In this document: positions 1-64,000 of the stretch, one piece after another
How positions within the stretch are numbered: position 1 is the stretch's first letter
Layout: each line of letters opens with the position of its first letter
Assembly (NCBI RefSeq): GCF_006970445.1
Contig: NZ_CP033877.1
Coordinates: 2,612,750-2,676,749 of the forward strand
DNA from: Stenotrophomonas maltophilia
Lineage (GTDB): Bacteria > Pseudomonadota > Gammaproteobacteria > Xanthomonadales > Xanthomonadaceae
Direction of reading: 5' to 3'
DNA: 64,000 nt
Translations under genes and position numbers: made by a program
The notes under the pieces: generated by a model
Seen by the model: only the letters and a program-made list of their open reading frames with translations
What the model was told of the DNA's origin: nothing
Databases searched by the model: none

Positions 1-2811
1 GCCACCGGCTCGGGCCTGTACCGCTTCGATGGCCGTCGTTTCGAACGGCAGGCGGCGCCCGTTGGCAGCCACTTCCCGTCCACCAACATGGTCACGCTGG
101 CGCAGGGCCGCGATGGCGCCCTGTGGATCGGCTACTTCCAGGCCGGCATCAGCCGGTTCGCGCAGGGGCAGCTGCACAGCTATGGCCGCGAACAGGGAGT
201 GCCGGTCGGTGTGGTGCCGCACTTCAGCCAGGATCGCGAGGGTCGGCTGTGGGCGGCGATCAATGGCGGGCTGCGCCGCTTTGATGGACAACGCTGGCAG
301 CCACTGCCGGCCAGTGCCGGGCTGCCGGAACGCCGAGTGCAGTGGCTGCTGCACGACAGCCGGGACACGTTCTGGGTCCTGGCCGATCTGAAGGTGTGGA
401 TGCGCGCTGCCGGCCAGGCAACCTTCCAGGACACCGGCATCGCCGTCTCGCAGATGGCGACGCTGGCCGAAAGCCCGCAGGGCGAAGTGTGGCTGGCCGA
501 CCGGCTGCGCGGCACCTCGCCACTGGCCAACGCGCAGGGCCTGCTGCCGGACAGCGAGCGCGAAGCGCGACGGCTGCCGGAGCTGGTCGCCGCGCGCCTG
601 CAGTTCACCGCCGACGGTTCGTTGTGGGCCACGATGAGCCCGCACGGCGGCGTCGCCCGCGTCTCCTTCGACGGCGCCCAGGCCGTACGCATGGAGCGTT
701 TCGATTCGCCGCACGGGCTGACCGCCACCTCGGCGGTACCGATCATCGTCGATCGCGAAGGCAATCTCTGGGTCGGTACCAATCTCGGCCTCAACCGCTT
801 CCGCGCACGCAGCGTGCACACCCTGGCGGTGGGTCCGAGCGATCCCTACCGCTCGCTGGTGCGGGCCAGCAATGGCCGCGTGTATGGCTACGGCGAAGAT
901 CTCAAGCCCTACGACCTGCGACGTACCGTGCTGGATGGCAGCGCCTCGCAGCTGCAGGCCGCCGCACGCCAGGCACCCACGCCGATCTGGCAGTTCGACT
1001 GGGTCAACCTTGCGCGCACCGTAGCCGGCCACACCACACTGATCCCGCTGCCTCCGCCATTCACCGGGCAGCCGCTGCATGCCCTGCTGTTCCCCGACGA
1101 CGGACAGGCCTGGGCCTGCACCGGCGAACGAGGGGTGCTGCACTACCAGCACGACCAGTGGCAACGCGAAAGTCGCCTCCCCGAGCAGGCCTGCTCATCA
1201 CTGGCGCTGGATGCCCGTGGCCAGCTGCTGCTCGGCTATGCCGATGGCCGACTGCGCCGGATGGACGCAACCGGCATCGAGACCTTCGATGCCGGCCACG
1301 GCCTGTCAGTGGGGCCGATCACGGCGCTGCTGCATCACCAGGACCTGCTGCTGGTCGCCGGGGAGGCCGGGCTGGCCGCGCGGCTGGGCAGTGGACGTTT
1401 CGTTCCGGTGCGCACCGACATGGCCGGCGTCCTGGAAGGCATCACCGGCATGGTCGCCGATGCCAATGGGCACCTGTGGCTCAACGGCAGCCGTGGCCTG
1501 GTACGGATGGAAAGCGGGTTGCTGCGCCGTGCCCTGCGCACCGGCCTGCCGGTAACGCCTCGCCTGTTCGATGCCATTGACGGCATGCCCGGCATCGCCC
1601 TGCAGAGCGGACCGATCGCCACCGCCGCCCTGGCCGATGACGGCCTGCTGTGGCTGGCCACCAACCAGGGCCTGGCCTGGCTGGACACCACCCGCTCGCA
1701 CGTCAATACGATGGCTCCCAGCGTGCGCATCGGCGAGGTGCTGTACGGCAGCGAGCACGAGCCCCTGCGCGATGACCTGCGCCTCCCGGCCGGGACCAGC
1801 CAGCTGCAGATCGATTACGTGGCGCTGTCGTTGGCACGTCCGGAGCGCAACCGCTACCGATACCGCCTCTCAGGCGTCGACGATGGCTGGCAGGACGCAG
1901 GCAGCAGCACCCGCGCGTATTACACCAACCTTGCGCCGGGCAACTACCGGTTCGAGGTGGAAGCCGCCAACGAGGACGGCATCTGGAGCACCGCGCCGGC
2001 CAGCCGCAGCTTCCGCATCGCCCCTACCTTCATGCAGACCGTGTGGTTCAAGCTGCTGTGCACGGCCGCAGTGCTTGCGCTGCTGGTGATGGCGGTGCGC
2101 ATCCGCAGCGGACAGCTGGCCGCGCTGTTCCGCGCGCGCCTGCAGGAACGCAACGGCGAACGCGAACGCATCGCGCGCGACCTGCACGACACCCTGCTGC
2201 AGGGCAGCCAGGGCCTGATCCTGCGCCTGCACGCGATCAGCCAGTCAGCGCAGACACCGGAACCGGTACGCAGCCAGCTGGAGTCGGCGATGCAGCTGGC
2301 CGAACGCAACCTGGCCGAGGGCCGCGAGCGGGTCAATGCGCTTCGCGAGGGACCGTTCGCGGGCCGCGACCTCGCTTCGGCGCTGGCCGATGTGCACGCC
2401 GAATACGCCGGGCACGGCACCAATCCCCTGCGCCTGACCGTGGAAGGCGCGACGCCACCGCTGCAGGCCGACGCAGCGGAAGAGGTGTTCCTGATCGGGC
2501 GCGAAGCCATCCGCAATGCATTGCGTCATGCCGATGCCAGTGCCATTGAAGTGGAACTGTCCTATGGCACGCGGTGTTTCCTGCTGCACGTGCGCGACGA
2601 TGGCGTCGGCATCGCCGACGAGAATGCCGGCCATGGCCATTGGGGCCTGCAGGGCATGCGCGAACGCGCGCAGCGTCTCGGCGCGGAACTGCAGCTGTGG
2701 ACCCGCCCCGGGCTGGGTACCGAAGTCGCGCTGGCGGTTCCCGCCCGTCGCCTGTATCACCGCCGCCCATCGCGTTGGCGCTGGCCCTGGAGTAGAACGA
2801 GCCATGACTGA
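1..2811 (+). CDS. Two-component sensor histidine kinase with beta-propeller sensor (5' end outside window)
   Basis: The frame is open from base 1, so the true N-terminus lies upstream; 936 residues are visible. Most of the protein is a periplasmic ligand-sensing region with Reg_prop-type blades (for example GLYRFDG, GNLWVGTNLGLNRF). A Y_Y_Y immunoglobulin-like domain (about nt 1790-2010) and one membrane segment (about nt 2040-2095) follow. The cytoplasmic part is a HisKA_3 kinase: RDLHDTLLQG carries the phospho-acceptor His at codon 2185-2187, and the ATPase motifs NALRH, DDGVGIA and GLQGM follow. It should phosphorylate the next gene product, whose start overlaps this stop by 8 nt. The ligand is unknown; in Xanthomonadaceae such kinases often sense carbohydrates or surface signals. 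Confidence 0.93.
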   Translation, partial: ATGSGLYRFDGRRFERQAAPVGSHFPSTNMVTLAQGRDGALWIGYFQAGISRFAQGQLHSYGREQGVPVGVVPHFSQDREGRLWAAINGGLRRFDGQRWQPLPASAGLPERRVQWLLHDSRDTFWVLADLKVWMRAAGQATFQDTGIAVSQMATLAESPQGEVWLADRLRGTSPLANAQGLLPDSEREARRLPELVAARLQFTADGSLWATMSPHGGVARVSFDGAQAVRMERFDSPHGLTATSAVPIIVDREGNLWVGTNLGLNRFRARSVHTLAVGPSDPYRSLVRASNGRVYGYGEDLKPYDLRRTVLDGSASQLQAAARQAPTPIWQFDWVNLARTVAGHTTLIPLPPPFTGQPLHALLFPDDGQAWACTGERGVLHYQHDQWQRESRLPEQACSSLALDARGQLLLGYADGRLRRMDATGIETFDAGHGLSVGPITALLHHQDLLLVAGEAGLAARLGSGRFVPVRTDMAGVLEGITGMVADANGHLWLNGSRGLVRMESGLLRRALRTGLPVTPRLFDAIDGMPGIALQSGPIATAALADDGLLWLATNQGLAWLDTTRSHVNTMAPSVRIGEVLYGSEHEPLRDDLRLPAGTSQLQIDYVALSLARPERNRYRYRLSGVDDGWQDAGSSTRAYYTNLAPGNYRFEVEAANEDGIWSTAPASRSFRIAPTFMQTVWFKLLCTAAVLALLVMAVRIRSGQLAALFRARLQERNGERERIARDLHDTLLQGSQGLILRLHAISQSAQTPEPVRSQLESAMQLAERNLAEGRERVNALREGPFAGRDLASALADVHAEYAGHGTNPLRLTVEGATPPLQADAAEEVFLIGREAIRNALRHADASAIEVELSYGTRCFLLHVRDDGVGIADENAGHGHWGLQGMRERAQRLGAELQLWTRPGLGTEVALAVPARRLYHRRPSRWRWPWSRTSHD

Positions 2812-3457
2812 ATCCCCTGCCCCGATCGGCGTACTGGTGGTCGATGATCACCCGTTGCTGCGTGACGGCCTGGCTGCGCTGCTGGGCGCCCATTCCGACC
2901 TGCGCCTGCTCGGCGAGGCCGCCGATGGCGAGGAAGCCATCGCGCGCTATCAGCAGCTGCAGCCGGACGTGGTACTGATGGACCTGCAGATGCCACGCCT
3001 GGATGGTGTTGAAGCCATCGTGCGGATCCGCGCGATGGATCCGCGTGCGCGCATCATCGTGCTGACCACCTATCGCGGTGACGTGCGTGCGGTGCGGGCG
3101 CTGCAGGCCGGCGCCAGTGCGTACCTGTTGAAGGACATGCTGCGCCACGAGCTGGTCGATACGATCCGTATGGTCGCTGGCGGCCGGCGCGCACCGATCC
3201 CCCCGGCGGTGGCGGCGAGCATCGCCGCACATGTGGTGGAAGACCGGCTGTCGCCGCGCGAAACCGAAGTGCTGCGGCACGTGGCCGGTGGCCTGTCGAA
3301 CAAGCGCATCGGCGAGCGCATGCAGATTTCCGAGCAGACGGTGAAGGCGCACATGAAAAGCCTGATGGACAAGCTGGGCGTCGGCGATCGCACGCATGCG
3401 GTAACCCAGGCACTGCGGCGCGGCATCATCAGCCTGGACGACAGCGGGCACGATTAG
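2804..3457 (+). CDS. NarL/FixJ-family response regulator
   Basis: A 217-residue DNA-binding response regulator. The receiver domain occupies residues 8-125, with the acidic pair VVDDH near residue 14, the phospho-acceptor Asp60 in LMDLQMP, and Lys110 in LLKDML. A LuxR-type helix-turn-helix fills residues 150-210 (LSPRETEVLRHV, SNKRIGERM, VKAHMKSLMDKL). I chose the ATG at 2804, which lies inside the kinase stop (ATGACTGA), because it starts exactly at a receiver fold; a longer open frame upstream is a kinase shadow. It forms an operon with the kinase. The target genes cannot be read from the window. Confidence 0.95.
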   Translation: MTESPAPIGVLVVDDHPLLRDGLAALLGAHSDLRLLGEAADGEEAIARYQQLQPDVVLMDLQMPRLDGVEAIVRIRAMDPRARIIVLTTYRGDVRAVRALQAGASAYLLKDMLRHELVDTIRMVAGGRRAPIPPAVAASIAAHVVEDRLSPRETEVLRHVAGGLSNKRIGERMQISEQTVKAHMKSLMDKLGVGDRTHAVTQALRRGIISLDDSGHD

Positions 3458-3493
3458 GGGGTTGTTCGGCAGGGCTTGCAGCCCTGCACCCGC

Positions 3494-3516
3494 GGTAGTG
3501 CCAGCCGCTGGCGGCT
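3494..3516. repeat. SMAG-type GTAG palindrome
   Basis: GTAG head at 3494-3497 followed by the hairpin CAGCCGCTGGCGGCTG. It matches the GTAG-headed palindromic repeat family described for Stenotrophomonas maltophilia. Confidence 0.75.
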
Positions 3517-3551
3517 GTGCGTTCGGGCGCTTGCGAAGCGGTGCTTCGCAA

Positions 3552-3628
3552 GCAAAGCGCCCTCACCCATGTAAGCTCGGTCGCCGCATCCATGCGGCTC
3601 ACGCCCCCGCAACCGGACCCACCCCGCC
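3552..3628 (+). repeat. Half copy of the variable-stem hairpin element (copy C)
   Basis: This copy has the distal 35 nt of the conserved loop (GCCGCATCCATGCGGC core) and a right arm at 3604-3628 identical to the right arm of the full copy at 37551-37652, followed by the same tail (TTCGACAATTC). The expected left arm is missing. In its place is an unrelated hairpin (GCGCTTGCGAAG...CTTCGCAAGC). It looks like a truncated or recombined copy. Confidence 0.7.
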
Positions 3629-3666
3629 TTCGACAATTCCCCGCGACCTGTCGTGTATTGCTATCT

Positions 3667-3688
3667 GTAGCCGAGCCATGCTCGGCTC
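3667..3688. repeat. SMAG-type GTAG palindrome
   Basis: GTAG at 3667 runs into AGCCGAGCCATGCTCGGCT, a clean hairpin of the same class as those at 48237-48333. Confidence 0.75.
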
Positions 3689-3772
3689 AGATCTCACAGA
3701 TATTGAAATATTCGATTCCGATGGAGTCATCCACACAAGCGTGGATCCATCAGACATCGGGAAACTGTCAGA

Positions 3773-3874
3773 GGTGGGGCGGTGTCGGAGTGCGGGGTGT
3801 CAGCCGCATGGATGCGGCTGCCAAGCCTACAAGGACGTACTTGCGGCGTCCCCGCACTCCGACACCGCCCCACC
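3773..3874 (-). repeat. Variable-stem hairpin element, full copy A
   Basis: The left arm 3773-3797 and right arm 3850-3874 are perfect 25-nt reverse complements. They enclose a 52-nt loop that contains the palindrome GCCGCATGGATGCGGC and the block GGACGTACTTGCG. The loop is nearly identical to the reverse complement of the loop in the copy at 37551-37652, but the arm sequences of the two copies differ. The flanks are also similar: GACARTT-type sequence on one side and GTTGCT repeats on the other. Confidence 0.85.
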
Positions 3875-3952
3875 ACCCCACAAGAAACCCGCCGTTGCTG
3901 TTGCTGTTGCTTCCAGCAGGTGCAGGGCTGCAAGCCCTGCCGAACACCACCC

Positions 3953-5146
3953 CTACTTCAAACGCAGCAGCAGGCTGCCGCCCGCACACACCACCGCCAG
4001 CCAGGCCACGCCGTGCCAACCCCACTGCGCCAGCGCCAGGCTGCCCAGCGCCCCACCGGCGGCCATGCCGATGAACATGCCGGTGAACAGCAGCGCATTG
4101 AGCCGGCTGCGTGCCGGCGGCACCAGGCCGTAGACCAGGGTCTGGTGCGCCACCAGCGCCGACTGGAAACCGAAGTCGAACAGCAGCGCACTCACCACCA
4201 GCAGCGGCAACAACGCAGCAGCCGGCAACCAGGCTTCGACCAGCAGCAGGCCGAAGCCCAGCAGCGCCACCACGATCGCCAGCCGTGCCACCGCATGGCA
4301 CCCCAGACGATCGGCGAAACGGCCGGCGAATGGTGCGGCCAGCGCGCCGGCCGCACCCGCAATACCGAACGCACCCGCCGCCGCACTGCCCAGGCCCAGG
4401 CGGGCATGCAGCATCAGCGCCAGCGTCGACCAGAACGCACTGAAGCCGACCGCCAGCAGCGACTGGCTGGCCACCGCACGGCGCAGCTGCGGCTGCTCGC
4501 GCCACAACGCCAGCAGTGAACCCAACAACGCCGGATAGCGCAGTGTGCTGGTCGGTGCGAAACGCGGCAGCGCACGCGCCATCACCGCGCCCATCGCCGC
4601 CACCGATACCGCGGCCAGTACGAACTGCGTGCGCCAACCCCATGCTTCAGCCACCACGCCACTGACCACGCGCGACAGCAGGATGCCGAGCAGCAGGCCG
4701 GTCATCACCCGGCCGACGATCTGTCCGCGTTGTGCATCCGGCGCCAGCACCGCAGCGGCCGGCACGATGTCCTGCGCCAGCGTAGCCATCAGCCCGACCA
4801 GCAGGCTGGCCATCAGCAGGCCCGGCAGGTGCCCGGCCATCGCTGCGGCGCCCAGTGCCAGCGCCAGCAATGCGGACTTCAGCAGAATGAGGTTGCGGCG
4901 GTCGAAGCGGTCGCCCAGCGGTGCCAGCAGCAGGATACCCAGCGCATAGCCGAGCTGGGTCAGGGTCGGCACCAGGCCGGCGGCGCGCTCACCTGCGCCG
5001 AGGTCCTGGGCGATCAGGCCCAGCATCGGCTGGCTGTAGTACAGCGAGGCGACCGAGAAGCCGGCGCCGGCCGCCATCGCCAGCACCAACGGGGTGGAAG
5101 GCGCGGTCGCAGGTGCGGCGGCGACAGACAACGAGGGGGTAGACAT
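3953..5146 (-). CDS. MFS transporter (12-TM drug/metabolite exporter type)
   Basis: A 397-residue inner-membrane protein with about twelve hydrophobic segments. It contains the MFS loop motif GDRFDRRN between TM2 and TM3 and its partner ADRLGCHAVARL in the second half. The overall look (SLYYSQPMLGLIAQDLG, QLGYALGILLLAPLGD) is that of the YnfM/YgaY-like major facilitator branch, which usually exports small molecules. It is divergent from a LysR gene across a 93-bp gap, a common regulator-exporter arrangement, so the LysR protein probably controls it. The substrate is unknown. Confidence 0.9.
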   Translation of the reverse strand: MSTPSLSVAAAPATAPSTPLVLAMAAGAGFSVASLYYSQPMLGLIAQDLGAGERAAGLVPTLTQLGYALGILLLAPLGDRFDRRNLILLKSALLALALGAAAMAGHLPGLLMASLLVGLMATLAQDIVPAAAVLAPDAQRGQIVGRVMTGLLLGILLSRVVSGVVAEAWGWRTQFVLAAVSVAAMGAVMARALPRFAPTSTLRYPALLGSLLALWREQPQLRRAVASQSLLAVGFSAFWSTLALMLHARLGLGSAAAGAFGIAGAAGALAAPFAGRFADRLGCHAVARLAIVVALLGFGLLLVEAWLPAAALLPLLVVSALLFDFGFQSALVAHQTLVYGLVPPARSRLNALLFTGMFIGMAAGGALGSLALAQWGWHGVAWLAVVCAGGSLLLRLK

Positions 5147-5239
5147 GGGGGAGTCCGGTGGAGGAAGTGGGCGTATCCTGCCCGTATTCGCCAGGCGTCT
5201 GTAGTAGGCTCGCGCACATACCCTTCATACGTTACACGC

Positions 5240-6169
5240 ATGAATGACCTCGCCAACGGCGCAGATCGCCTGGATCTGCTGCGTACCTTCCTGCGCATCG
5301 TCGATGCCGGCAGCCTGTCTGCTGCGGCCGTGCAGCTGGGCACCACCCAGCCGACGGTCAGTCGCCGCCTGCAGGCACTGGAGCGGCAGCTCGGCCTGCG
5401 CCTGTTGCAGCGCTCCACCCACGGCCTGCAGCTGACCGAAGATGGCCTGCGCTGCCAGCGCCATGCGCAACGCGTGGTCGACGAATGGGAGTCGCTGCAG
5501 GCCGAACTGCACGGCGAACCGGAAACGCTTCGCGGACGCCTGCGGGTGATGGTGCCGCACGCGTTCGGCCAGGCGCAGCTGCTGCCGACCATGCTCGCGT
5601 TCCTCGCCCAGCACCCGCAGCTGAGCCTGGAGTGGATCCTTGAAGATCGTCGCCCGGATTTCATCGCAGAAGGCATCGACTGCGCGGTGCGGGTGGGTCC
5701 GGTCGACGAACCGCGCATGGTCGCACTGCCGCTCGCCGAAGTGCCGCGCATCGTCGTGGCAGCGCCCTCGCTGGTGCAGGCCACCGCGATCAGCACACCA
5801 GAACAGGCGCAGGCACTGCCATGGATCTCACTGGTCACCTATTACCGCGAACGCCTGCTGCTGCATGACGCTCGGGGTCGCGCGCATACCCTTTCGATCA
5901 GCCCGCGCCTGCTCAGCGATAACCTGTTCGTGGTGCAGCAGGCCGCACGCGCCGGGCTGGGCGCAGCGGTGGTCTCGGCCTGGCTGGTCGCCGACGATCT
6001 CGCACAGGGGCGGCTGGTGCAGCTGCTGCCGGACTGGCAAGCGCCGGCATTGCCGGTACACGTGGTGTTTCCGGCCGCACGCCAGCAGCCCCCACGGCTG
6101 CGCGCCTTCATCGATGCGATGAAGGCCGCACTGCCGCAATTGCATGGAATGCGGCCGGCGCCGCGTTAG
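5240..6169 (+). CDS. LysR-family transcriptional regulator
   Basis: A 309-residue protein. The winged helix-turn-helix lies at residues 10-70 (FLRIVDAGSLSAAAVQLG, TQPTVSRRLQALERQLG), followed by a LysR effector-binding domain. I chose the ATG at 5240 because it places the HTH at the usual distance; upstream codons overlap the MFS promoter region. The conserved SRRLQALE and the effector domain resemble the CrgA-like LysR branch. It very likely regulates the divergent MFS gene and itself from the 93-bp intergenic region. Confidence 0.93.
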   Translation: MNDLANGADRLDLLRTFLRIVDAGSLSAAAVQLGTTQPTVSRRLQALERQLGLRLLQRSTHGLQLTEDGLRCQRHAQRVVDEWESLQAELHGEPETLRGRLRVMVPHAFGQAQLLPTMLAFLAQHPQLSLEWILEDRRPDFIAEGIDCAVRVGPVDEPRMVALPLAEVPRIVVAAPSLVQATAISTPEQAQALPWISLVTYYRERLLLHDARGRAHTLSISPRLLSDNLFVVQQAARAGLGAAVVSAWLVADDLAQGRLVQLLPDWQAPALPVHVVFPAARQQPPRLRAFIDAMKAALPQLHGMRPAPR

Positions 6170-6184
6170 GTCATCGGCCGCATC

Positions 6185-6241
6185 ATCCACGCATGGCGTG
6201 GATCTACTGAGGGTACGGGTAGATCCACGCCATGCGTGGAT
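6185..6241. repeat. Inverted pair of SMAG repeats
   Basis: Two GTAG palindromes face each other: ATCCACGCATGGCGTGGAT ending in CTAC (6185-6207), and GTAG followed by ATCCACGCCATGCGTGGAT (6219-6241). They sit between the convergent ends of the LysR and amidohydrolase genes and could form one long cruciform or act as a transcription-stop structure. Confidence 0.8.
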
Positions 6242-6258
6242 TCCGTCCGACCCGGCAA

Positions 6259-7716
6259 TCAGTTGGACTTACCCGCCTCGGCATTCCACGCTGCGACCTT
6301 GGCCTTGGTGTCGGCCAGCATCTTGTCCAGTGCGGCGCGGTCATACACGCTGCCACGCAGGATCACGCTGTCGATCTTCTCGGTGGCGGCGATGTCCTGC
6401 AGCGGGTTGGCGGTCAGCAACACCAGATCGGCAGCCTTGCCCTGGGCAACGCCACCGTAGCGGTCCATCTGGCCGAACCAGGCCGGGCCGGAACGGGTCG
6501 CCGCCGACAGCGCCTGCGGCGCGCTCAGGCCCTCCTTCACGAACAGCTGCAGTTCCTGGTGCAGGGCGATGCCCGGGAAGTTGAACGAATTGAGGAAGCC
6601 TGCATCGGTGCCGGCGATGATCGTTACGCCCGCTTCCTGCAGCATCGGCAGCACTGCGGCCACCTGGTGGTACTGCGCATGGCGCGCTTCGATCTGCGCC
6701 GGCGTGGCCTTCGCCGCGCGGTCCACGCGCCACTGGTAGGTCGCGCGCAGGCCCGGGCCGATGTAGGCCAGGTACGGGTCATTGGCGTGGTCATCCTGGT
6801 CAAGGAAGTCGAGGATGCGGCCACCGTTGAGGGTCGGGGTCACGAACACGCCGCGCTTGGCGAAATCACGGTAGGCATGCATCGCGGTGTCACGGTCGAA
6901 ACTGGCGTCGAGACGGCGGTTGGCTTCGGCACGGTCGATGCGGCCAGCTCCAAAGTCGGCGGCAATCTGCGCCTCGTCCTTGCTGCCCGCCTTGAACGCG
7001 TAGTCCAGGTGCTCGATCGAGGCCAGGCCGGCATCGACCGCCTGCTCCACGGTCAGCGCCATCGGGATGTGGCCCGACGCCTTGAACCCGGCCTTGCGCG
7101 CGGCACTGGCCGAGTACAGGAACAGTTCCGGCTTCAGCGTGCTGTCAGTGATCTTCACGAAATCGACCTTGTCGTGCTGCAGGCGGGTGATCGCCTTGTC
7201 GACGTCGGCCTGGCTGCCCACTTCGATCGTGCCCTTCCAGACCGGCTTGATGCCTTCAATCTTCGCGCCCGAGCTGAGCAGGCGCGGGCCAAACAGCGTG
7301 CCCTTGGCGATCTCGCCACGCCACTGCAGCACCTGTTCGGGAAGATCACCGGAGCAATCACGCACCGTGGTGATGCCGTGCGCAATGTACAGCGGCAACA
7401 GCGCCTTGTTCTCTTCGATCAGCGCCGGGCCGCCACCGAAGTGCACATGCATGTCCCACAGGCCCGGGATCAGGTATTTGCCCTTGGCATCGATCTGGCG
7501 GGCCGCGCTCCACTGGCTGCGCAGCTGTGCATCCGGACCGACGGCGACGATGTCCTCGCCGCGGATCACCACGCTCTGCCCAGCCAGGGTACTGGCGTGC
7601 TCGACATCGACCACGGTGGCATTGCGGATCAGCAGGTCGGCGCGCTCGGCGGCAGAGGCCGACACCGGCGCCACCGCAAGGAGGATGGCAAAGGACAACG
7701 GACGGGAACGGAACAT
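6259..7716 (-). CDS. Secreted metal-dependent amidohydrolase
   Basis: A 485-residue protein of the imidazolonepropionase-like amidohydrolase family. The signal peptide is SFAILLAVAPVSASAA. The metal-binding features are the HxH pair in DMHVHFGG (about residues 90-92), a candidate bridging Lys in VDFVKITDS, His in GHIP and IEHLDY, and Asp in GTDAGF. I chose the ATG at 7716 because AGGA lies 8 nt upstream and the signal peptide follows; a GTG 21 nt earlier is the alternative. Relatives hydrolyse dipeptides, lactones or mycotoxins outside the cytoplasm; the substrate here is not evident. It lies about 50 bp downstream of the ankyrin gene, probably in one transcript. Confidence 0.85.
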   Translation of the reverse strand: MFRSRPLSFAILLAVAPVSASAAERADLLIRNATVVDVEHASTLAGQSVVIRGEDIVAVGPDAQLRSQWSAARQIDAKGKYLIPGLWDMHVHFGGGPALIEENKALLPLYIAHGITTVRDCSGDLPEQVLQWRGEIAKGTLFGPRLLSSGAKIEGIKPVWKGTIEVGSQADVDKAITRLQHDKVDFVKITDSTLKPELFLYSASAARKAGFKASGHIPMALTVEQAVDAGLASIEHLDYAFKAGSKDEAQIAADFGAGRIDRAEANRRLDASFDRDTAMHAYRDFAKRGVFVTPTLNGGRILDFLDQDDHANDPYLAYIGPGLRATYQWRVDRAAKATPAQIEARHAQYHQVAAVLPMLQEAGVTIIAGTDAGFLNSFNFPGIALHQELQLFVKEGLSAPQALSAATRSGPAWFGQMDRYGGVAQGKAADLVLLTANPLQDIAATEKIDSVILRGSVYDRAALDKMLADTKAKVAAWNAEAGKSN

Positions 7717-7767
7717 GGACAGCATCCTGATGGGCACGACCGGCGTGCGGGTGGAAGGGGTTTGTAT

Positions 7768-8469
7768 TCAGCGCACCGCGCCGTGCTGGCGCAGCAGGGT
7801 TTCAATTCCGGTATAGCCGCGCTGGCGCGCGTGTGCCAGCGGCGTTACGCCATCGCCGTCGGCCAGCTCCGGGTCAGCACCGGCATCCAGCAACAGCTGC
7901 ACGATCTGCACGTGGCGCGCACCGCCATCGCCGAGCAGGATCGCTTCCAGCAGTGCGGTCCAGTGCAGGCGGTTGACATGATCGACCGCCACGCCCGCGC
8001 GCAGCAGCGTACGCACGGTGGCGACGTGGCCGCGCTCGGCGGCCGGAATCAGCGCGGTGCCACCATAGCGGTTGGTGCTGCGCAGATCGGCGCCGTGCGC
8101 CAGCGTCATCGCCAGGATCTCATCCAGGCCACGCGCGCCGGCATACAGGTAGGCGCTGTCCTGCAGCGCGTCCTTGGCATTGACGTCTGCCCCGGCCTCG
8201 ATCAGTTCGCGCGCGGCATCCACGTTGTTGCCATGCGTGGCCAGCAGCAACGCGGTGCGGCCCTGGCCATCGCGCGCCTCCAGCGTGGCGCCATCCTCGA
8301 TCGCCTGTCGCACCGCATCGGCGTCGCCGCGGCTGGCAGCATCCCGCAGGCGCGCGTCTGCGTCGGCCCTGGACGTGGCGGTGCAGGCGGGGGTGACCAT
8401 GGCCAGCAGGCACAACAGCAGCACGCGCGTGAACGGCCCAGGCCAGCCAGCGGAACGATGGAAGCGCAT
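7768..8469 (-). CDS. Exported ankyrin-repeat protein
   Basis: A 233-residue protein with a hydrophobic N-terminus (VLLLCLLAMVTPAC, a possible lipobox with Cys near residue 29) and about five ankyrin repeats. Repeat consensus pieces include GRTALLLATHGNNVDAARELIEAG, broken here into GRTALLLAT and ELIEAGADVNAKD, and LLLDAGADPELADGDGVTPL. A good Shine-Dalgarno (GGAGA, 7 nt) precedes the start. Ankyrin domains bind proteins; periplasmic versions often sit next to catalases or hydrolases that they may protect or inhibit. The secreted amidohydrolase follows directly, so a partner role is a reasonable inference. Confidence 0.85.
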   Translation of the reverse strand: MRFHRSAGWPGPFTRVLLLCLLAMVTPACTATSRADADARLRDAASRGDADAVRQAIEDGATLEARDGQGRTALLLATHGNNVDAARELIEAGADVNAKDALQDSAYLYAGARGLDEILAMTLAHGADLRSTNRYGGTALIPAAERGHVATVRTLLRAGVAVDHVNRLHWTALLEAILLGDGGARHVQIVQLLLDAGADPELADGDGVTPLAHARQRGYTGIETLLRQHGAVR

Positions 8470-8591
8470 GACGGTGTCTCCTCATGTCCGTCACCACGGA
8501 ACGCCGGGCGACGGTTGCAACAGCCGGGCATTGCCGGCCCCTGCCCTGCATGGTAGAAGTCGGGTTGGGTATCCAGAAGTGAAATGTTCAA

Positions 8592-9473
8592 ATGCAAGAC
8601 AGTGCCAAATCGAATAGAACCCTGTTCGAACTGGACCTGCTGCGGGCGCTGGTGATGGTGGCCGACTGTGGCAGCTTCACCACCGCGGCCACCCGCCTGC
8701 ATTCGACCCAGTCCACGGTCAGCCAGAAGGTGCGCCGGCTGGAGGAACTGGCCGGGCATCGCCTGCTCGAACGCGGCCACCGCGACGTGCACCCCACTGA
8801 CGCCGGCCACACCCTGCTCGGTTACGCGCGGCGCATGCTCGACCTGAACGAGGAAATGGCGCAGGCGCTGGCCGGCGCGACGGTGGAAACCGCGGTCCGC
8901 ATCGGTGTCCCCGAGGACTTCGTCAACGCACAGACCACCCGCATGCTGGCCGCCTTCAGCCGCCGCCACCCGCAGGTGAAGCTGGAAATCAGCAGCGGCC
9001 TCAGCCGCGACCTGGCGCAGGGCTTCGACCACGGCGAGCTGGACCTGGTGCTGGTCAAGCAGCGCCGCAACAGCCGCCAGGCCGTGCACTGCCGCCGCGA
9101 GCCGATGCACTGGATCGACAGCCTGCGCAGCAGCTGCCTGCAGCAGGACCCGCTGCCGCTGGTCACATTTCCGCCGCGCGGGCTGTACCGCGACGAGATG
9201 ATCCACGCCGTGGAAGCGCTGGGCCTGCGCTGGCGCATCGCCTTCACCAGCTCGTCGCTGAGTGGCATCCAGGGTGCCGTAGCCGATGGCATCGGCATCA
9301 GCCTGCTGCCGCGCCGCGCGGTTACCCGCGAACACCGCGTCATTGATGGCGAGCACGACCTGCCGGTGATCGACAACTACGAGATAGGCCTGCTGCACCG
9401 CGCCGATGCTGATGATGCGGTGCGTGCGCTGGCCAGCGAGTTATGGCGGCAGGTACAGCGCGAACCGGACTGA
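8592..9473 (+). CDS. LysR-family transcriptional regulator
   Basis: A 293-residue regulator with an N-terminal HTH (LRALVMVADCGSFTTAATRL, QSTVSQKVRRLEELAG) and a substrate-binding domain. The effector domain begins VRIGVPEDFV, typical of the branch whose members control hydrolase or transporter genes next door. The gene is divergent from the ankyrin-amidohydrolase pair across 122 bp and is the obvious candidate controller. The start at 8592 gives the standard LysR N-terminus. The intergenic region ends with a short AT-rich stretch (GTGAAATGTTCAAATG). Confidence 0.92.
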   Translation: MQDSAKSNRTLFELDLLRALVMVADCGSFTTAATRLHSTQSTVSQKVRRLEELAGHRLLERGHRDVHPTDAGHTLLGYARRMLDLNEEMAQALAGATVETAVRIGVPEDFVNAQTTRMLAAFSRRHPQVKLEISSGLSRDLAQGFDHGELDLVLVKQRRNSRQAVHCRREPMHWIDSLRSSCLQQDPLPLVTFPPRGLYRDEMIHAVEALGLRWRIAFTSSSLSGIQGAVADGIGISLLPRRAVTREHRVIDGEHDLPVIDNYEIGLLHRADADDAVRALASELWRQVQREPD

Positions 9474-9478
9474 CCGCG

Positions 9479-9501
9479 GTAGATCCACGTCATGCGCGGA
9501 T
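9479..9501. repeat. SMAG repeat, imperfect
   Basis: GTAG at 9479 followed by ATCCACGTCATGCGCGGAT, with one mismatch in each arm. It lies six bases after the LysR stop. Confidence 0.65.
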
Positions 9502-9605
9502 GAAACCCGCGCATTGAGCATCGAAACCTGGACAGGCCTGTCGCGCGGAAATCACGGTTCTGCCGCTAGAGTGCCCATTGTTTCCGTGCTCCACGGCGCC
9601 TTGTC

Positions 9606-10043
9606 ATGTCCGACGAAATCCCTACCCGCTTCGATCCCCTACCCGCGGCCCTGCAGACGCATCTGCAGCACCAGCGCTCGCTGATCGCTGCGCGCGTGGC
9701 CGCCGGCTTTCCGACGTTGCCGGTGCAGTGGCCGCTGGCGGCCACCACGCTGCAGCGCGTGGTCGATGCCGAGCTGATCGACCGCGACGACTGCGATGGC
9801 TGGGAAGCACTGGGCGTGGCGTTCGGTGACACCCTGGCCCAGCGCGTGCCGGGCCTGGCCTGGATGCAGGTCACCGATGCCTGGGGCATCGATGCGGTGC
9901 TGCGCTATGCCGACAGCAGCCTGCAGATCGGCGCCAGCACACTGCTGCTCAAGCGCGTCGAACAGGGCGAAGTCATCGACATCGCCCACCTGCTGGCGTG
10001 GCTCGAAGAGTTCGTCGCCACCCGCGCCGACGATTACGCCTGA
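9606..10043 (+). CDS. DUF3806-like small cytoplasmic protein
   Basis: A 145-residue acidic protein without signal peptide or membrane segment. The central block (DGWEALGVAFGDTLAQRVPG, WMQVTDAWGIDAVLRY) matches my memory of the DUF3806 pattern, in which a W..LG..FGD motif is followed by a strand-rich domain; this is recognition, not a search result. No function is known for the family. It stands alone between a LysR gene and a convergent amidohydrolase and lacks a strong ribosome site. Confidence 0.7.
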   Translation: MSDEIPTRFDPLPAALQTHLQHQRSLIAARVAAGFPTLPVQWPLAATTLQRVVDAELIDRDDCDGWEALGVAFGDTLAQRVPGLAWMQVTDAWGIDAVLRYADSSLQIGASTLLLKRVEQGEVIDIAHLLAWLEEFVATRADDYA

Positions 10044-10046
10044 CGG

Positions 10047-10115
10047 GTAGCTCCACGCCATGCGTGGATGAAACTACCGTGCGCCCACATTCATCCACGC
10101 ACGGCAGAGACCTAC
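10047..10115. repeat. SMAG repeat pair, the second degenerate and overlapping a stop codon
   Basis: The first module is GTAG plus CTCCACGCCATGCGTGGAT (10047-10069). The second, inverted and degenerate, runs 10092-10115 and ends in CTAC. Its CTA (10112-10114) is the TAG stop codon of the deaminase-like gene read on the other strand. Confidence 0.65.
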
Positions 10116-11272
10116 AGCCAACGGCCATCAACCACTACGCGGCGCTGCACCGGCACTCCGGCCACGGCGGCCGGGCCGTGGTCGGCACGCACCGCGACGA
10201 ACGTCGCCGGCCGGCCTTCGGCAACGCCATGCTGAGGCAGGCCGATCACCTGTGCGGCATGGGTGGTGACCATGTCCAGCGCCAGCATCAGGTTGGCATC
10301 TGTGTAGAAGCCCGAGCGGTAGCCCAGCAGCATCGCCCGCTGCAGCAGATCGCCGTTGCCGTACGGCCACCAGCAGTCGCGGATGTTGTCATTGCCGGCG
10401 AACACGCGCACGCCGGCATCATGCAGCGCACGCAAAGGCGGGAACGGATGGTCGCCTGGCGCGTTGCTCATGATCGCAACGCCCGCCGTGGCCAGTGCTT
10501 CACCCACCTGCAGCGCGCGCGCCAACGGCACGTCGCCCAGCGAGTAGGCATGGCTGACGGCAACGCGCCCCTGCAGGCCGGCGGCACGGGTGCGTGCGGC
10601 GATGCGCAGCAGCTGGGCCAGCCCAGTTTCGCCGGGCTCGTGCAGGTGGATGTCGAGCTGCACGCCATAGCGCTCGGCCAGGCCGAACAGCAGGGCCAGC
10701 TGGCCTTCGGCATCGCCATCCAGCGTGGTCGGGTCGATGCCGCCCAGCACCTCCACGCCCGCTGCAATGGCCTGCTCGAGCACAGCAGCTGTGCCCGGGC
10801 AGGACATCACCCCGGCCTGCGGGAACGCGACCAGCTGGATGCGCATGATGTCGGCGCAGCGCAGCGCGGCCTCGCGCACTGCTTCGAGATGACGCAGGCC
10901 GGTGCTGCCGTCGACATCGACGTGACAGCGCATCGCCACCGTGCCGAAGCTGCTGCACTGGCGGATCAAGGCCTCGGCGCGGTCGACCATCGGCGCGGCC
11001 CCCGCCACCGCGGCCTTCTCGACCGCCAGCCGCTCTCGCAGGCTGTTCACCGGCTGATGCGGGTGCCAGCGGTCGCCGACGAAGCTCTTGTCCAGATGAA
11101 TATGGCCGTCGACCAGGCCCGGCAGGACGGCATAGCCCTGCAAGTCGACGCTTTCCGCACCCACGCGCGGCGCGGTATCACCGTTGAGACCACTGATACG
11201 ACCGTCGTGGATGTGGAAATGCAGCGGCGCGCCGGCGCGGTCCACCGCGCCATGGACGAACTGAAGCGTCAT
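10112..11272 (-). CDS. Cytosine deaminase-like amidohydrolase
   Basis: A 386-residue cytosolic amidohydrolase. Features are the metal-binding motif DGHIHLDKSF (His57, His59), an IDIHLHE-like second site (QLDIHLHEPG), SHAYSLGD, and the loop GNDNIRDCWWPYGNGD, all arranged as in the CodA/cytosine deaminase-like family that deaminates pyrimidines or related ring compounds. I chose the ATG at 11272: GGGAG precedes it and the N-terminal beta-sandwich (FVHGAV...LHFHIHDGRISGL) begins at once. No cytosine permease is adjacent, so the natural substrate is open. The stop codon overlaps a SMAG repeat. Confidence 0.8.
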   Translation of the reverse strand: MTLQFVHGAVDRAGAPLHFHIHDGRISGLNGDTAPRVGAESVDLQGYAVLPGLVDGHIHLDKSFVGDRWHPHQPVNSLRERLAVEKAAVAGAAPMVDRAEALIRQCSSFGTVAMRCHVDVDGSTGLRHLEAVREAALRCADIMRIQLVAFPQAGVMSCPGTAAVLEQAIAAGVEVLGGIDPTTLDGDAEGQLALLFGLAERYGVQLDIHLHEPGETGLAQLLRIAARTRAAGLQGRVAVSHAYSLGDVPLARALQVGEALATAGVAIMSNAPGDHPFPPLRALHDAGVRVFAGNDNIRDCWWPYGNGDLLQRAMLLGYRSGFYTDANLMLALDMVTTHAAQVIGLPQHGVAEGRPATFVAVRADHGPAAVAGVPVQRRVVVDGRWL

Positions 11273-11456
11273 CGGAAACTCCCGGAAAGCCAAGTCATGG
11301 CGCCATCCTGAGCGCTGGCATTGCCATCGGCCAACGAAATATCTGGATGCCACACATTCATCAGAACAATGAATGCCCCCGCGACAACCGGTCGCAGCCA
11401 CGCCGTGCACACGCCTGAACGGGTACCATAGGCACCTGTTTCCGCTGTGATGCCGC

Positions 11457-12098
11457 ATGGGCCCGTCCGACCGCCACGATCGCCTCCGCCGCTGGCAGGC
11501 CGCGTCCCTGCTGGCTGCTGCCCCGATGGCCAGCCTGTCCGCCACTGATGCGGTCGCCACCGCGCCGCTGCAGGCGCCGCCTGGCCAACAGCGCATCGCG
11601 TCGGCTGCCCTGGTCGAGCGGTTGCACCAGCGCGTGCTGTCCGGGCAGAGCGCCACCGCCACCCTGGAACACTGGTGCGCCGAGCACGGCTTGGCCGAAC
11701 AAGCACGGGTGCGCGCGGTGCGGGTGCACGGCCAGGACAAGACGGCACCGGCCGACGTGCTGCAGGCACTGGGCGCGAAACCCGGCACCGCCCTGCGCTA
11801 CCGCCGTGTGCAGCTGGTCTGTGGCAGCCGCGTACTCTCCGAGGCAGACAACTGGTACCTGCCGGACCACCTCAGTCCGGCCATGAACCAGGTGCTGGAC
11901 AGCACCGACGAACCCTTTGGCCGCGTGGTTGGCCCGCTCGGCTTCCAGCGCCAGACACTGGCTGACCAGACCTTCTGGCCACCGCGTGGCGAAGGCGACC
12001 GCGGCGTGATCCTGGAAGTGCGCGCCCTGCTGCGCGATCGCCAGCAGCAGCCCTTCAGCTACGTCATCGAGTCGTACCTGCAGCAGGCACTGCCCTAG
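11457..12098 (+). CDS. Exported protein with chorismate-lyase-like fold (tentative)
   Basis: A 213-residue protein. The N-terminus is basic then hydrophobic (RRWQAASLLAAAPMASLSA) and could be a signal peptide. The C-terminal half has the order seen in UbiC/chorismate-lyase-like proteins: RYRRVQLVCG, then SEADNWYLP, then FGRVVGPLGFQRQT. The resemblance is to the fold, not to the catalytic set, so pyruvate-lyase activity is not claimed. It is divergent from the deaminase-like gene and ends before a strong hairpin at 12137. Function unknown. Confidence 0.5.
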   Translation: MGPSDRHDRLRRWQAASLLAAAPMASLSATDAVATAPLQAPPGQQRIASAALVERLHQRVLSGQSATATLEHWCAEHGLAEQARVRAVRVHGQDKTAPADVLQALGAKPGTALRYRRVQLVCGSRVLSEADNWYLPDHLSPAMNQVLDSTDEPFGRVVGPLGFQRQTLADQTFWPPRGEGDRGVILEVRALLRDRQQQPFSYVIESYLQQALP

Positions 12099-12136
12099 GC
12101 CACCGGCGCGCGCCATCACGGCGGATATCGACACAG

Positions 12137-12165
12137 CAGAAGGCCCGGCATTGCCGGGCCTTCTG
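12137..12165. terminator. Bidirectional terminator between convergent genes
   Basis: A 14-bp perfect stem (CAGAAGGCCCGGCA paired with TGCCGGGCCTTCTG) is followed on the plus strand by TTTG. It lies in the 80-bp gap between the chorismate-lyase-like gene and the TonB-dependent receptor and can serve both. Confidence 0.8.
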
Positions 12166-12178
12166 TTTGCCAGCCGGA

Positions 12179-14905
12179 TCAGCGGAACCGGTAGTCCAGC
12201 TGCAGCCAATACTGGCGACCGTACGGGTCGTAGTTGCCAACCGGATAGAACGGCCACCCGCCTCCGTTCTTGTCCGCCGGCGGGCGGCTATCACGCAGGT
12301 TGTTGACGATCACACCCACCGACAGGTTCTCGCCGAACTGGCGGAACACACTGGCGTTGTAGGTCATGTACGGCGCGATGCGGCCACTGCCATCGGTCTT
12401 CGGCAGTGAACCAAAACGATTGCCGTACAGCGTGGTGGTCCAGTCACCCTGGTTCCAGGTAATGCTGCCGTTGGCCTTGCTGCGCCACTGGTAGTCATCC
12501 AGCGAATTGCGGATGTCACGCTCCGGGTCATCGGAGAACTGCCGGTACGTGTGCTCCAGCACCACGGTATAGGCCAGGCGCGTGGTGAAGCGGCCATAGC
12601 GGCCGGCATCGAAGCGCCAGTTGCCCTTCAGGTCCAGCCCGCGCACCGACTCGGAAGCCGCGTTGATCGGATTGATCAGCACGCGGGTCACCTGGTCCGG
12701 CTGCACCGTGGCGTTGGAGGGATTGCGGATCACCCGCGACAGCGCGTCCTGGCACAGCGGCGAACCGATATCGCGTGCTTCGCCACCCAGCGTGCGGCCC
12801 AGGCGGCAATCGGCCTCGTCGCGCAGGATGCGGCTGGTGTCGAGGCTGGTGACCTCGTTGTCGATGCGGATGTCGTAGTAATCGGCACTGAAATCCAGCC
12901 CGGACAGCGGCGACCAGACCACGCCGAAACCATAGGACTTGGCGGTTTCCGGCTGCAGCTGCGCATTGGCGCGGTTGCTGTAGTCGATCGACAGACCGTT
13001 GTAATCGCAGTTGTCGTACGACTGGCCTGCGGTGCGGCAGCGCCAGTAATCGGTCATGCCCGGGTTGTAGCCGCGGGTCTCGGTGGCGAACACGTAGTTC
13101 ATGTCCGGCGCCCGGAAGCTGGTCGCAGCAGAGCCGCGGATCAACAGGCTCTCGATCGGGCGGAACTCGACGCCGAAGCTCCAGGTCGCCTTGCCGATGT
13201 GCTCGCCGCCCGCGCGGTACTGGTCGTAGCGGCCGGCCAGCGTGGTGGTCAGCGATGTCAACAACGGCAACTGCAGTTCCACGCCGGCCGCATAGCGGTC
13301 ACGATCACCACCGGCACCGATACCAGCGCTGGTGTTCCAGAACTCGCCGGTACCCAGGCGCGGGTCCGGGCGGTTGCGATAGCCCTGGCTGCCGGCCTCG
13401 ACCACCGCCGCCAGCGCAGCATCGCCGCCCGGCAGCGCGAACAGGCGGCCGTTGACGCTGGCGCTGAAGGTCTGCAACCACGCCGCGTTGCGGCTTTCCT
13501 GGTAGCCGGAAAGGCCCTCGTATTCGTTCGGCGTCAGCGGCTGGAACAGGCGCGAGGGATCCGGTGCATACACCTCCACGCCGTTGCGCACGCCCAGCTG
13601 CGGGCCGAGCAGGTACTCGTTGATGCCGGCCAGCAGCACCGGGCGGCGCGTCCGGTTCTCATAGCGCGAACGGCTGTAGACCGCCTCGTAGTCCCAACCG
13701 CTGTCGCCCAGTTGGCCGCGCGCGCCGACGTTGAACGACCACGAGTTCTCCAGGAACCGGTTGGCGTTGCGCGGCAGGCCACCGATTTCCTCCGGCGCGA
13801 ACCGGCGGTACCAGCTCTCCAGGTTGCCCGTGGTCTGGTTGTAGAAGTAGTTGCGCGACGACGTCCAGGTCGGGGCACGGGTGTTGTTGCTGATGCGTGC
13901 ACTGCCCACGGCCAGGTCGGCGAACAGGTCGGTGCGCTCGTCCAGATGGAAGGTCAGCAGGCCATAGCCATTGAGGTTGCGCTTCTCGGTCTGCACGGTC
14001 CAGTAGCTGGCGGCCGCCTCGTTGCTGCCGCAGTACGCTCCCAGCCGCGGGTTGTTGGCACGGAATACGCTGCCACCGTAGATAGCGGACGTGGCGTCGC
14101 AGCCATTGATCCCCGGATCGATGTTGCGCCCGGTCGCCGCATTGCGCCGATAGGCGATCGCCGTTGCCTGCGGCGCCTTGCCGGCCGGATCATCGTCCAG
14201 TGAATCCATGAAGTCGCGTTGGCGCGCGTGGATCGCCTTGCGTACATCGAATTCGAAGCCGAACAGGCCTTCCCAGCGCTCACCGGACGTGCCACCGACC
14301 ACCTGCACGCGCTGGTTGTCACCACCGCCCTGCTGGGTGCCACCGGCGCGCACGTTCACATCCACGCCCTCGAAGCGGTCCTTGAGGATGATGTTCACTA
14401 CACCGGCAATGGCGTCGGAGCCGTACACCGCCGATGCACCGGCGGCCAGCACTTCGATGCGCTCGATCAGTGCGCTGGGAATGTTGGCCAGGTTGACCAC
14501 GTTCACCGAGCCTTCGTAGGCCAGCGGGTAGTCGGCCTGGCGACGACCGTTGACCAGCACCAGCGTGCGGTTCGGGCCCAGGCCACGCAGGTTGATGGTG
14601 TTGGCGGCCGGCGTGAACGTATTGCCGAAGTCCTCGCCCTGCACGTTGCCGGTGTTCTCGGTCAGCGCACTGAGGGCGTCGAAGGCGTTGCGGTAGCCCT
14701 GCGCATCAATCTGCTCACGGCTGATCACCGTCACCGGCGAGGGCCCCTCCACACTGGCACGTGGAATGCGCGAGCCGGTGACCTTCACTTCCTGCAATGT
14801 AGTGGGTGCGCTTTCCTGCGCGAAGGCCGGCAGCGAGACCAGCATCAGGGACGACAGCGCGAGCACCAGCGGACGCGGGCGCAACGCCTTGTGGGAGGCG
14901 GACAT
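12179..14905 (-). CDS. TonB-dependent outer membrane receptor
   Basis: A 908-residue outer membrane receptor. The signal peptide runs to about AFAQ, and the TonB box area is TTLQEVKVTGSRIPR. A plug domain follows (SPVTVISREQIDAQG, NLRGLGPNRTLVLVNGRR, AVYGSDAIAGVVNII), then a 22-strand barrel ending in an aromatic residue pair (LDYRFR). I chose the ATG at 14905 because AGGAAG precedes it and the signal peptide begins there. It is of the large Xanthomonadaceae type often linked to peptides, carbohydrates or plant compounds; there is no N-terminal STN signalling domain. Nothing adjacent reveals the ligand. Confidence 0.93.
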   Translation of the reverse strand: MSASHKALRPRPLVLALSSLMLVSLPAFAQESAPTTLQEVKVTGSRIPRASVEGPSPVTVISREQIDAQGYRNAFDALSALTENTGNVQGEDFGNTFTPAANTINLRGLGPNRTLVLVNGRRQADYPLAYEGSVNVVNLANIPSALIERIEVLAAGASAVYGSDAIAGVVNIILKDRFEGVDVNVRAGGTQQGGGDNQRVQVVGGTSGERWEGLFGFEFDVRKAIHARQRDFMDSLDDDPAGKAPQATAIAYRRNAATGRNIDPGINGCDATSAIYGGSVFRANNPRLGAYCGSNEAAASYWTVQTEKRNLNGYGLLTFHLDERTDLFADLAVGSARISNNTRAPTWTSSRNYFYNQTTGNLESWYRRFAPEEIGGLPRNANRFLENSWSFNVGARGQLGDSGWDYEAVYSRSRYENRTRRPVLLAGINEYLLGPQLGVRNGVEVYAPDPSRLFQPLTPNEYEGLSGYQESRNAAWLQTFSASVNGRLFALPGGDAALAAVVEAGSQGYRNRPDPRLGTGEFWNTSAGIGAGGDRDRYAAGVELQLPLLTSLTTTLAGRYDQYRAGGEHIGKATWSFGVEFRPIESLLIRGSAATSFRAPDMNYVFATETRGYNPGMTDYWRCRTAGQSYDNCDYNGLSIDYSNRANAQLQPETAKSYGFGVVWSPLSGLDFSADYYDIRIDNEVTSLDTSRILRDEADCRLGRTLGGEARDIGSPLCQDALSRVIRNPSNATVQPDQVTRVLINPINAASESVRGLDLKGNWRFDAGRYGRFTTRLAYTVVLEHTYRQFSDDPERDIRNSLDDYQWRSKANGSITWNQGDWTTTLYGNRFGSLPKTDGSGRIAPYMTYNASVFRQFGENLSVGVIVNNLRDSRPPADKNGGGWPFYPVGNYDPYGRQYWLQLDYRFR

Positions 14906-15121
14906 GGGCTTCCTGGGGGAGTGGGCGGGTGGTACGGGGAGCCGTGGCCTGTGCGGCACATAACGATCCCGTAACGAAAGTGTCCTGAATGGGGGGGTTC
15001 AACGGAAATGACCAGCCCTGATGGGCTTATGCCTGAACCGAATCAGACGGGTCCAGGGCATGGCCGCACTTTTGCAATGAATTGCATGGCCTGGCGCGGC
15101 CGGCGCTTCCATCGTGCCGGG

Positions 15122-15721
15122 ATGATCATCCGTACCCATGACACCCACCTCACCCCGTTGCGACCGGTCCTGCGCCGCCACCTGCTGCAGCTGCAGGCGG
15201 CGCCGGTCACCCTCCGCTCGTTCCAGCGCACCGACCTGCCGCGCTGGCGCGCCTTCGATGATCGCCGCCAACGCGGCCAGCGGCATCCCCCCGGCGTCGA
15301 TGAGGAGGCGCGGTTCCTCGCCAGCATTCATCGCTCGCGCCTGCAGGAGGACAACGACCAGCTGGTGCTCGGTGTATTCGACGATACCCAGGGCGCCCTG
15401 CTGGACCAGTTGCACATCCGCCTGCAGTCCCTGCATTCGCGCTGTGCCGAGCTGCGGTCACTGCAGCACCAGCATGTCCACCCGCAGGCTGCCCTGCAGG
15501 CGTTGTGTCCCTTCCTCTTCGACGATGTCGGCCTGCACCGCATCTACGTGCTGCTGCCGCCGGGCTGCAGCACTCCGTTCGCCAAAGCACTGCAGGCGCA
15601 CGGCTTCACCCGCGAAGGCATCCTGCGCGACCACCATCTGGATGCGGAGGGATGGCATGACCGCCAGCTGCTGGCGCTGACCGCGCCGGCCTGGCGCAGC
15701 TGCCAGCAGCGGATCGGCTAG
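15122..15721 (+). CDS. GNAT-like acetyltransferase domain protein (degenerate)
   Basis: A 199-residue protein. The C-terminal part shows the end of a RimJ-like GNAT fold: LFDDVGLHRIYVLLPPG, then FAKALQAHGFTREGILRDHHLDAEGWHD, split here as FAKALQAHGF and REGILRDH, then a final hydrophobic strand. The usual acetyl-CoA loop (Q/RxxGxG/A) is not clear, so catalysis is uncertain. I chose the ATG at 15122 rather than 15008 because the first 38 residues of the longer form have no domain character. Its TAG stop overlaps the TAG of the convergent cdh gene in a shared CTAG. Confidence 0.6.
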   Translation: MIIRTHDTHLTPLRPVLRRHLLQLQAAPVTLRSFQRTDLPRWRAFDDRRQRGQRHPPGVDEEARFLASIHRSRLQEDNDQLVLGVFDDTQGALLDQLHIRLQSLHSRCAELRSLQHQHVHPQAALQALCPFLFDDVGLHRIYVLLPPGCSTPFAKALQAHGFTREGILRDHHLDAEGWHDRQLLALTAPAWRSCQQRIG

Positions 15722-16497
15722 CGCACCCGCTCCAGTGCCGCACCGGCACCGGTCAAGACCGTGCAGGCGTGGTCCTGCAGTTCCTCGCCGCTGGCATCGT
15801 TGCCACTGGCGGCATCCACCCGGGTGGCCAGCAGGATGAAGCCGGGGCCGCCCTGCACGTCATCGCGACCGGCCACCACCAGGCTCCACTGGCCCACATC
15901 GCCCACGCCACTCAGGCCATAGGCCAGCAGGTTGAGCGGATTGGCGGTCAGTTCTGCACCGGGCAGCAGATTGGCCTGGTACTGATGCCCGCGCAGCGGC
16001 ACCGGCAACGGTGACCAGCGCGGGCCGAGCGCGCCAGCATGTGCGTCCAGTGCCTGCAGCACGTCCGCTCGCAGGCAATCGACATGGATGTGCAGCTGGT
16101 GCTGCGAGCGACCGTGCGGTGAATTGAGCGCCAGGCTGGCCACGTTGCGCGGCAAGGGTTGGCCCAGAGCCTGTTCGGTATGCCCGCGCGCGCGCCAGGC
16201 GGCCGCAAAATAGTTGGGCGCCCCACGCTGGTACAGGCCATGGCTCTCGATGCCACTGACCTTGTCCAGCGGCATCAGCAGGAACTGGTAGTCGCCATGC
16301 GCGTCCTTGACCAGCACGTCGCGACGGTCGGCCGCCGTCTCCACCCGCAGGCAGCTGCCCCGCGGGCCTTCCGCCGACTGGCAGTCACGCTCGATCAGGC
16401 GCCACAGTGCATCGGAATGGGCCGGCGGCGGAGGCGGCGCGCTCGCACACGCGGACAACAACAGCAGGGGCGACAGCAGCAGGGGGCGCAGGGACAC
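15718..16497 (-). CDS. cdh: CDP-diacylglycerol pyrophosphatase, lipoprotein
   Basis: A 259-residue protein that hydrolyses CDP-diacylglycerol to CMP and phosphatidate at the membrane. The lipobox LLSAC places the lipid-bearing Cys at residue 17. Family signatures are VLVKDAHGDYQFLLMPLDKV (residues 61-80), SGIES, and the histidine-triad-like SQHQLHIHVDC (residues 131-141), as in the HIT-related Cdh fold. E. coli Cdh is similar in length. The gene is convergent with the GNAT-like gene, sharing four bases. Confidence 0.88.
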   Translation of the reverse strand: MSLRPLLLSPLLLLSACASAPPPPPAHSDALWRLIERDCQSAEGPRGSCLRVETAADRRDVLVKDAHGDYQFLLMPLDKVSGIESHGLYQRGAPNYFAAAWRARGHTEQALGQPLPRNVASLALNSPHGRSQHQLHIHVDCLRADVLQALDAHAGALGPRWSPLPVPLRGHQYQANLLPGAELTANPLNLLAYGLSGVGDVGQWSLVVAGRDDVQGGPGFILLATRVDAASGNDASGEELQDHACTVLTGAGAALERVR

Positions 16498-16565
16498 GGC
16501 GGCGACTCACGGAACAGGCACGGCAGACGGCGCCGCGCTGCATTCTAGCCAGTACAGTGCTGCAA

Positions 16566-17225
16566 TCAGTAGGTGCCGAACGGCACTTCAACCACGATCG
16601 GCGCCACGCCCTCGCCCACCTGCAGGGTGTAGCGGTCCAGCGCGCCATCGTCATCGGCATGCGGCTGGCGCTGGAAATGCAGGGAGTAACGGTCATCGCC
16701 CAGGCGCACGGCGCTGCCATCAGCCTCCAGGGCGGCACCTTCGGGAATCAGCAGCCCGCCCAGGTCGCTGTAGGCCCCCGGAACATCGGCGAAGCCATAG
16801 TCGGCCAGTTCGTCTACCCGCTGCATCGCATAGACATGCGGCAGGTAAGGACGCGCCGGACTGCGGCCATTGCTCAGGTCGGTCACCCAGGCCTGCGGCA
16901 GGTGGTACTGCTCCCGCAGCGCGGCCACGCCCAGCGACGGGCTGGCCACCTGGAGGCAGCACACCGCGCGCTTGCCCTCACGGTCGACAATGGCGAATCG
17001 ATCACCGCGGGTAGCGGCCTGCGGCAGCATCGCGAAGGCCAGGTTGCGCTGGGCCGGTGCGTAGCCGGCCTCGGTCTGCAGGTTGCGCCAGGCACCGAAC
17101 ACTGGCGATTCCGCGGTTGCAGCCGGCATCGGCTCGGCCGCAGAGGCGGCAAATGCCACGCCCAGCACCGATACCGCCAGTACCGTTCTCGCCCTGCGCT
17201 TGTCGCGGAAACTGCCTGCCGTCAT
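16566..17225 (-). CDS. Exported protein of unknown function
   Basis: A 219-residue protein with a signal peptide (TVLAVSVLGVAFAASAAEP). After the cleavage site comes a mixed domain with paired cysteines (KRAVCCLQVAS), a YLPHVYAMQ segment and a C-terminal strand-rich part ending VVEVPFGTY. I recognise no family. I chose the ATG at 17225; an in-frame ATG 60 nt upstream would place extra Gly/Pro-rich residues before the signal peptide. The neighbours are also envelope proteins (cdh, I78 inhibitor). Confidence 0.65.
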   Translation of the reverse strand: MTAGSFRDKRRARTVLAVSVLGVAFAASAAEPMPAATAESPVFGAWRNLQTEAGYAPAQRNLAFAMLPQAATRGDRFAIVDREGKRAVCCLQVASPSLGVAALREQYHLPQAWVTDLSNGRSPARPYLPHVYAMQRVDELADYGFADVPGAYSDLGGLLIPEGAALEADGSAVRLGDDRYSLHFQRQPHADDDGALDRYTLQVGEGVAPIVVEVPFGTY

Positions 17226-17396
17226 ACCGTATCCAGCACCTGCACCGGAATGGCCCGGCCTGCCCGCTGGCGTGCTGCCAGTCATCCCTCCCACTATGCA
17301 ATGACCATGCTGTGCCGGCAATGACCGGGACGCTGACGCCTTTCGCGCGCCGGGTGCTATCGTTCCGCCCATCTTCCCCTGCGCAGGAGCGCTCGC

Positions 17397-17693
17397 ATGT
17401 CCGCCTTCCGTCTGTCCCTGTTGCTGCCTGCGTCGGCCCTGCTGCTGTCGGCCTGCGTCAGCACCCCTGGCCCCCAGGTCAAGGGCACCGGCCACTGCGA
17501 TGCCAGCCAGCTGGGCTGGGCGATCGGCCAGCCGGCCAACGAAGCCAACATCCGCCGCCTGTCCAGCGAGAGCGGCGCCGGCCTGGTCAACCCGATCGGC
17601 CCCAGCACCATCACCACCAAGGACATCCGCCAGGATCGCCTGCGTGTGTACGTGGACAAGGACAACATCATCACCTCCACGCGCTGCGAGTAA
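17397..17693 (+). CDS. I78-family peptidase inhibitor lipoprotein
   Basis: A 98-residue lipoprotein. The signal peptide ends in LLLSAC with the lipid-bearing Cys at 20. The mature part shows the I78 pattern: a conserved Cys, LGWAIGQPANEANI, a TTKDIRQDRLRVYVDKDN segment and a final Cys, which probably forms a disulfide with the first. Members inhibit serine peptidases such as elastase; the periplasmic or surface location suggests protection against the cell's own or host proteases. A SMAG repeat follows 19 nt after the stop. Confidence 0.88.
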   Translation: MSAFRLSLLLPASALLLSACVSTPGPQVKGTGHCDASQLGWAIGQPANEANIRRLSSESGAGLVNPIGPSTITTKDIRQDRLRVYVDKDNIITSTRCE

Positions 17694-17711
17694 GCGCCGC
17701 CACGGGCTTCT

Positions 17712-17738
17712 GTAGGGTCGAGCCATGCTCGACGCTAC
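17712..17738. repeat. SMAG repeat with GTAG at both ends
   Basis: GTAG...GTCGAGCCATGCTCGAC...CTAC forms a hairpin. It sits in the 48-bp gap between the convergent I78 and hypothetical genes and may end both transcripts. Confidence 0.75.
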
Positions 17739-17741
17739 AGT

Positions 17742-18626
17742 TCAGGGCTCGGTATAGCCGGCGCAGTCCGGCAACGCCTGGTCGGGGTGGAATACCCCAT
17801 CGCTGAAGCGGAACAACCGCGTATAGCTGCATGCCGGGTCCTGTTCGGTGCGCAGATCCTTCTTCTTCAGCGGGCCCTTGGCCAGCGAATCCTCGAAGCG
17901 CGAAACACCCGCCGGGAAGCGGGTTGCCACCGTCTGGTAGCGCAGCACCGGCATGCCCTCTACGGCCGTATCCAGCGCCAGCCTTGCCGAGAACCCGTAC
18001 TCGTCGTGGCAGGCGCCTGCGCGCTGCTTCATGTCCTGCTCGCTGAAACAGGCGCGGATCATCGCGTTGCCCAGCCATGGCAGGGTCAGCACGTCGTCGT
18101 CCACCTGGATGTCATCCTGCAGGTGTCGCACGCGCGCCAGCTGCAGCGTGGATGCGTCGGCACCACCGCCCGAGTACATCGCGCTGAATTTGACGATACC
18201 GCCCACCAGCACGTTCTGGCGGGCGCGCTGCCGGGGGTCGCTCACTGTCTCATCGCTGCCCACGCCCGGCGCCAGGCGCACGATCCACGGCCACAGCGAC
18301 AGCTCACTTTCCTGCGGCACGTCGATGCTGACGTGGTAGACGTGCGGCTCGCTTTCGCCGGCCTCCCGTTCAGCGACTTCCAGCGTCGTCGGCCGATCGC
18401 CGTCCTCGGCCACCGGTTGCACACGCACGCACCAGGCACGATCGAGAGTGCAGTACTGCATGCGTGCTCCACCCTGCCCGCTCTGTTCCAGCACCTGCCC
18501 CAATGGCTCCATCACATTACCGGCGGCGTCACGCTGCTGCGGCAGGATCGAGGGCTGGGCCAGCACCAGCAGCGGGGTTGCCAGCACTGCAGCGCACAGA
18601 GTGGCGCGGACGAGAACGGAATGCAT
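17742..18626 (-). CDS. Exported protein of unknown function
   Basis: A 294-residue protein with a signal peptide (ATLCAAVLATPLLVLAQP) and six or more cysteines in the mature part (QYCTLDRAWCVRV, IRACFSEQD, GACHDEYG, DPACSYTR, LPDCAGY), consistent with a disulfide-stabilised periplasmic domain. I do not recognise the family. I chose the ATG at 18626: AGGAG lies 8 nt upstream and the signal peptide begins there. It stands alone between the I78 gene and the lactate operon. Confidence 0.7.
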   Translation of the reverse strand: MHSVLVRATLCAAVLATPLLVLAQPSILPQQRDAAGNVMEPLGQVLEQSGQGGARMQYCTLDRAWCVRVQPVAEDGDRPTTLEVAEREAGESEPHVYHVSIDVPQESELSLWPWIVRLAPGVGSDETVSDPRQRARQNVLVGGIVKFSAMYSGGGADASTLQLARVRHLQDDIQVDDDVLTLPWLGNAMIRACFSEQDMKQRAGACHDEYGFSARLALDTAVEGMPVLRYQTVATRFPAGVSRFEDSLAKGPLKKKDLRTEQDPACSYTRLFRFSDGVFHPDQALPDCAGYTEP

Positions 18627-18724
18627 GGGCGGCTCCTGCGGCTGGGGTTCCGATGGTAACCGCTGACCGGCAGGCGTCGAGCCCTGCTCGACTTCGACAC
18701 CACGTTGTGTCCGCGCGGCCTCCG

Positions 18725-20431
18725 TCAATGCCCGCTGCAATCGCAGCGACCCCACCCTTTTTCCTTCGAGGTCTGGCCGATACCGGGGTTGAACGTGTTG
18801 CTCGGGTCCAGCTGCCGGTAGAACCCGGCCAGCGCCGGCTTGGCCGGGTACAGGTGGCCCACATTGTGCTCGGCTGGATACTCGGCGCCACGCTGGTCCA
18901 GCAGCGCCCACATCGCATGCTCGATCGCCATCGGGTCTTCGCCCTTGCGCGCGATGTAGTCCTGGTGGAACACGTGGCACAGGAAGTGGCCGTAGTACAG
19001 CTTGTGCAGCAGGCGGCCGTCGATATCGGCCGGCAGCTGCTCGAACCAGTCGGCATCGTCGCGGCGCAGGGCGATGTCCAGCGCCACGATGTCCTGCACC
19101 TGGTCGCGATGCACTTCGCGGTAGCGCACCGCGGCACCGGCCACCGCGAAGCGATGCAGGAAGGCCTTGCGCCCCTCCTCCGCCGTGCAGTGGAAGTAAC
19201 CGCCCTCATGGTGGGCGAAGAAGTCGCGCAGCCAGGCCTCGGTTTCTGCTGCGTCCTGCGCGGAGACCTTCAGCAACAGGTGATGCTCATAGCGCTGGCG
19301 GAACTCGCCCATGCGCTTGGGCAGGTGCGAGGGCAGCAGGCCGGTCAGCACCTGCATCACCCGGTCGGTCACCCCGCGCAGGCCGAGGCGTTCGAACCAA
19401 CCGTCGACGCGGCTCTTCAGCGCGAATGCGACGGGCACGCGCGCGGTGCCGAGGCGGTCGATCAGCAGGAAGCTGTCCTTGCCGTAGCGCTCGCCGATGT
19501 CATAGGCATCGCGGTGGATGTACTCGCCGGCAATCGGCAGGCGTTCGAAGCCGGTCAGCAGTTGGCGCCGGATCGCGGTGAGGCTGTCGGTGCGGTTGCT
19601 GCCGATATAGAAGACCTCGGCGGCCTCCTTCTCGAAGGTATCCAGGCGCACCGCGAATACTGCCAGCTTGCCGGCAGACCCCGCGGCCTCGAAGTGGCGG
19701 CTGGGGTCGGCATTGAAGCGTGCCGGCGTATCGGCATCGACCCGGCGCACTTCCTCGGCGTAGCGTGGATCGGAGGCGGCGCGGCCATCGCCGTCCCCAA
19801 CGTCGGCAGCAGCATAGTCGCCGGCCTGCAGGCGCTGCAGGATCTGCTCGGGCGTATCACCCAGCGCGATGCCCAGATGGTTGACCAGCTGCAGCTGGCC
19901 CTGCGCATCGACCTGCGCGTACAGTGCCAGTTCGGTATAGGCCGGGCCACGGCGCACCAGCGCACCGCCGGAGTTGTTGCAGATGCCGCCCAGCACCGAG
20001 GCACCGATGCAGGACGAGCCGATCACCGAATGCGGTTCACGGCCCAGTGGTGCCAGCGTCTGCTCCAGGCGGTCCAGCGTGGCGCCGGGCAGGCACAGCA
20101 CCTGGCGGCCCTCGTTCAACAGCTGGATGCCGGTCAGGCGCAGCGTGCTGACCAGCACGATCGGCCGGCCATAGTCAGCGCCGTCCGGGGTCGAGCCGCC
20201 GGTCAGTCCGGTATTGGCTGCCTGCAGGATGATCGCCGCCCCACCCTGCACCGCCGCCTTCAGCACGCGCCACAGTTCCAGCAAAGTGCCCGGGCGCACC
20301 ACCGCGAGTACCGGGCCATCGCCGAAGCGATAGCCGCGACGGAAGCGGCGCGTGGCCTTGTCACCGGTCAATACATGGCGGCTGCCGACCGCGTCGCGCA
20401 ACTGCGCCAGCACGGCATCGTGGCCACTCAT
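18725..20431 (-). CDS. dld: Quinone-dependent D-lactate dehydrogenase
   Basis: A 568-residue FAD enzyme (E. coli Dld: 571) that oxidises D-lactate to pyruvate and passes electrons to quinone at the inner membrane. The FAD-binding PCMH part is at residues 40-220 ([37 protein letters not shown]), followed by the Dld-specific membrane-binding and C-terminal domains (KKLYYGHF-type [16 protein letters not shown]). The start overlaps the lldD stop as ATGA, so translation is coupled. It is the last gene of the lld operon and gives it activity on both lactate isomers. Confidence 0.96.
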
Positions 20432-21567
20432 GGCAGGTTGACCAGTGAATCGCGGCCGATGTCGGCAATACGGTGCGCACCGGTCAGTGTCATCGCCACG
20501 CGCATCTCCTTGGCGATCAGGTCCAGCAGGTTGGCCACGCCAGCCTCGCCCTGGGCAGCCAGTGCATAGACGAAGGCACGGCCAAGCAGCACGGTGTCGG
20601 CACCCAGCGCCAGCATGCGCACCACGTCCAGGCCGGTGCGGATGCCGGAATCGGCGAGAATCTTCAGGTCGCCCTGTACCGCGTCGGCAATCGTCGGCAG
20701 TGCGCGTGCGGTGGACAGCACGCCATCCAGCTGGCGGCCACCGTGGTTGGAGACCACGATGCCATCGGCACCGAACGTGACCGCATCGCGCGCGTCATCC
20801 GGGTCGAGGATGCCCTTGATCACCATCGGGCCCTTCCAGAACTCGCGGATCCACTCCAGGTCCTTCCACGAAATGGAGGGATCGAAGTTGCTGCCCAGCC
20901 AACCGATGTAATCCTCCAGCCCGGTCGGGTTGCCGCGGTAGGTGGAAATGTTGCCCAGATCGTGCGGGCGGCCGAACAGGCCCACGTCCCACGCCCAGTG
21001 CGGGTGGGTGATGGCCTGGCCGATACGGCGCAGCGAGGCGTTCGGGCCGCTCATGCCCGAGTGCGCGTCACGGTAGCGCGCACCCGGCACCGGCATGTCC
21101 ACGGTGAACACCAGGGTGGTCACGCCCGCGGCCTGTGCGCGCTCCAGCGCATTGCGCATGAAGCCACGATCGCGCAGCACGTACAGCTGGAACCACATCG
21201 GCCGCTGGATGGCCGGGGCCACTTCCTCGATCGGGCACACCGATACGGTGGACAGGGTGAACGGGATGCCGCGGCTGTCGGCCGCGCGCGCCGCCTGTAC
21301 TTCGCCGCGCCGGGCATACATGCCGGTCAGGCCGACCGGCGCCAGCGCCACCGGCATCGCCAGCTTTTCGCCGAACAGCTCGGTTTCCAGGCTCAGGTCG
21401 GACATGTTGCGCAGGATGCGCTGGCGCAGCGCGATGTCGGACAGGTCGGAAACGTTGCGCTTCAGCGTGTGCTCGGCATACGCGCCGCCATCGATGTAGT
21501 GGAACAGGAACGGCGGCAGCCGGCGTTGCGCTGCGGCACGGTAATCGGTGGAGGCGGAGATGATCAT
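20428..21567 (-). CDS. lldD: L-lactate dehydrogenase (quinone), FMN-dependent
   Basis: A 379-residue member of the alpha-hydroxyacid oxidase family that oxidises L-lactate to pyruvate at the membrane. FMN and active-site features: FHYIDGGAY near the N-terminus, [23 protein letters not shown], the lysine in GPMVIKGIL, and the catalytic His-Arg pair in [11 protein letters not shown] chose the ATG at 21567, four bases after the lldR stop; the longer upstream form overlaps lldR and adds an unrelated tail. Length agrees with E. coli LldD (396). Confidence 0.96.
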
Positions 21568-21571
21568 GGGG

Positions 21572-22336
21572 TCAACCGTGTGGGGAAGGTAGACGCGAGG
21601 CCCGCGCACGCCGGGCTTCGTTGTCATCGAGGGTGCGCAGCGTGGTGTGCACGAACTCGAGGTGGGCATGCGCGGCGGCGCGCGCGCGTTCGGGGTCGCC
21701 GGCCAGCACCGCGTCCATCATCTCGCGGTGCTGGTCGGACAACGGCGAGAAGGTCCTCGCCGAGGTATAGAGCTTCTCGCGGCTTTGCGAAATATTGGTC
21801 TGCAGCAGCTCGAACAGGCCGCGCATCACCTGCAGCAGCACCAGGTTGTGGGAGGCCTCGGCGATGGACAGGTGGAAGGCCGCGTCGGCCTCGGCTTCAC
21901 CGGTGGGGTCGTCCTTGCCGTGCGCGTCCATCATGGTCTGGAAGGCCTGCGCGATGCGCGCGCGGTCCTCGTCGGTGGCACGCAGTGCTGCGTGCCAGGC
22001 GGTGGCACCTTCCAATGCATGGCGGATCTCCAGCACGTCGAAGCGATACTCCGGGTCGCCCTGGAACAGCGGCAGGTAGGGCGCCAGCGGTTCATCCAGC
22101 GCCTGCCGCGCACGCGCCGCGGGTTCGGCCACGTAGGTACCGCCGCCAACCCGTGCGGTCAGCAGGCCCTGGCTGGCCAGCTGCGCGATGGCCTCGCGCA
22201 GCGCGGTGCGCGAGACCCCCAACTGCACCGCCAGGGTACGCTCGGCCGGCAGCCGATCGCCCGGCTGCAGCCGCTGTTCCTGCACCAGGCCGCGCAGCTG
22301 CGCAGCTACCTTGTCCGAAATTCGTTGCGTGCTCAT
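21572..22336 (-). CDS. lldR: Lactate-responsive GntR/FadR-family regulator
   Basis: A 254-residue regulator. The winged HTH is at residues 8-75 ([31 protein letters not shown]) and an FCD effector domain follows ([35 protein letters not shown]). E. coli LldR represses and, with lactate, activates lldPRD. Two palindromes of its consensus type lie upstream of lldP (24114-24128 and 24211-24225). The gene sits between lldP and lldD in the same operon, as in E. coli. Confidence 0.93.
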
Positions 22337-22389
22337 GGCGCCATTGTGGCCCGAAGCGCGCAGCGGGTGGTCGGCCAGCCGTGCATGGC

Positions 22390-24048
22390 TCAGGGAATCA
22401 TCCAGGTCAGCCAGTAGGCCTGGGCCAGGGTGATCAGGCCGACCATCGTGGTGAAGATCAGGCTGTGCTTGACCGTGAAACGGAACAGGTCCGATTCCTT
22501 GCCGGCCAGGCCGACCGCCGCGCAGGCAATGGCGATCGACTGCGGCGAGATCATCTTGCCGGTGACACCGCCGGTGGTGTTGGCCGCCACCAGCAGCACG
22601 TCGGACACGCCGATCTGCTGTGCAGTGGTCGCCTGCAGTGCCGAGAACAACGCATTGGACGAGGTGTCCGAACCAGTCAGGAACACGCCCAGCCAGCCCA
22701 GGAACGGCGAGAAGAACGGGAACGCATCGCCGGTGTGCGCCAATGCCAGCGCCAGCGTTGCCGACAGGCCCGAATAGTTGGCGATGAAGGCAAAAGCGAG
22801 CACCATGCCGATCGAGTAGATCGGCATGCGCAGCTCACGCACGGTTTCGCCGAAGGTGTGCAGCGCCGAACGGGCCGGCATGCGCAGCGCGATGATCGCG
22901 ATCACCGCGGCGAGGATGATCGAGGTGCCGGTGGCCGAGAACCAGTCGAATTTGTAGACCGCCTCGTAGCTGAGCGGCGCGTCCACGATAGGTGGCATCT
23001 TCTGCACCATCTGGTCCAGGCCCGGCACCGGGAGCTTCAGCACCCAGCTTTCCAGCGGGCCGCCCGCCGCGAACAGCGACTTGAACGGCTTGATGCTCCA
23101 CAGCGTGACCATCGCGGTGAGGATCAGGAACGGCGACCACGCCTTGGCGATCTGGCCGACGCTGTAGCGCGGCGCCTCCAGTGCCTGTGCGGCCGCTTCG
23201 GCGCTGGTTTCGGTATCGAAGCGGAAGATCCGTACCGGCTTCCAGCGGCGCAGGAACAGGGTCAGGCAGACCAGCGACGCCAGCGAGGCGGTGATGTCCG
23301 GCAGCTCCGGGCCGATGAAGTTCGAGGTCAGGTACTGCGCAATGGCGAACGAGCCGCCGGCCACCAGCACCGCCGGCCAGGTTTCCCTGATGCCGCGCCA
23401 GCCATCCATGATGGCCATGATCCAGAACAGCACGATCACGGTCAGGAACGGCAGCTGGCGGCCGGCCATCTGGCCGATCTCGAATGCGTCCAGGCCGGTG
23501 ACCTGCCCGGCCACGATGATCGGAATGCCCATCGCACCGAACGCCACCGGCGCGGTGTTGACGATCAGGCACAGACCGGCGGCATACAGCGGCTTGAAGC
23601 CCAGCCCGACCAGCAGCGCCGCAGTGATCGCCACCGGCGCACCGAAGCCGGCCGCGCCTTCCAGGAAGGCCCCAAAAGCGAAACCGACCATCAGCATCTG
23701 CAGGCGCTGGTCTTCAGTCACCGACAGGATCGAAGCACGGATGATGTCGAACTGCCCGGTCTTGACCGAGACCTTGTAGAGGAACACCGCGCCGATGATG
23801 ATCCAGGCGATCGGCCACAGGCCGTAGACGAAGCCGAAGCCGGCCGCGCCCAGCGCCTGGGTCAACGGCATGCGGTAGAACAACAGGGCCACGCCAAGCG
23901 CGATGGCCACGGTGATCGTACCGGCCAGCCAGCCCTTCATGCGCAGCACGGCCAGGGCCACGAAGAAGAACGCGATCGGCAGCAGCGCGATCAGGCTGGA
24001 CAACCACAGGTTGCCGGCGGGGTCGTACAGGTGTTGCCAGGGCTGCAT
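22390..24048 (-). CDS. lldP: L-lactate permease
   Basis: A 552-residue LctP/LldP-family transporter with about a dozen membrane spans (E. coli LldP: 551). Typical segments are [22 protein letters not shown], split as [10 protein letters not shown] and [27 protein letters not shown] and LFLTGSD-like [18 protein letters not shown]. It takes up D- and L-lactate with protons. It is the first gene of the operon lldP-lldR-lldD-dld; the promoter and LldR operators lie immediately upstream. Confidence 0.96.
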
Positions 24049-24113
24049 GAAGACTCTCGACTGGATGCGGAAGGTGCCCCACCGCAGGCGGTGGATCGCC
24101 GTGGCTGTCGACT

Positions 24114-24128
24114 ATTGGTAGTACCAAT
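24114..24128. promoter_or_regulatory. LldR operator O2 (proximal)
   Basis: ATTGGTAGTACCAAT, a perfect palindrome around a central base, matches the LldR consensus TTGGTNNNACCAA. It lies 66 bp upstream of the lldP start. Confidence 0.85.
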
Positions 24129-24210
24129 GATGATTTCGATCAGACCACTTGCAGCGGATTTAACCGCCACTCCGACGAAGAGCCTATTAGACCATAGGGC
24201 TAGATATCAT

Positions 24211-24225
24211 ATTGGTCATACCATT
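24211..24225. promoter_or_regulatory. LldR operator O1 (distal)
   Basis: ATTGGTCATACCATT, one mismatch from the palindrome. Its centre is 97 bp from the proximal site. Two spaced operators flanking the promoter mirror the E. coli lldPRD layout, where looping was proposed. Confidence 0.8.
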
Positions 24226-24238
24226 AGTAGCCGCCATG

Positions 24239-24261
24239 GTAGTGCCGGCCGCTGGCCGGCA
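24239..24261. repeat. SMAG repeat
   Basis: GTAG followed by TGCCGGCCGCTGGCCGGCA, a 9-bp stem hairpin between the lldP promoter and the end of the MgtC-like gene. Confidence 0.75.
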
Positions 24262-24273
24262 ACTCGAGATTCC

Positions 24274-24726
24274 CTACGAGATCCGTTTCTCCAACCGCCG
24301 CATCACCGCCAGCACCAGCACGCACAGCACGCTCACCCCGATCGCAATCACGTATTTGCCGATACCCACGGCGATCCCGATCGCTGCCGCCATGATCAGC
24401 GAGCTGGCCGTGGTCAGGCCGCTGACCTGGTCCTCGCGTGAGCCGCGCAGGATGGTGCCGGCGGCCACGAAGCCGACGCAGGCCACCACCGCTTCGATCA
24501 GACGTACCGGGTCGACCTGCAGCAGGTCACGGTAGCGCTCCTGCTGGAAATGTTCGGCCACCGAGTCGCCGAGGCCGACGATCAACGCGGCAGCCCCGGC
24601 GATCAGCATGTGCGTGCGCAGGCCGGCGGCGTGCTTGCCCATTTCGCGCTCGACACCGAGCACACCGCCGAACAGCATCGCTGCGGCTACGCGCAGCAGG
24701 ATCGAGACATCCTGGGTGAGTTCCAT
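24274..24726 (-). CDS. MgtC/SapB-family inner membrane protein
   Basis: A 150-residue membrane protein with four hydrophobic segments. Family motifs: LLRVAAAMLFGGVLGVERE, AAGLRTHMLIAGAAAL, and GFVAAGTILR. It covers the N-terminal MgtC membrane domain only and lacks the C-terminal cytoplasmic domain of virulence MgtC. Homologues affect Mg2+ adaptation and F-ATPase or survival in macrophages; here the role is unproven. I chose the ATG at 24726, which has GGAG with 7-nt spacing; the longer frame adds 21 unlikely residues. The ribosome site is locked in a hairpin (24733-24753). Confidence 0.85.
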   Translation of the reverse strand: MELTQDVSILLRVAAAMLFGGVLGVEREMGKHAAGLRTHMLIAGAAALIVGLGDSVAEHFQQERYRDLLQVDPVRLIEAVVACVGFVAAGTILRGSREDQVSGLTTASSLIMAAAIGIAVGIGKYVIAIGVSVLCVLVLAVMRRLEKRIS

Positions 24727-24732
24727 GGGAAA

Positions 24733-24753
24733 GCTCCGGGAGTTTCCCGGAGC
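24733..24753 (-). promoter_or_regulatory. Hairpin covering the ribosome site of the MgtC-like gene
   Basis: GCTCCGGGA and TCCCGGAGC pair over a 3-nt loop just before the start. On the mRNA the GGAG in the 3' arm is the Shine-Dalgarno (7 nt from ATG), so a folded leader would hide it. Confidence 0.5.
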
Positions 24754-24808
24754 GTCGCGTGGCACCCGTGGCATAGAGGTGAAGGCCACACCACAACCCG
24801 TTCACCCG

Positions 24809-24832
24809 GTAGCGCCGGGCCGTGCCCGGTGC
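24809..24832. repeat. SMAG repeat, imperfect
   Basis: GTAGCGCCGGGCCGTGCCCGGTGC: GTAG head plus a CCGGGC/GCCCGG hairpin between the SDR end and the MgtC-like leader. Confidence 0.7.
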
Positions 24833-24855
24833 CGCCGTAACGCGCGTTCAACGCA

Positions 24856-25614
24856 TCACTGCGCGAGGTATCCGCCATCGATGGCGTAGTAGGTGCCGGT
24901 CGCGAACGAGGCGTCGTCGCTGGCCAGCCAGGCCACCAGCGCCGCCACTTCCTCCGCCGTACCCAGCCGCTTCAGTGCGTGCCGCCCTTCCAGCGTGGCA
25001 CGCACCTTCGGGTCCATCTTCTCCAGCAGCGGCGTGCTGATGAAGCCCGGGCCGACCGCATTGACACGGATACCGTCGCCCGCATGCTCCCACGCTGCGG
25101 TCTGGGTCAGCCCGACCACGCCGTGCTTGGCCGCGACATAGGCAGTGGAGCCGGCATAGCCCACCTGGCCCAGGATCGACGCCATGTTGATGATGCTGCC
25201 GCCGGTACCGGCCGCGCGCATCGCCTGGATCTGCGCACGCTGGCACAGGAACACGCTGGTGAGGTTGACGTCGATCACGCGCTGCCAGCCATCGATCGGA
25301 TAGTCGCCGCTGCTGGCGGCCGGCCCACCGATACCGGCGTTGTTGATGGCCACATGCAGGCCGTCGAGTTCCTTGATCGTGCGCTGCACCGCCGCCTCCA
25401 CCGCCGCGTCGTCGGTGACGTCCAGCGCGATGCCGATGGCCTGTGCACCGGTGCTGCGCAACTGCGCCACGGTGGCATCCACCGCATCCTGCTTGAGGTC
25501 CCAGACCGAAATACGGGCGCCGGACGCGGCCAGCGTCTGCGCCACGGCCAGGCCGATGCCCGACACGCCGCCGGTCACGATCGCGGTCTTGCCGGTCAAC
25601 TGGTAATCAATCAT
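24856..25614 (-). CDS. Short-chain dehydrogenase/reductase
   Basis: A 252-residue classical SDR. It has TGGVSGIG (residues 14-21) for the dinucleotide, NNAG at 91-94, and the catalytic Ser (MASILG, about 146), Tyr159 and Lys163 in YVAAK, with VGPGFISTPL after the active site. The substrate (a hydroxyl or keto group) is not predictable. I chose the ATG at 25614, which has GGAG with 7-nt spacing; an ATG 6 nt upstream is too close to that site. It is divergent from an AraC gene across 395 bp. Confidence 0.88.
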   Translation of the reverse strand: MIDYQLTGKTAIVTGGVSGIGLAVAQTLAASGARISVWDLKQDAVDATVAQLRSTGAQAIGIALDVTDDAAVEAAVQRTIKELDGLHVAINNAGIGGPAASSGDYPIDGWQRVIDVNLTSVFLCQRAQIQAMRAAGTGGSIINMASILGQVGYAGSTAYVAAKHGVVGLTQTAAWEHAGDGIRVNAVGPGFISTPLLEKMDPKVRATLEGRHALKRLGTAEEVAALVAWLASDDASFATGTYYAIDGGYLAQ

Positions 25615-26009
25615 CTGCATTCTCCATCGGTGGGGGTATCGATGCGGCGCGCGGCCGCCAATCAACCACCTTACGCCGTCGGCTGTGACAAGCAGACCAA
25701 CAGCCTGTCCGCGGCTGATCGTTCCAGCAATGAAACCTCAACCGAGGTTCATGTAGGGAATCAAGTACGGATATAGCGCCAAAACGCTGGCGTATGTTCA
25801 ACACCCGCTTCAACTTGGCCGTAATGACCAATCGGTTTGACCATATTCAAATCCCCTGCGGACGATTCGCAGCGACAATGGGAAACGTTTCCAGATTCTT
25901 CGACACATTCCATCCAACCTGGCGCCTCCTGGCCCTCCAGAATGCCCGCGACGCGGTTGCATAGGGGCAAATGGCCGCCAGCGCCTCCCCCTCCTGCACG
26001 TGCCGAGCG
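25615..26009. other. Divergent promoter region between SDR and AraC genes
   Basis: A 395-bp gene-free stretch, less GC-rich than its surroundings. It contains one small perfect inverted repeat (AACCTC-AACC-GAGGTT, 25734-25749), about 120 bp upstream of the SDR, which could be an operator. No repeat family and no RNA gene is visible. Confidence 0.5.
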
Positions 26010-26963
26010 ATGTCCCGATACTTCACCTTTGCCGATTACCGCCGTTTCGGCCAACGCCATGGCTTCGATTACCGCGCTGATCCGGAACACCTGCGCGACG
26101 ACCAGTGGGCTGGTCGCGGCGAAGTCAACGAACAGTTCATGCGCGGTGGCATGAGCCTGATCGCCTCCGACGTGCATAACCGGTTCCCCTATGTGGCTAC
26201 CGCACAGCAACGCCCCGGGCTCGCCATCCGCGTGATGCTGCAGGGCCAGGTCGACGTGCGTATCCCGCGACGTGGAGGATTCACCTTGCGTGCCGGCACC
26301 GCGATGACCGCCCACCATCGCGACCAGATCGAGATGACCGGCGCGCACCCCGGCGAAACGCGCCTGCGCGGAGTCAGCGTGATCGTGCCGGGTGGCATCG
26401 ATGCGGATGTTTTCCAGATGCCACAACTGGAAAATGCGCTTGGCACGCATCTGGAATGCCGCCACTGGGCCATTCCGCACGCCATGCTGCCGGTGCTGGG
26501 CCAGTTGTTCGACAGCCCGTGGCAGGACGGCATCGATGCCCTGTGGCGCGAGGGCGTGGCCCTGCAGCTGCTGGCCCTGGGCCTGCAGGCCGAGGATCTG
26601 CAGACCGACCCGGTGCGCACGCTGCGCGCCGGCCAGCGCGAGCGCCTGGAACGGGTGCGCAGCTACCTGCATGACGACCCCAGCCATGCCCACAGCCTGG
26701 TCGAGCTGGCCCGACTGGCCTGCATGAGCCCCAGCTCATTGCGCCGCCATTTTGCCCAGCAGTATGGAAGCTCGGTGTTCGACTACCTGCACGAGCAGCG
26801 CATGCGCCACGCCGAACAGGGCCTGCGCGAGGACGGCTGGACGGTTGAACAGGCCGCTGCCGCCAGTGGCTACCGACACCCCAGCAACTTCGCCGCCGCG
26901 TTCCGCAAGCGTTTTGGCCTGGTCCCCAGCCGCTGGCGCACCGGCCCCTCGAAAGTGGGGTGA
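26010..26963 (+). CDS. AraC-family transcriptional regulator
   Basis: A 317-residue regulator. The N-terminal ligand domain (residues 20-200) holds a short cupin-like section (VDVRIPRRGGFTLRAG). The C-terminal double HTH (about 215-310) shows LARLACMSPSSLRRHFAQQYG and AAAASGYRHPSNFAAAFRKRFG, split as AASGYRHPSNF and FRKRFG. The style resembles PchR-like siderophore regulators, but no iron gene is adjacent. I chose the ATG at 26010 because the domain begins there. It may control the divergent SDR. Confidence 0.88.
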   Translation: MSRYFTFADYRRFGQRHGFDYRADPEHLRDDQWAGRGEVNEQFMRGGMSLIASDVHNRFPYVATAQQRPGLAIRVMLQGQVDVRIPRRGGFTLRAGTAMTAHHRDQIEMTGAHPGETRLRGVSVIVPGGIDADVFQMPQLENALGTHLECRHWAIPHAMLPVLGQLFDSPWQDGIDALWREGVALQLLALGLQAEDLQTDPVRTLRAGQRERLERVRSYLHDDPSHAHSLVELARLACMSPSSLRRHFAQQYGSSVFDYLHEQRMRHAEQGLREDGWTVEQAAAASGYRHPSNFAAAFRKRFGLVPSRWRTGPSKVG

Positions 26964-27006
26964 ACAGCCGGCGGCAGCGGGGGCTCTGCCGACGCCGCTG
27001 CGGATG

Positions 27007-28893
27007 CTAATGCAGGCCCCTGCCCTGCAGCGCCTGCATCACCCCTGCAGGCAGCTGGCAGGGCTGTTTCGGATTACTGTCCACGCGCCACCCCTGCCCC
27101 AGCAGCACGCCCTGCCCTTCGCCTGCGGCACCTTCCTGCGGAGTGCAGTGCACCGCGCTGGCCCGTACCACGCCATCCCGATCCAGCCACTGCCGCAGTC
27201 GGTAGGCATGGCGCTCGGCGTCGGTGTACTCGAAGCTGACCTCGACCATGCCTGGAACGCGGTCACCGCCGTCCTGCACCGGGACCGGTTTTACGCCGCC
27301 CGACTCGGACGTACGCTGCGCCAGCACGTTCTGGTCGCCGTCGTACAGCGTGATCCGGGTCTGCCACGCCTCATCATGGCCGACATACTGCCGCGTCCAG
27401 ACGCGATCGTTCGACAACGGCAGGATCTCCGCATGGTCTGGCGGCAGTACCTCGCGCCCATCGGCCAGCATCATTCCGTAGCGCCCGTCACGCAGGAAGA
27501 TCATGTGATCGGTCGCTAGCGCCTCGACCGATCCAAACGCTGGCGCCACCACCTTGCCGAGCGTGATGTTGTAGAGGTGGGAGTGTCCTTCTGCATCCTC
27601 CAGCACCAGCAGTGGCGGCGCGATGCGGTCTTCATGCAGCCGCAGCCCCTGTGGCATCAGATGCGGCTTCAGGTCCGCACCCAGCCATAGCCGTGGGCCC
27701 TGCTCGCCTGCCAGCGTTCCCATCACGCCGCTCGCCGCCGCACGATAGTCGGTCACACCGGCCTGTTCGAACAGCACCCTGCCATCGCAGTCGAGAATGG
27801 CGGCGCCAGCGCCTCCATCGGCATTGCGGAGTCGCCAGGGCAATGCTTGATGCCTATTGAAACTCAACGACCGCGCCTTGCCGACCACACGGGCCTGCGC
27901 GTCCACGATCACCTCATCGCCGTCTTCGCCGCGCAGCAGCCAGCGCCCTGGACAGTAGTCCACGATCACACTGTTGGTTCGTATGGGCAGCGCGACAAAA
28001 CGCCCACCCTCCAGCAACCAGCCCCGTTCCGGCGTATCGCTGTCGAGGCCTCTGGCATACCGCCTTGCCCCCAGGGGAACAGTGCGGTCATCGTCGGGTC
28101 GAGCGCTGAGACGATAGTGAGGCCACAGTGCAGGACCTTGATACAGCGCAGAGTCGACGCGTGCGCCCGCTGCATCAGCCCGCATCCAGGTATCCATGCG
28201 ACGCAGCCACCAGCCATTGTCACCCGCAGGCCGCGCTTCGTCGAAGTCGCCGCTCAGCAATACGGTGCCCGTTTCATCCTGTATGCGGCAGGGTTCCGTC
28301 CCATGATCGGCACAGATCACATAGACCTGCCGTTCGGTGAACGGTCCTCCCACCCAGATCTCCGGCCCGTCGATCCGCAGCACCTCGCGACCGTCCAGGC
28401 TGAAGAATCGAGTACCACCATCGCGGCCCTGCCAGACCACCCGATCCGGAGACAGCAGGCGCCACTCACCGGACTCAAGGATCGGTGCGAAGTGTACCCT
28501 GCCCTGTGCATCGGCCAGGCCGGTACCGAGGTAGCGCTCCTGTGCATCGCGCATCTCGACACGCCAGAGCCTCTCACTGCCTTGCAGGCGATCGTCATAG
28601 TGGACACGGCCGGCAAACTCATGAAGCAGGTGACCCTGATCATCAAACCACTGCGAACGCGGCGCCCGGCCGTTGCTCGCCTGGCTGTACCAATCGCTGC
28701 GGTACCAGCGACCCGGCGCCAGCGGGACGAGGCTCGCACCATCGGGGGCTACCCGCAGGGAGCCATCGGTACTGACCAACGCCTCCCCCTGGAACCCGTC
28801 CGCCCGAACGGCGAAGGCACCTGTATCGGCCATCGCCGGTCCCGTCGCCAGCATCACACAGCAGAGCAACATCCTTTTCATCATGCACACCAT
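27007..28893 (-). CDS. Large exported protein of unknown function
   Basis: A 628-residue protein with a signal peptide (MLLCCVMLATGPAMA) and no other membrane segment. The mature part is rich in short strand-turn units of the type G.W..., DGR.VL, and DAQGRVHFAP, repeated irregularly, which suggests a beta-propeller or WG-repeat-like fold. Cysteines occur in pairs (ICADHGTEPC; YCPGRW). I recognise no family. The start could also be the second or third Met (MMKRML). The neighbouring upstream gene is a secreted hydrolase on the same strand 87 bp away. Confidence 0.65.
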   Translation of the reverse strand: MVCMMKRMLLCCVMLATGPAMADTGAFAVRADGFQGEALVSTDGSLRVAPDGASLVPLAPGRWYRSDWYSQASNGRAPRSQWFDDQGHLLHEFAGRVHYDDRLQGSERLWRVEMRDAQERYLGTGLADAQGRVHFAPILESGEWRLLSPDRVVWQGRDGGTRFFSLDGREVLRIDGPEIWVGGPFTERQVYVICADHGTEPCRIQDETGTVLLSGDFDEARPAGDNGWWLRRMDTWMRADAAGARVDSALYQGPALWPHYRLSARPDDDRTVPLGARRYARGLDSDTPERGWLLEGGRFVALPIRTNSVIVDYCPGRWLLRGEDGDEVIVDAQARVVGKARSLSFNRHQALPWRLRNADGGAGAAILDCDGRVLFEQAGVTDYRAAASGVMGTLAGEQGPRLWLGADLKPHLMPQGLRLHEDRIAPPLLVLEDAEGHSHLYNITLGKVVAPAFGSVEALATDHMIFLRDGRYGMMLADGREVLPPDHAEILPLSNDRVWTRQYVGHDEAWQTRITLYDGDQNVLAQRTSESGGVKPVPVQDGGDRVPGMVEVSFEYTDAERHAYRLRQWLDRDGVVRASAVHCTPQEGAAGEGQGVLLGQGWRVDSNPKQPCQLPAGVMQALQGRGLH

Positions 28894-28980
28894 CCAGAGC
28901 AGGGATGCACGCTATGCGATGACGTGGGGCGATGCAATGCGGCTGCGGCCCGCCCTGTGCGAGCCGCAGTCGACGGTGCC

Positions 28981-30891
28981 TCAATACACCGGCAGATCGA
29001 CGTAGCTGGCCTGCGCGGCGCTGTGCCAGACGCGCTGCGTGGCCTTCTGGTAATCGCCCGGCTTGGCCAGGTAGATGTTCGGCACGTAAGTCTGCGGGTT
29101 GCGGTCGTACAGCGGGAACAGGCTGGACTGCACCTGCACCATCACTCGGTGGCCCTTCTGGAAAGTGTGGTTGGCGTTGGGCAGGTCGAAGCGGTACGGC
29201 AGCACCTGGTTGGCGGCCAGCGGCTTCGGATCGCTGAAGCTTTCGCGGTAGCGACCTCGGAAGATCGCCAGTGACACCGGCAGCTCGTAGCCCCCCATCT
29301 CCGGCGTCGACGCTTCCTGGTCCGGATACACGTCGATCAGCTTCACCACCCAGTCGCTGTCGGTGCCACTGGTCGAGGCCTGCAGGTGCACCACCGGCGC
29401 GCCGCCGATGCGCAACGGCGCGGTCAGCGGTTCGGTGATGAAGGTCAGCACGTCCGGGCGGCCATCGACGAAGCGCTGGTCCTTGACCAGCCAGGTGGTC
29501 CACATGTCGCGGTCACCGAAGCGGACCGGGCGCGGCACGAACGGCACCGGCTTGGCCGGGTCGGACACGTATTCCTCGAAGTCGCCCTCGCCCGCCGCCG
29601 GCGCCTGGAATGCCAGCTTGCCGCCGGCGCGCAGGTACAGCGGCTTGCTGCTGGCGGCACAGCCCTTGTCGCAGCTGCGCGGCCAACCCTTCAAGCGGTC
29701 CCAGTGGTTTTCGCCAGTGTTGTAGATCAGCACCGGCGGCGTGTCGGCCTTCGGCGCACCGTCCACCAGGTACTGGTCGAAGAACGGCTTGAGCACGTCG
29801 CGGCGGAACTGCAGCGCGGTATCGCCATCGAACTTCAGCGCACCCAGTTCGCTGCCGCTGTAGTTCACCTGGCTGTGCCGCCACGGCCCCATCACCAGGT
29901 AATTGCGGTTGTTGCCACTGTCGCGCCCTTCCATCGCCTGGTAGGCGTGGTTGGCACCCCACATGTCCTCCTGGTCCCACAGGCCCTGCAGCCACATGGT
30001 CGGCACCTTCAGCGGTGTCTTTGCCATCACCGCATCCAGCGCCTGGCCCTGCCAGAAGGCGTCATAAGCCGGATGCTCGACCAGCTTCTTCCACCAGGTC
30101 AGCTGGTCCACGCCGGTGAAACGCGCGTAGTCGCCAGCCGAACCGATCCGCAGAAAAGTGCTGTAGTCGTCGTAGCCGAGACTGGGCAGCGGCGTACCCT
30201 TGCCGCGCTTCTCGGTCTGCATCGCGAAATAGTTGAAGTTGACCTGGCGGAACGCCCCGTAGTTGAGCCAGTCGTCGCCCATCCAGCCATCGACCATCGG
30301 GCTCTGCGGCGCAGCCACTTTCAGCGCCGGATGCGGGTCGGTCAGTGCCATCACCACGGTGAAGCCCTCGTACGACGAACCGAGCATGCCGACCTTGCCA
30401 TTGCTCTCCGGCACGTTCTTCACCAGCCAGTCGATGGTGTCCCAGGTGTCGGTAGAGTGATCCACCTTGGTATTGTTCAATGGCCCGCGCAGCGGCCGGG
30501 TCATCACGTAATCGCCTTCGGAGTCGTACTTGCCACGGATATCCTGGAACACGCGGATGTAACCGCCGTCGACGAACACCTCATCGCCCTGCGGCAGCAG
30601 GTCGCGCATGCGCGGTGAATCACTGCGGCTGGCGCGGCCGGCGGCATCGTAAGGGGTGCGGGTCAGCAGGATCGGGGCGTTGCGGGCGCCCTTGGGCACC
30701 ACGATCACCGTATACAGCTTGGTGCCATCACGCATCGGCACCATCACCACGCGCTTGTCGTAGTCACGACCGACATCGGGGGCAACGAAGGGTTTGCCGC
30801 TGATGTCCGGGGTCATCGGCGGGGTATCGGCGGCCAGCACGGTGCTGGACAGGCAAAGGGCGATGGCAACAGCAACGGCACGCACACGCAT
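28981..30891 (-). CDS. Alpha-amino acid ester hydrolase (CocE/NonD family), secreted
   Basis: A 636-residue serine hydrolase. A signal peptide (VAVAIALCLSSTVLA) is followed by an alpha/beta-hydrolase domain with nucleophile Ser173 in GSSYEG, a helical cap and a C-terminal jelly-roll domain. Segments such as MRDGTKLYTVIVVPKG, RTPYDA, DIRGKYDSEGDYVMTRP (split as DIRGKYDSEG and DYVMTRP), QGLWDQED and GPWRHSQ agree with the Xanthomonas alpha-amino acid ester hydrolase, which hydrolyses and transfers acyl groups of beta-lactams with an alpha-amino group. I chose the ATG at 30891 at the signal peptide. Confidence 0.88.
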   Translation of the reverse strand: MRVRAVAVAIALCLSSTVLAADTPPMTPDISGKPFVAPDVGRDYDKRVVMVPMRDGTKLYTVIVVPKGARNAPILLTRTPYDAAGRASRSDSPRMRDLLPQGDEVFVDGGYIRVFQDIRGKYDSEGDYVMTRPLRGPLNNTKVDHSTDTWDTIDWLVKNVPESNGKVGMLGSSYEGFTVVMALTDPHPALKVAAPQSPMVDGWMGDDWLNYGAFRQVNFNYFAMQTEKRGKGTPLPSLGYDDYSTFLRIGSAGDYARFTGVDQLTWWKKLVEHPAYDAFWQGQALDAVMAKTPLKVPTMWLQGLWDQEDMWGANHAYQAMEGRDSGNNRNYLVMGPWRHSQVNYSGSELGALKFDGDTALQFRRDVLKPFFDQYLVDGAPKADTPPVLIYNTGENHWDRLKGWPRSCDKGCAASSKPLYLRAGGKLAFQAPAAGEGDFEEYVSDPAKPVPFVPRPVRFGDRDMWTTWLVKDQRFVDGRPDVLTFITEPLTAPLRIGGAPVVHLQASTSGTDSDWVVKLIDVYPDQEASTPEMGGYELPVSLAIFRGRYRESFSDPKPLAANQVLPYRFDLPNANHTFQKGHRVMVQVQSSLFPLYDRNPQTYVPNIYLAKPGDYQKATQRVWHSAAQASYVDLPVY

Positions 30892-31043
30892 GGATAACCC
30901 CTCCCGGCAGGAAAGCCTCAAGCCTACTCCTGCCCCGAGCCGTGAAGTGTGTGCAGGCTTTGCATTCTGCGGTGGGTGCAGGCAGGACTGATGGCACATG
31001 TGCCTGCGGTGCCGCTGCGCTCGCCGGCGACCGGCACGACCGA

Positions 31044-31430
31044 TCAGGCTGCCGCTACTTCATGCAGCGCCAGCCAGCGCCAACGGCCCTCTTCCTGCCG
31101 CAGCACGGCCAACGATTCCCGCCAGGCAACCGTCCCTTCGCCCACCGAATGCCCTTCGCGATAGCGCAGCACCGCCAGCGGCAACGGCGCCGCCACCGCC
31201 TGCACGGCCTCGATGGAAATCAGCAGGCCCGGACGCGCGCCATGGCCGCCCTCGAACAGCACCTGCACAGCCTGCCGATCCAACCGGCGCCCGGCGATGC
31301 CGACCATGCTGAAGTCCGCGCAGAAATGCGCCATCAGATCATCCAGCGCGTCGGCGCCGACGTCGGCACGGAACCAGGCCTGCAGTTTGTCGTGCAGGTG
31401 GTGGATTTCATGTTCTGCAGTGGTATCCAT
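31044..31430 (-). CDS. NTF2/SnoaL-like (DUF4440-type) protein
   Basis: A 128-residue soluble protein with the alpha+beta cone pattern of the NTF2-like superfamily: a helical start (EHEIHHLHDKLQAWF), a central FCADFSMVG strand and C-terminal strands (WRESLAVLRQEEGRWRWLALHE). Such proteins bind or convert small molecules; no catalytic residues can be assigned. The start ATG overlaps the stop of the upstream MFS gene (TGATG), so the two are translationally coupled and may act on the same compound. Confidence 0.7.
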   Translation of the reverse strand: MDTTAEHEIHHLHDKLQAWFRADVGADALDDLMAHFCADFSMVGIAGRRLDRQAVQVLFEGGHGARPGLLISIEAVQAVAAPLPLAVLRYREGHSVGEGTVAWRESLAVLRQEEGRWRWLALHEVAAA

Positions 31431-32788
31431 CAGGCATTCTCGGGTTGCGGAAAGGAAAGCTGTTGCGGCCGACACAGCAGCGCCATCGGCAGCAGGGTCA
31501 GTGCGGCGGCCAGCCCCAGCGCCACGCCGGTGGCATGGGCCGGCAGCCATTGCATGGCCAGTGCCAGCAGCAGCGCGATGGCCGCGGTGCCCAGGCAGAA
31601 GCTGAGCTGGCGATTGAGGTTCCAGAGAGCGCTGGCATCACCCAGCGCCTCACCTTCCACACCATGGAAGGCCAGTGTCTGCGCGGTACTGCTGCACAGA
31701 CTGCCGCCGGCGCCCATCAGCGCGAACAACAGCCCGGCCAACGCGAAGGCCGGCTGCGGCAGCAGCGCCATCAGCAGCAGGCCGCTGGCCTGCAGCAGCA
31801 TGCCGGCGCGCAGTACCATGGCCGGACCCAGGCGGACCAGCAGGCGTTTGCTGGCCGTGATCGCGATGGCCGAGGCCAGCGCCCACGGCAGCATCAACGC
31901 GCCGATGCGTGCAGCGCTGTAACCGGCCTGGTGCAGCTGCAGGGTACTGACCAACTGACTGCCGATGAATACGCCCGGCACTGCCAGATACACCAGCATT
32001 GCCAGCCTCAGCCCACGGTGGGACAGGAGCGACCAGCGCAGCAGTGGCTGCACCTGCCGACGTGCATGCCGCAGGTGGGCCGCCGCCAGCAGCAGCGCGA
32101 CCAGCAGCAACACGGCACCGGCACCGCGATGTCCAGACTCGCCCAGCCAGGTCAGCGCCAACAGCAACGCGCCCAGCGCCAGCATCGCGGTAGACAGCGC
32201 ATAGGCCTGTAGTCGCGGCGCACTGCGCGCGCCATCGGCCGGCATCCAGGCCAGCACCAGGCCGATTGCCATCACCGCCAACGGCAGGCTGGCCCAGAGC
32301 ACGCCGCGCCAGGACAACCACTGCACCAACAGCCCGCCCAGCGCCGGCGCCAGTGCCGGCACCAGCAGGGCCACCAGCAGGATGCGGCGGGTCAGCGCGC
32401 CACGCTGGTCGGGCGTGCATTGCCGGTACGCCGCAGCCTGTGCCACGGGAATCAGCAGGCCGCCAGCCAACCCCTGCAGCAGGCGCCAGCCGAGCAGCCA
32501 GCCGATCCCCGGTGCGGCGCCTGCCAGCGCAGCGGCAACCGCGAACAACAGCAACGCCACCAGCAGCAAGCGACGCTCGCCGCAGCGCGCAGCCAGCCAG
32601 GGCGCCAACGGAATCACCACGCTCAGGCCCAGCATGTAGGCCGTGCCGACCCAGGCCAGGGTGCTGATATCGGCGTGCAGCTCCGCTGCCAATGCCGGAT
32701 AGGCCACCGTGGCGATGAACATGTTGACCAGATCCAGGGCGAACACCAGCAGGAAGATCACCTCATGGCGCAGGCGGGGGGACGGCAT
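31430..32788 (-). CDS. MFS multidrug-type transporter
   Basis: A 452-residue inner-membrane protein with about 13-14 hydrophobic segments, of the DHA2/EmrB-like drug exporter type: LDLVNMFIATVAYPALAAEL, TLAWVGTAYMLGLSVVIPLA, and a motif-A-like loop ARCGERRLLL. The gene is divergent from a LysR gene over 105 bp that contains a clean palindrome. It is coupled to the NTF2-like gene downstream. The exported compound is unknown. Confidence 0.88.
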   Translation of the reverse strand: MPSPRLRHEVIFLLVFALDLVNMFIATVAYPALAAELHADISTLAWVGTAYMLGLSVVIPLAPWLAARCGERRLLLVALLLFAVAAALAGAAPGIGWLLGWRLLQGLAGGLLIPVAQAAAYRQCTPDQRGALTRRILLVALLVPALAPALGGLLVQWLSWRGVLWASLPLAVMAIGLVLAWMPADGARSAPRLQAYALSTAMLALGALLLALTWLGESGHRGAGAVLLLVALLLAAAHLRHARRQVQPLLRWSLLSHRGLRLAMLVYLAVPGVFIGSQLVSTLQLHQAGYSAARIGALMLPWALASAIAITASKRLLVRLGPAMVLRAGMLLQASGLLLMALLPQPAFALAGLLFALMGAGGSLCSSTAQTLAFHGVEGEALGDASALWNLNRQLSFCLGTAAIALLLALAMQWLPAHATGVALGLAAALTLLPMALLCRPQQLSFPQPENA

Positions 32789-32864
32789 CGGCGTTGCTCC
32801 AGCAGAGAGACCGCCAGCATGCCGCCCGGGCCTTGCTGGAAAAACACGACGACAGCTGCAACAC

Positions 32865-32883
32865 TGTCAAACCTGTTTTGACA
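32865..32883. promoter_or_regulatory. Probable LysR operator in divergent promoter
   Basis: TGTCAA-N7-TTGACA, a perfect inverted repeat of the T-N11-A class, lies 11 bp before the LysR start and 77 bp before the MFS start. Confidence 0.65.
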
Positions 32884-32893
32884 ATGAATCGCC

Positions 32894-33790
32894 ATGGTCA
32901 GCCTCGATCGCTTCGATATCTTCCGTGCCGTGGTCGAGGCCGGCAGCCTGACCGCAGCGGCCGATCGGCTCGGCCTGAGTCGTGCGGTGGTCAGCTTCAA
33001 CCTGAAGCGGCTGGAGCAGGAGCTGGGCGTGACCCTGCTGCTGCGCAGTACCCGCCACCTGGCCCTGACCGAGGCCGGCGAGCAGTTCCTGCAGCACTGC
33101 GTGCAGGCGCTGGATGCCGCACAGGCAGCGATCGATGCCGCGCGCCGCGACCAGCACCAGTTGCAGGGCGTGCTGCGCCTGACGACCACACCGGAGTACG
33201 CACAGCTGCGCCTGATCACGGCGCTGGAGGCGTTCCGTGCCCGGCATCCGGCCTTGCAGCTGCACCTGTCGACCTCACCGGCACCGGCCGACCTGATTCC
33301 CGAACGCTTCGACCTGGCGATCCGCCTCGGCCGCCTGCCGGACTCGGGCCTGCACGCCAATGAACTGGAGCGCCACCCACTGTGCGCGGTGGCGGCTCCG
33401 TCCCTGCTGGCGCGCCTGCCCTCTGCCGAGGCAGCCGATGATCCTGTACTGCTGGGAACCCTGCCCCGCCTGGGCTACCCGCGCCTGGCCGATGTTCCGG
33501 TGGTGGCACCGGATGGCAGCGACGCCCTGTTTGCCACCAACCCGGGCAACGCGGTGGTGCGCGTGGATGGTGCCAGCAGCCTGCGCGCGTTCGCCTTGGC
33601 CGGCGCCGGGGTCACCGTGCTGCCACGCTGGCTGATCGAGGACGACCTGGCCCAGGATCGCCTGCGCCCAGTGCTGCGCCAGCACCTGTTTCCGCAGCAG
33701 AGTGTGTACGCGGTTTACCCGCACAGCACGCAGCCCTCACCGAAGGTGCGGCAGCTGATCGATTTCCTGCGCGACCGGTTCGCCACATGA
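32894..33790 (+). CDS. LysR-family transcriptional regulator
   Basis: A 298-residue regulator. The HTH at residues 5-65 (FRAVVEAGSLTAAADRLGLS, VSFNLKRLEQELG) is followed by an effector domain (GVLRLTTTPEYA, PERFDLAIRLGRL, LAGAGVTVLPRWL). It probably controls the divergent MFS/NTF2-like pair through the palindrome just upstream of its start. Its TGA stop forms the first bases of a 70-bp perfect palindrome. Confidence 0.93.
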   Translation: MVSLDRFDIFRAVVEAGSLTAAADRLGLSRAVVSFNLKRLEQELGVTLLLRSTRHLALTEAGEQFLQHCVQALDAAQAAIDAARRDQHQLQGVLRLTTTPEYAQLRLITALEAFRARHPALQLHLSTSPAPADLIPERFDLAIRLGRLPDSGLHANELERHPLCAVAAPSLLARLPSAEAADDPVLLGTLPRLGYPRLADVPVVAPDGSDALFATNPGNAVVRVDGASSLRAFALAGAGVTVLPRWLIEDDLAQDRLRPVLRQHLFPQQSVYAVYPHSTQPSPKVRQLIDFLRDRFAT

Positions 33791-33857
33791 AAAAGGGGAC
33801 GGAGGGGATTAAGTCGTTTATGCATAAACGACTTAATCCCCTCCGTCCCCTTTTTCA
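33788..33857. repeat. 70-bp perfect palindrome
   Basis: Two 35-nt arms are exact reverse complements meeting at ATGCAT (33820-33825). The outer part contains GGGGACGGAGGGGATTAAG and the ends are A5/T5. The unit resembles a palindrome I recall as common between genes in Xanthomonadaceae (unchecked). It sits between convergent LysR and GH3 genes; with its terminal T-run on both strands it can act as a bidirectional terminator. Confidence 0.85.
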
Positions 33858-33858
33858 G

Positions 33859-33882
33859 ACACGGCCCTGTGCGGGCCGTGTC
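33859..33882. terminator. Second hairpin after the GH3 gene
   Basis: A short hairpin built on ACACGGCCC and GGGCCGTGT follows the palindrome and precedes the GH3 stop; it may add to termination of that gene. Confidence 0.5.
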
Positions 33883-33890
33883 TTCAGGCA

Positions 33891-36686
33891 TCAGCGCAAC
33901 ACCTGCTCCACCAGCTGCACGTCCACGCTCTGCAACGGTTCAGCGGCATTGCGCGACAGCTGCACCTGGTAGGTGCCACCGTCGATCTTCCACTGGCGGG
34001 CCTGTGCATCGTAGTGGGCCAGGGTCTTCGGCTCTGCTTCGATGCGGATGCGGCGCTGTTCGCCCGGCTGCAGGTTCACCTTGTCATAGCCGATCAGGCG
34101 GATCGGCGTGGTGCTGCCGGCCGGCAGCTTCAGGTACAGCTGGGCCACATCGGCACCGGCGCGCTTGCCGGTGTTGCGGATGTCCACGCTGGCGACCAGG
34201 CGCGAACCCTCCACGCTCACCTTCATGTTTTCATAGGTGAACGAGGTGTAGGACAGGCCGTGGCCGAAGGCGAAGGTCGGGGTCAGGCCCTTGGCCGCCA
34301 TCCACTTGTAGCCGACGTTGGCGCCTTCGATATCGAAATCGAACACATCACCGAACGGCTTGGCCGGCTTGAAGCCGAGGCCGTCGATGTGCGGGCGCGG
34401 CAACTGCGATTCGTCCACCACCCAGGTCACCGGCAGGCGGCCGGACGGATTGACCTGGCCGGTCAGCAGCGCGGCAATGCCTTCGCCACCGCGGATGCCC
34501 GGGTACCAGGCCTGCAGCATCGCCGGCACCTGCGCCAGCCACGGCGTACGCACCGGGCCGTTGGTTTCCAGTACCAGCACGGTCTTCGGGTTGGCCTTGG
34601 CCACCGCCGAGATCAGTGCGTCCTGGTTGTCCGGCAGCTGCATGTCCGGCAGGTCCACCGATTCGGCAGCCCACTGCGTGGCGAACACGATGGCCACGTC
34701 GGCCTGCGCGGCGGCCTTGGCAGCAGCGGCAGCATTGGTGCCGTCCACATACTCGATGGTCGCGTCCGGGCGCGCTGCACGCAGCGATTCCAGCGGCGAG
34801 GACGGGTGGAAGATCACCGGGCCCGGCCAGGTGGTCGGCAGCACGCCCGGCACCGCGTTGGTACCCTTGGCAGTCACGCCCACCATCGACGAACCACCAC
34901 CACCGATCACGCCCTTGTCGGCATGGCCACCGATGATGACGATGCGCTTCACGCTGTCAGCCAGCGGCAACAGGTTGCCTTCATTGCGCAGCAGCACGCT
35001 GCCCTCTTCCACCGTGCGCTGGGCAACGGCGAAGCCGGCCTCGGCATCCACCTTCTGGTGCTGCGGAGGGTTGTCGAAATTGCCGTGCAGGAACATCGTG
35101 CGCAGGATGCGCGCCACCATGTCGTTCAGGCGCGCCTGCGGCACCACGCCGCCATGCACGGCCAGGCGCAGCGGCTCGTCAAAGAACACCGCCGCGTCGA
35201 ACACTTCACCCGCCGACTGCTGGTCCAGGCCGGCCAGCGCCGCCTTCGAGCCACTGTGCACGCCACCCCAGTCGGACATCACGAAACCGGGGAACTTCCA
35301 TTCCTGCTTCAGCACCTGGTTCATCAGGTAGCCGTTCTCGCAGCCGTAGGTGCCGTTGATCTTGTTGTACGAGCACATCGCCACGCCCGGGCGGCCAGCT
35401 TCCAGCGCGATCTCGAAGGCCAGCAGGTCCGACTCGTGCATGGCCTGTTCGCCGATGCGCACGTCGTGGAAGTTGCGACGGGTCTCCATGTCGTTCAGCG
35501 CGAAGTGCTTCATCGAGGAGATCACGTGCTGGCTCTGCACGCCCTGGATCAGCGCGCCAACCATCGAGCCGGCCAGCAGCGGATCTTCACCGGCATATTC
35601 GAAGTTGCGGCCGTTGCGCGGGTCGCGCTGCAGGTTGACGCTGCCCGACAGCAGGATGTTGAAGCGCTGCTGCCATGCCTCGCGGCCCATGGTCGCGCCA
35701 CCGGCGAAGGCGACTTCACGGTTCCAGCTCGATGCGGTGGACGGGCCCGACGGCATCGCCGTGGCGAAATCACCCGGGCGGATGCCACCCGGATTGGTCA
35801 CGCCGACGCCGGCATCAGCCGACTGCTGCGACGGAATGCCCAGCCGTGCCACGCCCGGCACGAAACCGGCCGAACCGACCGCGCCTTCCGGCAACGGGCC
35901 ACCGTCCTTGCCCAGCCCGAAGTAGCTGTGCAGCATCTGGAACTTCTCATCCTCGGTCATCGCCTTCAGCAGCAGCGCAGCGCGTGCATCGGCGTTGAGG
36001 GTGGTGTCCATCCAGGGCGTGTCGCCGTGCTTGTCGGCGGCATAGGCCAGGGTCAGCAACGTGGCGCGCAGCGTGCTGCCCGCCACCTTGAACGGCGCGC
36101 TGCTGGCAGCCTGGAAGCCGTCGCTGAAATAGCTGGCATCCGCTTCCAGCGCGACACGCGCCGGATCGAAGCCTGCGGCCTTGGCCGATTCACCGGCCAC
36201 TGCGCCAAGCAGCACCGCCGGTGCGCCCAGCCGCGAACGGGTGACCAGCGCCGGCAGCTGCGCGGCACCTGCGCCGGCATCGGTATAGACCGCCACGGTG
36301 TGGCGGCCGTCGTCCAGGCGCAGGTAATTCAGGCCGGGCTGGTCCGGACCGGACTCAGCGGCGATCGGCAGCCGGGTCAGCACGGCCTGGCCGCGCTGGG
36401 TCTGGCCATCATCCTTGCCGGCAGCAATGAAGCGGTACTCGTAGCCCAGGCCGTCGGCCAGCACCTGCAGCGGGTCGATCTGACCGATGCCGCGCTGCAC
36501 CTGGCGCACACTGACCGCGTCCACCTGCAGGGTCTTCAGCTGGGCAGCGAGGGCCGGCATCGCTGCAGCATCCGGCGCCTGTTCCAGGGTCAGCACGGTG
36601 AACGCGGCGGGGTCGGCCCAGGCCGGGGCGGCCAGTGCAGCAGACAGAGACAGGGACAGGGCGAGCGGCTTTGTAAACGTTTTCAT
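33891..36686 (-). CDS. Family 3 glycoside hydrolase with extra N-terminal EEP-like domain
   Basis: A 931-residue exported beta-glucosidase-type enzyme. After a signal peptide (LALSLSLSAALAAPAWA), residues 27-215 resemble a degenerate endonuclease/exonuclease/phosphatase fold (LGYEYRFIAAG, RGQAVLTRLPI), a domain not usual in GH3. The GH3 catalytic part begins near 230: DPRNGRNFEYAGEDP, KHFALND (393-399), and nucleophile Asp472 in VMSDWGG. The second alpha/beta domain and a fibronectin-III-like end follow (GYDKVNLQPGE). I chose the ATG at 36686, where the signal peptide begins. It releases terminal sugars from plant or bacterial glycans in the periplasm or outside. Confidence 0.9.
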   Translation of the reverse strand: MKTFTKPLALSLSLSAALAAPAWADPAAFTVLTLEQAPDAAAMPALAAQLKTLQVDAVSVRQVQRGIGQIDPLQVLADGLGYEYRFIAAGKDDGQTQRGQAVLTRLPIAAESGPDQPGLNYLRLDDGRHTVAVYTDAGAGAAQLPALVTRSRLGAPAVLLGAVAGESAKAAGFDPARVALEADASYFSDGFQAASSAPFKVAGSTLRATLLTLAYAADKHGDTPWMDTTLNADARAALLLKAMTEDEKFQMLHSYFGLGKDGGPLPEGAVGSAGFVPGVARLGIPSQQSADAGVGVTNPGGIRPGDFATAMPSGPSTASSWNREVAFAGGATMGREAWQQRFNILLSGSVNLQRDPRNGRNFEYAGEDPLLAGSMVGALIQGVQSQHVISSMKHFALNDMETRRNFHDVRIGEQAMHESDLLAFEIALEAGRPGVAMCSYNKINGTYGCENGYLMNQVLKQEWKFPGFVMSDWGGVHSGSKAALAGLDQQSAGEVFDAAVFFDEPLRLAVHGGVVPQARLNDMVARILRTMFLHGNFDNPPQHQKVDAEAGFAVAQRTVEEGSVLLRNEGNLLPLADSVKRIVIIGGHADKGVIGGGGSSMVGVTAKGTNAVPGVLPTTWPGPVIFHPSSPLESLRAARPDATIEYVDGTNAAAAAKAAAQADVAIVFATQWAAESVDLPDMQLPDNQDALISAVAKANPKTVLVLETNGPVRTPWLAQVPAMLQAWYPGIRGGEGIAALLTGQVNPSGRLPVTWVVDESQLPRPHIDGLGFKPAKPFGDVFDFDIEGANVGYKWMAAKGLTPTFAFGHGLSYTSFTYENMKVSVEGSRLVASVDIRNTGKRAGADVAQLYLKLPAGSTTPIRLIGYDKVNLQPGEQRRIRIEAEPKTLAHYDAQARQWKIDGGTYQVQLSRNAAEPLQSVDVQLVEQVLR

Positions 36687-37023
36687 CGGCAGGCGTAATT
36701 CCGTTGCCAAGGCAATCGGTCCAGGGAAAGTGCCGCCGAAGGGTGCAGCGTTCATGCCGCGCAGGGGTTGCCAGGCAACGTCCCGCAGGCCGAAGGACGG
36801 GCCGGTCTGCGCGCGGGACCCTCCTCCCGGCGTGACAACCTGCCTGCCCGGGCCGCGCAGGGCGACCCAATCATGTGAAGATTGTGCGAGGGCGTTCACA
36901 CCTGTCAACAGGACCTAAGTCACAGAGGCAACCCGGCCAGCGGTTATCAGGCCATCACCGGCGGTCATCAGTGCGCCGCGCGGGGCTGCCGATAATGGAG
37001 ATCCCTGGCCACGAACCGAGCCC
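36687..37023. other. Intergenic promoter region, GH3 and VOC genes
   Basis: A 337-bp gene-free stretch between divergent genes. Apart from promoters I see nothing definite: no SMAG repeat and no RNA gene. An open frame continuing upstream from the GH3 gene has no signal peptide or domain character. Confidence 0.5.
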
Positions 37024-37458
37024 ATGACCGTCCACCGCGACTTCGACCATCTCTGGCGTGACCGCTGCGATACGTCCAGCCAGCGCGCGCCGCGCGTGTT
37101 GATCCGGGTATTCGTGGCCCCGGGTGAGCTGGAGCGCAGCGTGGCGTTCTATGAGCAGTTGCAGGGTGTGGTGGCCGATGCGGGCTTCCCGTTCCCGGAA
37201 GCCGGGCTGCGCCTGGCCATGGTCGGGGCCTTCCTGCTGATCGAGGGCAGCGAGGCGGCGCTGGCACCGTTCACCTCGACCACGGGGACGCTGCTGGTCG
37301 ATGACGTCCGGCCCTATCACGACAAGCTGGTCGCCGCCGGCGCCGAGATCATCTTTCCGCTGCAGGTGGTCCCGACCGGGGCGGCGTTCAATGCGGTGCA
37401 TCCCGATGGCACCGTGGTCGAGTACGTGCATCACCGGCCCGACCCGCACGGGCGCTGA
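37024..37458 (+). CDS. VOC-superfamily (glyoxalase/bleomycin resistance fold) protein
   Basis: A 144-residue protein of one VOC module pair: VLIRVFVAPGELERSVAFYEQLQG, split as RVFVAPGE and VAFYEQLQG, a middle strand LLIEGSE, and VHPDGTVVEYVHH at the C-terminus. The usual first metal His of glyoxalase I is replaced by Arg/Phe-type residues, so it may bind rather than transform a substrate. It is a single gene followed by repeats. Confidence 0.82.
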   Translation: MTVHRDFDHLWRDRCDTSSQRAPRVLIRVFVAPGELERSVAFYEQLQGVVADAGFPFPEAGLRLAMVGAFLLIEGSEAALAPFTSTTGTLLVDDVRPYHDKLVAAGAEIIFPLQVVPTGAAFNAVHPDGTVVEYVHHRPDPHGR

Positions 37459-37550
37459 GGGCGCGCGCGGCCGGGCTGCGCCCGGCACCCGCCGAGGCAA
37501 CATCAACGTCAACAGCCAGAGCAACAGCAACAGCTGGGTTCCTGCAGGCA

Positions 37551-37652
37551 GGCGGGGTGGGTCCGGTTGCGGGGGACGGCGCAAGTACGTCCATGTAGCC
37601 TCGGTCGCCGCATCCATGCGGCTCACGCCCCCGCAACCGGACCCACCCCGCC
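37551..37652 (+). repeat. Variable-stem hairpin element, full copy B
   Basis: The 25-nt left arm (37551-37575) and right arm (37628-37652) are perfect reverse complements. The loop is 52 nt (37576-37627) with the same core palindrome GCCGCATCCATGCGGC and the block CGCAAGTACGTCC as copy A in inverted orientation. The arm sequence differs from copy A but equals the single arm of copy C. Confidence 0.85.
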
Positions 37653-37676
37653 TTCGACAATTCGCCGCAATCTGCA

Positions 37677-37766
37677 GTAGATCCACGCCATGCGTGGATG
37701 CTCTTCGATCAATCGTCGAATTAATCGATTTCGATGTAGATTCATCCACGCATGGCGTGGATCTAC
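37677..37766. repeat. Inverted pair of SMAG repeats
   Basis: GTAG plus ATCCACGCCATGCGTGGAT (37677-37699) and its mirror ATCCACGCATGGCGTGGAT plus CTAC (37744-37766) flank a 44-bp AT-richer spacer. The second repeat ends 10 bp before the AraC start. Confidence 0.8.
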
Positions 37767-37775
37767 AATCCCTCC

Positions 37776-38456
37776 ATGTCCTCCCTCGCCCTGCCCTGGA
37801 ATGGCACGTTGCTGCTGGATGCGCACGCCGCCGTGCTTCACGGTCATGCCGGTGACAGCGCCGCACATGCGCACTACGCCCATCAACTGCTGCTGAGCGA
37901 CCGTACGCCCTGGCACGTCGAGATCGATGGCATACGGCAGCAGGGCCAACGGTTGTGGCTGCCCTCCTTCCAGACGCACGCGATCCTGTCGGCGCCGGAA
38001 GCGGGCTGCACGGTGTTCCTTGAGCCGGCCCATGCCGATCCCACCCAGATCCAGCAGCATCTGCACGCGCTGCCGGGCAACGCGCTGAAGCTGCGCGACT
38101 GGCTGCCACGGCTGAGCCGCCCGCAGCCGCTGGATCGCCGCGTGCAGGCGGCGTTGGCCCGTATCGCCCAGCACCTGCCCGGCCCGGTGCCGGCCGCCGA
38201 CATCGCCGAGGCGGCGCACCTGTCGACCAGCCAGCTGCACCGGCGTTTCCAGTCCGAGCTGGCAGTGACCCTGCGCGGCTGGGTGCTGTGGCAGCGGCTG
38301 CGCCGCGCGCTCATGCATCATCTGCGCGGGCACAACCTGACCGACAGCGCGCATGCCGCCGGATTCGCCGACCTGGCCCATCTGTCGCGCAGCCTGCGCC
38401 GCATGTTCGGCATCGGTGCCGCGCAGCTGCAGGGCCTGCAGCTGCACGCGGCCTGA
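37776..38456 (+). CDS. AraC-family transcriptional regulator
   Basis: A 226-residue AraC protein. A short N-terminal cupin-like ligand domain carries HAHYAHQLLLS. The C-terminal double HTH shows ADIAEAAHLSTSQLHRRFQSEL and AHAAGFADLAHLSRSLRRMFG. I chose the ATG at 37776: the upstream ATG at 37752 lies inside the SMAG repeat, so the added residues MAWIYN come from the repeat, not from the protein. It may regulate the convergent desaturase-like gene or distant genes. Confidence 0.87.
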   Translation: MSSLALPWNGTLLLDAHAAVLHGHAGDSAAHAHYAHQLLLSDRTPWHVEIDGIRQQGQRLWLPSFQTHAILSAPEAGCTVFLEPAHADPTQIQQHLHALPGNALKLRDWLPRLSRPQPLDRRVQAALARIAQHLPGPVPAADIAEAAHLSTSQLHRRFQSELAVTLRGWVLWQRLRRALMHHLRGHNLTDSAHAAGFADLAHLSRSLRRMFGIGAAQLQGLQLHAA

Positions 38457-38465
38457 CATGTTCGA

Positions 38466-39356
38466 TCATTCGCGCCTGCGCAGGCCTGCAGGCAGCTCCG
38501 GCACCTCGCCATGCGGCAGTTCGCGGAACGGCGCCAGCAGCTGCCCCGGATAATCGCGCGGATAGTCCGGTTGGCTGCCGATGCCAAGGTCGCGTTGCTG
38601 CAGCCGATAGTCCGGCGCATCGAAGGCGGTCCCCAGCAGATGATCCCAGATGGTCAGGAACAGGCCGAAGTTGACGTCGCCGGCGGTGCCGTAACGCATG
38701 TGGTGGAAGCGGTGCAGCGGCGCCCAGGCCATCACCCGGCCCAGCACACCCGGGCGCATGTCCACGTTGGAATGCTGCAGCAACAGCTGGATCGCAATGG
38801 CGAACGCCAGCACCGCGGCCACCGGCATCGGCAGGCCCAACAGCAGCAGCGGCAGTACGCCACCCACCGCTTCGGCCGCCTGGTGCAACGGGTGTTTCAT
38901 CAGGCCGTTGAAGCCGTACATGCGGGTGACGCTGTGATGCACCGCATGCAGGCGCCACAACCAGCCGATGCGATGGCTGGCGTAGTGCACCAGAGTGATA
39001 CCCAGGTCGGCGCAGACGATGGCCAGCAGCACCTGCAGCGCGAATGGCCACTGCAGCGGCCAAGCCTGCCATGGAATGATTGCCGCCAGCAGCGGCACCG
39101 CCGCGATCGACAGCAGGTTCAGGCTTTCGTTCACCAGTGCATGCAGGGCGTCACGCAGGCTGTCGCCGTGGTCGTGGTTGAACACAGGGTCGTAGGGCCA
39201 CGCGCGCTCGGCGGCGAACGAGACCGCGATGGCGATCGCCAGCAAGGCCAGCAACCATAGCGGGTCACCGTGGCAGTGGCCGATCCAGACGACGGCAGCG
39301 ACAACGAAACCCAGCAGGAACAGCGGGGCATACAGGCGGAGGATCCAGTGTTTCAT
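38466..39356 (-). CDS. Sterol desaturase-family di-iron membrane protein
   Basis: A 296-residue membrane protein with about four hydrophobic segments and the eight-histidine motif of fatty acid hydroxylase/sterol desaturase proteins: HYASH, HAVHHS, and HRFHHMRY, with KHPLH between. These bind a di-iron centre and insert oxygen or a double bond in lipids. I chose the ATG at 39356 at the hydrophobic start. The ribosome site is weak. Convergent with the AraC gene 9 bp away. Confidence 0.87.
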   Translation of the reverse strand: MKHWILRLYAPLFLLGFVVAAVVWIGHCHGDPLWLLALLAIAIAVSFAAERAWPYDPVFNHDHGDSLRDALHALVNESLNLLSIAAVPLLAAIIPWQAWPLQWPFALQVLLAIVCADLGITLVHYASHRIGWLWRLHAVHHSVTRMYGFNGLMKHPLHQAAEAVGGVLPLLLLGLPMPVAAVLAFAIAIQLLLQHSNVDMRPGVLGRVMAWAPLHRFHHMRYGTAGDVNFGLFLTIWDHLLGTAFDAPDYRLQQRDLGIGSQPDYPRDYPGQLLAPFRELPHGEVPELPAGLRRRE

Positions 39357-39478
39357 GGGCAACCCGGGAAGTGAGGGGCCTGCATGCTGGCGTGGCATGC
39401 GGGTTACGGGCTTGAACAAACGGCGCAACCCGCGCGCACCTGGTAGACGCGGACCTTGGTCGGCATCGCGTTTCCCAC

Positions 39479-39508
39479 ATCCACGCATCACGCATGGCCT
39501 GGATCTAC
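39479..39508. repeat. Degenerate SMAG repeat upstream of a LysR start
   Basis: ATCCACGC...GGATCTAC with an enlarged middle. Its internal ATG (39494) would give the false start MAWIYN for the LysR gene. Confidence 0.55.
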
Positions 39509-39538
39509 AATGGCGCCCTCATCGCGCCCGGGACCGGC

Positions 39539-40444
39539 ATGGACTCCTTCAACCTGATGCGTGCCTTCCGCCGCATCGTCGAACGCGGCGGGCTGGCCCG
39601 CGCTGCCGAAGACCTGGGCATGTCGCCCGCCGGCCTGAGCAAGCAGCTGCGCACGCTGGAAGCGCACCTCGGCGTGGTGCTGCTGCAGCGGACCACGCGG
39701 CGCATGAGCCTGACCGAGACCGGCCACGCCTATTACCGCGAATGCTGCCGCCTGCTCGACGAACTGGAGGCGCTGGAACGCGGCATTGCCGAACAGCGCG
39801 GCGACGTGGCCGGGCGCCTGCGCGTGAATGCGCCGCAGTCGTTCGCGCTGAGCACGCTGTCACCGCTGTTGCCACGCTTCCTGCAGCAGCATCCGCAGCT
39901 GTCACTGGACCTGGTGATGGAAGACCGCCTGCTCGATGCAGTCGGCGAAGGTTTCGATGTGTCGCTGCGGCTGCGTGCCGAACTGGATGATTCACGCCTG
40001 GTGGCACGCCGGCTGGCCTCGCTGCAGCAGGTGCTGTGCGCGACGCCGTCCTACCTGCGGCAGCATCCGGCACCGCAGGCGGTGGACGATCTGCAGGCGC
40101 ACAGCGTGCTGGCCTACAGCCTGTCCGACTCGCCCGGCAGCTGGCCGCTGCTCGGCCCCGATGGGCAGGTAACGATCACCCTGCCGGCGCGTGTCACCGT
40201 CAACAACAGCCTGCTGCTGCGCGACCTGCTGGTGGCCGGCATGGGCATCGGTGCCCTGCCCTCGTTCCTGGCGGCACCGGCGCTGGCCCGTGGCGAACTG
40301 CAGCAGGTGCTGCCCGACCACCGCTATCCGCCGCGCTTCGTGCATGCGGTCTATCCCACGTCGCGCCACCTGCAGCCCAAGGTGCGTGCCTTCATCGATT
40401 TCCTGCACGCCGAGCTGCCCGGCTGCGCCGGCCTGGATTCGTAA
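39539..40444 (+). CDS. LysR-family transcriptional regulator
   Basis: A 301-residue regulator. HTH: FRRIVERGGLARAAEDLGMS and GLSKQLRTLEAHLG (residues 8-60). The effector domain follows (GRLRVNAPQSF, FDVSLRLRAEL, GMGIGALPSFLAA). I chose the ATG at 39539; the longer form from 39494 starts inside a SMAG repeat. It lies upstream of and codirectional with the DsbA-like and cyclase genes (92-bp gap), so it may be their controller. Confidence 0.9.
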   Translation: MDSFNLMRAFRRIVERGGLARAAEDLGMSPAGLSKQLRTLEAHLGVVLLQRTTRRMSLTETGHAYYRECCRLLDELEALERGIAEQRGDVAGRLRVNAPQSFALSTLSPLLPRFLQQHPQLSLDLVMEDRLLDAVGEGFDVSLRLRAELDDSRLVARRLASLQQVLCATPSYLRQHPAPQAVDDLQAHSVLAYSLSDSPGSWPLLGPDGQVTITLPARVTVNNSLLLRDLLVAGMGIGALPSFLAAPALARGELQQVLPDHRYPPRFVHAVYPTSRHLQPKVRAFIDFLHAELPGCAGLDS

Positions 40445-40536
40445 CCGCCAGCGAAAACTGAGCTGCCCGCGGCGTGCTGTTTCGGCCACGCCGCACTGCC
40501 TAACCTGCCGCCTCCCCTCTCACCGATGGCAGGCAG

Positions 40537-41187
40537 ATGTCTTCCGTTCCTTCCCCCGCCACCGCTGCGCCGGTGGTCGATTTCTTCCACGACGTGGTCT
40601 GTGGCTGGTGCTTCGTACTGGCCCCGCGCCTGCAGCAGGTCTCCGCCGAACTCGGCATCCAGGTGCGCCACCGCAGCTTCGTGCTGCAGGACTCGCGCGC
40701 GCAGATGGTCGAGGTGTTCGGCTCGATGGAGCGCGCCAAGGCGATCATCCTGCGCCACTGGACCGACTGCGCCGCGCATGAAGACACCGCGCGCATCGAT
40801 ATCGAAGGCATGCGCGCACAGGACTTCGAGTATCCGTCCGGCTGGCTCGGCGCACTGGCCTGCCAGACCGCAGGGCTGATCGGCGGCAATGACGCCCATG
40901 GCGAGATGTTCGACGCGGTGCAATGGGCGCACCTGCACCAGCACCGCAACATCGGCGATGCCGAAGTCCTGCTGGATATCGCCGAATCGCTGGGCCATCC
41001 ACGTGGCGCCTTCGCTGACCACATGCGCAGCGAGGCAGTGCGCCAGCGCGTGCAGGCCGATCGTGCCGAAGCCGCTGCCCTCGGCATCCGCTCCATTCCC
41101 ACCGTGATCGGCGGCAACGGCCTGCACCTGCAGACCCTGCCGCTGCCGCAACTGCGCCAGGCCCTGGCGCCCCTGGTCGCGGCCTGA
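40537..41187 (+). CDS. DsbA-family thioredoxin-like oxidoreductase
   Basis: A 216-residue cytoplasmic protein (no signal peptide) of the FrnE/2-hydroxychromene-2-carboxylate isomerase-like group. The redox motif is CGWC in FHDVVCGWCFV (residues 22-25), and the cis-Pro is in IRSIPTVIGG (about 190). A helical domain lies between. It may reduce or isomerise a small molecule. The cyclase-like gene follows after 35 bp. Confidence 0.85.
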   Translation: MSSVPSPATAAPVVDFFHDVVCGWCFVLAPRLQQVSAELGIQVRHRSFVLQDSRAQMVEVFGSMERAKAIILRHWTDCAAHEDTARIDIEGMRAQDFEYPSGWLGALACQTAGLIGGNDAHGEMFDAVQWAHLHQHRNIGDAEVLLDIAESLGHPRGAFADHMRSEAVRQRVQADRAEAAALGIRSIPTVIGGNGLHLQTLPLPQLRQALAPLVAA

Positions 41188-41222
41188 GCCGCACCGTCCC
41201 CCACCCTGCAAGGAGATTCCCC

Positions 41223-42230
41223 ATGACCCCACGTACCCTGGCCACCGCGCTGGCCCTGCTGCTGGCCGGCACCGCCGCATCCACCACCGTGTCCGCGCAC
41301 GAACGCGTTCCCTCCGGCCAGCAGGTCGGCACCAGCCCCTGGGGGCCGAAGGACGAGATCGGCCGCCTCAACCTGATCACCGAAGCCTCGCGTGCGGCGA
41401 TCCTGTCGCGGGTCAGCGGCGGCAAGGCCTATGACCTGGCCACCGAATACTACGTCGGCATGCCCAGCTGGCAGGATGCCGGCGACCCGCACTACCAGTT
41501 CTGGATGACCCACACCCCGCGCGGCACGGTGATGGATGATCCGATGGGCGTGGGCGAAACCATGAACCTCACCCGCAGCTACACCGGCACCGCGTTCTCG
41601 ATGTACAGCCACACCGGCACCCACATCGATGCGCTGAACCACTTCGGCATCCACGGAAAGATCTGGAACGGCTTCGAGGCCGACAAGCACCTCGGCGACC
41701 GCGGCTGGAATGTCACCGGCATCGAGAAATTCCCGCCGCTGATCGCGCGTGGCGTGCTGATCGACGTGGCCGGCGCCAAGGGCGTGGACATGCTGCCGGA
41801 CAGCTACCGCGTCACCCGCCAGGACCTGAAGGATGCACTGGCACGCCAGAAGGTGAAGCTGCAGCAGGGCGACGTCGTGCTGATCCGCACCGGCCGCATG
41901 CGTCTGTTCGAACAGCCCAAGGCGTACATGGCCAACCCGCCGGGCATGGGCCTGGACGCGGCGCGCTTCCTGGTTGAGGACAGCGGCGCGATGATCGTCG
42001 GCGCCGACAACCTGAGCTTCGAGACCTTCCCCTCGGAAGTGTCCGACGACTACGTGCCGCTGCACACCTACCTGCTGGCCCAGCAGGGCGCGCCGATCAT
42101 CGAGCTGGTGGCGCTGGACGAACTGGCCCGCGACAAGGTCTACGAGTTCGCTTTCATTGGCGGCCCGCTGAAGATCCGCGGTGGCGATGCCGCGCCGCTG
42201 CGCCCGGTCGCGCTGCCGGTCCGCCCGTAA
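41223..42230 (+). CDS. Secreted cyclase-family metal hydrolase (kynurenine-formamidase-like)
   Basis: A 335-residue protein with signal peptide (LATALALLLAGTAASTTVSA). The metal motif is HTGTHIDALNHFG, which matches the HxGTHxDxxxH of cyclase/KynB-like hydrolases, and a second HGKIW-type segment follows. Members open amide or lactone bonds of aromatic substrates. AAGGAG lies 6 nt before the start, the best ribosome site of this cluster. It appears to form a cluster with the preceding DsbA-like and LysR genes. Confidence 0.85.
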   Translation: MTPRTLATALALLLAGTAASTTVSAHERVPSGQQVGTSPWGPKDEIGRLNLITEASRAAILSRVSGGKAYDLATEYYVGMPSWQDAGDPHYQFWMTHTPRGTVMDDPMGVGETMNLTRSYTGTAFSMYSHTGTHIDALNHFGIHGKIWNGFEADKHLGDRGWNVTGIEKFPPLIARGVLIDVAGAKGVDMLPDSYRVTRQDLKDALARQKVKLQQGDVVLIRTGRMRLFEQPKAYMANPPGMGLDAARFLVEDSGAMIVGADNLSFETFPSEVSDDYVPLHTYLLAQQGAPIIELVALDELARDKVYEFAFIGGPLKIRGGDAAPLRPVALPVRP

Positions 42231-42239
42231 CCGGGGCCT

Positions 42240-42305
42240 GTGGGTGCCGGCCTGGGTCGGCATTCCATCCCATGCCGGGTGGGTGCCGACCTTGGTCGGC
42301 ACTCC
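42240..42305. repeat. Tandem pair of 27-bp hairpin repeats
   Basis: Two copies of GTGGGTGCCGACCTTGGTCGGC-type units, at 42240-42266 and 42279-42305, each with a GCCGACC/GGTCGGC hairpin, are separated by 12 bp. A third partial copy lies near 39445-39469. Reverse translation of such repeats gives PTKVGTH peptides in false open frames. Confidence 0.65.
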
Positions 42306-42346
42306 TTTACCCCTTCAGCAACCTGAAACCCGACTCTCCGATTTCA

Positions 42347-42362
42347 TTAGTAATTCTACTTA
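42347..42362. promoter_or_regulatory. LexA-type SOS box
   Basis: TTAGTA-ATTC-TACTTA, an imperfect palindrome with one mismatch from the Xanthomonadaceae LexA motif TTAGN6TACTA, located 127 bp upstream of imuA. Confidence 0.7.
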
Positions 42363-42488
42363 CAACGCGAGTAGCATGTCCGGTCTCAGCCCCTGATACC
42401 GGCCCGTCGATACTCGCGCCATGCCCGCCGTTTCCGCCCATTCCTGCCGCTTCCAGCCCGTCTGGCGCCTCCCTTGGAGGACCCGCTG

Positions 42489-43103
42489 ATGGGGGCCGTC
42501 GTTGCCCTCGACCGGCTGCTGGACGGGCGCCAGCTATGGCGCGGCCCGGCCCGCCAGGGGCCGGCCAGCGATCACCTGGCCAGCGGCCACCCGGCGCTGG
42601 ACGCACGCCTGCCTGGCGGCGGCTGGCCGGCCAGCGGGCTGTGCGAGGTACTGCAGGCGGCGCCGGGCGTGGGCGAACTGGCGCTGGTCTGGCCTGCACT
42701 GGCCAGGCTGAGCCAGCGCGACCGCCCGATCGTGCTGGTTGCCCCGCCCTATCGACCGCATGCCCCGGCCTGGGCCGCGGCCGGGCTGGACCTGGCCCAG
42801 CTGCAGATCATCCACGCTGCGCCGAAGCAGGCGCTGTGGGCAACCGAACAATGCCTGCGCTCTGCGGCCTGTGCCGCGGTGCTGTGCTGGCCACACCAGG
42901 CCGACGACCGCGCCCTGCGCCGCCTGCAGGTAGCGGCCGACAGCGGCCAGTGCCTGGGCTTCGTGTTCCGCGAGGCGCAGGCAGCACGCAATCCTTCCCC
43001 GGCCAGCCTGCGCCTGCAGCTCGACCACGGCCAGGTGCGGGTGCTGAAGTGCCGTGGCGGCCTGCCGCCAGCGCAGCCGTTGCCACTGGCCATCGCTCAC
43101 TGA
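42489..43103 (+). CDS. imuA: Translesion synthesis-associated protein ImuA
   Basis: A 204-residue RecA/SulA-like protein needed, with ImuB and DnaE2, for damage-induced mutagenesis. It begins with ALDRLLDGRQLWRG, then HPALDARLPGGGWPASGLCEVL, split as HPALDARLPG and GWPASGLCEVL, and a degenerate ATPase core (LVWPALARL). GGAGG stands 8 nt before the ATG at 42489; an ATG 15 nt earlier lacks a site. The LexA box lies upstream and imuB follows 9 nt after the stop. Confidence 0.92.
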   Translation: MGAVVALDRLLDGRQLWRGPARQGPASDHLASGHPALDARLPGGGWPASGLCEVLQAAPGVGELALVWPALARLSQRDRPIVLVAPPYRPHAPAWAAAGLDLAQLQIIHAAPKQALWATEQCLRSAACAAVLCWPHQADDRALRRLQVAADSGQCLGFVFREAQAARNPSPASLRLQLDHGQVRVLKCRGGLPPAQPLPLAIAH

Positions 43104-43112
43104 GGCCGCGCC

Positions 43113-44522
43113 ATGCACTGGGCCTGCCTGTTGTTGCCGCAGCTGGCGCTGGACAGCGTGCTGCGCCTGCAGCCGGACCCGCAGCGGCCGCTGGTGCTGC
43201 TGCAGGGGCCGGCGCAGCGTCGCGTGCTGCGCGCGGTCAGCCCGTCCGCACGCGCAGCAGGGCTGCGCCCGGGCATGCTGCTGTCGGCTGCACAGGTACT
43301 GGTGCAGGACCTGCAACTGCACGAGTATGACCCCGGCACCGAACTGCGCACCCGGCAGCTGCTGGCCAGCTGGGCATACGCCTACAGCTCGCAGGTCAGC
43401 CTCGATTTCCCGCATGCGCTGGTATTGGAGATTGGTGCCAGCCGCGCCCTGTTCGGTGACTGGCTGACGATCGAGCAGCGGCTGCGCAACGAACTGCATG
43501 AACTCGGTTTCCGCCACCGCCTGGTGGCCGCACCCACCGCGCATGCCGCGCGCGTGCTGGCCAACGTCCACGATGGCCTCGGCATCGATGCACAGCAGCT
43601 GCCGGCGGCGCTGGCACAGCTTCCCTTGCCTCGCTGTGGCCTGCCCAGCGATGCGGTGACCGTGCTCGGCCGTTCCGGCCTGCGCACGCTGGGCGCGGTA
43701 CTCGAGCTGCCGCGCGACAGCCTGGCCCGGCGCTTCGCACCGGAGGTACTGCAGCAGCTGGACGCACTGCGCGGCCTGCCCACCGCGCCACTGCGCTATT
43801 ACCAGCCACCGGACCGTTTCGATGCGCGCATCGAATTCGAATACGAGATCGAATCCAGCCAGGCCCTGCTGTTTCCGCTGCGCCGCCTGCTGCTGGACCT
43901 GGCGGCCTTCCTGTGTTCGCGCGATGGCGGCGTACAGCGCTTCGACCTGCATTTCGAACATGACCTGCTACCGGCCAGCGTGCTGACCATTGGCCTGCTG
44001 GCGCCCGAACGCGATCCCGCACTGCTGTTCGAGATCGCACGCAACCGCATGGAAGCGTTCGCCCTGCCCGCCGGCAGCCGCGCACTGCGCCTGCAGGCCG
44101 AGCAACTGCCACCGTTCGTGCCCGCCGCGCGTGACCTGTTCGATACCCGGCCGGCACAGGCGATGCCCTGGAACCAGCTGCGCGAGCGCCTGCGCGCGCG
44201 GCTGGGCGATGACGCCGTGCAACCGCTGGCCGTGCAGGCCGACCACCGCCCCGAGCGTGCCAGCGGCACCCAGCCTGCGGCCAAGCCACCGGCATACTGG
44301 CCACTGCGCCCCGGTTGGCTGCTGGACACCCCGCAACCGCTGCGTGACCCGCGCCTGCGCATCGTCGCCGGGCCGGAGCGGATCGAATCGGGTTGGTGGG
44401 ACCAGGCCGACGCGCGCCGCGACTACTACGTGGTGGAAACTGCTCACGGCCAGCGCGGTTGGGCCTTCCGCGCGCGCAACGACCTGCATGCACCGTGGAT
44501 GCTGCACGGCTGGTTCGGCTGA
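43113..44522 (+). CDS. imuB: Inactive Y-family polymerase homologue ImuB
   Basis: A 469-residue DinB-like protein that links DnaE2 to the sliding clamp. The Y-family palm and thumb can be followed (PSARAAGLRPGMLLSAA, QVSLDFPHALVLEIGAS, TIEQRLRNEL, helix-hairpin-helix GRSGLRTLGAVLELPRDSLA, split as SGLRTLGAVLELP). The catalytic acidic residues at the N-terminus and in the SLDFPH region are replaced, as is typical for ImuB. It is operonic with imuA and dnaE2. Confidence 0.92.
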   Translation: MHWACLLLPQLALDSVLRLQPDPQRPLVLLQGPAQRRVLRAVSPSARAAGLRPGMLLSAAQVLVQDLQLHEYDPGTELRTRQLLASWAYAYSSQVSLDFPHALVLEIGASRALFGDWLTIEQRLRNELHELGFRHRLVAAPTAHAARVLANVHDGLGIDAQQLPAALAQLPLPRCGLPSDAVTVLGRSGLRTLGAVLELPRDSLARRFAPEVLQQLDALRGLPTAPLRYYQPPDRFDARIEFEYEIESSQALLFPLRRLLLDLAAFLCSRDGGVQRFDLHFEHDLLPASVLTIGLLAPERDPALLFEIARNRMEAFALPAGSRALRLQAEQLPPFVPAARDLFDTRPAQAMPWNQLRERLRARLGDDAVQPLAVQADHRPERASGTQPAAKPPAYWPLRPGWLLDTPQPLRDPRLRIVAGPERIESGWWDQADARRDYYVVETAHGQRGWAFRARNDLHAPWMLHGWFG

Positions 44523-44528
44523 GCCGCC

Positions 44529-47500
44529 ATGCACAGCGAACTGCCCGGCTACGCCGAACTGCACTGCCTGTCGGCCTTCAGCTTCCAGCGCGGTGCTTCG
44601 ATTGCCGAAGAACTGTTCGCGCGCGCCGCCGGCCAGGGCTACCGCGCATTGGCGATCACCGACGAATGCTCGCTGGCCGGCATCGTGCGCGCCTGGCAGG
44701 CGGCGAAGACGCATGGCGTAGCACTGATCGTCGGTGCCGAATTCCAGGTCGAGGACGGGCCGAAGCTGGCCCTGCTGTGCACCGACCAGGCCGCCTACAC
44801 CGGGCTGTGCCAGTTGATCACCACCTGCCGGCGACGCGCGGCCAAGGGCGAGTACCGCTGCCTGCGCGAGGACCTGCTCGGCCTGCCCGACGGCCTGCTG
44901 TGCCTGTGGCTGGACCGGCAACCGGCCGCCACCGATCTGGAACTGCTGCGCGCCGGCTTCGATGATCGGCTGTGGCTGGCGGTGGAGCTGCATCACGAGC
45001 ACGACGATGCACGCCGCCTGCAGCAGCTGCAGGCCTTCGGCGAACGCCACCGCCTGCCGCTGGTCGCCAGTGGCGATGTGCACATGCATGTGCGGCGCCG
45101 CCGCGCCCTGCAGGACACACTGACCGCGATCCGCCACCGTTGCAGCGTGGCCGAAGCCGGCTGGCGCCTGTTTCCCAACGGCGAGCGCCACCTGCGCCCG
45201 CGCACCGCGCTGGCCCAGCTGTATCCGTCCGCCCTGCTGGCCGAGACCCTGCGCATCGCCGAGCGCTGCCACTTCACCCTGGAACAGCTGCAGTACACCT
45301 ATCCACGCGAGCTGGTGCCGGAGGGCCACGATCCGGACAGCTGGCTGCGCGTGCTGGTCGAGCGTGGCATCCCGTGGCGCTGGAAAGGCGGCATCGAACC
45401 GGCACAACGCAGGCAGATCGAGCACGAACTGGCATTGATCAGGCAGAAGAACTACGCCTCGTACTTCCTCACCGTGCAGGACATCGTGCGCTTCGCGCGC
45501 AGTCAAAACATCCTCTGCCAGGGCCGTGGCTCGGCGGCCAATTCTGCGGTGTGCTTCGTGCTGGGCGTGACCGAGATCGACCCGGCACGCAGCAATCTGC
45601 TGTTCGAGCGCTTCATCTCCGCCGAGCGCGACGAACCACCGGATATCGACATCGATTTCGAGCACGAGCGCCGCGAAGAAGTACTGCAGTACGTGTTCAA
45701 GCGCTATGGCCGCGAGCGCGCCGCCCTGACCGCGGTGGCGATCAGTTACCGTGGCCGCAGCGCGATCCGCGACGTGGCCCGTGCACTCGGCCTGCCGATG
45801 GACCAGGTCAACGAACTGGGCGCGGCGATGGACCACTGGGGCGGCCACGTACCACTGCCGGAGACCCTGCGCGAGCGCGGTTTCGACCCGGACACGCCCT
45901 TGATGCAGCGGCTGCTGGCGCTGACCGCCGAGCTGATCGACTTCCCGCGCCACCTGTCGCAGCACCCGGGCGGTTTCGTGATTTCAGAGCATCCACTGTC
46001 GACCCTGGTGCCGGTGGAGAACGCGGCGATGGCCGACCGCACCGTCATCCAATGGGACAAGGACGATCTCGATGCCACCGGCCTGATGAAAGTCGACTGC
46101 CTGGCGCTGGGCATGCTCACCGCCATCCGCAAGTGCCTGGCGATGCTGCAGCAGCATGGCCTGCACAGCGGGCGCATGGATGCGATCCCCGACGAAGACA
46201 CCCCCACCTACGACATGATCAGCGCCGCCGACACCATCGGCGTGTTCCAGATCGAGTCGCGCGCACAGATGGCGATGCTGCCGCGCATGCAGCCGCGTAA
46301 TTTCTACGACCTGGTGATCGAAGTGGCGATCGTGCGCCCCGGCCCGATCCAGGGCGACATGGTGCACCCCTACCTGGAGCGGCGCCGGCTGCTGCGCGAG
46401 CAAGGCCCGCAGGCGCTGGACACCCTCGATGAGCCGCTGTACCCGCCGCAGCTGGAGCGCGTGTTCGCGCGTACCCTGGGCGTGCCGCTGTTCCAGGAAC
46501 AGGTGATGCAGCTGGCGGTGGATGCGGCCGGCTACACCCCGGGCGAGGCCGATGCCCTGCGCCGCTCGATGGCGGCCTGGAAGCGCCGTGGAGGCCTGGA
46601 GCCGCACCGCGAAAAGCTGCTGTCCGGCATGCTGAAGAACGGCTTCAGCCGCGAGTACGGCGAGCACCTGTTCGAGCAGATCAAGGGCTTCGGCGATTAC
46701 GGCTTCCCGGAAAGCCACGCCGCCAGCTTCGCCCTGCTGACCTATGCCAGCTGCTGGCTGAAGTGCCATCACCCGGCGGCGTTCACTGCCAGCCTGATCA
46801 ACAGCCAGCCGCTGGGTTTCTACAGCCCCGACCAGCTGCTGCAGGACGCACGCCGGCATGGCATCGGCGTGCTGCCGGTGGACGTGCGCCACAGCGACTG
46901 GGACTGCACGCTGGATTTCCGCAAGGGGCCGGCGGCGATCCGGCTCGGCCTGCGCCTGATCGAAGGCTGCAACGAAGCGGCCGTGCAGGCCATCATGCGC
47001 GAACGTGAGCGTCGCCCGTTCGACGATGTCGGCGACCTGTGCCAGCGCACCGCACTGGACCGCCGCCAGCAGGGCCTGCTGGCCGATGCCGGTGCGCTGC
47101 GTGGGCTTAGCGGCCATCGCCATCGTGCACGCTGGGATATCTCCGGCGTGGAGAGCCGTCTGCCGCTGTTCGACCAGGCCCGCGCCACCGCCGAAGCCCG
47201 CGTGCCACTGCCCCTGCCCAGCGCCTGGGAAGACATGCAGGCCGACTACCGCAGCACCGGCACCACCCTCGGCCGGCACCCGGTCTCGTTCCTGCGCACG
47301 CAGCTGCGCAGCCGTGGCTGCCTGGATGCCGCGCAGCTGGCGGGCCATGGCCATGGCCGTCGCGTGCGCATCGCCGGCCTGGTCCGCATGCGCCAGCGCC
47401 CGCAGACCGCCAGCGGCGTTACCTTCCTCACCCTCGAAGATGAGACCGGCATGGTCAACGCCGTGGTCTGGCGGCACCTGGCCGATCGCCAGCACCGGGT

Positions 47501-47639
47501 ACTGGTCGACACCCAGCTGATGCAGATCGACGGCCGCCTGGAACGCGTCGATGGCGTGCAGCATGTCATCGTGCAACGCATGCACTGCCTGGATGAACTG
47601 CTGCAGGGGCTGCGCAGCCACAGCCGCGATTTCCATTGA
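44529..47639 (+). CDS. dnaE2: Error-prone DNA polymerase III alpha subunit DnaE2
   Basis: A 1036-residue C-family polymerase. An N-terminal PHP domain ([16 protein letters not shown]) comes first. The palm holds the metal-binding aspartates in [13 protein letters not shown], and the region [24 protein letters not shown] ([13 protein letters not shown]) is seen. A helix-hairpin-helix and an OB-fold end ([22 protein letters not shown]) follow. It lacks the tau-binding tail of DnaE1. It extends damaged templates together with ImuAB; the start lies 6 nt after imuB. Confidence 0.95.
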
Positions 47640-47720
47640 CGATACACAGCGTCACACAACGAACTGGCCATCGGTCGCCCGCATCCGCTATCGTCGCTGC
47701 ATCCAAGGAAGGACGACACG

Positions 47721-48227
47721 ATGCCCCGTGCACTGCTGCTGACCACGCTGGTGGTCTCCATACTCGCCCTGCTGGTTTCCGGCTGGACCGCCTGGAGCCT
47801 GCATCGCAGCCAATCGCCACAGCGCATCATCGAAGCGCGCGGGCTGATCATCCACGACGGCACTGGCCAACCCCGGGTGATCCTCGGCGCGCCGGTGCCC
47901 GATCCACTCAGCCGGGGCCGTACCCAGGGGCCGCGCGCCACCGCCCTGTCCGGCCTGATCCTGCTCGGCCCGGATGGCTCCGAACGCGGGGGCTATGGCA
48001 CCAGCGATCGCGGCGGTGAAGCCGTGCTGACCCTGGATGATGCCAATGGCACCACGGAAGTATTCAAGGTGGTGGCCAACCCGGACCGCGGCGCCAGCCT
48101 GATGGTCAAGCACCAGAACAACACCGGCGCCATGCTCACCTCCTGGCAGGGCAAGCCGGAACTGATGTTCGTCGATGACAGCGGCCAGTCCTACTACGTG
48201 CGCCCCGGCGCCAACGCTGCGCCCTGA
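47721..48227 (+). CDS. Membrane-anchored protein of unknown function
   Basis: A 168-residue protein. The N-terminal hydrophobic helix (LLLTTLVVSILALLVSGW) is likely an uncleaved anchor with the rest in the periplasm. The soluble part is made of repeated short strand units, LIIHDGTGQPRVILG, LILLGPDGSERGG and LMFVDDSGQSYYV, which suggests a beta-helix or beta-propeller fragment. I recognise no family. It follows dnaE2 after 81 bp on the same strand, but functional coupling is not indicated. Confidence 0.7.
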   Translation: MPRALLLTTLVVSILALLVSGWTAWSLHRSQSPQRIIEARGLIIHDGTGQPRVILGAPVPDPLSRGRTQGPRATALSGLILLGPDGSERGGYGTSDRGGEAVLTLDDANGTTEVFKVVANPDRGASLMVKHQNNTGAMLTSWQGKPELMFVDDSGQSYYVRPGANAAP

Positions 48228-48236
48228 TCTGCTTTT

Positions 48237-48333
48237 GTAGCGTCGAGCCATGCTCGACTGCTTCTACCAACAGCAGCCGAGCATGGCTCGGCTCTACAAA
48301 GGCGAAGCAAAGTCGAGCATGGCTCGACGCTAC
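48237..48333. repeat. Cluster of three SMAG repeats
   Basis: Module 1 is GTAG plus GTCGAGCCATGCTCGAC (48237-48259). Module 2 (inverted) is 48275-48297, AGCCGAGCATGGCTCGGCT then CTAC. Module 3 (inverted) is 48312-48333. The CTA at 48330-48332 is the TAG stop of the MocR-like gene. Confidence 0.8.
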
Positions 48334-49616
48334 AGACCGCACACCGCCGCCAGGTCATCGGCCAGCTGCCGCAGCTGCGCCGCGCCCAGCGCCGCGCAGG
48401 TGATGCGCAGGCCATGCCCCGGTGCAGCCACCGCGAACACTTCGCCAGCACGCACATGCCATCCGCGCGCAGCCAGCGCCAGCACCTGCGGATGGCTGTC
48501 GGCCGGCAACGGCAGCCACAGGTTCAATCCCTCCATCGGCAACGGCGTCGGCACGCCACGCACGCGCAGCAGTTCCTGCAGCGACTGCAGGCGCTGCTGG
48601 TAACACTCGCCTGCCGAGGCGATCTTCGCCCGCTGCGTCGCCGATGCCAGCACCGAGGTGGCGGCATCCTGCAGCAGATGACTGACCCAACCGGTGCCGG
48701 ACGCCAACCGCAACCGCAGCCGCATCGCGGTCTCTTCATCACAGCCCAGCCAGGCCAGGCGCAGGTCCGGGCCGAGCGGTTTGGACAATGAGCGCAACAG
48801 CGCCCAGCGCCGGCCATCCAGCGGCAGTACCGAGTGGTAGGCCTGCTGCGAAAGCAGCGCGTAATGATCGTCGACCAGCACCGCCACCTGCGGGTAGGCC
48901 GCCAGCAGCTGGCGCAACGCCCGTGCCCGCTTCGCATCCAGGCTGGCCCCGGTCGGGTTGTGCGCACGCGGGGTCAGCAGCACCGCGCGTGCACCGGCCT
49001 CCAGCGCCTGCCGCAGCGATTCGACCTGCATACCATGCGCATCCACAGCCACCGGCAATGGCGCGTGGCCCACGGCATTGAGCACATTGAGGCTGCCGAG
49101 GAAGCATGGATCCTCCACCGCAATGCGATCACCCGGCAGCAGCCATGCCGCCAACAGGCGCTCGATGCCATCGACCGCGCCATGGGTCAGCTCCAGCGCG
49201 TAGCCCTCGGGGCAGTCCGCATCCAGCGAGGCGCGTGCCAGCGTCTGCAACCTCGGGTCGACCGTGCCTACGCCATACAACCGTGGCGCCGCCGGGGCCA
49301 GGCGCAGGTTCGGCAGCAGGCGCGGATCCGGGTTGCCACCGGCCAGGTCCTGCAGCGCCAGCCCCGGCGTGCTGCCCTCGCGTGCCAGCGTCGGCGGCAG
49401 GCCACGCACCACGGTGCCACGACGGCCCGCCGTGCTGGCCAGGCCGGCCGCATCCAGTCGCTTGTAGGCCGCAGCCACGGTGTTGCGGTTCACACCCAGC
49501 TGCTCGGCCAGCTCACGCACCGGCGGCAGCACGCTGCCGGCCGGCAGGCGACCCTTGCCGATGCCATCGCGGATGCTGTCGAAGATCGACTCGGCGCTGT
49601 GCCCGGTGATTTTCAT
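48330..49616 (-). CDS. MocR-family regulator (GntR HTH + aminotransferase), PtsJ-like
   Basis: A 428-residue fusion protein. A GntR winged HTH covers residues 1-75 (AESIFDSIRDGIGKGRLPAG, VNRNTVAAAYKRLDAAG). A fold-type I aminotransferase domain follows, with the PLP-binding Lys in LRSLSKPLGPDLR, and LTHGAVDGIERLL and HNPTGAS before it. Length and layout agree with E. coli PtsJ (vitamin B6-responsive). It faces yggS across 75 bp holding two direct repeats that start 2 bp before its ATG. The TAG stop overlaps a SMAG repeat. Confidence 0.85.
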   Translation of the reverse strand: MKITGHSAESIFDSIRDGIGKGRLPAGSVLPPVRELAEQLGVNRNTVAAAYKRLDAAGLASTAGRRGTVVRGLPPTLAREGSTPGLALQDLAGGNPDPRLLPNLRLAPAAPRLYGVGTVDPRLQTLARASLDADCPEGYALELTHGAVDGIERLLAAWLLPGDRIAVEDPCFLGSLNVLNAVGHAPLPVAVDAHGMQVESLRQALEAGARAVLLTPRAHNPTGASLDAKRARALRQLLAAYPQVAVLVDDHYALLSQQAYHSVLPLDGRRWALLRSLSKPLGPDLRLAWLGCDEETAMRLRLRLASGTGWVSHLLQDAATSVLASATQRAKIASAGECYQQRLQSLQELLRVRGVPTPLPMEGLNLWLPLPADSHPQVLALAARGWHVRAGEVFAVAAPGHGLRITCAALGAAQLRQLADDLAAVCGL

Positions 49617-49617
49617 T

Positions 49618-49652
49618 TTGTCCTATGCCAAAATATCTCTTGTCCTGTGCCA
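49618..49652. promoter_or_regulatory. Two direct repeats, MocR-type operators
   Basis: TTGTCCTATGCCA (49618-49630) and TTGTCCTGTGCCA (49640-49652) are 22 bp apart start to start, two helical turns. This is the direct-repeat arrangement used by MocR proteins, in the divergent MocR/yggS promoter. Confidence 0.6.
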
Positions 49653-49692
49653 GTGTATCCCACCCTGGCCACCCTGCATTGGAGGTGCCCGC

Positions 49693-50466
49693 ATGCCCCT
49701 TGCCGCTGCCGACTGGCCCGTCGCCCAGTCCGTTGAACAGATCGCCGCCAACCTTGTCACGGTGCGCCAACGCATCGCCGATGCCTGCGCCCGCGTCGGC
49801 CGTGACCCGGCCAGCGTGCGCCTGCTGCCGGTCAGCAAGACCGTCGATGACGCCCGCATCCGCATGGCGGTGGCCGCCGGTTGCCGCGAGCTGGGCGAGA
49901 ACAAGGTGCAGGAGGCGCAACGCAAGGCCGAGACGATGGCCGATCTGGGCGTGCACTGGTCGGTGATCGGGCATCTGCAGACCAACAAGGCGCGCTACGT
50001 GGCGCGCTTCGCCAGCGAGTTCCAGGCGCTGGACAGCCTGCGCGTGGCCGAAGCACTGCAGCAGCGCCTGCAGCTGGAAGACCGCACCCTGGATGTATTC
50101 GTGCAGGTCAACACCTCGGCCGAACCCAGCAAGTACGGGCTGGAACCGGAAGCCGTCGAAGCCTTCGTGCAGCAGCTTCCCGCATTCGACCGGCTGCGCG
50201 TGCGCGGCCTGATGACCCTGGCCATCTTCACCCCGGAGGTCGAGCACGTGCGCGCCTGCTTCGTGCGCCTGCGCGAACTGCGCGACCAGCTGCAGCGCAC
50301 TGCACCTCCCGGCATCGACCTGTCGCAGCTGTCGATGGGCATGTCCGGCGACTTCGAAGTGGCCATCGAGGAAGGCGCCACCGTGGTCCGCGTCGGCCAG
50401 GCCATCTTCGGTGCCCGTGCCACCCCGGACAGCTTCTACTGGCCGAACAGCGGAGCCCCGGCATGA
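49693..50466 (+). CDS. yggS: YggS-family PLP homeostasis protein
   Basis: A 257-residue fold-type III PLP protein without known enzyme activity that keeps B6 vitamer and amino acid pools in balance. The PLP Lys is in LLPVSKTVDD (about residue 43). Other motifs: GCRELGENKVQEA, HWSVIGHLQTNK, VNTSAEPSKYGL, and LSMGMSGDFEVAIEEGATVVR, split as LSMGMSGDFE and EGATVVRVG. GGAGG lies 7 nt before the ATG at 49693. The GATase gene starts inside its stop. Confidence 0.94.
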   Translation: MPLAAADWPVAQSVEQIAANLVTVRQRIADACARVGRDPASVRLLPVSKTVDDARIRMAVAAGCRELGENKVQEAQRKAETMADLGVHWSVIGHLQTNKARYVARFASEFQALDSLRVAEALQQRLQLEDRTLDVFVQVNTSAEPSKYGLEPEAVEAFVQQLPAFDRLRVRGLMTLAIFTPEVEHVRACFVRLRELRDQLQRTAPPGIDLSQLSMGMSGDFEVAIEEGATVVRVGQAIFGARATPDSFYWPNSGAPA

Positions 50467-51164
50467 AGCGCGCGGTCGTCCTGCAACACGTCGCCTTTGA
50501 AGACCTCGGCACCCTGCAACCGTTGCTGCTGGCGCAGGGCTGGCAGCTGCAGGTGCTGCAGGCCGGTGTCGACGCCCTCGATCCGGCCGAAGCCGCCGAC
50601 CTGCTGGTCGTGCTGGGCGGTCCGGTCAGCGTCAACGACGTAGATCTCTATCCCTTCCTCAACGACAGCATCGCGCTGCTGCAACGTCGGCTGCAGCAGC
50701 AGCGACCCACGCTGGGCATCTGCCTCGGCGCGCAGCTGATGGCGCGTGCACTCGGTGCCGACGTCGTCGCCAGTGGCGGCAAGGAGATCGGCTTTGCGCC
50801 GCTGCTGCTCACCGATGACGGCCAGCGCTCGCCACTGCAGGCACTGCAGGGCATTCCGGTACTGCATTGGCATGGCGAGGCGTTCGAACTTCCGGCCGGT
50901 GCACGCCGCCTGGCCAGCACGCCGGCCTGCCGCCACCAGGCCTTCGCCATCGGCAACCATGCGTTGGCACTGCAATGCCATCCGGAGCTGGACGCGCGCC
51001 AGTTCGAGCGCTGGCTGATCGGTCACACACTGGAACTGGCGCAAGCCGGCATCGATCCGAACGATCTTCGCGCACAGGCACGTCGCTATGGCGCGCCATT
51101 GGCCGCGGCTGCCACCGCGATGTTCGACCACTGGCTGCAGGGCCTGCCGGAGCTACCGCGATGA
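50463..51164 (+). CDS. Class I glutamine amidotransferase-like protein
   Basis: A 233-residue GuaA-like amidotransferase domain protein. The nucleophile Cys is in GICLGAQ, and the catalytic His/Glu are in LQCHPE (about residue 175). GGPVSVND near residue 50 marks the oxyanion loop. It starts in the yggS stop (ATGA) and its stop overlaps the next start, so the three are translated together. The partner or target is unknown; such proteins deglutamylate small molecules. Confidence 0.88.
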   Translation: MKRAVVLQHVAFEDLGTLQPLLLAQGWQLQVLQAGVDALDPAEAADLLVVLGGPVSVNDVDLYPFLNDSIALLQRRLQQQRPTLGICLGAQLMARALGADVVASGGKEIGFAPLLLTDDGQRSPLQALQGIPVLHWHGEAFELPAGARRLASTPACRHQAFAIGNHALALQCHPELDARQFERWLIGHTLELAQAGIDPNDLRAQARRYGAPLAAAATAMFDHWLQGLPELPR

Positions 51165-51385
51165 ACTACCGGTTGCAGATCCACCGCGATGGCGCCTACT
51201 GGGGCCACTTCGACTGCAGCGGCCCCGACGCCCTGCAACGCATGGACGCCATGGTCGCGCAGCTGCCTGCCGATCAGGGCTTCCAGCTGAAACGGCAGAA
51301 GGGCGTTGGCGAAGAACGCATCCTGTCCAGCAATGCCGATGGCCTGCGCGTACTCGCTTCGCAGATCCAGTACCGCGACATCTGA
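51161..51385 (+). CDS. Small conserved-looking protein
   Basis: A 74-residue soluble protein (RLQIHRDGAYWGHFDCSG..., LKRQKGVGEERILSSN). The ATG lies in the stop of the GATase gene (ATGA), and the codon use agrees with a real gene. No family is recognised. Its place in the yggS/GATase run suggests a B6-linked role, but only by position. Confidence 0.65.
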   Translation: MNYRLQIHRDGAYWGHFDCSGPDALQRMDAMVAQLPADQGFQLKRQKGVGEERILSSNADGLRVLASQIQYRDI

Positions 51386-51396
51386 CGATCGCCACG

Positions 51397-51460
51397 GTAA
51401 TGCCGGCCGCTGGCCGGAACCCGACGGAGAACAGGTTTGCCGGCCAGCGGCCGGCACTAC
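51397..51460. repeat. SMAG repeat pair
   Basis: GTAA plus TGCCGGCCGCTGGCCGG (51397-51418) and its mirror TGCCGGCCAGCGGCCGGCA followed by CTAC (51438-51460). Confidence 0.75.
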
Positions 51461-51493
51461 CCCGGCTGTTCGCCCGCATGCGAAGCTTCACCC

Positions 51494-52000
51494 ATGTTGA
51501 CCCTGCAACGCGGCAGCCACCACGGACTGCTCATCGCACCGCGCTGGCCCTCCACCCGCATCCAACTGGAAGAAGAGGTACTGCAACGCCTGTGCGACGC
51601 ACAAGCACTGCTGCCTGCCGGGCTCCGCCTGCTGGTCACGCGCGGCTTCGAACCCAGCCACAGCCGCCTTGGCAGCTTCCGTCGTGGCGTGCGTTGGCTC
51701 GGCATCGCGGTGTTCCGGGCCTGCTATCCGCAACGCCATGATGAGGTCGACGCCATCTTCGGCGCCAACGGCCACGACATCGATGGTCGTCATATCGATG
51801 TCTCGCTGGTGCTGCATGGCAAGCGGCTGCGGCTGCTGCCACTGGGCGTGTTCACCCCGCCGCGCTGGCAGGATCGTCGCGTCGCCCGCCATGCCGAAGC
51901 AGTCGCGCAGGTGAAGTGCAGCCTGCAGCACTGCGGCTTCGAGCTGCATCACAACCCCACCGAAGCCCTGCAGATCCACTGCGATTATCGTCCGCGCTGA
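51494..52000 (+). CDS. Protein of unknown function, possibly M15-peptidase-like
   Basis: A 168-residue soluble protein. Segments LLVTRGFEPSHSRLGSFRRG and GHDIDGRHIDVSLVLHGKRL resemble, in order, the substrate-binding Arg and the His/Asp zinc site of D-Ala-D-Ala dipeptidases, but the motif spacing is off by one and the last His-Glu pair is absent. The fold hint is weak. I chose the ATG at 51494; the longer form runs into the SMAG pair. Confidence 0.5.
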   Translation: MLTLQRGSHHGLLIAPRWPSTRIQLEEEVLQRLCDAQALLPAGLRLLVTRGFEPSHSRLGSFRRGVRWLGIAVFRACYPQRHDEVDAIFGANGHDIDGRHIDVSLVLHGKRLRLLPLGVFTPPRWQDRRVARHAEAVAQVKCSLQHCGFELHHNPTEALQIHCDYRPR

Positions 52001-52039
52001 CCCCGCGGTCGGCCATGCGTGTTGCGCCCGCCCATAGAT

Positions 52040-52058
52040 GCAAATGATTCTCTTTTGC
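52040..52058. promoter_or_regulatory. Fur box
   Basis: GCAAATGATTCTCTTTTGC is an imperfect 19-bp inverted repeat matching the Fur consensus family (AAATGATTCTCATTT-like), 65 bp upstream of the sigma factor gene. Iron-repressed transcription is expected. Confidence 0.8.
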
Positions 52059-52122
52059 TGTAAGGTGCAGCCGCTGCCCTTGCCGCCGCGGGCTGTTCCC
52101 TTTCCCAGTTGTCGCCCGCCCC

Positions 52123-52632
52123 GTGTCCACGCCTGTCGAACCGACGGATGTCGCGCAGCTGTGCGCGGCCCATTACCGGCCGCTGCACGCCCATGTCCGC
52201 CGCAAACTCCCGCAACGCAGCGACGCCGATGACGTCGTCCAGGAAACCTGGCTGCGCGTCGTCAAAGTCGCCGCCAGTGGCCTGCTGAGCAATGGCCGCG
52301 CTTACCTGTATCGCGTCGCCCACAATCTGATCGCCGATCATTACCGGCAGCGCCAACGCCGGCGCGAAGAGGCCCTGGATGACGCGCAGCTGCTCGCCAT
52401 CGCCGATCCTGCCCCCCTGCCGGAGCAGCGCCTGCTCGACAACGAGCAGCTGCGCCACCTCGACGCTGTCATTGCCGCGCTGCCTGCCCGTTCGCGCCAG
52501 GTGTTCCTGCTGGCACGGGTGGAGCAGATGACACTGGCCGAGATCGGCCGCCAGCTGGGCATCAGCCGGCAGACCGCGCACGGCCATCTGCTGCGTGCGC
52601 TGGTGGCGCTGCAGCAGGTACCCGGCGCATGA
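52123..52632 (+). CDS. FecI-type ECF sigma factor
   Basis: A 169-residue ECF sigma factor. Region 2 is at about 20-85 (RSDADDVVQETWLRVVK, RAYLYRVAHNLIADHYRQRQR) and region 4 at about 110-165 (LPARSRQVFLLARVEQMTLAEIGRQLGISRQTA, with LAEIGRQLGIS as the HTH). It starts at a GTG at 52123, 65 bp below the Fur box. It should be kept inactive by the next protein until the receptor binds its ligand, then direct transcription of the receptor operon. Confidence 0.92.
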   Translation: MSTPVEPTDVAQLCAAHYRPLHAHVRRKLPQRSDADDVVQETWLRVVKVAASGLLSNGRAYLYRVAHNLIADHYRQRQRRREEALDDAQLLAIADPAPLPEQRLLDNEQLRHLDAVIAALPARSRQVFLLARVEQMTLAEIGRQLGISRQTAHGHLLRALVALQQVPGA

Positions 52633-53555
52633 GCCAGGAGGCCATCGCGCGCGAGGCCGCACGTTGGTGGCTGGATGGCCACGACGGCGGCCGCGACGAA
52701 CGTGCGTTCAACCAGTGGTATCACGCCGATGCGCGCCACGCCGCACAGTACCAGCACCTGCAGGCGCTCTGGCAGGCGGGTGATGCGACGCCCAGCCTGC
52801 AGAGGCACCAGCGCAAGCGGCAGCGCCGACGCCTGCGCGACGCCGGTACTGCCGTGCTGCTGCTCTGTGCGTTGGGTCTGTATACCCGCCAGGCCGCACC
52901 ACCGGCCGCGCAGGTGATGCGCACGGCGGCAGGCGAGATCCGCGAAGAAGTACTGCCGGATGGCTCGCACGTGCTGCTCTCGCCCGGCAGCGAGGTCCAT
53001 GTCCGCATCGATGCGCAGCGCCGCCAGCTGCAGCTGCAGCACGGCCAGGCCTGGTTCAAGGTAGCCACCGATGCGCAGCACCCGTTCCAGGTGCATACGA
53101 CGCACGGCAAGGTCACCGCGCTCGGCACGGCCTTCGACCTTGCCGTACAGGACAACGACAGCGTGGTCACCGTCACCGAGCATCGCGTCCGCGTCGACAG
53201 CGGCACCCGCAGTGAGCAGGCCATCGAAGGACAGCAGCTGCGCTTCGATGGACAGGCGCCGATCATCGGCCTGGCTGACAGCTACGGTGCGCTGGCCTGG
53301 CGCGAACGTCGCCTGCATTGGGTCTCCACGCCCTTGGCCGAGGTCACCCAGGATCTGGATCGCTGGCATGGCGGCCATACCTGGATCATCGGCGCGCACC
53401 TGCGCCAGCAGCCGGTCACCCTGCTCGGCAGCGCAGACGGTGCGGCGCGCAGCCGCGACCAGCTGGCCACGCAGCTGCATGTGCGCGTGCTCCGCCTGGG
53501 CGCGGGGGTGCAGGTCTGGCTGCCGCCACGCAGGGGACATCGCGATGCACCCTGA
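52629..53555 (+). CDS. FecR-type anti-sigma factor
   Basis: A 308-residue inner-membrane sensor. The cytoplasmic part (residues 1-80) carries the REAARWWLD/W..A...H pattern. One membrane helix (AGTAVLLLCALGLY) precedes the periplasmic FecR domain (AGEIREEVLPDGSHVLLSPGS and TALGTAFDLAVQDN). It signals from the outer membrane receptor to the sigma factor. The start overlaps the sigma stop (ATGA). Confidence 0.92.
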   Translation: MSQEAIAREAARWWLDGHDGGRDERAFNQWYHADARHAAQYQHLQALWQAGDATPSLQRHQRKRQRRRLRDAGTAVLLLCALGLYTRQAAPPAAQVMRTAAGEIREEVLPDGSHVLLSPGSEVHVRIDAQRRQLQLQHGQAWFKVATDAQHPFQVHTTHGKVTALGTAFDLAVQDNDSVVTVTEHRVRVDSGTRSEQAIEGQQLRFDGQAPIIGLADSYGALAWRERRLHWVSTPLAEVTQDLDRWHGGHTWIIGAHLRQQPVTLLGSADGAARSRDQLATQLHVRVLRLGAGVQVWLPPRRGHRDAP

Positions 53556-53619
53556 CATCGGCCCTGCCACTGCGTCTACCCAGGATGACGACGCGCTGCG
53601 TCAGCCCCTGGAGCCCCCG

Positions 53620-56091
53620 ATGCTGTTTCACCGCCCCCTTGTCCTCGCCCTGTCACTGGCCTGCGCCAGTCCGCTTCCGTTGTTGCCTGCCAGCGCACAC
53701 GCGCAGGCCGCCACGCGCCACTTCGATCTTCCTGCACAGCCGCTGGCCAGTGCGCTGGATGCCTACAGCCGGCTGACCGGTGTCGATCTGGTGATCGGCG
53801 CAGCATTGCCGGGCGGCCAGACCGCGCCGGCGCTGCGCGGACAGTTCGACGATGCGCAGGCCCTGTCGCGCCTGCTGGTCGGCAGCGGCCTGCGCCCCCG
53901 CTTCATCGACGCACGCCGCGCCACGCTGGAACCGGCACCGGCCGACCCCTCAGATGGCAGCCGTCGAACCGGCCCGCTGCGCGTACAGGGTGATACCGCG
54001 CAGGGTCACTCTCCCGGTGCAGGGGCCAGCCAGTATGTGCCGGCCACCCGCGATGGCTTTGCGCCAGCGGTCGGCAGCGAGCGCGTGGCGATGGCCGAAC
54101 GCCAGGACGGCAACAGCCTGCTGCGCTCGATGCCCGGTACCCACAGTTTCCATTCGCGCAGCCAGCCTGGGCTGCAGGTCAACATCCGCGGCATGACCGG
54201 CGCCGGCCGGGTCAACACCATGATCGATGGTGTCACCCAGACCTTCCGCAACAACGCGGGCCATGGCTCAGGGGGGCCGTTCGCCTATGTCGATCCGTTC
54301 CTGCTGGCCGGCGTGGACGTGCAGCGCGGCGCGGTCGCCGGAGGTGATGGCGCCGGCACGCTGGCCGGCAGTGCCAATTTCCGCACGCTCGACATCGACG
54401 ATCTGCTTGGCGAAGGTCGTGACTGGGGCCTGCGCGCGGGCTACCGTCATGGCAACAACGGCTACGGCAATGGCCGTACCTTTGCCGGTGCCTGGCGTCA
54501 CAGCGAAGAGGGCGGCGACCGCCAGTTCGGTCTGCTCGCCGCTGCCAGCAGCAGCCGCAGCAGCGAGTACGCCACCGCGCGCGGGCAGAAGAACACCGCC
54601 GACCCGGGCAGCCAACAGCCCAGCAGCTGGCTGCTGAAAGCACGCCTGCAGCCGAGCGACCAGCATCGGCTCGACCTGAGCCACATGCGTTACGAAAACG
54701 ACTTCTACCACAACTACCCGTGGCAGATTTCCGCACGCAACCAGCGCGCCAGCTACCACTACACGCCCTATTCGCCGTGGATCGACCTGCGCGCGACCTT
54801 TGCCAGCAACAAGACCCGGCTGTTCTATCCGCCCGTGGAGGATTCCAGCTACATCGGTCGCCGCACCCACAGCAGCCTCAGCAGCTGGACCCTCGACAAC
54901 ACCAGCCGCTTCGACATCGGCGCGCTGCAGGCACGCTGGAACACCGGCATCAAGCACCAGTCGGACATCTATGTAGCCGACACCCCCACCCTGCGCGGCG
55001 CCAACCCCCAGGGCCGCAGCCAGCTGGACAGCGTGTTCAGCACGCTGGAACTGCAGTACGACGTCTACGCGCTGACCGCAGGCCTGCGCCAGGATCGCTA
55101 TGGCATCCGTGGCCACGTGCCGGTGTGCTCGGATGTCCCCGGCCAGTGCGCGGAGATCAACGGCGGCGGCATCGACGTGCGCCGCACCCAGCACGCGCTC
55201 AGCCCCAGCCTGGCGGTTTCGTGGCAGGCCACCGACTGGCTGCAGCTGTTCGCCGAAGCCTCGCGCACATCGCGCCCGCCGCGCGTGCAGGAGATGTTCT
55301 TCGAGAAAATCCCGCTGGAAGGCATGAGCGATGCCGACGGCGTGGGCGCCAACCCGTTCCTGCGCCGTGAGCGCTCGCGCAACCTGCAGTTCGGCGCCAA
55401 CCTCAGCACCGACTCGCTGCTGACCGACGGTGATCTGGCGCAGCTGCGCGTCACCCGCTTCGACAACCGCATCCGCGACTACATCAAGCCGCAATACCTG
55501 CTGATCGTGCATCCGCCGGAAGTGGAGCCCTTCGTGGTACCGATCGACAGCGATCCGCAGCTCACTGCCTGGACCGATGCACTGGATGTGGACGACTTCA
55601 GCACCACCACGCGCTGGATGAACCACCCGGGCGTGGTACGCATGCGCGGTATCGAGCTGGAAGCGCACTACGCCAGCGAGCACTACCACGCCACGCTGAG
55701 CTGGACCCGCTCGCGCACCAGTGCGCCTGCCATCGAGTTCGTCAACCTGGAAGACATCACCGCCCTCCCCGACCGCTACTGGACGCTGGACGTGGGCGGC
55801 CGCTGGTGGCAGCAGCGCGTGCAGGCCGGCCTGCGCGCCGAATACTCCGGGCCCACCGAAGAAGGCTACGACTTCTTCCAGACACGCAAGACCGGCGGTA
55901 CCGGTGTACTGCTCGACTTCTACGCCAGCTTCAAGCCCCAGCCCAACACCACGCTGTGGCTGAACATCGAAAACCTGCAGAACAAGGCCTATGACAACAA
56001 TGCCTCGATCGACAGCATCTTCAGCCCGATCCTGGACCGCGGCAACGGCCGTGGCCGCACCGTCTCGATGGGTGTCAATGTGGCGTTCTAG
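53620..56091 (+). CDS. HasR-like TonB-dependent heme/hemophore receptor
   Basis: An 823-residue outer membrane receptor. The signal peptide ends near SAHA. An STN signalling domain (residues 30-95, FDLPAQPLASALDAYSRLTG) talks to the anti-sigma factor. A plug (NIRGMTGAGRVNTMIDGVTQ, NNAGHGSGGPFAYVDPFL) and barrel follow, with the family style of TonB-dependent heme/hemoglobin receptors. I chose the ATG at 53620, which has GGAG 6 nt upstream and starts the signal peptide; an ATG 75 nt upstream overlaps fecR. No hemophore gene is adjacent. Confidence 0.88.
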   Translation: MLFHRPLVLALSLACASPLPLLPASAHAQAATRHFDLPAQPLASALDAYSRLTGVDLVIGAALPGGQTAPALRGQFDDAQALSRLLVGSGLRPRFIDARRATLEPAPADPSDGSRRTGPLRVQGDTAQGHSPGAGASQYVPATRDGFAPAVGSERVAMAERQDGNSLLRSMPGTHSFHSRSQPGLQVNIRGMTGAGRVNTMIDGVTQTFRNNAGHGSGGPFAYVDPFLLAGVDVQRGAVAGGDGAGTLAGSANFRTLDIDDLLGEGRDWGLRAGYRHGNNGYGNGRTFAGAWRHSEEGGDRQFGLLAAASSSRSSEYATARGQKNTADPGSQQPSSWLLKARLQPSDQHRLDLSHMRYENDFYHNYPWQISARNQRASYHYTPYSPWIDLRATFASNKTRLFYPPVEDSSYIGRRTHSSLSSWTLDNTSRFDIGALQARWNTGIKHQSDIYVADTPTLRGANPQGRSQLDSVFSTLELQYDVYALTAGLRQDRYGIRGHVPVCSDVPGQCAEINGGGIDVRRTQHALSPSLAVSWQATDWLQLFAEASRTSRPPRVQEMFFEKIPLEGMSDADGVGANPFLRRERSRNLQFGANLSTDSLLTDGDLAQLRVTRFDNRIRDYIKPQYLLIVHPPEVEPFVVPIDSDPQLTAWTDALDVDDFSTTTRWMNHPGVVRMRGIELEAHYASEHYHATLSWTRSRTSAPAIEFVNLEDITALPDRYWTLDVGGRWWQQRVQAGLRAEYSGPTEEGYDFFQTRKTGGTGVLLDFYASFKPQPNTTLWLNIENLQNKAYDNNASIDSIFSPILDRGNGRGRTVSMGVNVAF

Positions 56092-56878
56092 CCGTCGCTG
56101 GCTGCTGCTGTACCTGCTTGCGCTGGCCGCAATGGCCAGCGCGCAGCCAATGCCAGGCACGGTGATTGACCTGGCCAGTGGCCAGCACCTGGACGAAGCC
56201 GCGTTCGTGAAGCGCGCGGCGGACGCCACGCGACTGCTGCTGGGCGAACGCCACGACCTGGCCGGAGACCACGCCGCCCAGCGCTGGCTGCTGCACGTGC
56301 TGCAGCAGCAGCGTCCACAAGGCGCGCTGGTGCTGGAGATGATTGCCAGCGAACGCCAGCCACGCCTGCAACGGGTGCAGCGCTGGCTGGCCAAGGGCAA
56401 CCATGCCGACGGTGCGCGCCTGCAGGAGCTGCTGGGCTGGGATACACGATGGCCGTGGACCGCCTACGGCGGGCTGGTGCAGGACGCCACCGCTGCCGGC
56501 ATCCCCTTGTTCGGCGGCAATCTCGCGCGCGCCGAGGTCAATGCCCGCCTGGCGTCCGCTGATGCAGTGCGGTTCCCGGTGGCCGCTGCCCGGCAACGCC
56601 TGTCGGCCGTGGTGCTGGCCCAACATGCGGACGCAGCACCGATGCTGGAAGGGATGCTGGCCGTGCAACAGGCCCGCGACACGCGCATGGCACAGGTGCT
56701 GACCGCAGCACCCGCACCCGCGCTGCTGGTGGCCGGTCGCTGGCATGTACTGCGCGGCACCGGCGTGCCGGGCTACCTGCCAGCGGACACACCAGCGCTG
56801 GTGATCGCACTGGCCTCGCCGGGTGAAGCCGTCGAGGCGGCCGACGCCGACCTGCTATGGGTGCTGGACGATGAGTGA
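56078..56878 (+). CDS. ChaN-like exported heme-binding protein
   Basis: A 266-residue protein with signal peptide (WLLLYLLALAAMASAQP). The Tiki/ChaN-family features are LLLGERHDLAGDHAAQRWLL, split as LLLGERHD and DHAAQRWLL, then LVLEMIASERQ, and WDTRWPWTAYGGLVQDA, split as WPWTAYGGLV. ChaN of Campylobacter binds heme. It overlaps the receptor end by 14 nt and lies in the same operon, so a role in periplasmic heme handling is likely. Confidence 0.85.
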   Translation: MWRSSRRWLLLYLLALAAMASAQPMPGTVIDLASGQHLDEAAFVKRAADATRLLLGERHDLAGDHAAQRWLLHVLQQQRPQGALVLEMIASERQPRLQRVQRWLAKGNHADGARLQELLGWDTRWPWTAYGGLVQDATAAGIPLFGGNLARAEVNARLASADAVRFPVAAARQRLSAVVLAQHADAAPMLEGMLAVQQARDTRMAQVLTAAPAPALLVAGRWHVLRGTGVPGYLPADTPALVIALASPGEAVEAADADLLWVLDDE

Positions 56879-57584
56879 GCGCGGCCAACACTGGCAGGCG
56901 ATCGCCATCAGCATCGGCCTGCACCTGTTGCCCTTGCTGCTGTTGGTGCACTGGGTGGCCACGCCACCGTTGCTGCCGCCGCCTGAGCAGGACGTGCGCA
57001 TCAGCCTGCGCCTGCTGGCGCCGGCGACGCCGCCCCAGCCAGTGGAAGAACGCCAGGCCGACGCCCCGAGCCAGGCGCAGCAGGCGCGCGCATCGCAACC
57101 GACGAAGTCGCCGCCTCCACCGAAGCCCACCGCCGCACGCGAGGGCGAGGTGGCTGCCAGCGAACGCGGTGGCCCTGGCCGGCACGCCCTGCCGGTCGCC
57201 CCGCCTGCGGCCGTGACCGATGCAAGTCCCGCACCGGCATCGATCACGGCCGCGCCGCCCGCTCCCGACGCACCACCGGCGGACTTCCAGGCCGGCGCCG
57301 CCAGCGACCAGTGGGAAGCCCGCCTGATGGCGCGGCTGGAGCGTTACCGCTACTACCCCGCCGCCGCGCGCTCGCGCCGGCAGCAGGGGACGGCCTGGGT
57401 CAGGGCCAGCATCGATCGCGAGGGACGCCTGCTGGCGCTGCGGTTGGAACAGTCCAGTGGCCAACCGATGCTCGACGATGCCGCGCTGCAGACGTTCCGC
57501 CGCGCGCAGCCGCTGCCGCCCATTCCCGTGGAAATGAAGGCACCGCAGGAACTGGTGGTGCCAGTGGAGTACTACCTGCGCTAG
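56871..57584 (+). CDS. TonB-like energy transducer (HasB-like)
   Basis: A 237-residue protein. An N-terminal membrane helix (IAISIGLHLLPLLLLVHWV), a proline/alanine-rich spacer (residues 55-140, PPPPKPTAA) and a TonB C-terminal domain with YYPAAARSRRQQGTAWVRASIDREGRL, split as YYPAAARSRR and GTAWVRASIDREG. It gives the operon its own energising protein. The start overlaps the ChaN-like stop by 8 nt. The stop shares CTAG with the convergent RidA gene. Confidence 0.9.
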   Translation: MSERGQHWQAIAISIGLHLLPLLLLVHWVATPPLLPPPEQDVRISLRLLAPATPPQPVEERQADAPSQAQQARASQPTKSPPPPKPTAAREGEVAASERGGPGRHALPVAPPAAVTDASPAPASITAAPPAPDAPPADFQAGAASDQWEARLMARLERYRYYPAAARSRRQQGTAWVRASIDREGRLLALRLEQSSGQPMLDDAALQTFRRAQPLPPIPVEMKAPQELVVPVEYYLR

Positions 57585-58015
57585 CCGGCGTAGGCCTCCG
57601 CCTCGATCTCGAACAGCATGCCGTCCAGCGCCAGCCGCGGCACGGGAATCAGGGTGCAGGTCGGCGCCGCGCGGTTCGGCCAACGCCGCCGCACCTGCCG
57701 GGCGATGATGCCCAGCCGGTCCTCGTCGTGGTCGACCACCAGGATGCGCAACCGTGCGACATCGGCCAGGCTGGCCTGCGCCGAACGCAATGCAACCTGC
57801 AGGTTGTCCAGTGCCTGCTCGACCTGTTCCTCGAAACCGGGGGAGAGATGGCCATCGGCATCCTCACCGCCCTGCCCGGCGATATGGATCACCCGGGCGG
57901 GAAGGCGCACCACCGCCACGTGCGAGTAGCCGTTGGCCGAAGGGTCGTAAAGCCCCGCAGGATTGAACAGTTCCAGCAGGCCGTGGCCGAGGTCCGGGGT
58001 GGTCAACAGGTTCAT
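57581..58015 (-). CDS. RidA-family protein (YjgF-like)
   Basis: A 144-residue member of the RidA/YER057c/UK114 family: NPAGLYDPSANGYSHVAVV, IAGQGGEDADG, and the GMLFEIEAEAYA end. Archetypal RidA hydrolyses reactive enamines and imines and has a conserved Arg near residue 105; here RRRWPNRAAPTCTLI holds arginines and Thr, so the active site may be present or modified. The promoter upstream has a MerR-type layout. Convergent with the tonB gene, sharing 4 bp. Confidence 0.85.
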   Translation of the reverse strand: MNLLTTPDLGHGLLELFNPAGLYDPSANGYSHVAVVRLPARVIHIAGQGGEDADGHLSPGFEEQVEQALDNLQVALRSAQASLADVARLRILVVDHDEDRLGIIARQVRRRWPNRAAPTCTLIPVPRLALDGMLFEIEAEAYAG

Positions 58016-58044
58016 GCCGCGTGCCTCAAGGGGGGTTGCGAGGC

Positions 58045-58075
58045 AGTCTGTGACCTGAACATTGGTTTAGGTCAA
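58045..58075 (-). promoter_or_regulatory. Candidate MerR-type promoter of the RidA gene
   Basis: On the minus strand TTGACC and CAGACT are separated by 19 bp. A near-perfect inverted repeat (TGACCTGAAC-ATTG-GTTTAGGTCA, 58051-58074) fills the spacer. An over-long spacer with a palindrome is the signature of MerR-regulated promoters. The -10 match is weak. Confidence 0.5.
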
Positions 58076-58128
58076 ACAGATCCGGTGCAACAGACTGGTC
58101 TGCCACGCACAACGATCACGGCCATTTA

Positions 58129-58152
58129 GACCCGAGCTGGGCTCGACGCTAC
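58129..58152. repeat. Degenerate SMAG repeat
   Basis: GACCCGAGCTGGGCTCGACGCTAC: imperfect hairpin with CTAC at the end, in the gap upstream of the CDF gene stop. Confidence 0.5.
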
Positions 58153-58162
58153 AGAAGCCACG

Positions 58163-59065
58163 TCACGTCCACGCCGGGTCTGCGGTGAAATCGATGGTCA
58201 GCCAGAACGTGCTGCCGCGGGCATCCAGCCGCACCGCGATCTCATCGCGCATCGCATCGACCTCGCCCACCGACCCCAGCGGCGTGGTCGGGTCAGCCAG
58301 CACATGGATCTCGATGAAGCGCATCCGCCCCATCTTCGCCACGTGGCTGGTGAAACCGGCATAGCCACGCTCGGCCACGAACGCCTGCATCACCTGCTGC
58401 ACGCGCCGGTCCAGATCATCGGGTGCCACCTGCAGCACTTCGCGCATGGCCTTCCACGCGCTGCGCGCCGGCACCGGCAGCACCGCCAGGCTGATCAACG
58501 CCAGCACGATCGAATCCAGGTACGGCACCCAGTGGTGCCACTCACCACCGTGCAGGGCCAGCGCCAACACGAATGCCAGCACCACCGCCAGGCTCATCAG
58601 CCCGCCCAGCAACCAGCCGCGCACGTCCAGCCACAACAGGGCGGAGCGCAGGTGCCGCGCCCGCTGCGCGACGAACGCCGCCATCGCCAGGTTGCTGGCA
58701 CTCAGCAGCGCCGCCCACCACAGCGCGGGCCCGAATTTCACTTCGTGCCCGCCCGTGGTCAGGCCGATCACAGCATTGGCCAGCGCATACACGCAGGCCA
58801 GCGACAGGATCACACCGCCCAGCGCCTCGACCATCGGCTCCAGGTGCCAGTAGCCGTACTGGAAGCGCGGGCTCTGCTCCCGCGCCACCAGCCGCAGCAC
58901 CGACAACGACACCAGGGTCAGGGCGACGTCGACCAGGCTGTACACGCCGTCGAACAGGATGGCCTGCGATCCCACCAGCAGGCCACCGCCGAAGCCGACC
59001 GCGCTCACCGCCAGGGTGATCCCGATCGAGAACTTCAGGATGCGTTGCTCGCGCGCGGTCTCCAT
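58163..59065 (-). CDS. Cation diffusion facilitator (CDF) transporter
   Basis: A 300-residue inner-membrane transporter with six hydrophobic segments and a C-terminal cytoplasmic dimerisation domain (VAPDDLDRRVQQVMQAF, RFIEIHVLAD). The TM2 site shows FDGVYSLVD (metal-binding aspartates), while the TM5 HxxxD of typical zinc transporters is not evident (WLDVRGWLLGG). Members export Zn, Fe, Mn or Co. It starts 28 bp after the decarboxylase stop and may be in that operon. Confidence 0.87.
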   Translation of the reverse strand: METAREQRILKFSIGITLAVSAVGFGGGLLVGSQAILFDGVYSLVDVALTLVSLSVLRLVAREQSPRFQYGYWHLEPMVEALGGVILSLACVYALANAVIGLTTGGHEVKFGPALWWAALLSASNLAMAAFVAQRARHLRSALLWLDVRGWLLGGLMSLAVVLAFVLALALHGGEWHHWVPYLDSIVLALISLAVLPVPARSAWKAMREVLQVAPDDLDRRVQQVMQAFVAERGYAGFTSHVAKMGRMRFIEIHVLADPTTPLGSVGEVDAMRDEIAVRLDARGSTFWLTIDFTADPAWT

Positions 59066-59093
59066 CGTTCGCCGAAGGGCCGACCGTTGCGGG

Positions 59094-61382
59094 TCAGGCC
59101 TTCAGCACCTCCACCTTGTACGAAACCACATCCCCCTCCTGCTCGATGATGAGCCCGTGCACGTCCGACTCGAAGCCAGGGAAACGGGCGTTCTGCTCGC
59201 GGGCGATGCGCAGCGACTGGGTGATCGGCTCGTCGCTGTCACCGAAACGCTCGCCCGGCATGATGGTCGGGATGCCCGGCGGGTACGGCACCAGCATGGT
59301 CGCCGCAATGCGGCCACTGATCTGCTCGATGTCGACCCGTTCGATCTCGCCCTTGACCAGGTGGTTGTAGGCATCGGCCGGGGTCATCACCGGTGTCGGC
59401 AGGTCCACGTACATCTCACGCATCACCTTGGCCACGGCGAATTCCTGGTTGAACGCATGCAGCGCGTCGCACAGGTCACGCAGGCCCCAACCGGCGTAGG
59501 CATTCGGATAATCGGCAGCCAGGGTCGGCAGTGCCTGGCTCAGCGGCGCATTGCGGTCGTACAGCTCCTTGAACGCCATCAGCTCGGTCACCAGGGTGCT
59601 CCACTTGCCCTTGGTGATGCCCATCGAGAACAGGAACAGCACCGAGTACAGGTTGGTCTTCTCCACGGTGATGCCGCGGCCCCACAGGAACTTGCTCAGC
59701 ACCGCCGCCGGGATGCCCAGCTTGCCCATGCTGCCATCCATCGCCAGGCCCGGAGTCAGCAGGGTCACCTTGATCGGATCGATCAGCACGTAGTCGTCAA
59801 CCAGGTTCTCGAAGCCGTGCCAGTGGGCGTCCGGCTGCAGGTACCACTCCTCACGCTTGGCCACCAGCGGTGCCGGCGTATCGCCCTTGTCCAGGCTGCG
59901 CTCGACCTGGGTGGGCTGCCACACGCTGAACCACCAGTCGTCGCGGCCCAGGTCGTCGCGGACGTGCAGCATCGCGCGGCGGAAGGCGATGGCCTCGTCA
60001 TGCATTTCCTGCACCAGCGAGCGGCCAGCATCGCCCTCCATCATCTTCGAGGCCACGTCGCAGGCCGCGATCACTCCGTAGTGCGGGCTGGTCGAGGTAT
60101 GCATCATGAACGACTCGTTGAAGCGCTCGGCATCCAGGTTGCGCTGCGCAGAATTGCGTACGTGGATCATCGACGCCTGCGAGAACGCCGCCAGCAGCTT
60201 GTGGGTGGAATGCGTGGTGAAAATGATCGCATCCTGCTCACGCGGCTTGCCCTTGGCCATGCCGTAGTGGTTCTCGTAGAACGGGTGGAACGCGGCGTAG
60301 GCGTACCACGCTTCGTCGAAGTGCAGGAAATCGACCGCGCTGCCGATCTCGTCGGCGATCTTCTCGGCGTTGTAGCACAGGCCGTCATAGGTCGAGTTGG
60401 TGACCACCGCGATGCGCGGCTTGGAACCGGCCTTGTAGGCCTGGCTGGCCAGCGGGTTGGCGGCGATGCGCTGCTGCAGCGACTCCGGCGTGAACTGGTC
60501 CAGGCTGATCGGGCCGATGATGCCGTGCGCGTTGCGGCTGGGAGTGAAGTACACCGGCACCGCGCCGGTCATGATCAGCGCGTGCAGCAGCGACTTGTGG
60601 CAGTTGCGGTCGACGAACACCACATCGCCACGGGCCACCGTGCCATGCCAGACGATCTTGTTGGCGGTGGAGGTGCCATTGGTGACGAAGAAGGTATGGT
60701 CGGCACCGAAGTTGCGCGCGGCTTCGTTCTCGGCGTCCTTGATCGGGCCGGTGTGGTCGAGCAGCGAGCCCAGCTCCGGCACCGAGATCGACAGATCGCT
60801 GCGCAGGGTGTTCTCGCCGTAGAACTGATGGAAGGCACGGCCGACCGGCGACTTGGTGAACGCCACGCCGCCCGCGTGGCCCGGCGTATGCCAGGAATAG
60901 TTCGACTCGGCCGCATGATGGATCAGCGCCTTGAAGAACGGCGGCAGCAGGTTCTTCATGTAGTCTTCGGCCGCGCGCATCACCTGCCGCGAGATGAAGC
61001 TCTTGGTATCTTCAAACAGGAAGATGAAGCCGTGGATGTACTTGAGCAGCTTGCTCGGCACCTTCTCGATGGTGCGGCGCTCGCCGTACAGGAACACCGG
61101 CAGGTTGGCGCGCCGCGCACTCTGCTCGCGCAGGAAGGCAGTCAGGCGCTGGAACTCGCCATCCACCTCTTCGCTGCCGTCGATCGAGATCAGCACCGCC
61201 GAGGCCGCCACATAGGTGCGGGCACCGGCGCGGGCATCATCCAGGTTCAGGCCGCACAGCACGCGCTGGTCGTTGCTGCGCAGCTCTTCCACCAGGGCGC
61301 GGATCAGGATGCCACCGATGCGCGGCGACTCGTAGTCGTTGTCGATGACAATGACAGGATAGTCCAGGGACTTGAAGTACAC
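59094..61382 (-). CDS. adiA: Biodegradative arginine decarboxylase (lysine/ornithine/arginine decarboxylase family)
   Basis: A 762-residue fold-type I PLP decarboxylase with an N-terminal response-regulator-like wing domain (residues 1-130), as in AdiA/CadA (AdiA: 755). PLP motifs: NYSWHTPGHAGG, FVTNGTSTANKIV, HFDEAWYAYA, and the Schiff-base lysine in TTHSTHKLLAAFSQAS. Consumes a cytosolic proton per amino acid decarboxylated. The neighbouring AdiC-like antiporter supports arginine as substrate; lysine or ornithine cannot be excluded from sequence alone. Confidence 0.87.
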   Translation of the reverse strand: MYFKSLDYPVIVIDNDYESPRIGGILIRALVEELRSNDQRVLCGLNLDDARAGARTYVAASAVLISIDGSEEVDGEFQRLTAFLREQSARRANLPVFLYGERRTIEKVPSKLLKYIHGFIFLFEDTKSFISRQVMRAAEDYMKNLLPPFFKALIHHAAESNYSWHTPGHAGGVAFTKSPVGRAFHQFYGENTLRSDLSISVPELGSLLDHTGPIKDAENEAARNFGADHTFFVTNGTSTANKIVWHGTVARGDVVFVDRNCHKSLLHALIMTGAVPVYFTPSRNAHGIIGPISLDQFTPESLQQRIAANPLASQAYKAGSKPRIAVVTNSTYDGLCYNAEKIADEIGSAVDFLHFDEAWYAYAAFHPFYENHYGMAKGKPREQDAIIFTTHSTHKLLAAFSQASMIHVRNSAQRNLDAERFNESFMMHTSTSPHYGVIAACDVASKMMEGDAGRSLVQEMHDEAIAFRRAMLHVRDDLGRDDWWFSVWQPTQVERSLDKGDTPAPLVAKREEWYLQPDAHWHGFENLVDDYVLIDPIKVTLLTPGLAMDGSMGKLGIPAAVLSKFLWGRGITVEKTNLYSVLFLFSMGITKGKWSTLVTELMAFKELYDRNAPLSQALPTLAADYPNAYAGWGLRDLCDALHAFNQEFAVAKVMREMYVDLPTPVMTPADAYNHLVKGEIERVDIEQISGRIAATMLVPYPPGIPTIMPGERFGDSDEPITQSLRIAREQNARFPGFESDVHGLIIEQEGDVVSYKVEVLKA

Positions 61383-61402
61383 GTTGATTCTCCTTGTCTA
61401 AC

Positions 61403-62755
61403 TCAGGAACGCTGGGCGCCGGCACTGATGGCCGAGGCCTCGCGGGCGCGCTGCCGCTGCTGGCGACGCTCCTCGCTGAAGAAGGGATAGAACACGGTGA
61501 TGAACAGCACGAACAGGAAGGCGTACTGCACGATGGTTCCCGAAGAGCCGTAGATCGCCCACAGGCAGTACACGACGGTCAGGCTGGTCAGGGTCCAGAA
61601 CGCACCGGTGTGGACCAGGGTGTGCGAGCGCTCGACCACGAAGTAGCAGGCCACGCACGAGTAGATGTAGGGCAGCAGGGTCAGCACCACCGCCGCCGAC
61701 GTGATCACGTCGAACTGGGCCGACGCGGTTTCCGAGGTGGAGGTGACCAGCACCGCCAGGGTCATCAGCACCGCCACGATCAGCACGCCCTTGACCGGCA
61801 CATCGTCCTTGTTGGTCTTGCTGAAGATGCTCGGGAACAGGCCATCATCGGACGCTGCCTTGGCACTCTGTGCAGTCAGCAGGATCCAACCGCCCAGCGA
61901 ACCTGCAGCGCCGATGAAGGCGCACAGGCTGACCAGTGCACCACCCCAGCCACCGACGGCCTTGGCCGCAGCCAGTGCGAACGGCGCATCGGAGGTCTGC
62001 AGCTCGCCATTGGGCACCATGCCCATGATCACCGAGGAACTGGCGATGTAGGCGATGGCCGCCAGGAACACGCCGGCCAGCGTGGCGCGGGCCACGTTCT
62101 TTTCCGGGTTCTCGACCACGCCCGCCGTGACCGAAGCGGATTCGACGCCGATGAAGGCCCACAGGGTCAGTGCCGCAGCGCTGGAGATCGCGCCGAAGTT
62201 GGACTCACCGGACACGTTGTAGGCGCCCTTGAAGATGTCGGCATCGAAGAAGAACCAGCCGAAGATGGCGATGCCCAGGATCGGCACCAGCGCGAAGCTG
62301 GTGGTGACCGTCTGCACGCGGCTGACGAAGGCCGGACCGATCATGTTGGCGAAGCTCAGCGCCCACACCAGCACCAGCACCGCGATGCAGCGCACCAGCG
62401 GCTCGGACAGGATCGGGAAGAAGTAGCTGAAGTAGCCCACCGCCGCGATCGGGATGGCGACGTTGCCGATCCAGTTGGCGAACCAGTAGATGGTGTTGGT
62501 CTGGAAGCCCATGTACGGCCCGAACCAGTCACGTGCATAGGCATAGGGGCCGCCCGCCTTGGGCGCCAGCTTGCCCAGCTTGGCGAACACGAAGGCCAGC
62601 AGCAGCGCGCCGGCGGTGGTGATCAGCCAGCCCCAGATCGAGGCGGTGCCAATCTTGGCCAGGCTGGACGGCAACAGGAACACGCCTGAGCCCATCATGT
62701 TGCCGGCGACGAGGAAGGTGGCTCCGACCACCCCGATTTTCTTTGCTTCTGCCAT
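61403..62755 (-). CDS. adiC: Arginine:agmatine antiporter
   Basis: A 450-residue APC-family transporter with twelve spans. Similarity to E. coli AdiC is clear along the protein: VAGNMMGSGVFLLPSSLA, GGPYAYARDWFGPYMGFQTN (split as GPYAYARDWFGP), TLWAFIGVESASV, and the substrate-stacking Trp region GSLGGWILLTAQSAKAASDDGLF, split as SLGGWILL and AKAASDDGLF. It exchanges external arginine for internal agmatine. I chose the ATG at 62755, which has AGGAG 6 nt upstream. It lies 20 bp before adiA in one operon. Confidence 0.9.
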   Translation of the reverse strand: MAEAKKIGVVGATFLVAGNMMGSGVFLLPSSLAKIGTASIWGWLITTAGALLLAFVFAKLGKLAPKAGGPYAYARDWFGPYMGFQTNTIYWFANWIGNVAIPIAAVGYFSYFFPILSEPLVRCIAVLVLVWALSFANMIGPAFVSRVQTVTTSFALVPILGIAIFGWFFFDADIFKGAYNVSGESNFGAISSAAALTLWAFIGVESASVTAGVVENPEKNVARATLAGVFLAAIAYIASSSVIMGMVPNGELQTSDAPFALAAAKAVGGWGGALVSLCAFIGAAGSLGGWILLTAQSAKAASDDGLFPSIFSKTNKDDVPVKGVLIVAVLMTLAVLVTSTSETASAQFDVITSAAVVLTLLPYIYSCVACYFVVERSHTLVHTGAFWTLTSLTVVYCLWAIYGSSGTIVQYAFLFVLFITVFYPFFSEERRQQRQRAREASAISAGAQRS

Positions 62756-62832
62756 GACAATCTCCTGTACTGGCATGAGCCCGGTGCAGCCGGGCGTGGG
62801 GACGGGTTACGCTGGCGTACGACCGCTGGCGC

Positions 62833-64000
62833 CTATTTGATGAAGTTGTATTGCAGGCTGCCCTGCACCCGGACCGTGTCGCCGCGCGCGCCGCTCTGCT
62901 GTTCCAGGCGGCCGTACAGCAGCTCCATGCCCATCGTCCACGAAGGCGCCGGGCTCCAGATCAGGTTGAACACGCCGTAGCGGCTCTGCCGGAATGCATC
63001 GGCCGCCAGTGCGGCATTCCGCTCCAGGGTCAGCTGGCCGAAGATCAGGTTCGAACGCCACAGCTCGGACCAGTAATGGGTGTAGCCGACGAAACCGCCG
63101 TGCAGGTCCAGCGCGTCAAGGCGGCCATCGGCACCGACCACCGCATCCAGCCCGGAGCCGGTCAGGTCGGCGGTGTAGCGACTGAGGCCGCGCCCGCCGA
63201 GTACGCCGAACAGCAACAGGTCGCGCTCGCCTACCGATGCCGAACCACTGAACTGCATGCCGCCGGCCATGCGCCGGTCGCGCTCGCCATCACCGTCATA
63301 GGCCAGGCTGCGTGCCACTGCCCCCAGCTGCAGGTGACCCCAGTCGCGCTCCATGCGCGCGGTCACGGTCACGTCGGGCAGGCGGTTCACTGCCGCTCGC
63401 GTGTCGCTGGCGCCAGCAAGTTCAGTCTTCGGATCTTCGGCGGCGACGGTGAGGGTGTTGCCCTTGCCCATCGCAAAGCTGTGATGGATGCCGGCCACCA
63501 GCAGGTAACCGGCGCCACCAGGGCCGGCGAAGTCCAACGTGTCGGGCAGGCTGTCCGGATCCATGAAGCTGGAATAGCCGTAGCCGGCATACGTATTGCC
63601 GAGCTGGCCATAGGCATGGCGCAGGCGGAACTCGTAGCCATCGCTGCTGCCGAAGAAATCATTCTCCAGGTAGAAGCGCAGGTTGCCGTGCGTGGTCGGG
63701 CGCCGCGCCTCGAAGCTGAAGCGGGTCTGCTTGGCGTGGATGTTGAAGTTGGAGACATCGCGATGACTGCCGCCCACCGGCATCGACGAGGGAATGAACT
63801 GATCCTCGTCACCGGCCGCACGCGAATCGGCAATCGCATCCAGCTTGGCGTAGCCGCCGATGCGGATCACCGTATCGGTGCCCGGAATGGCAAAGAAGCC
63901 CTTCAGATCCGGGTCGGTCGGCCCAGCGGCGCTATCGGGACGCGAGGCCGCCGTTGAGGGGTCGGCCACGGATTCGCGCTGCGGCAGCACCGGCTGCGCC
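62833..64000 (-). CDS. DcaP-like outer membrane porin (N-terminus outside window)
   Basis: The open frame has no stop up to base 64000, so the start and signal peptide lie beyond the window. The visible C-terminal part is a DcaP-family trimeric porin: DLKGFFAIPGTDTVIRIGGYAKLDAIAD, split as GFFAIPGTDT and IRIGGYAKLD, then many alternating strands ending LQYNFIK with aromatic C-terminal strand. DcaP of Acinetobacter admits dicarboxylates and phthalate-like compounds. It is 77 bp upstream of adiC on the same strand and may belong to the arginine operon. Confidence 0.88.
   Translation of the reverse strand, partial: AQPVLPQRESVADPSTAASRPDSAAGPTDPDLKGFFAIPGTDTVIRIGGYAKLDAIADSRAAGDEDQFIPSSMPVGGSHRDVSNFNIHAKQTRFSFEARRPTTHGNLRFYLENDFFGSSDGYEFRLRHAYGQLGNTYAGYGYSSFMDPDSLPDTLDFAGPGGAGYLLVAGIHHSFAMGKGNTLTVAAEDPKTELAGASDTRAAVNRLPDVTVTARMERDWGHLQLGAVARSLAYDGDGERDRRMAGGMQFSGSASVGERDLLLFGVLGGRGLSRYTADLTGSGLDAVVGADGRLDALDLHGGFVGYTHYWSELWRSNLIFGQLTLERNAALAADAFRQSRYGVFNLIWSPAPSWTMGMELLYGRLEQQSGARGDTVRVQGSLQYNFIK

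Follow-up and report, generated by a model that had tools for sequence, protein, structure and literature searches.

We asked why two hairpins in one bacterial genome carry related loops on stems that differ in sequence and yet pair along their whole length. Both lie in the window, by which we mean the whole 64,000-nt stretch of Stenotrophomonas maltophilia DNA that was analysed.

Structure and covariation of the element

The preliminary description gave both copies perfect arms of exactly 25 nt around a 52-nt loop. The loop length is confirmed in A and B, and the arm length holds for copy A, whose 5' arm (3773-3797) and 3' arm (3850-3874), assigned by arm complementarity on the + strand, are 25 nt long, 100% complementary and separated by 52 nt. 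In copy B, read on the - strand, the 5' arm (37628-37653) and the 3' arm (37550-37575) pair over 26 nt, again with 52 nt in between. When the two copies are compared with B on the - strand, 10 of 25 positions are different in the left arms and 10 of 25 in the right, with perfect pairing in each copy, as had been claimed. The loops are related, but with 8 of 52 positions different (85% alike) they are a little less similar than the near-identity first reported. Helix positions account for seven of these eight differences (T-A to C-G, C-G to G-C, CA/TG to GA/GA); the other one falls on the N of an ANGGA loop.

The loop contains two hairpins, P1 and P2. P1 starts with a T-A or C-G pair and a G-C pair, followed by a CC/GG, TG/CA, CA/TG or GA/GA step, from which five further pairs lead to its hexaloop; P2 is built of two three-pair helices separated by a 5-nt bulge and capped by a hexaloop. 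In copy A, P1 (GCCGC-ATGGAT-GCGGC) spans 3803-3818 on the + strand with its hexaloop at 3808-3813, and P2, placed by covariation, spans 3825-3847 on the + strand with the hexaloop AAGGAC at 3831-3836. The corresponding hexaloops of copy B, both on the - strand, are ATGGAT at 37612-37617 (P1) and ATGGAC at 37589-37594 (P2). As RNA, the sense strands of A and B fold at -83 and -80.4 kcal/mol (z -11.0 and -8.3 against dinucleotide shuffles, none of which folded as well), and the opposite strands fold about equally (-84.2 and -79.7 kcal/mol). Minimum-energy folds of A and B alone recover the outer stem and P1, and the P2 region pairs otherwise; in A, the pairing of CAAG with CUUG would hide part of the P2 ANGGA. 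P2 as drawn is a predicted helix that rests on covariation, not on minimum-energy folds.

The host genome is a single contig of 4.55 Mb. A BLAST search with copy B returned dispersed copies, 67 of which were extracted and aligned to build a covariance model, R1. All copies came from BLAST, from searches by loop pattern or from a model into which the loops had been built, which we count against the RNA module proposed below. Among the 67 copies, 96.7% of cells are paired, versus 78.0% after shuffling and 41-47% after sliding. Both sides have changed at 27 of the 40 pairs, and two-sided changes occur in all four helices. The P2 helices contain no unpaired cell, and two P1 positions are unpaired in 31/67 and 32/67 copies, in large part because of the GA/GA step, which is present in 73 of 229 copies; the remainder mostly have Watson-Crick steps there.

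Since loop counts on the 198-copy set described below are partly fixed by search patterns, we counted loops in host-genome copies parsed by pairing alone (126 of 130), where this filter is absent. An ANGGAN hexaloop caps P1 in 125/126 and P2 in 124/126 of them. The P1 hexaloop is ATGGAT in 125/126; the P2 hexaloop is AYGGAY in 71/126 (ATGGAC 46, ATGGAT 25), and in the other 55 the second base is G or A, or GGAY is missing, the N of the P2 ANGGAN being T, G or A in this genome. Outside the family, where 73 copies were taken and 3 stayed unparsed, ANGGAN is found in P1 of 68/70 and P2 of 70/70, with any base as N. An ANGGA motif in a hairpin loop, present twice per molecule, is the signature of a CsrA/RsmA dimer site, and the free N across genera fits this signature. 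From comparison of sequences, we consider it somewhat probable that the element is a structured RNA module, a scaffold stem bearing two GGA loops on which CsrA/RsmA would dock.

The P2 bulge (for example 3840-3844 in the window) shows a regularity of its own: bases 1 and 4 are C..G or T..A in 198/198 copies, as in the bulges CTTGC, TTTAC, TTCAC and TCTAC, a rule that the drawn structure leaves unexplained. Other bulges also occur in P2 of other genera.

Genomic dispersal and the surroundings of copies A and B

With the best 150 candidates scored, the R1 model finds at least 146 matches in the host genome at E up to 1 and at least 130 at 69 bits or more. These occupy at least 97 loci, 49 with two copies and the others with one. 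All 49 two-copy loci are divergent; some partners are weak, down to 23 bits, and both members exceed 60 bits in 42 pairs. None of the 88 strong-copy loci overlaps a gene called by our own crude predictor, with an overlap of 20 nt allowed. Partners that differ at three or fewer arm positions are absent from the 41 testable pairs, versus 5.1 expected (P 0.001), and this dissimilarity of arms within pairs could stem from avoidance of long inverted repeats.

Searches of the genus, class and phylum used stricter filters than in the host genome, and their counts come from the best candidates. R1 matches are present in at least 49 of 61 genomes of the genus (host included), in at least 67 of 369 genomes and 59 of 271 genera sampled from Gammaproteobacteria, and in at least 31 of 398 genomes of a phylum sample that includes class members, all 31 belonging to Gammaproteobacteria. 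Relatives in other genomes have arms that are different yet paired. Among 47 copies from four other genera, the arms measure 26-43 bp in 44 and are shorter in 3, compared with a stem of 25-27 bp in the host genome, and they mostly differ between copies; the exceptions are a subfamily in G245 with common arms and other genomes that share short motifs near the loop. Neither of the outcomes named beforehand as refuting, unpaired arms elsewhere or one common arm sequence, is seen as a rule, and truncated and imperfect copies exist. Close pairs in the four genera are divergent in 6/6 cases. Same-direction arrays were seen in G427, G604 and G626, with a period of about 200-230 bp in G427 (near 2058675-2059393) and G604 (C1 94417-95433), so divergent orientation is not universal. 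The draft contigs L146 and L147 end inside element copies; the repeat probably breaks assemblies and lowers copy counts in drafts.

Copy A also has a partner, missed in the preliminary description: a third, truncated copy at about 3567-3628 on the - strand, divergent to A. It scores 37.6 bits, is broken after CATGG and retains, all on the - strand, the 5' arm (3604-3628), P1 (3583-3598) and the first half of P2 (3567-3576). Its P2 loop holds a module whose visible part covers 3500-3566 on the - strand. A palindrome in the locus A spacer (3667-3687, + strand) resembles by eye the REP Smal1 of PMC2817692, and an inverted pair of REP-type palindromes, unassigned to a strand, adjoins copy B (arms 37677-37700 and 37743-37766). 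Of 30 loci at site A, a set that includes the host and 7 loci lacking the left gene, 7 are element-free with an intergenic distance of 8-40 nt. At this site L241 has a bare 40-nt palindrome. MITEs are marked by terminal inverted repeats, a target duplication and a cognate transposase; here, occupied sites carry a like palindrome on both flanks, a palindromic duplication of about 19 bp, and insertion with duplication and deletion between palindromes look alike. Besides several palindromes of REP type, the spacers of locus A orthologues contain one of GGGGTCAGATCCGTTTTCC type, giving the impression of landing sites.

These features bear on a reading that we regard as rather unlikely, namely that the element is a non-autonomous mobile DNA whose one-strand hairpins serve as substrates of a transposase or recombinase (cf. 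REP/RAYT, IS200/IS605, attC), with the GGA loops as recognition features and pairing kept since only well-folded copies move. High copy number, intergenic placement, the matches across the genus, element-free A sites such as the palindrome of L241, modules found at one point of the loops and strand-specific pairing (both below) all agree with it. However, the boundaries at A are ambiguous, with like palindromes on both flanks, so that the empty sites could be deletions; the free N inside ANGGA fits CsrA, and the defining feature of REPs is absent. An inverted target-site duplication as the source of the arms was considered and rejected; several copies in G298 share motifs at both arm ends, as judged by eye.

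The position of the pairs relative to genes also recalls 3' hairpins of a common kind, terminators or stabilisers of mRNA, that were amplified along with REP clusters. By the crude gene calls, the 3' end of a flanking gene faces 44/49 pairs, with 17/49 between convergent genes, and locus A lies at terminator-like palindromes. The same calls place 27/49 pairs between genes of one direction, though, no T run directly follows the right arm among the copies listed, and two conserved ANGGAN loops would be needless for a terminator. We consider this explanation improbable.

Strand-specific pairing and change of the arms

We used outer-stem mismatches to ask on which strand pairing is maintained. By transition, each Watson-Crick pair yields one G.T and one A.C, and strand-symmetric mutation without strand-specific selection predicts a 1:1 ratio because each transition class is equally reachable. 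From 229 collected copies, 31 with fewer than 19/25 Watson-Crick pairs were dropped. In the remaining 198, read in the GGA strand, G.T outnumbers A.C by 131 to 16, and by 72 to 14 in distinct contexts (p 1.4e-10). For the 67 copies, whose search involved no structural model, the count is 34 to 6. With fixed 22-bp arms and no loop filter, the ratio is 53:11 in 122/130 host-genome copies (p 1e-7) and, a weaker excess, 20:7 in 61/72 copies of other genera (p 0.019). A transcription-related mutation bias could add to the excess, though T-A pairs of a young subfamily lean likewise (8:1).

Because the G.T excess is one-sided, selection appears to act on the GGA-loop strand in single-stranded, folded form, RNA being the simplest case; the excess could instead reflect selection on a single-stranded DNA hairpin of the same strand. 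Together with the two-sided changes in all four helices, it supports the selection on structure that had been suggested as one cause of the preserved pairing. Double-stranded cruciforms are disfavoured, and so is arm-to-arm repair: arm-to-arm DNA correction by template switching or palindrome correction, rewriting both arms without any RNA function, could account for arms that vary widely among copies yet pair and for some double changes (G-C to C-G) that have no standard-pair intermediate one step away, but it would treat G.T and A.C alike, against all four counts above, and the inner hairpins covary too, which makes it very improbable.

Joint rewriting of both arms, the other cause that had been suggested, does occur, as whole-element replacement or homogenisation. 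Among the locus B orthologues listed, L257, L274 and L277 have the arms and loop of a different subfamily at the site, and in one Xanthomonas genome another 43 copies match the query element at 96-100% identity, the arms not excepted. As the main route, neither template switching nor conversion from arm to arm is supported: hairpin repair in DNA would be expected to erase both G.T and A.C, and G.T is several times commoner. Among 84 young copies of one subfamily, many of whose cells share ancestry, 42 Watson-Crick changes are two-sided, and a change on one side has left G.T in 30 cases and a mismatch in 18. At the Xanthomonas cstA locus, elements are 89-90% conserved versus 41% for the spacer (8/9 species compared); local purifying selection was dropped as an explanation, copies within the genome being homogenised.

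Relation to described RNAs and possible docking of CsrA/RsmA

The computed comparisons show an element with covarying structure, strand-specific pairing, intergenic dispersal, divergent pairing in its own genome and a spread across Gammaproteobacteria. The preliminary description knew of no family with this layout, which is in fact that of TwoAYGGAY in Rfam (RF01731), as overlapping sub-cut-off matches indicate. In the host genome, the RF01731 model gives 19 matches, all overlapping R1 matches and 16/19 over the full model; none of the 19 reaches the gathering cut-off of 43 bits, the best scoring 42.8. The cut-off is likewise reached at 0/20 loci of other genera, and by matches in 2/23 other genomes. 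Because the host-genome matches overlap those of R1 and none reaches the cut-off, we call the element TwoAYGGAY-like and regard it as close kin of RF01731.

In the parts of the literature consulted, TwoAYGGAY is presented by a 2010 paper as a candidate RNA from human gut, Gammaproteobacteria and Clostridiales, and CsrA binding was proposed for it in 2014 (PMC4333381). The same parts contain no assigned function for TwoAYGGAY, and those of the open-access literature no description of the element repeat itself. The element shares the external stem of poorly conserved sequence (PMC4333381, as far as consulted). Tandem G.A, reported for a TwoAYGGAY stem, is seen in the 73 of 229 copies with a GA/GA step. 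It differs in that the second base of its loops is not only Y, TwoAYGGAY loops being A-Y-G-G-A-Y, and the portions of the TwoAYGGAY descriptions consulted are silent on a long covarying stem, at least 130 copies and divergent pairing. Judged by the literature searched, the novelty lies in the scale of the family, its long covarying stem, its divergent pairs and loop modules, and in the test of strand.

REPs measure 20-40 bp and are palindromes tagged with GTAG (PMC3733652, PMC2817692, in the parts consulted). Like the SMAG/GTAG REPs of Stenotrophomonas and BIMEs, the element is a dispersed intergenic palindrome, often paired and found in the same spacers; unlike them, it is a three-way junction of about 104 nt without a conserved tag. 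Copies of the CCC type lack the GTAG-like tract. Identity with SMAG/REP was accordingly rejected, as the preliminary description had it, and REP-type palindromes merely adjoin. A 66-bp GTAG palindrome mentioned in the consulted part of PMC2613905 is shorter than the element. Repeats R0/R1/R2 of P. fluorescens, which may or may not be the same element, have inverted repeats that enclose a core varying in size, and the part of PMC2718517 consulted gives no consensus. Matches to Rfam microRNA families all fall below the cut-off and reflect only the long hairpin. The element shares GGA in hairpin loops with CsrB, RsmZ and RsmU, which are discrete sRNAs, in contrast to a high-copy repeat. RsmU, a 3'-UTR RNA that sequesters RsmA in Xanthomonas, is described as confined to that genus and has four GGA motifs (PMC7694677, as far as consulted); the element has two.

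Turning to the docking of CsrA/RsmA on the two loops, CsrA was detected in 56/57 element-bearing genomes at least 90% complete versus 280/314 overall (p 0.0097, kinship ignored), and the association over all 369 genomes has p 0.059. Five of the 67 element-bearing genomes are without detected CsrA, one of them 98% complete (G255). This co-occurrence and the conservation of the loops lead us to infer CsrA/RsmA binding through the GGA loops. Each copy would encode an RNA module, read in the GGA strand, whose long stem (of the lengths given above for the host genome and the four other genera) ends in a two-hairpin junction, the two A-N-G-G-A-N hexaloops forming the putative docking sites of one CsrA/RsmA dimer. 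Copies would be situated in 3' UTRs or intergenic transcripts, where a divergent pair may give one sense copy in either reading direction, and could jointly bind, buffer or be governed by RsmA. The stem would act as a scaffold whose sequence matters little and whose pairing is kept by selection, partly via G.U steps, with subfamilies probably spreading through copying, insertion and whole-element conversion.

More tentatively, the copies may constitute a distributed CsrA/RsmA-docking system of at least 100 portable two-site modules, mostly divergent pairs in the host genome, each pair presenting one sense module whichever side transcription comes from. If so, the target set of a global post-transcriptional regulator would spread like a repeat, on a stem that is free in sequence and not in pairing, and the regulator may be confronted with a pool of binding sites carried by repeats. 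With so many natural replicates, the element lends itself to the study of how long stems evolve by compensation, and it brings the CsrA hypothesis within direct reach of experiment.

Two kinds of module interrupt the hexaloops and destroy the GGA of the host loop, which we count against the docking reading. The module in the truncated partner of A starts with GTGAGGGCGCTT and lies in the P2 hexaloop directly after ANGG in 21/21 finds, abolishing the GGA; it occurs at 15 places in the host genome in all and in L226, L234, L145 and others. A different, structured module of about 80 nt with CAGGA-type hairpins lies in the P1 hexaloop directly after ATGG in 12/12 finds, at L239, L245, L265, L276, four places in the host genome and others; these loci were picked by the host element, and the module may also occur elsewhere. 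CsrB repeats resemble its CAGGA-type hairpins. A CAGGACG-type hairpin, part of the search pattern, is present in all 12, and a second CAGGA hairpin in 11/12.
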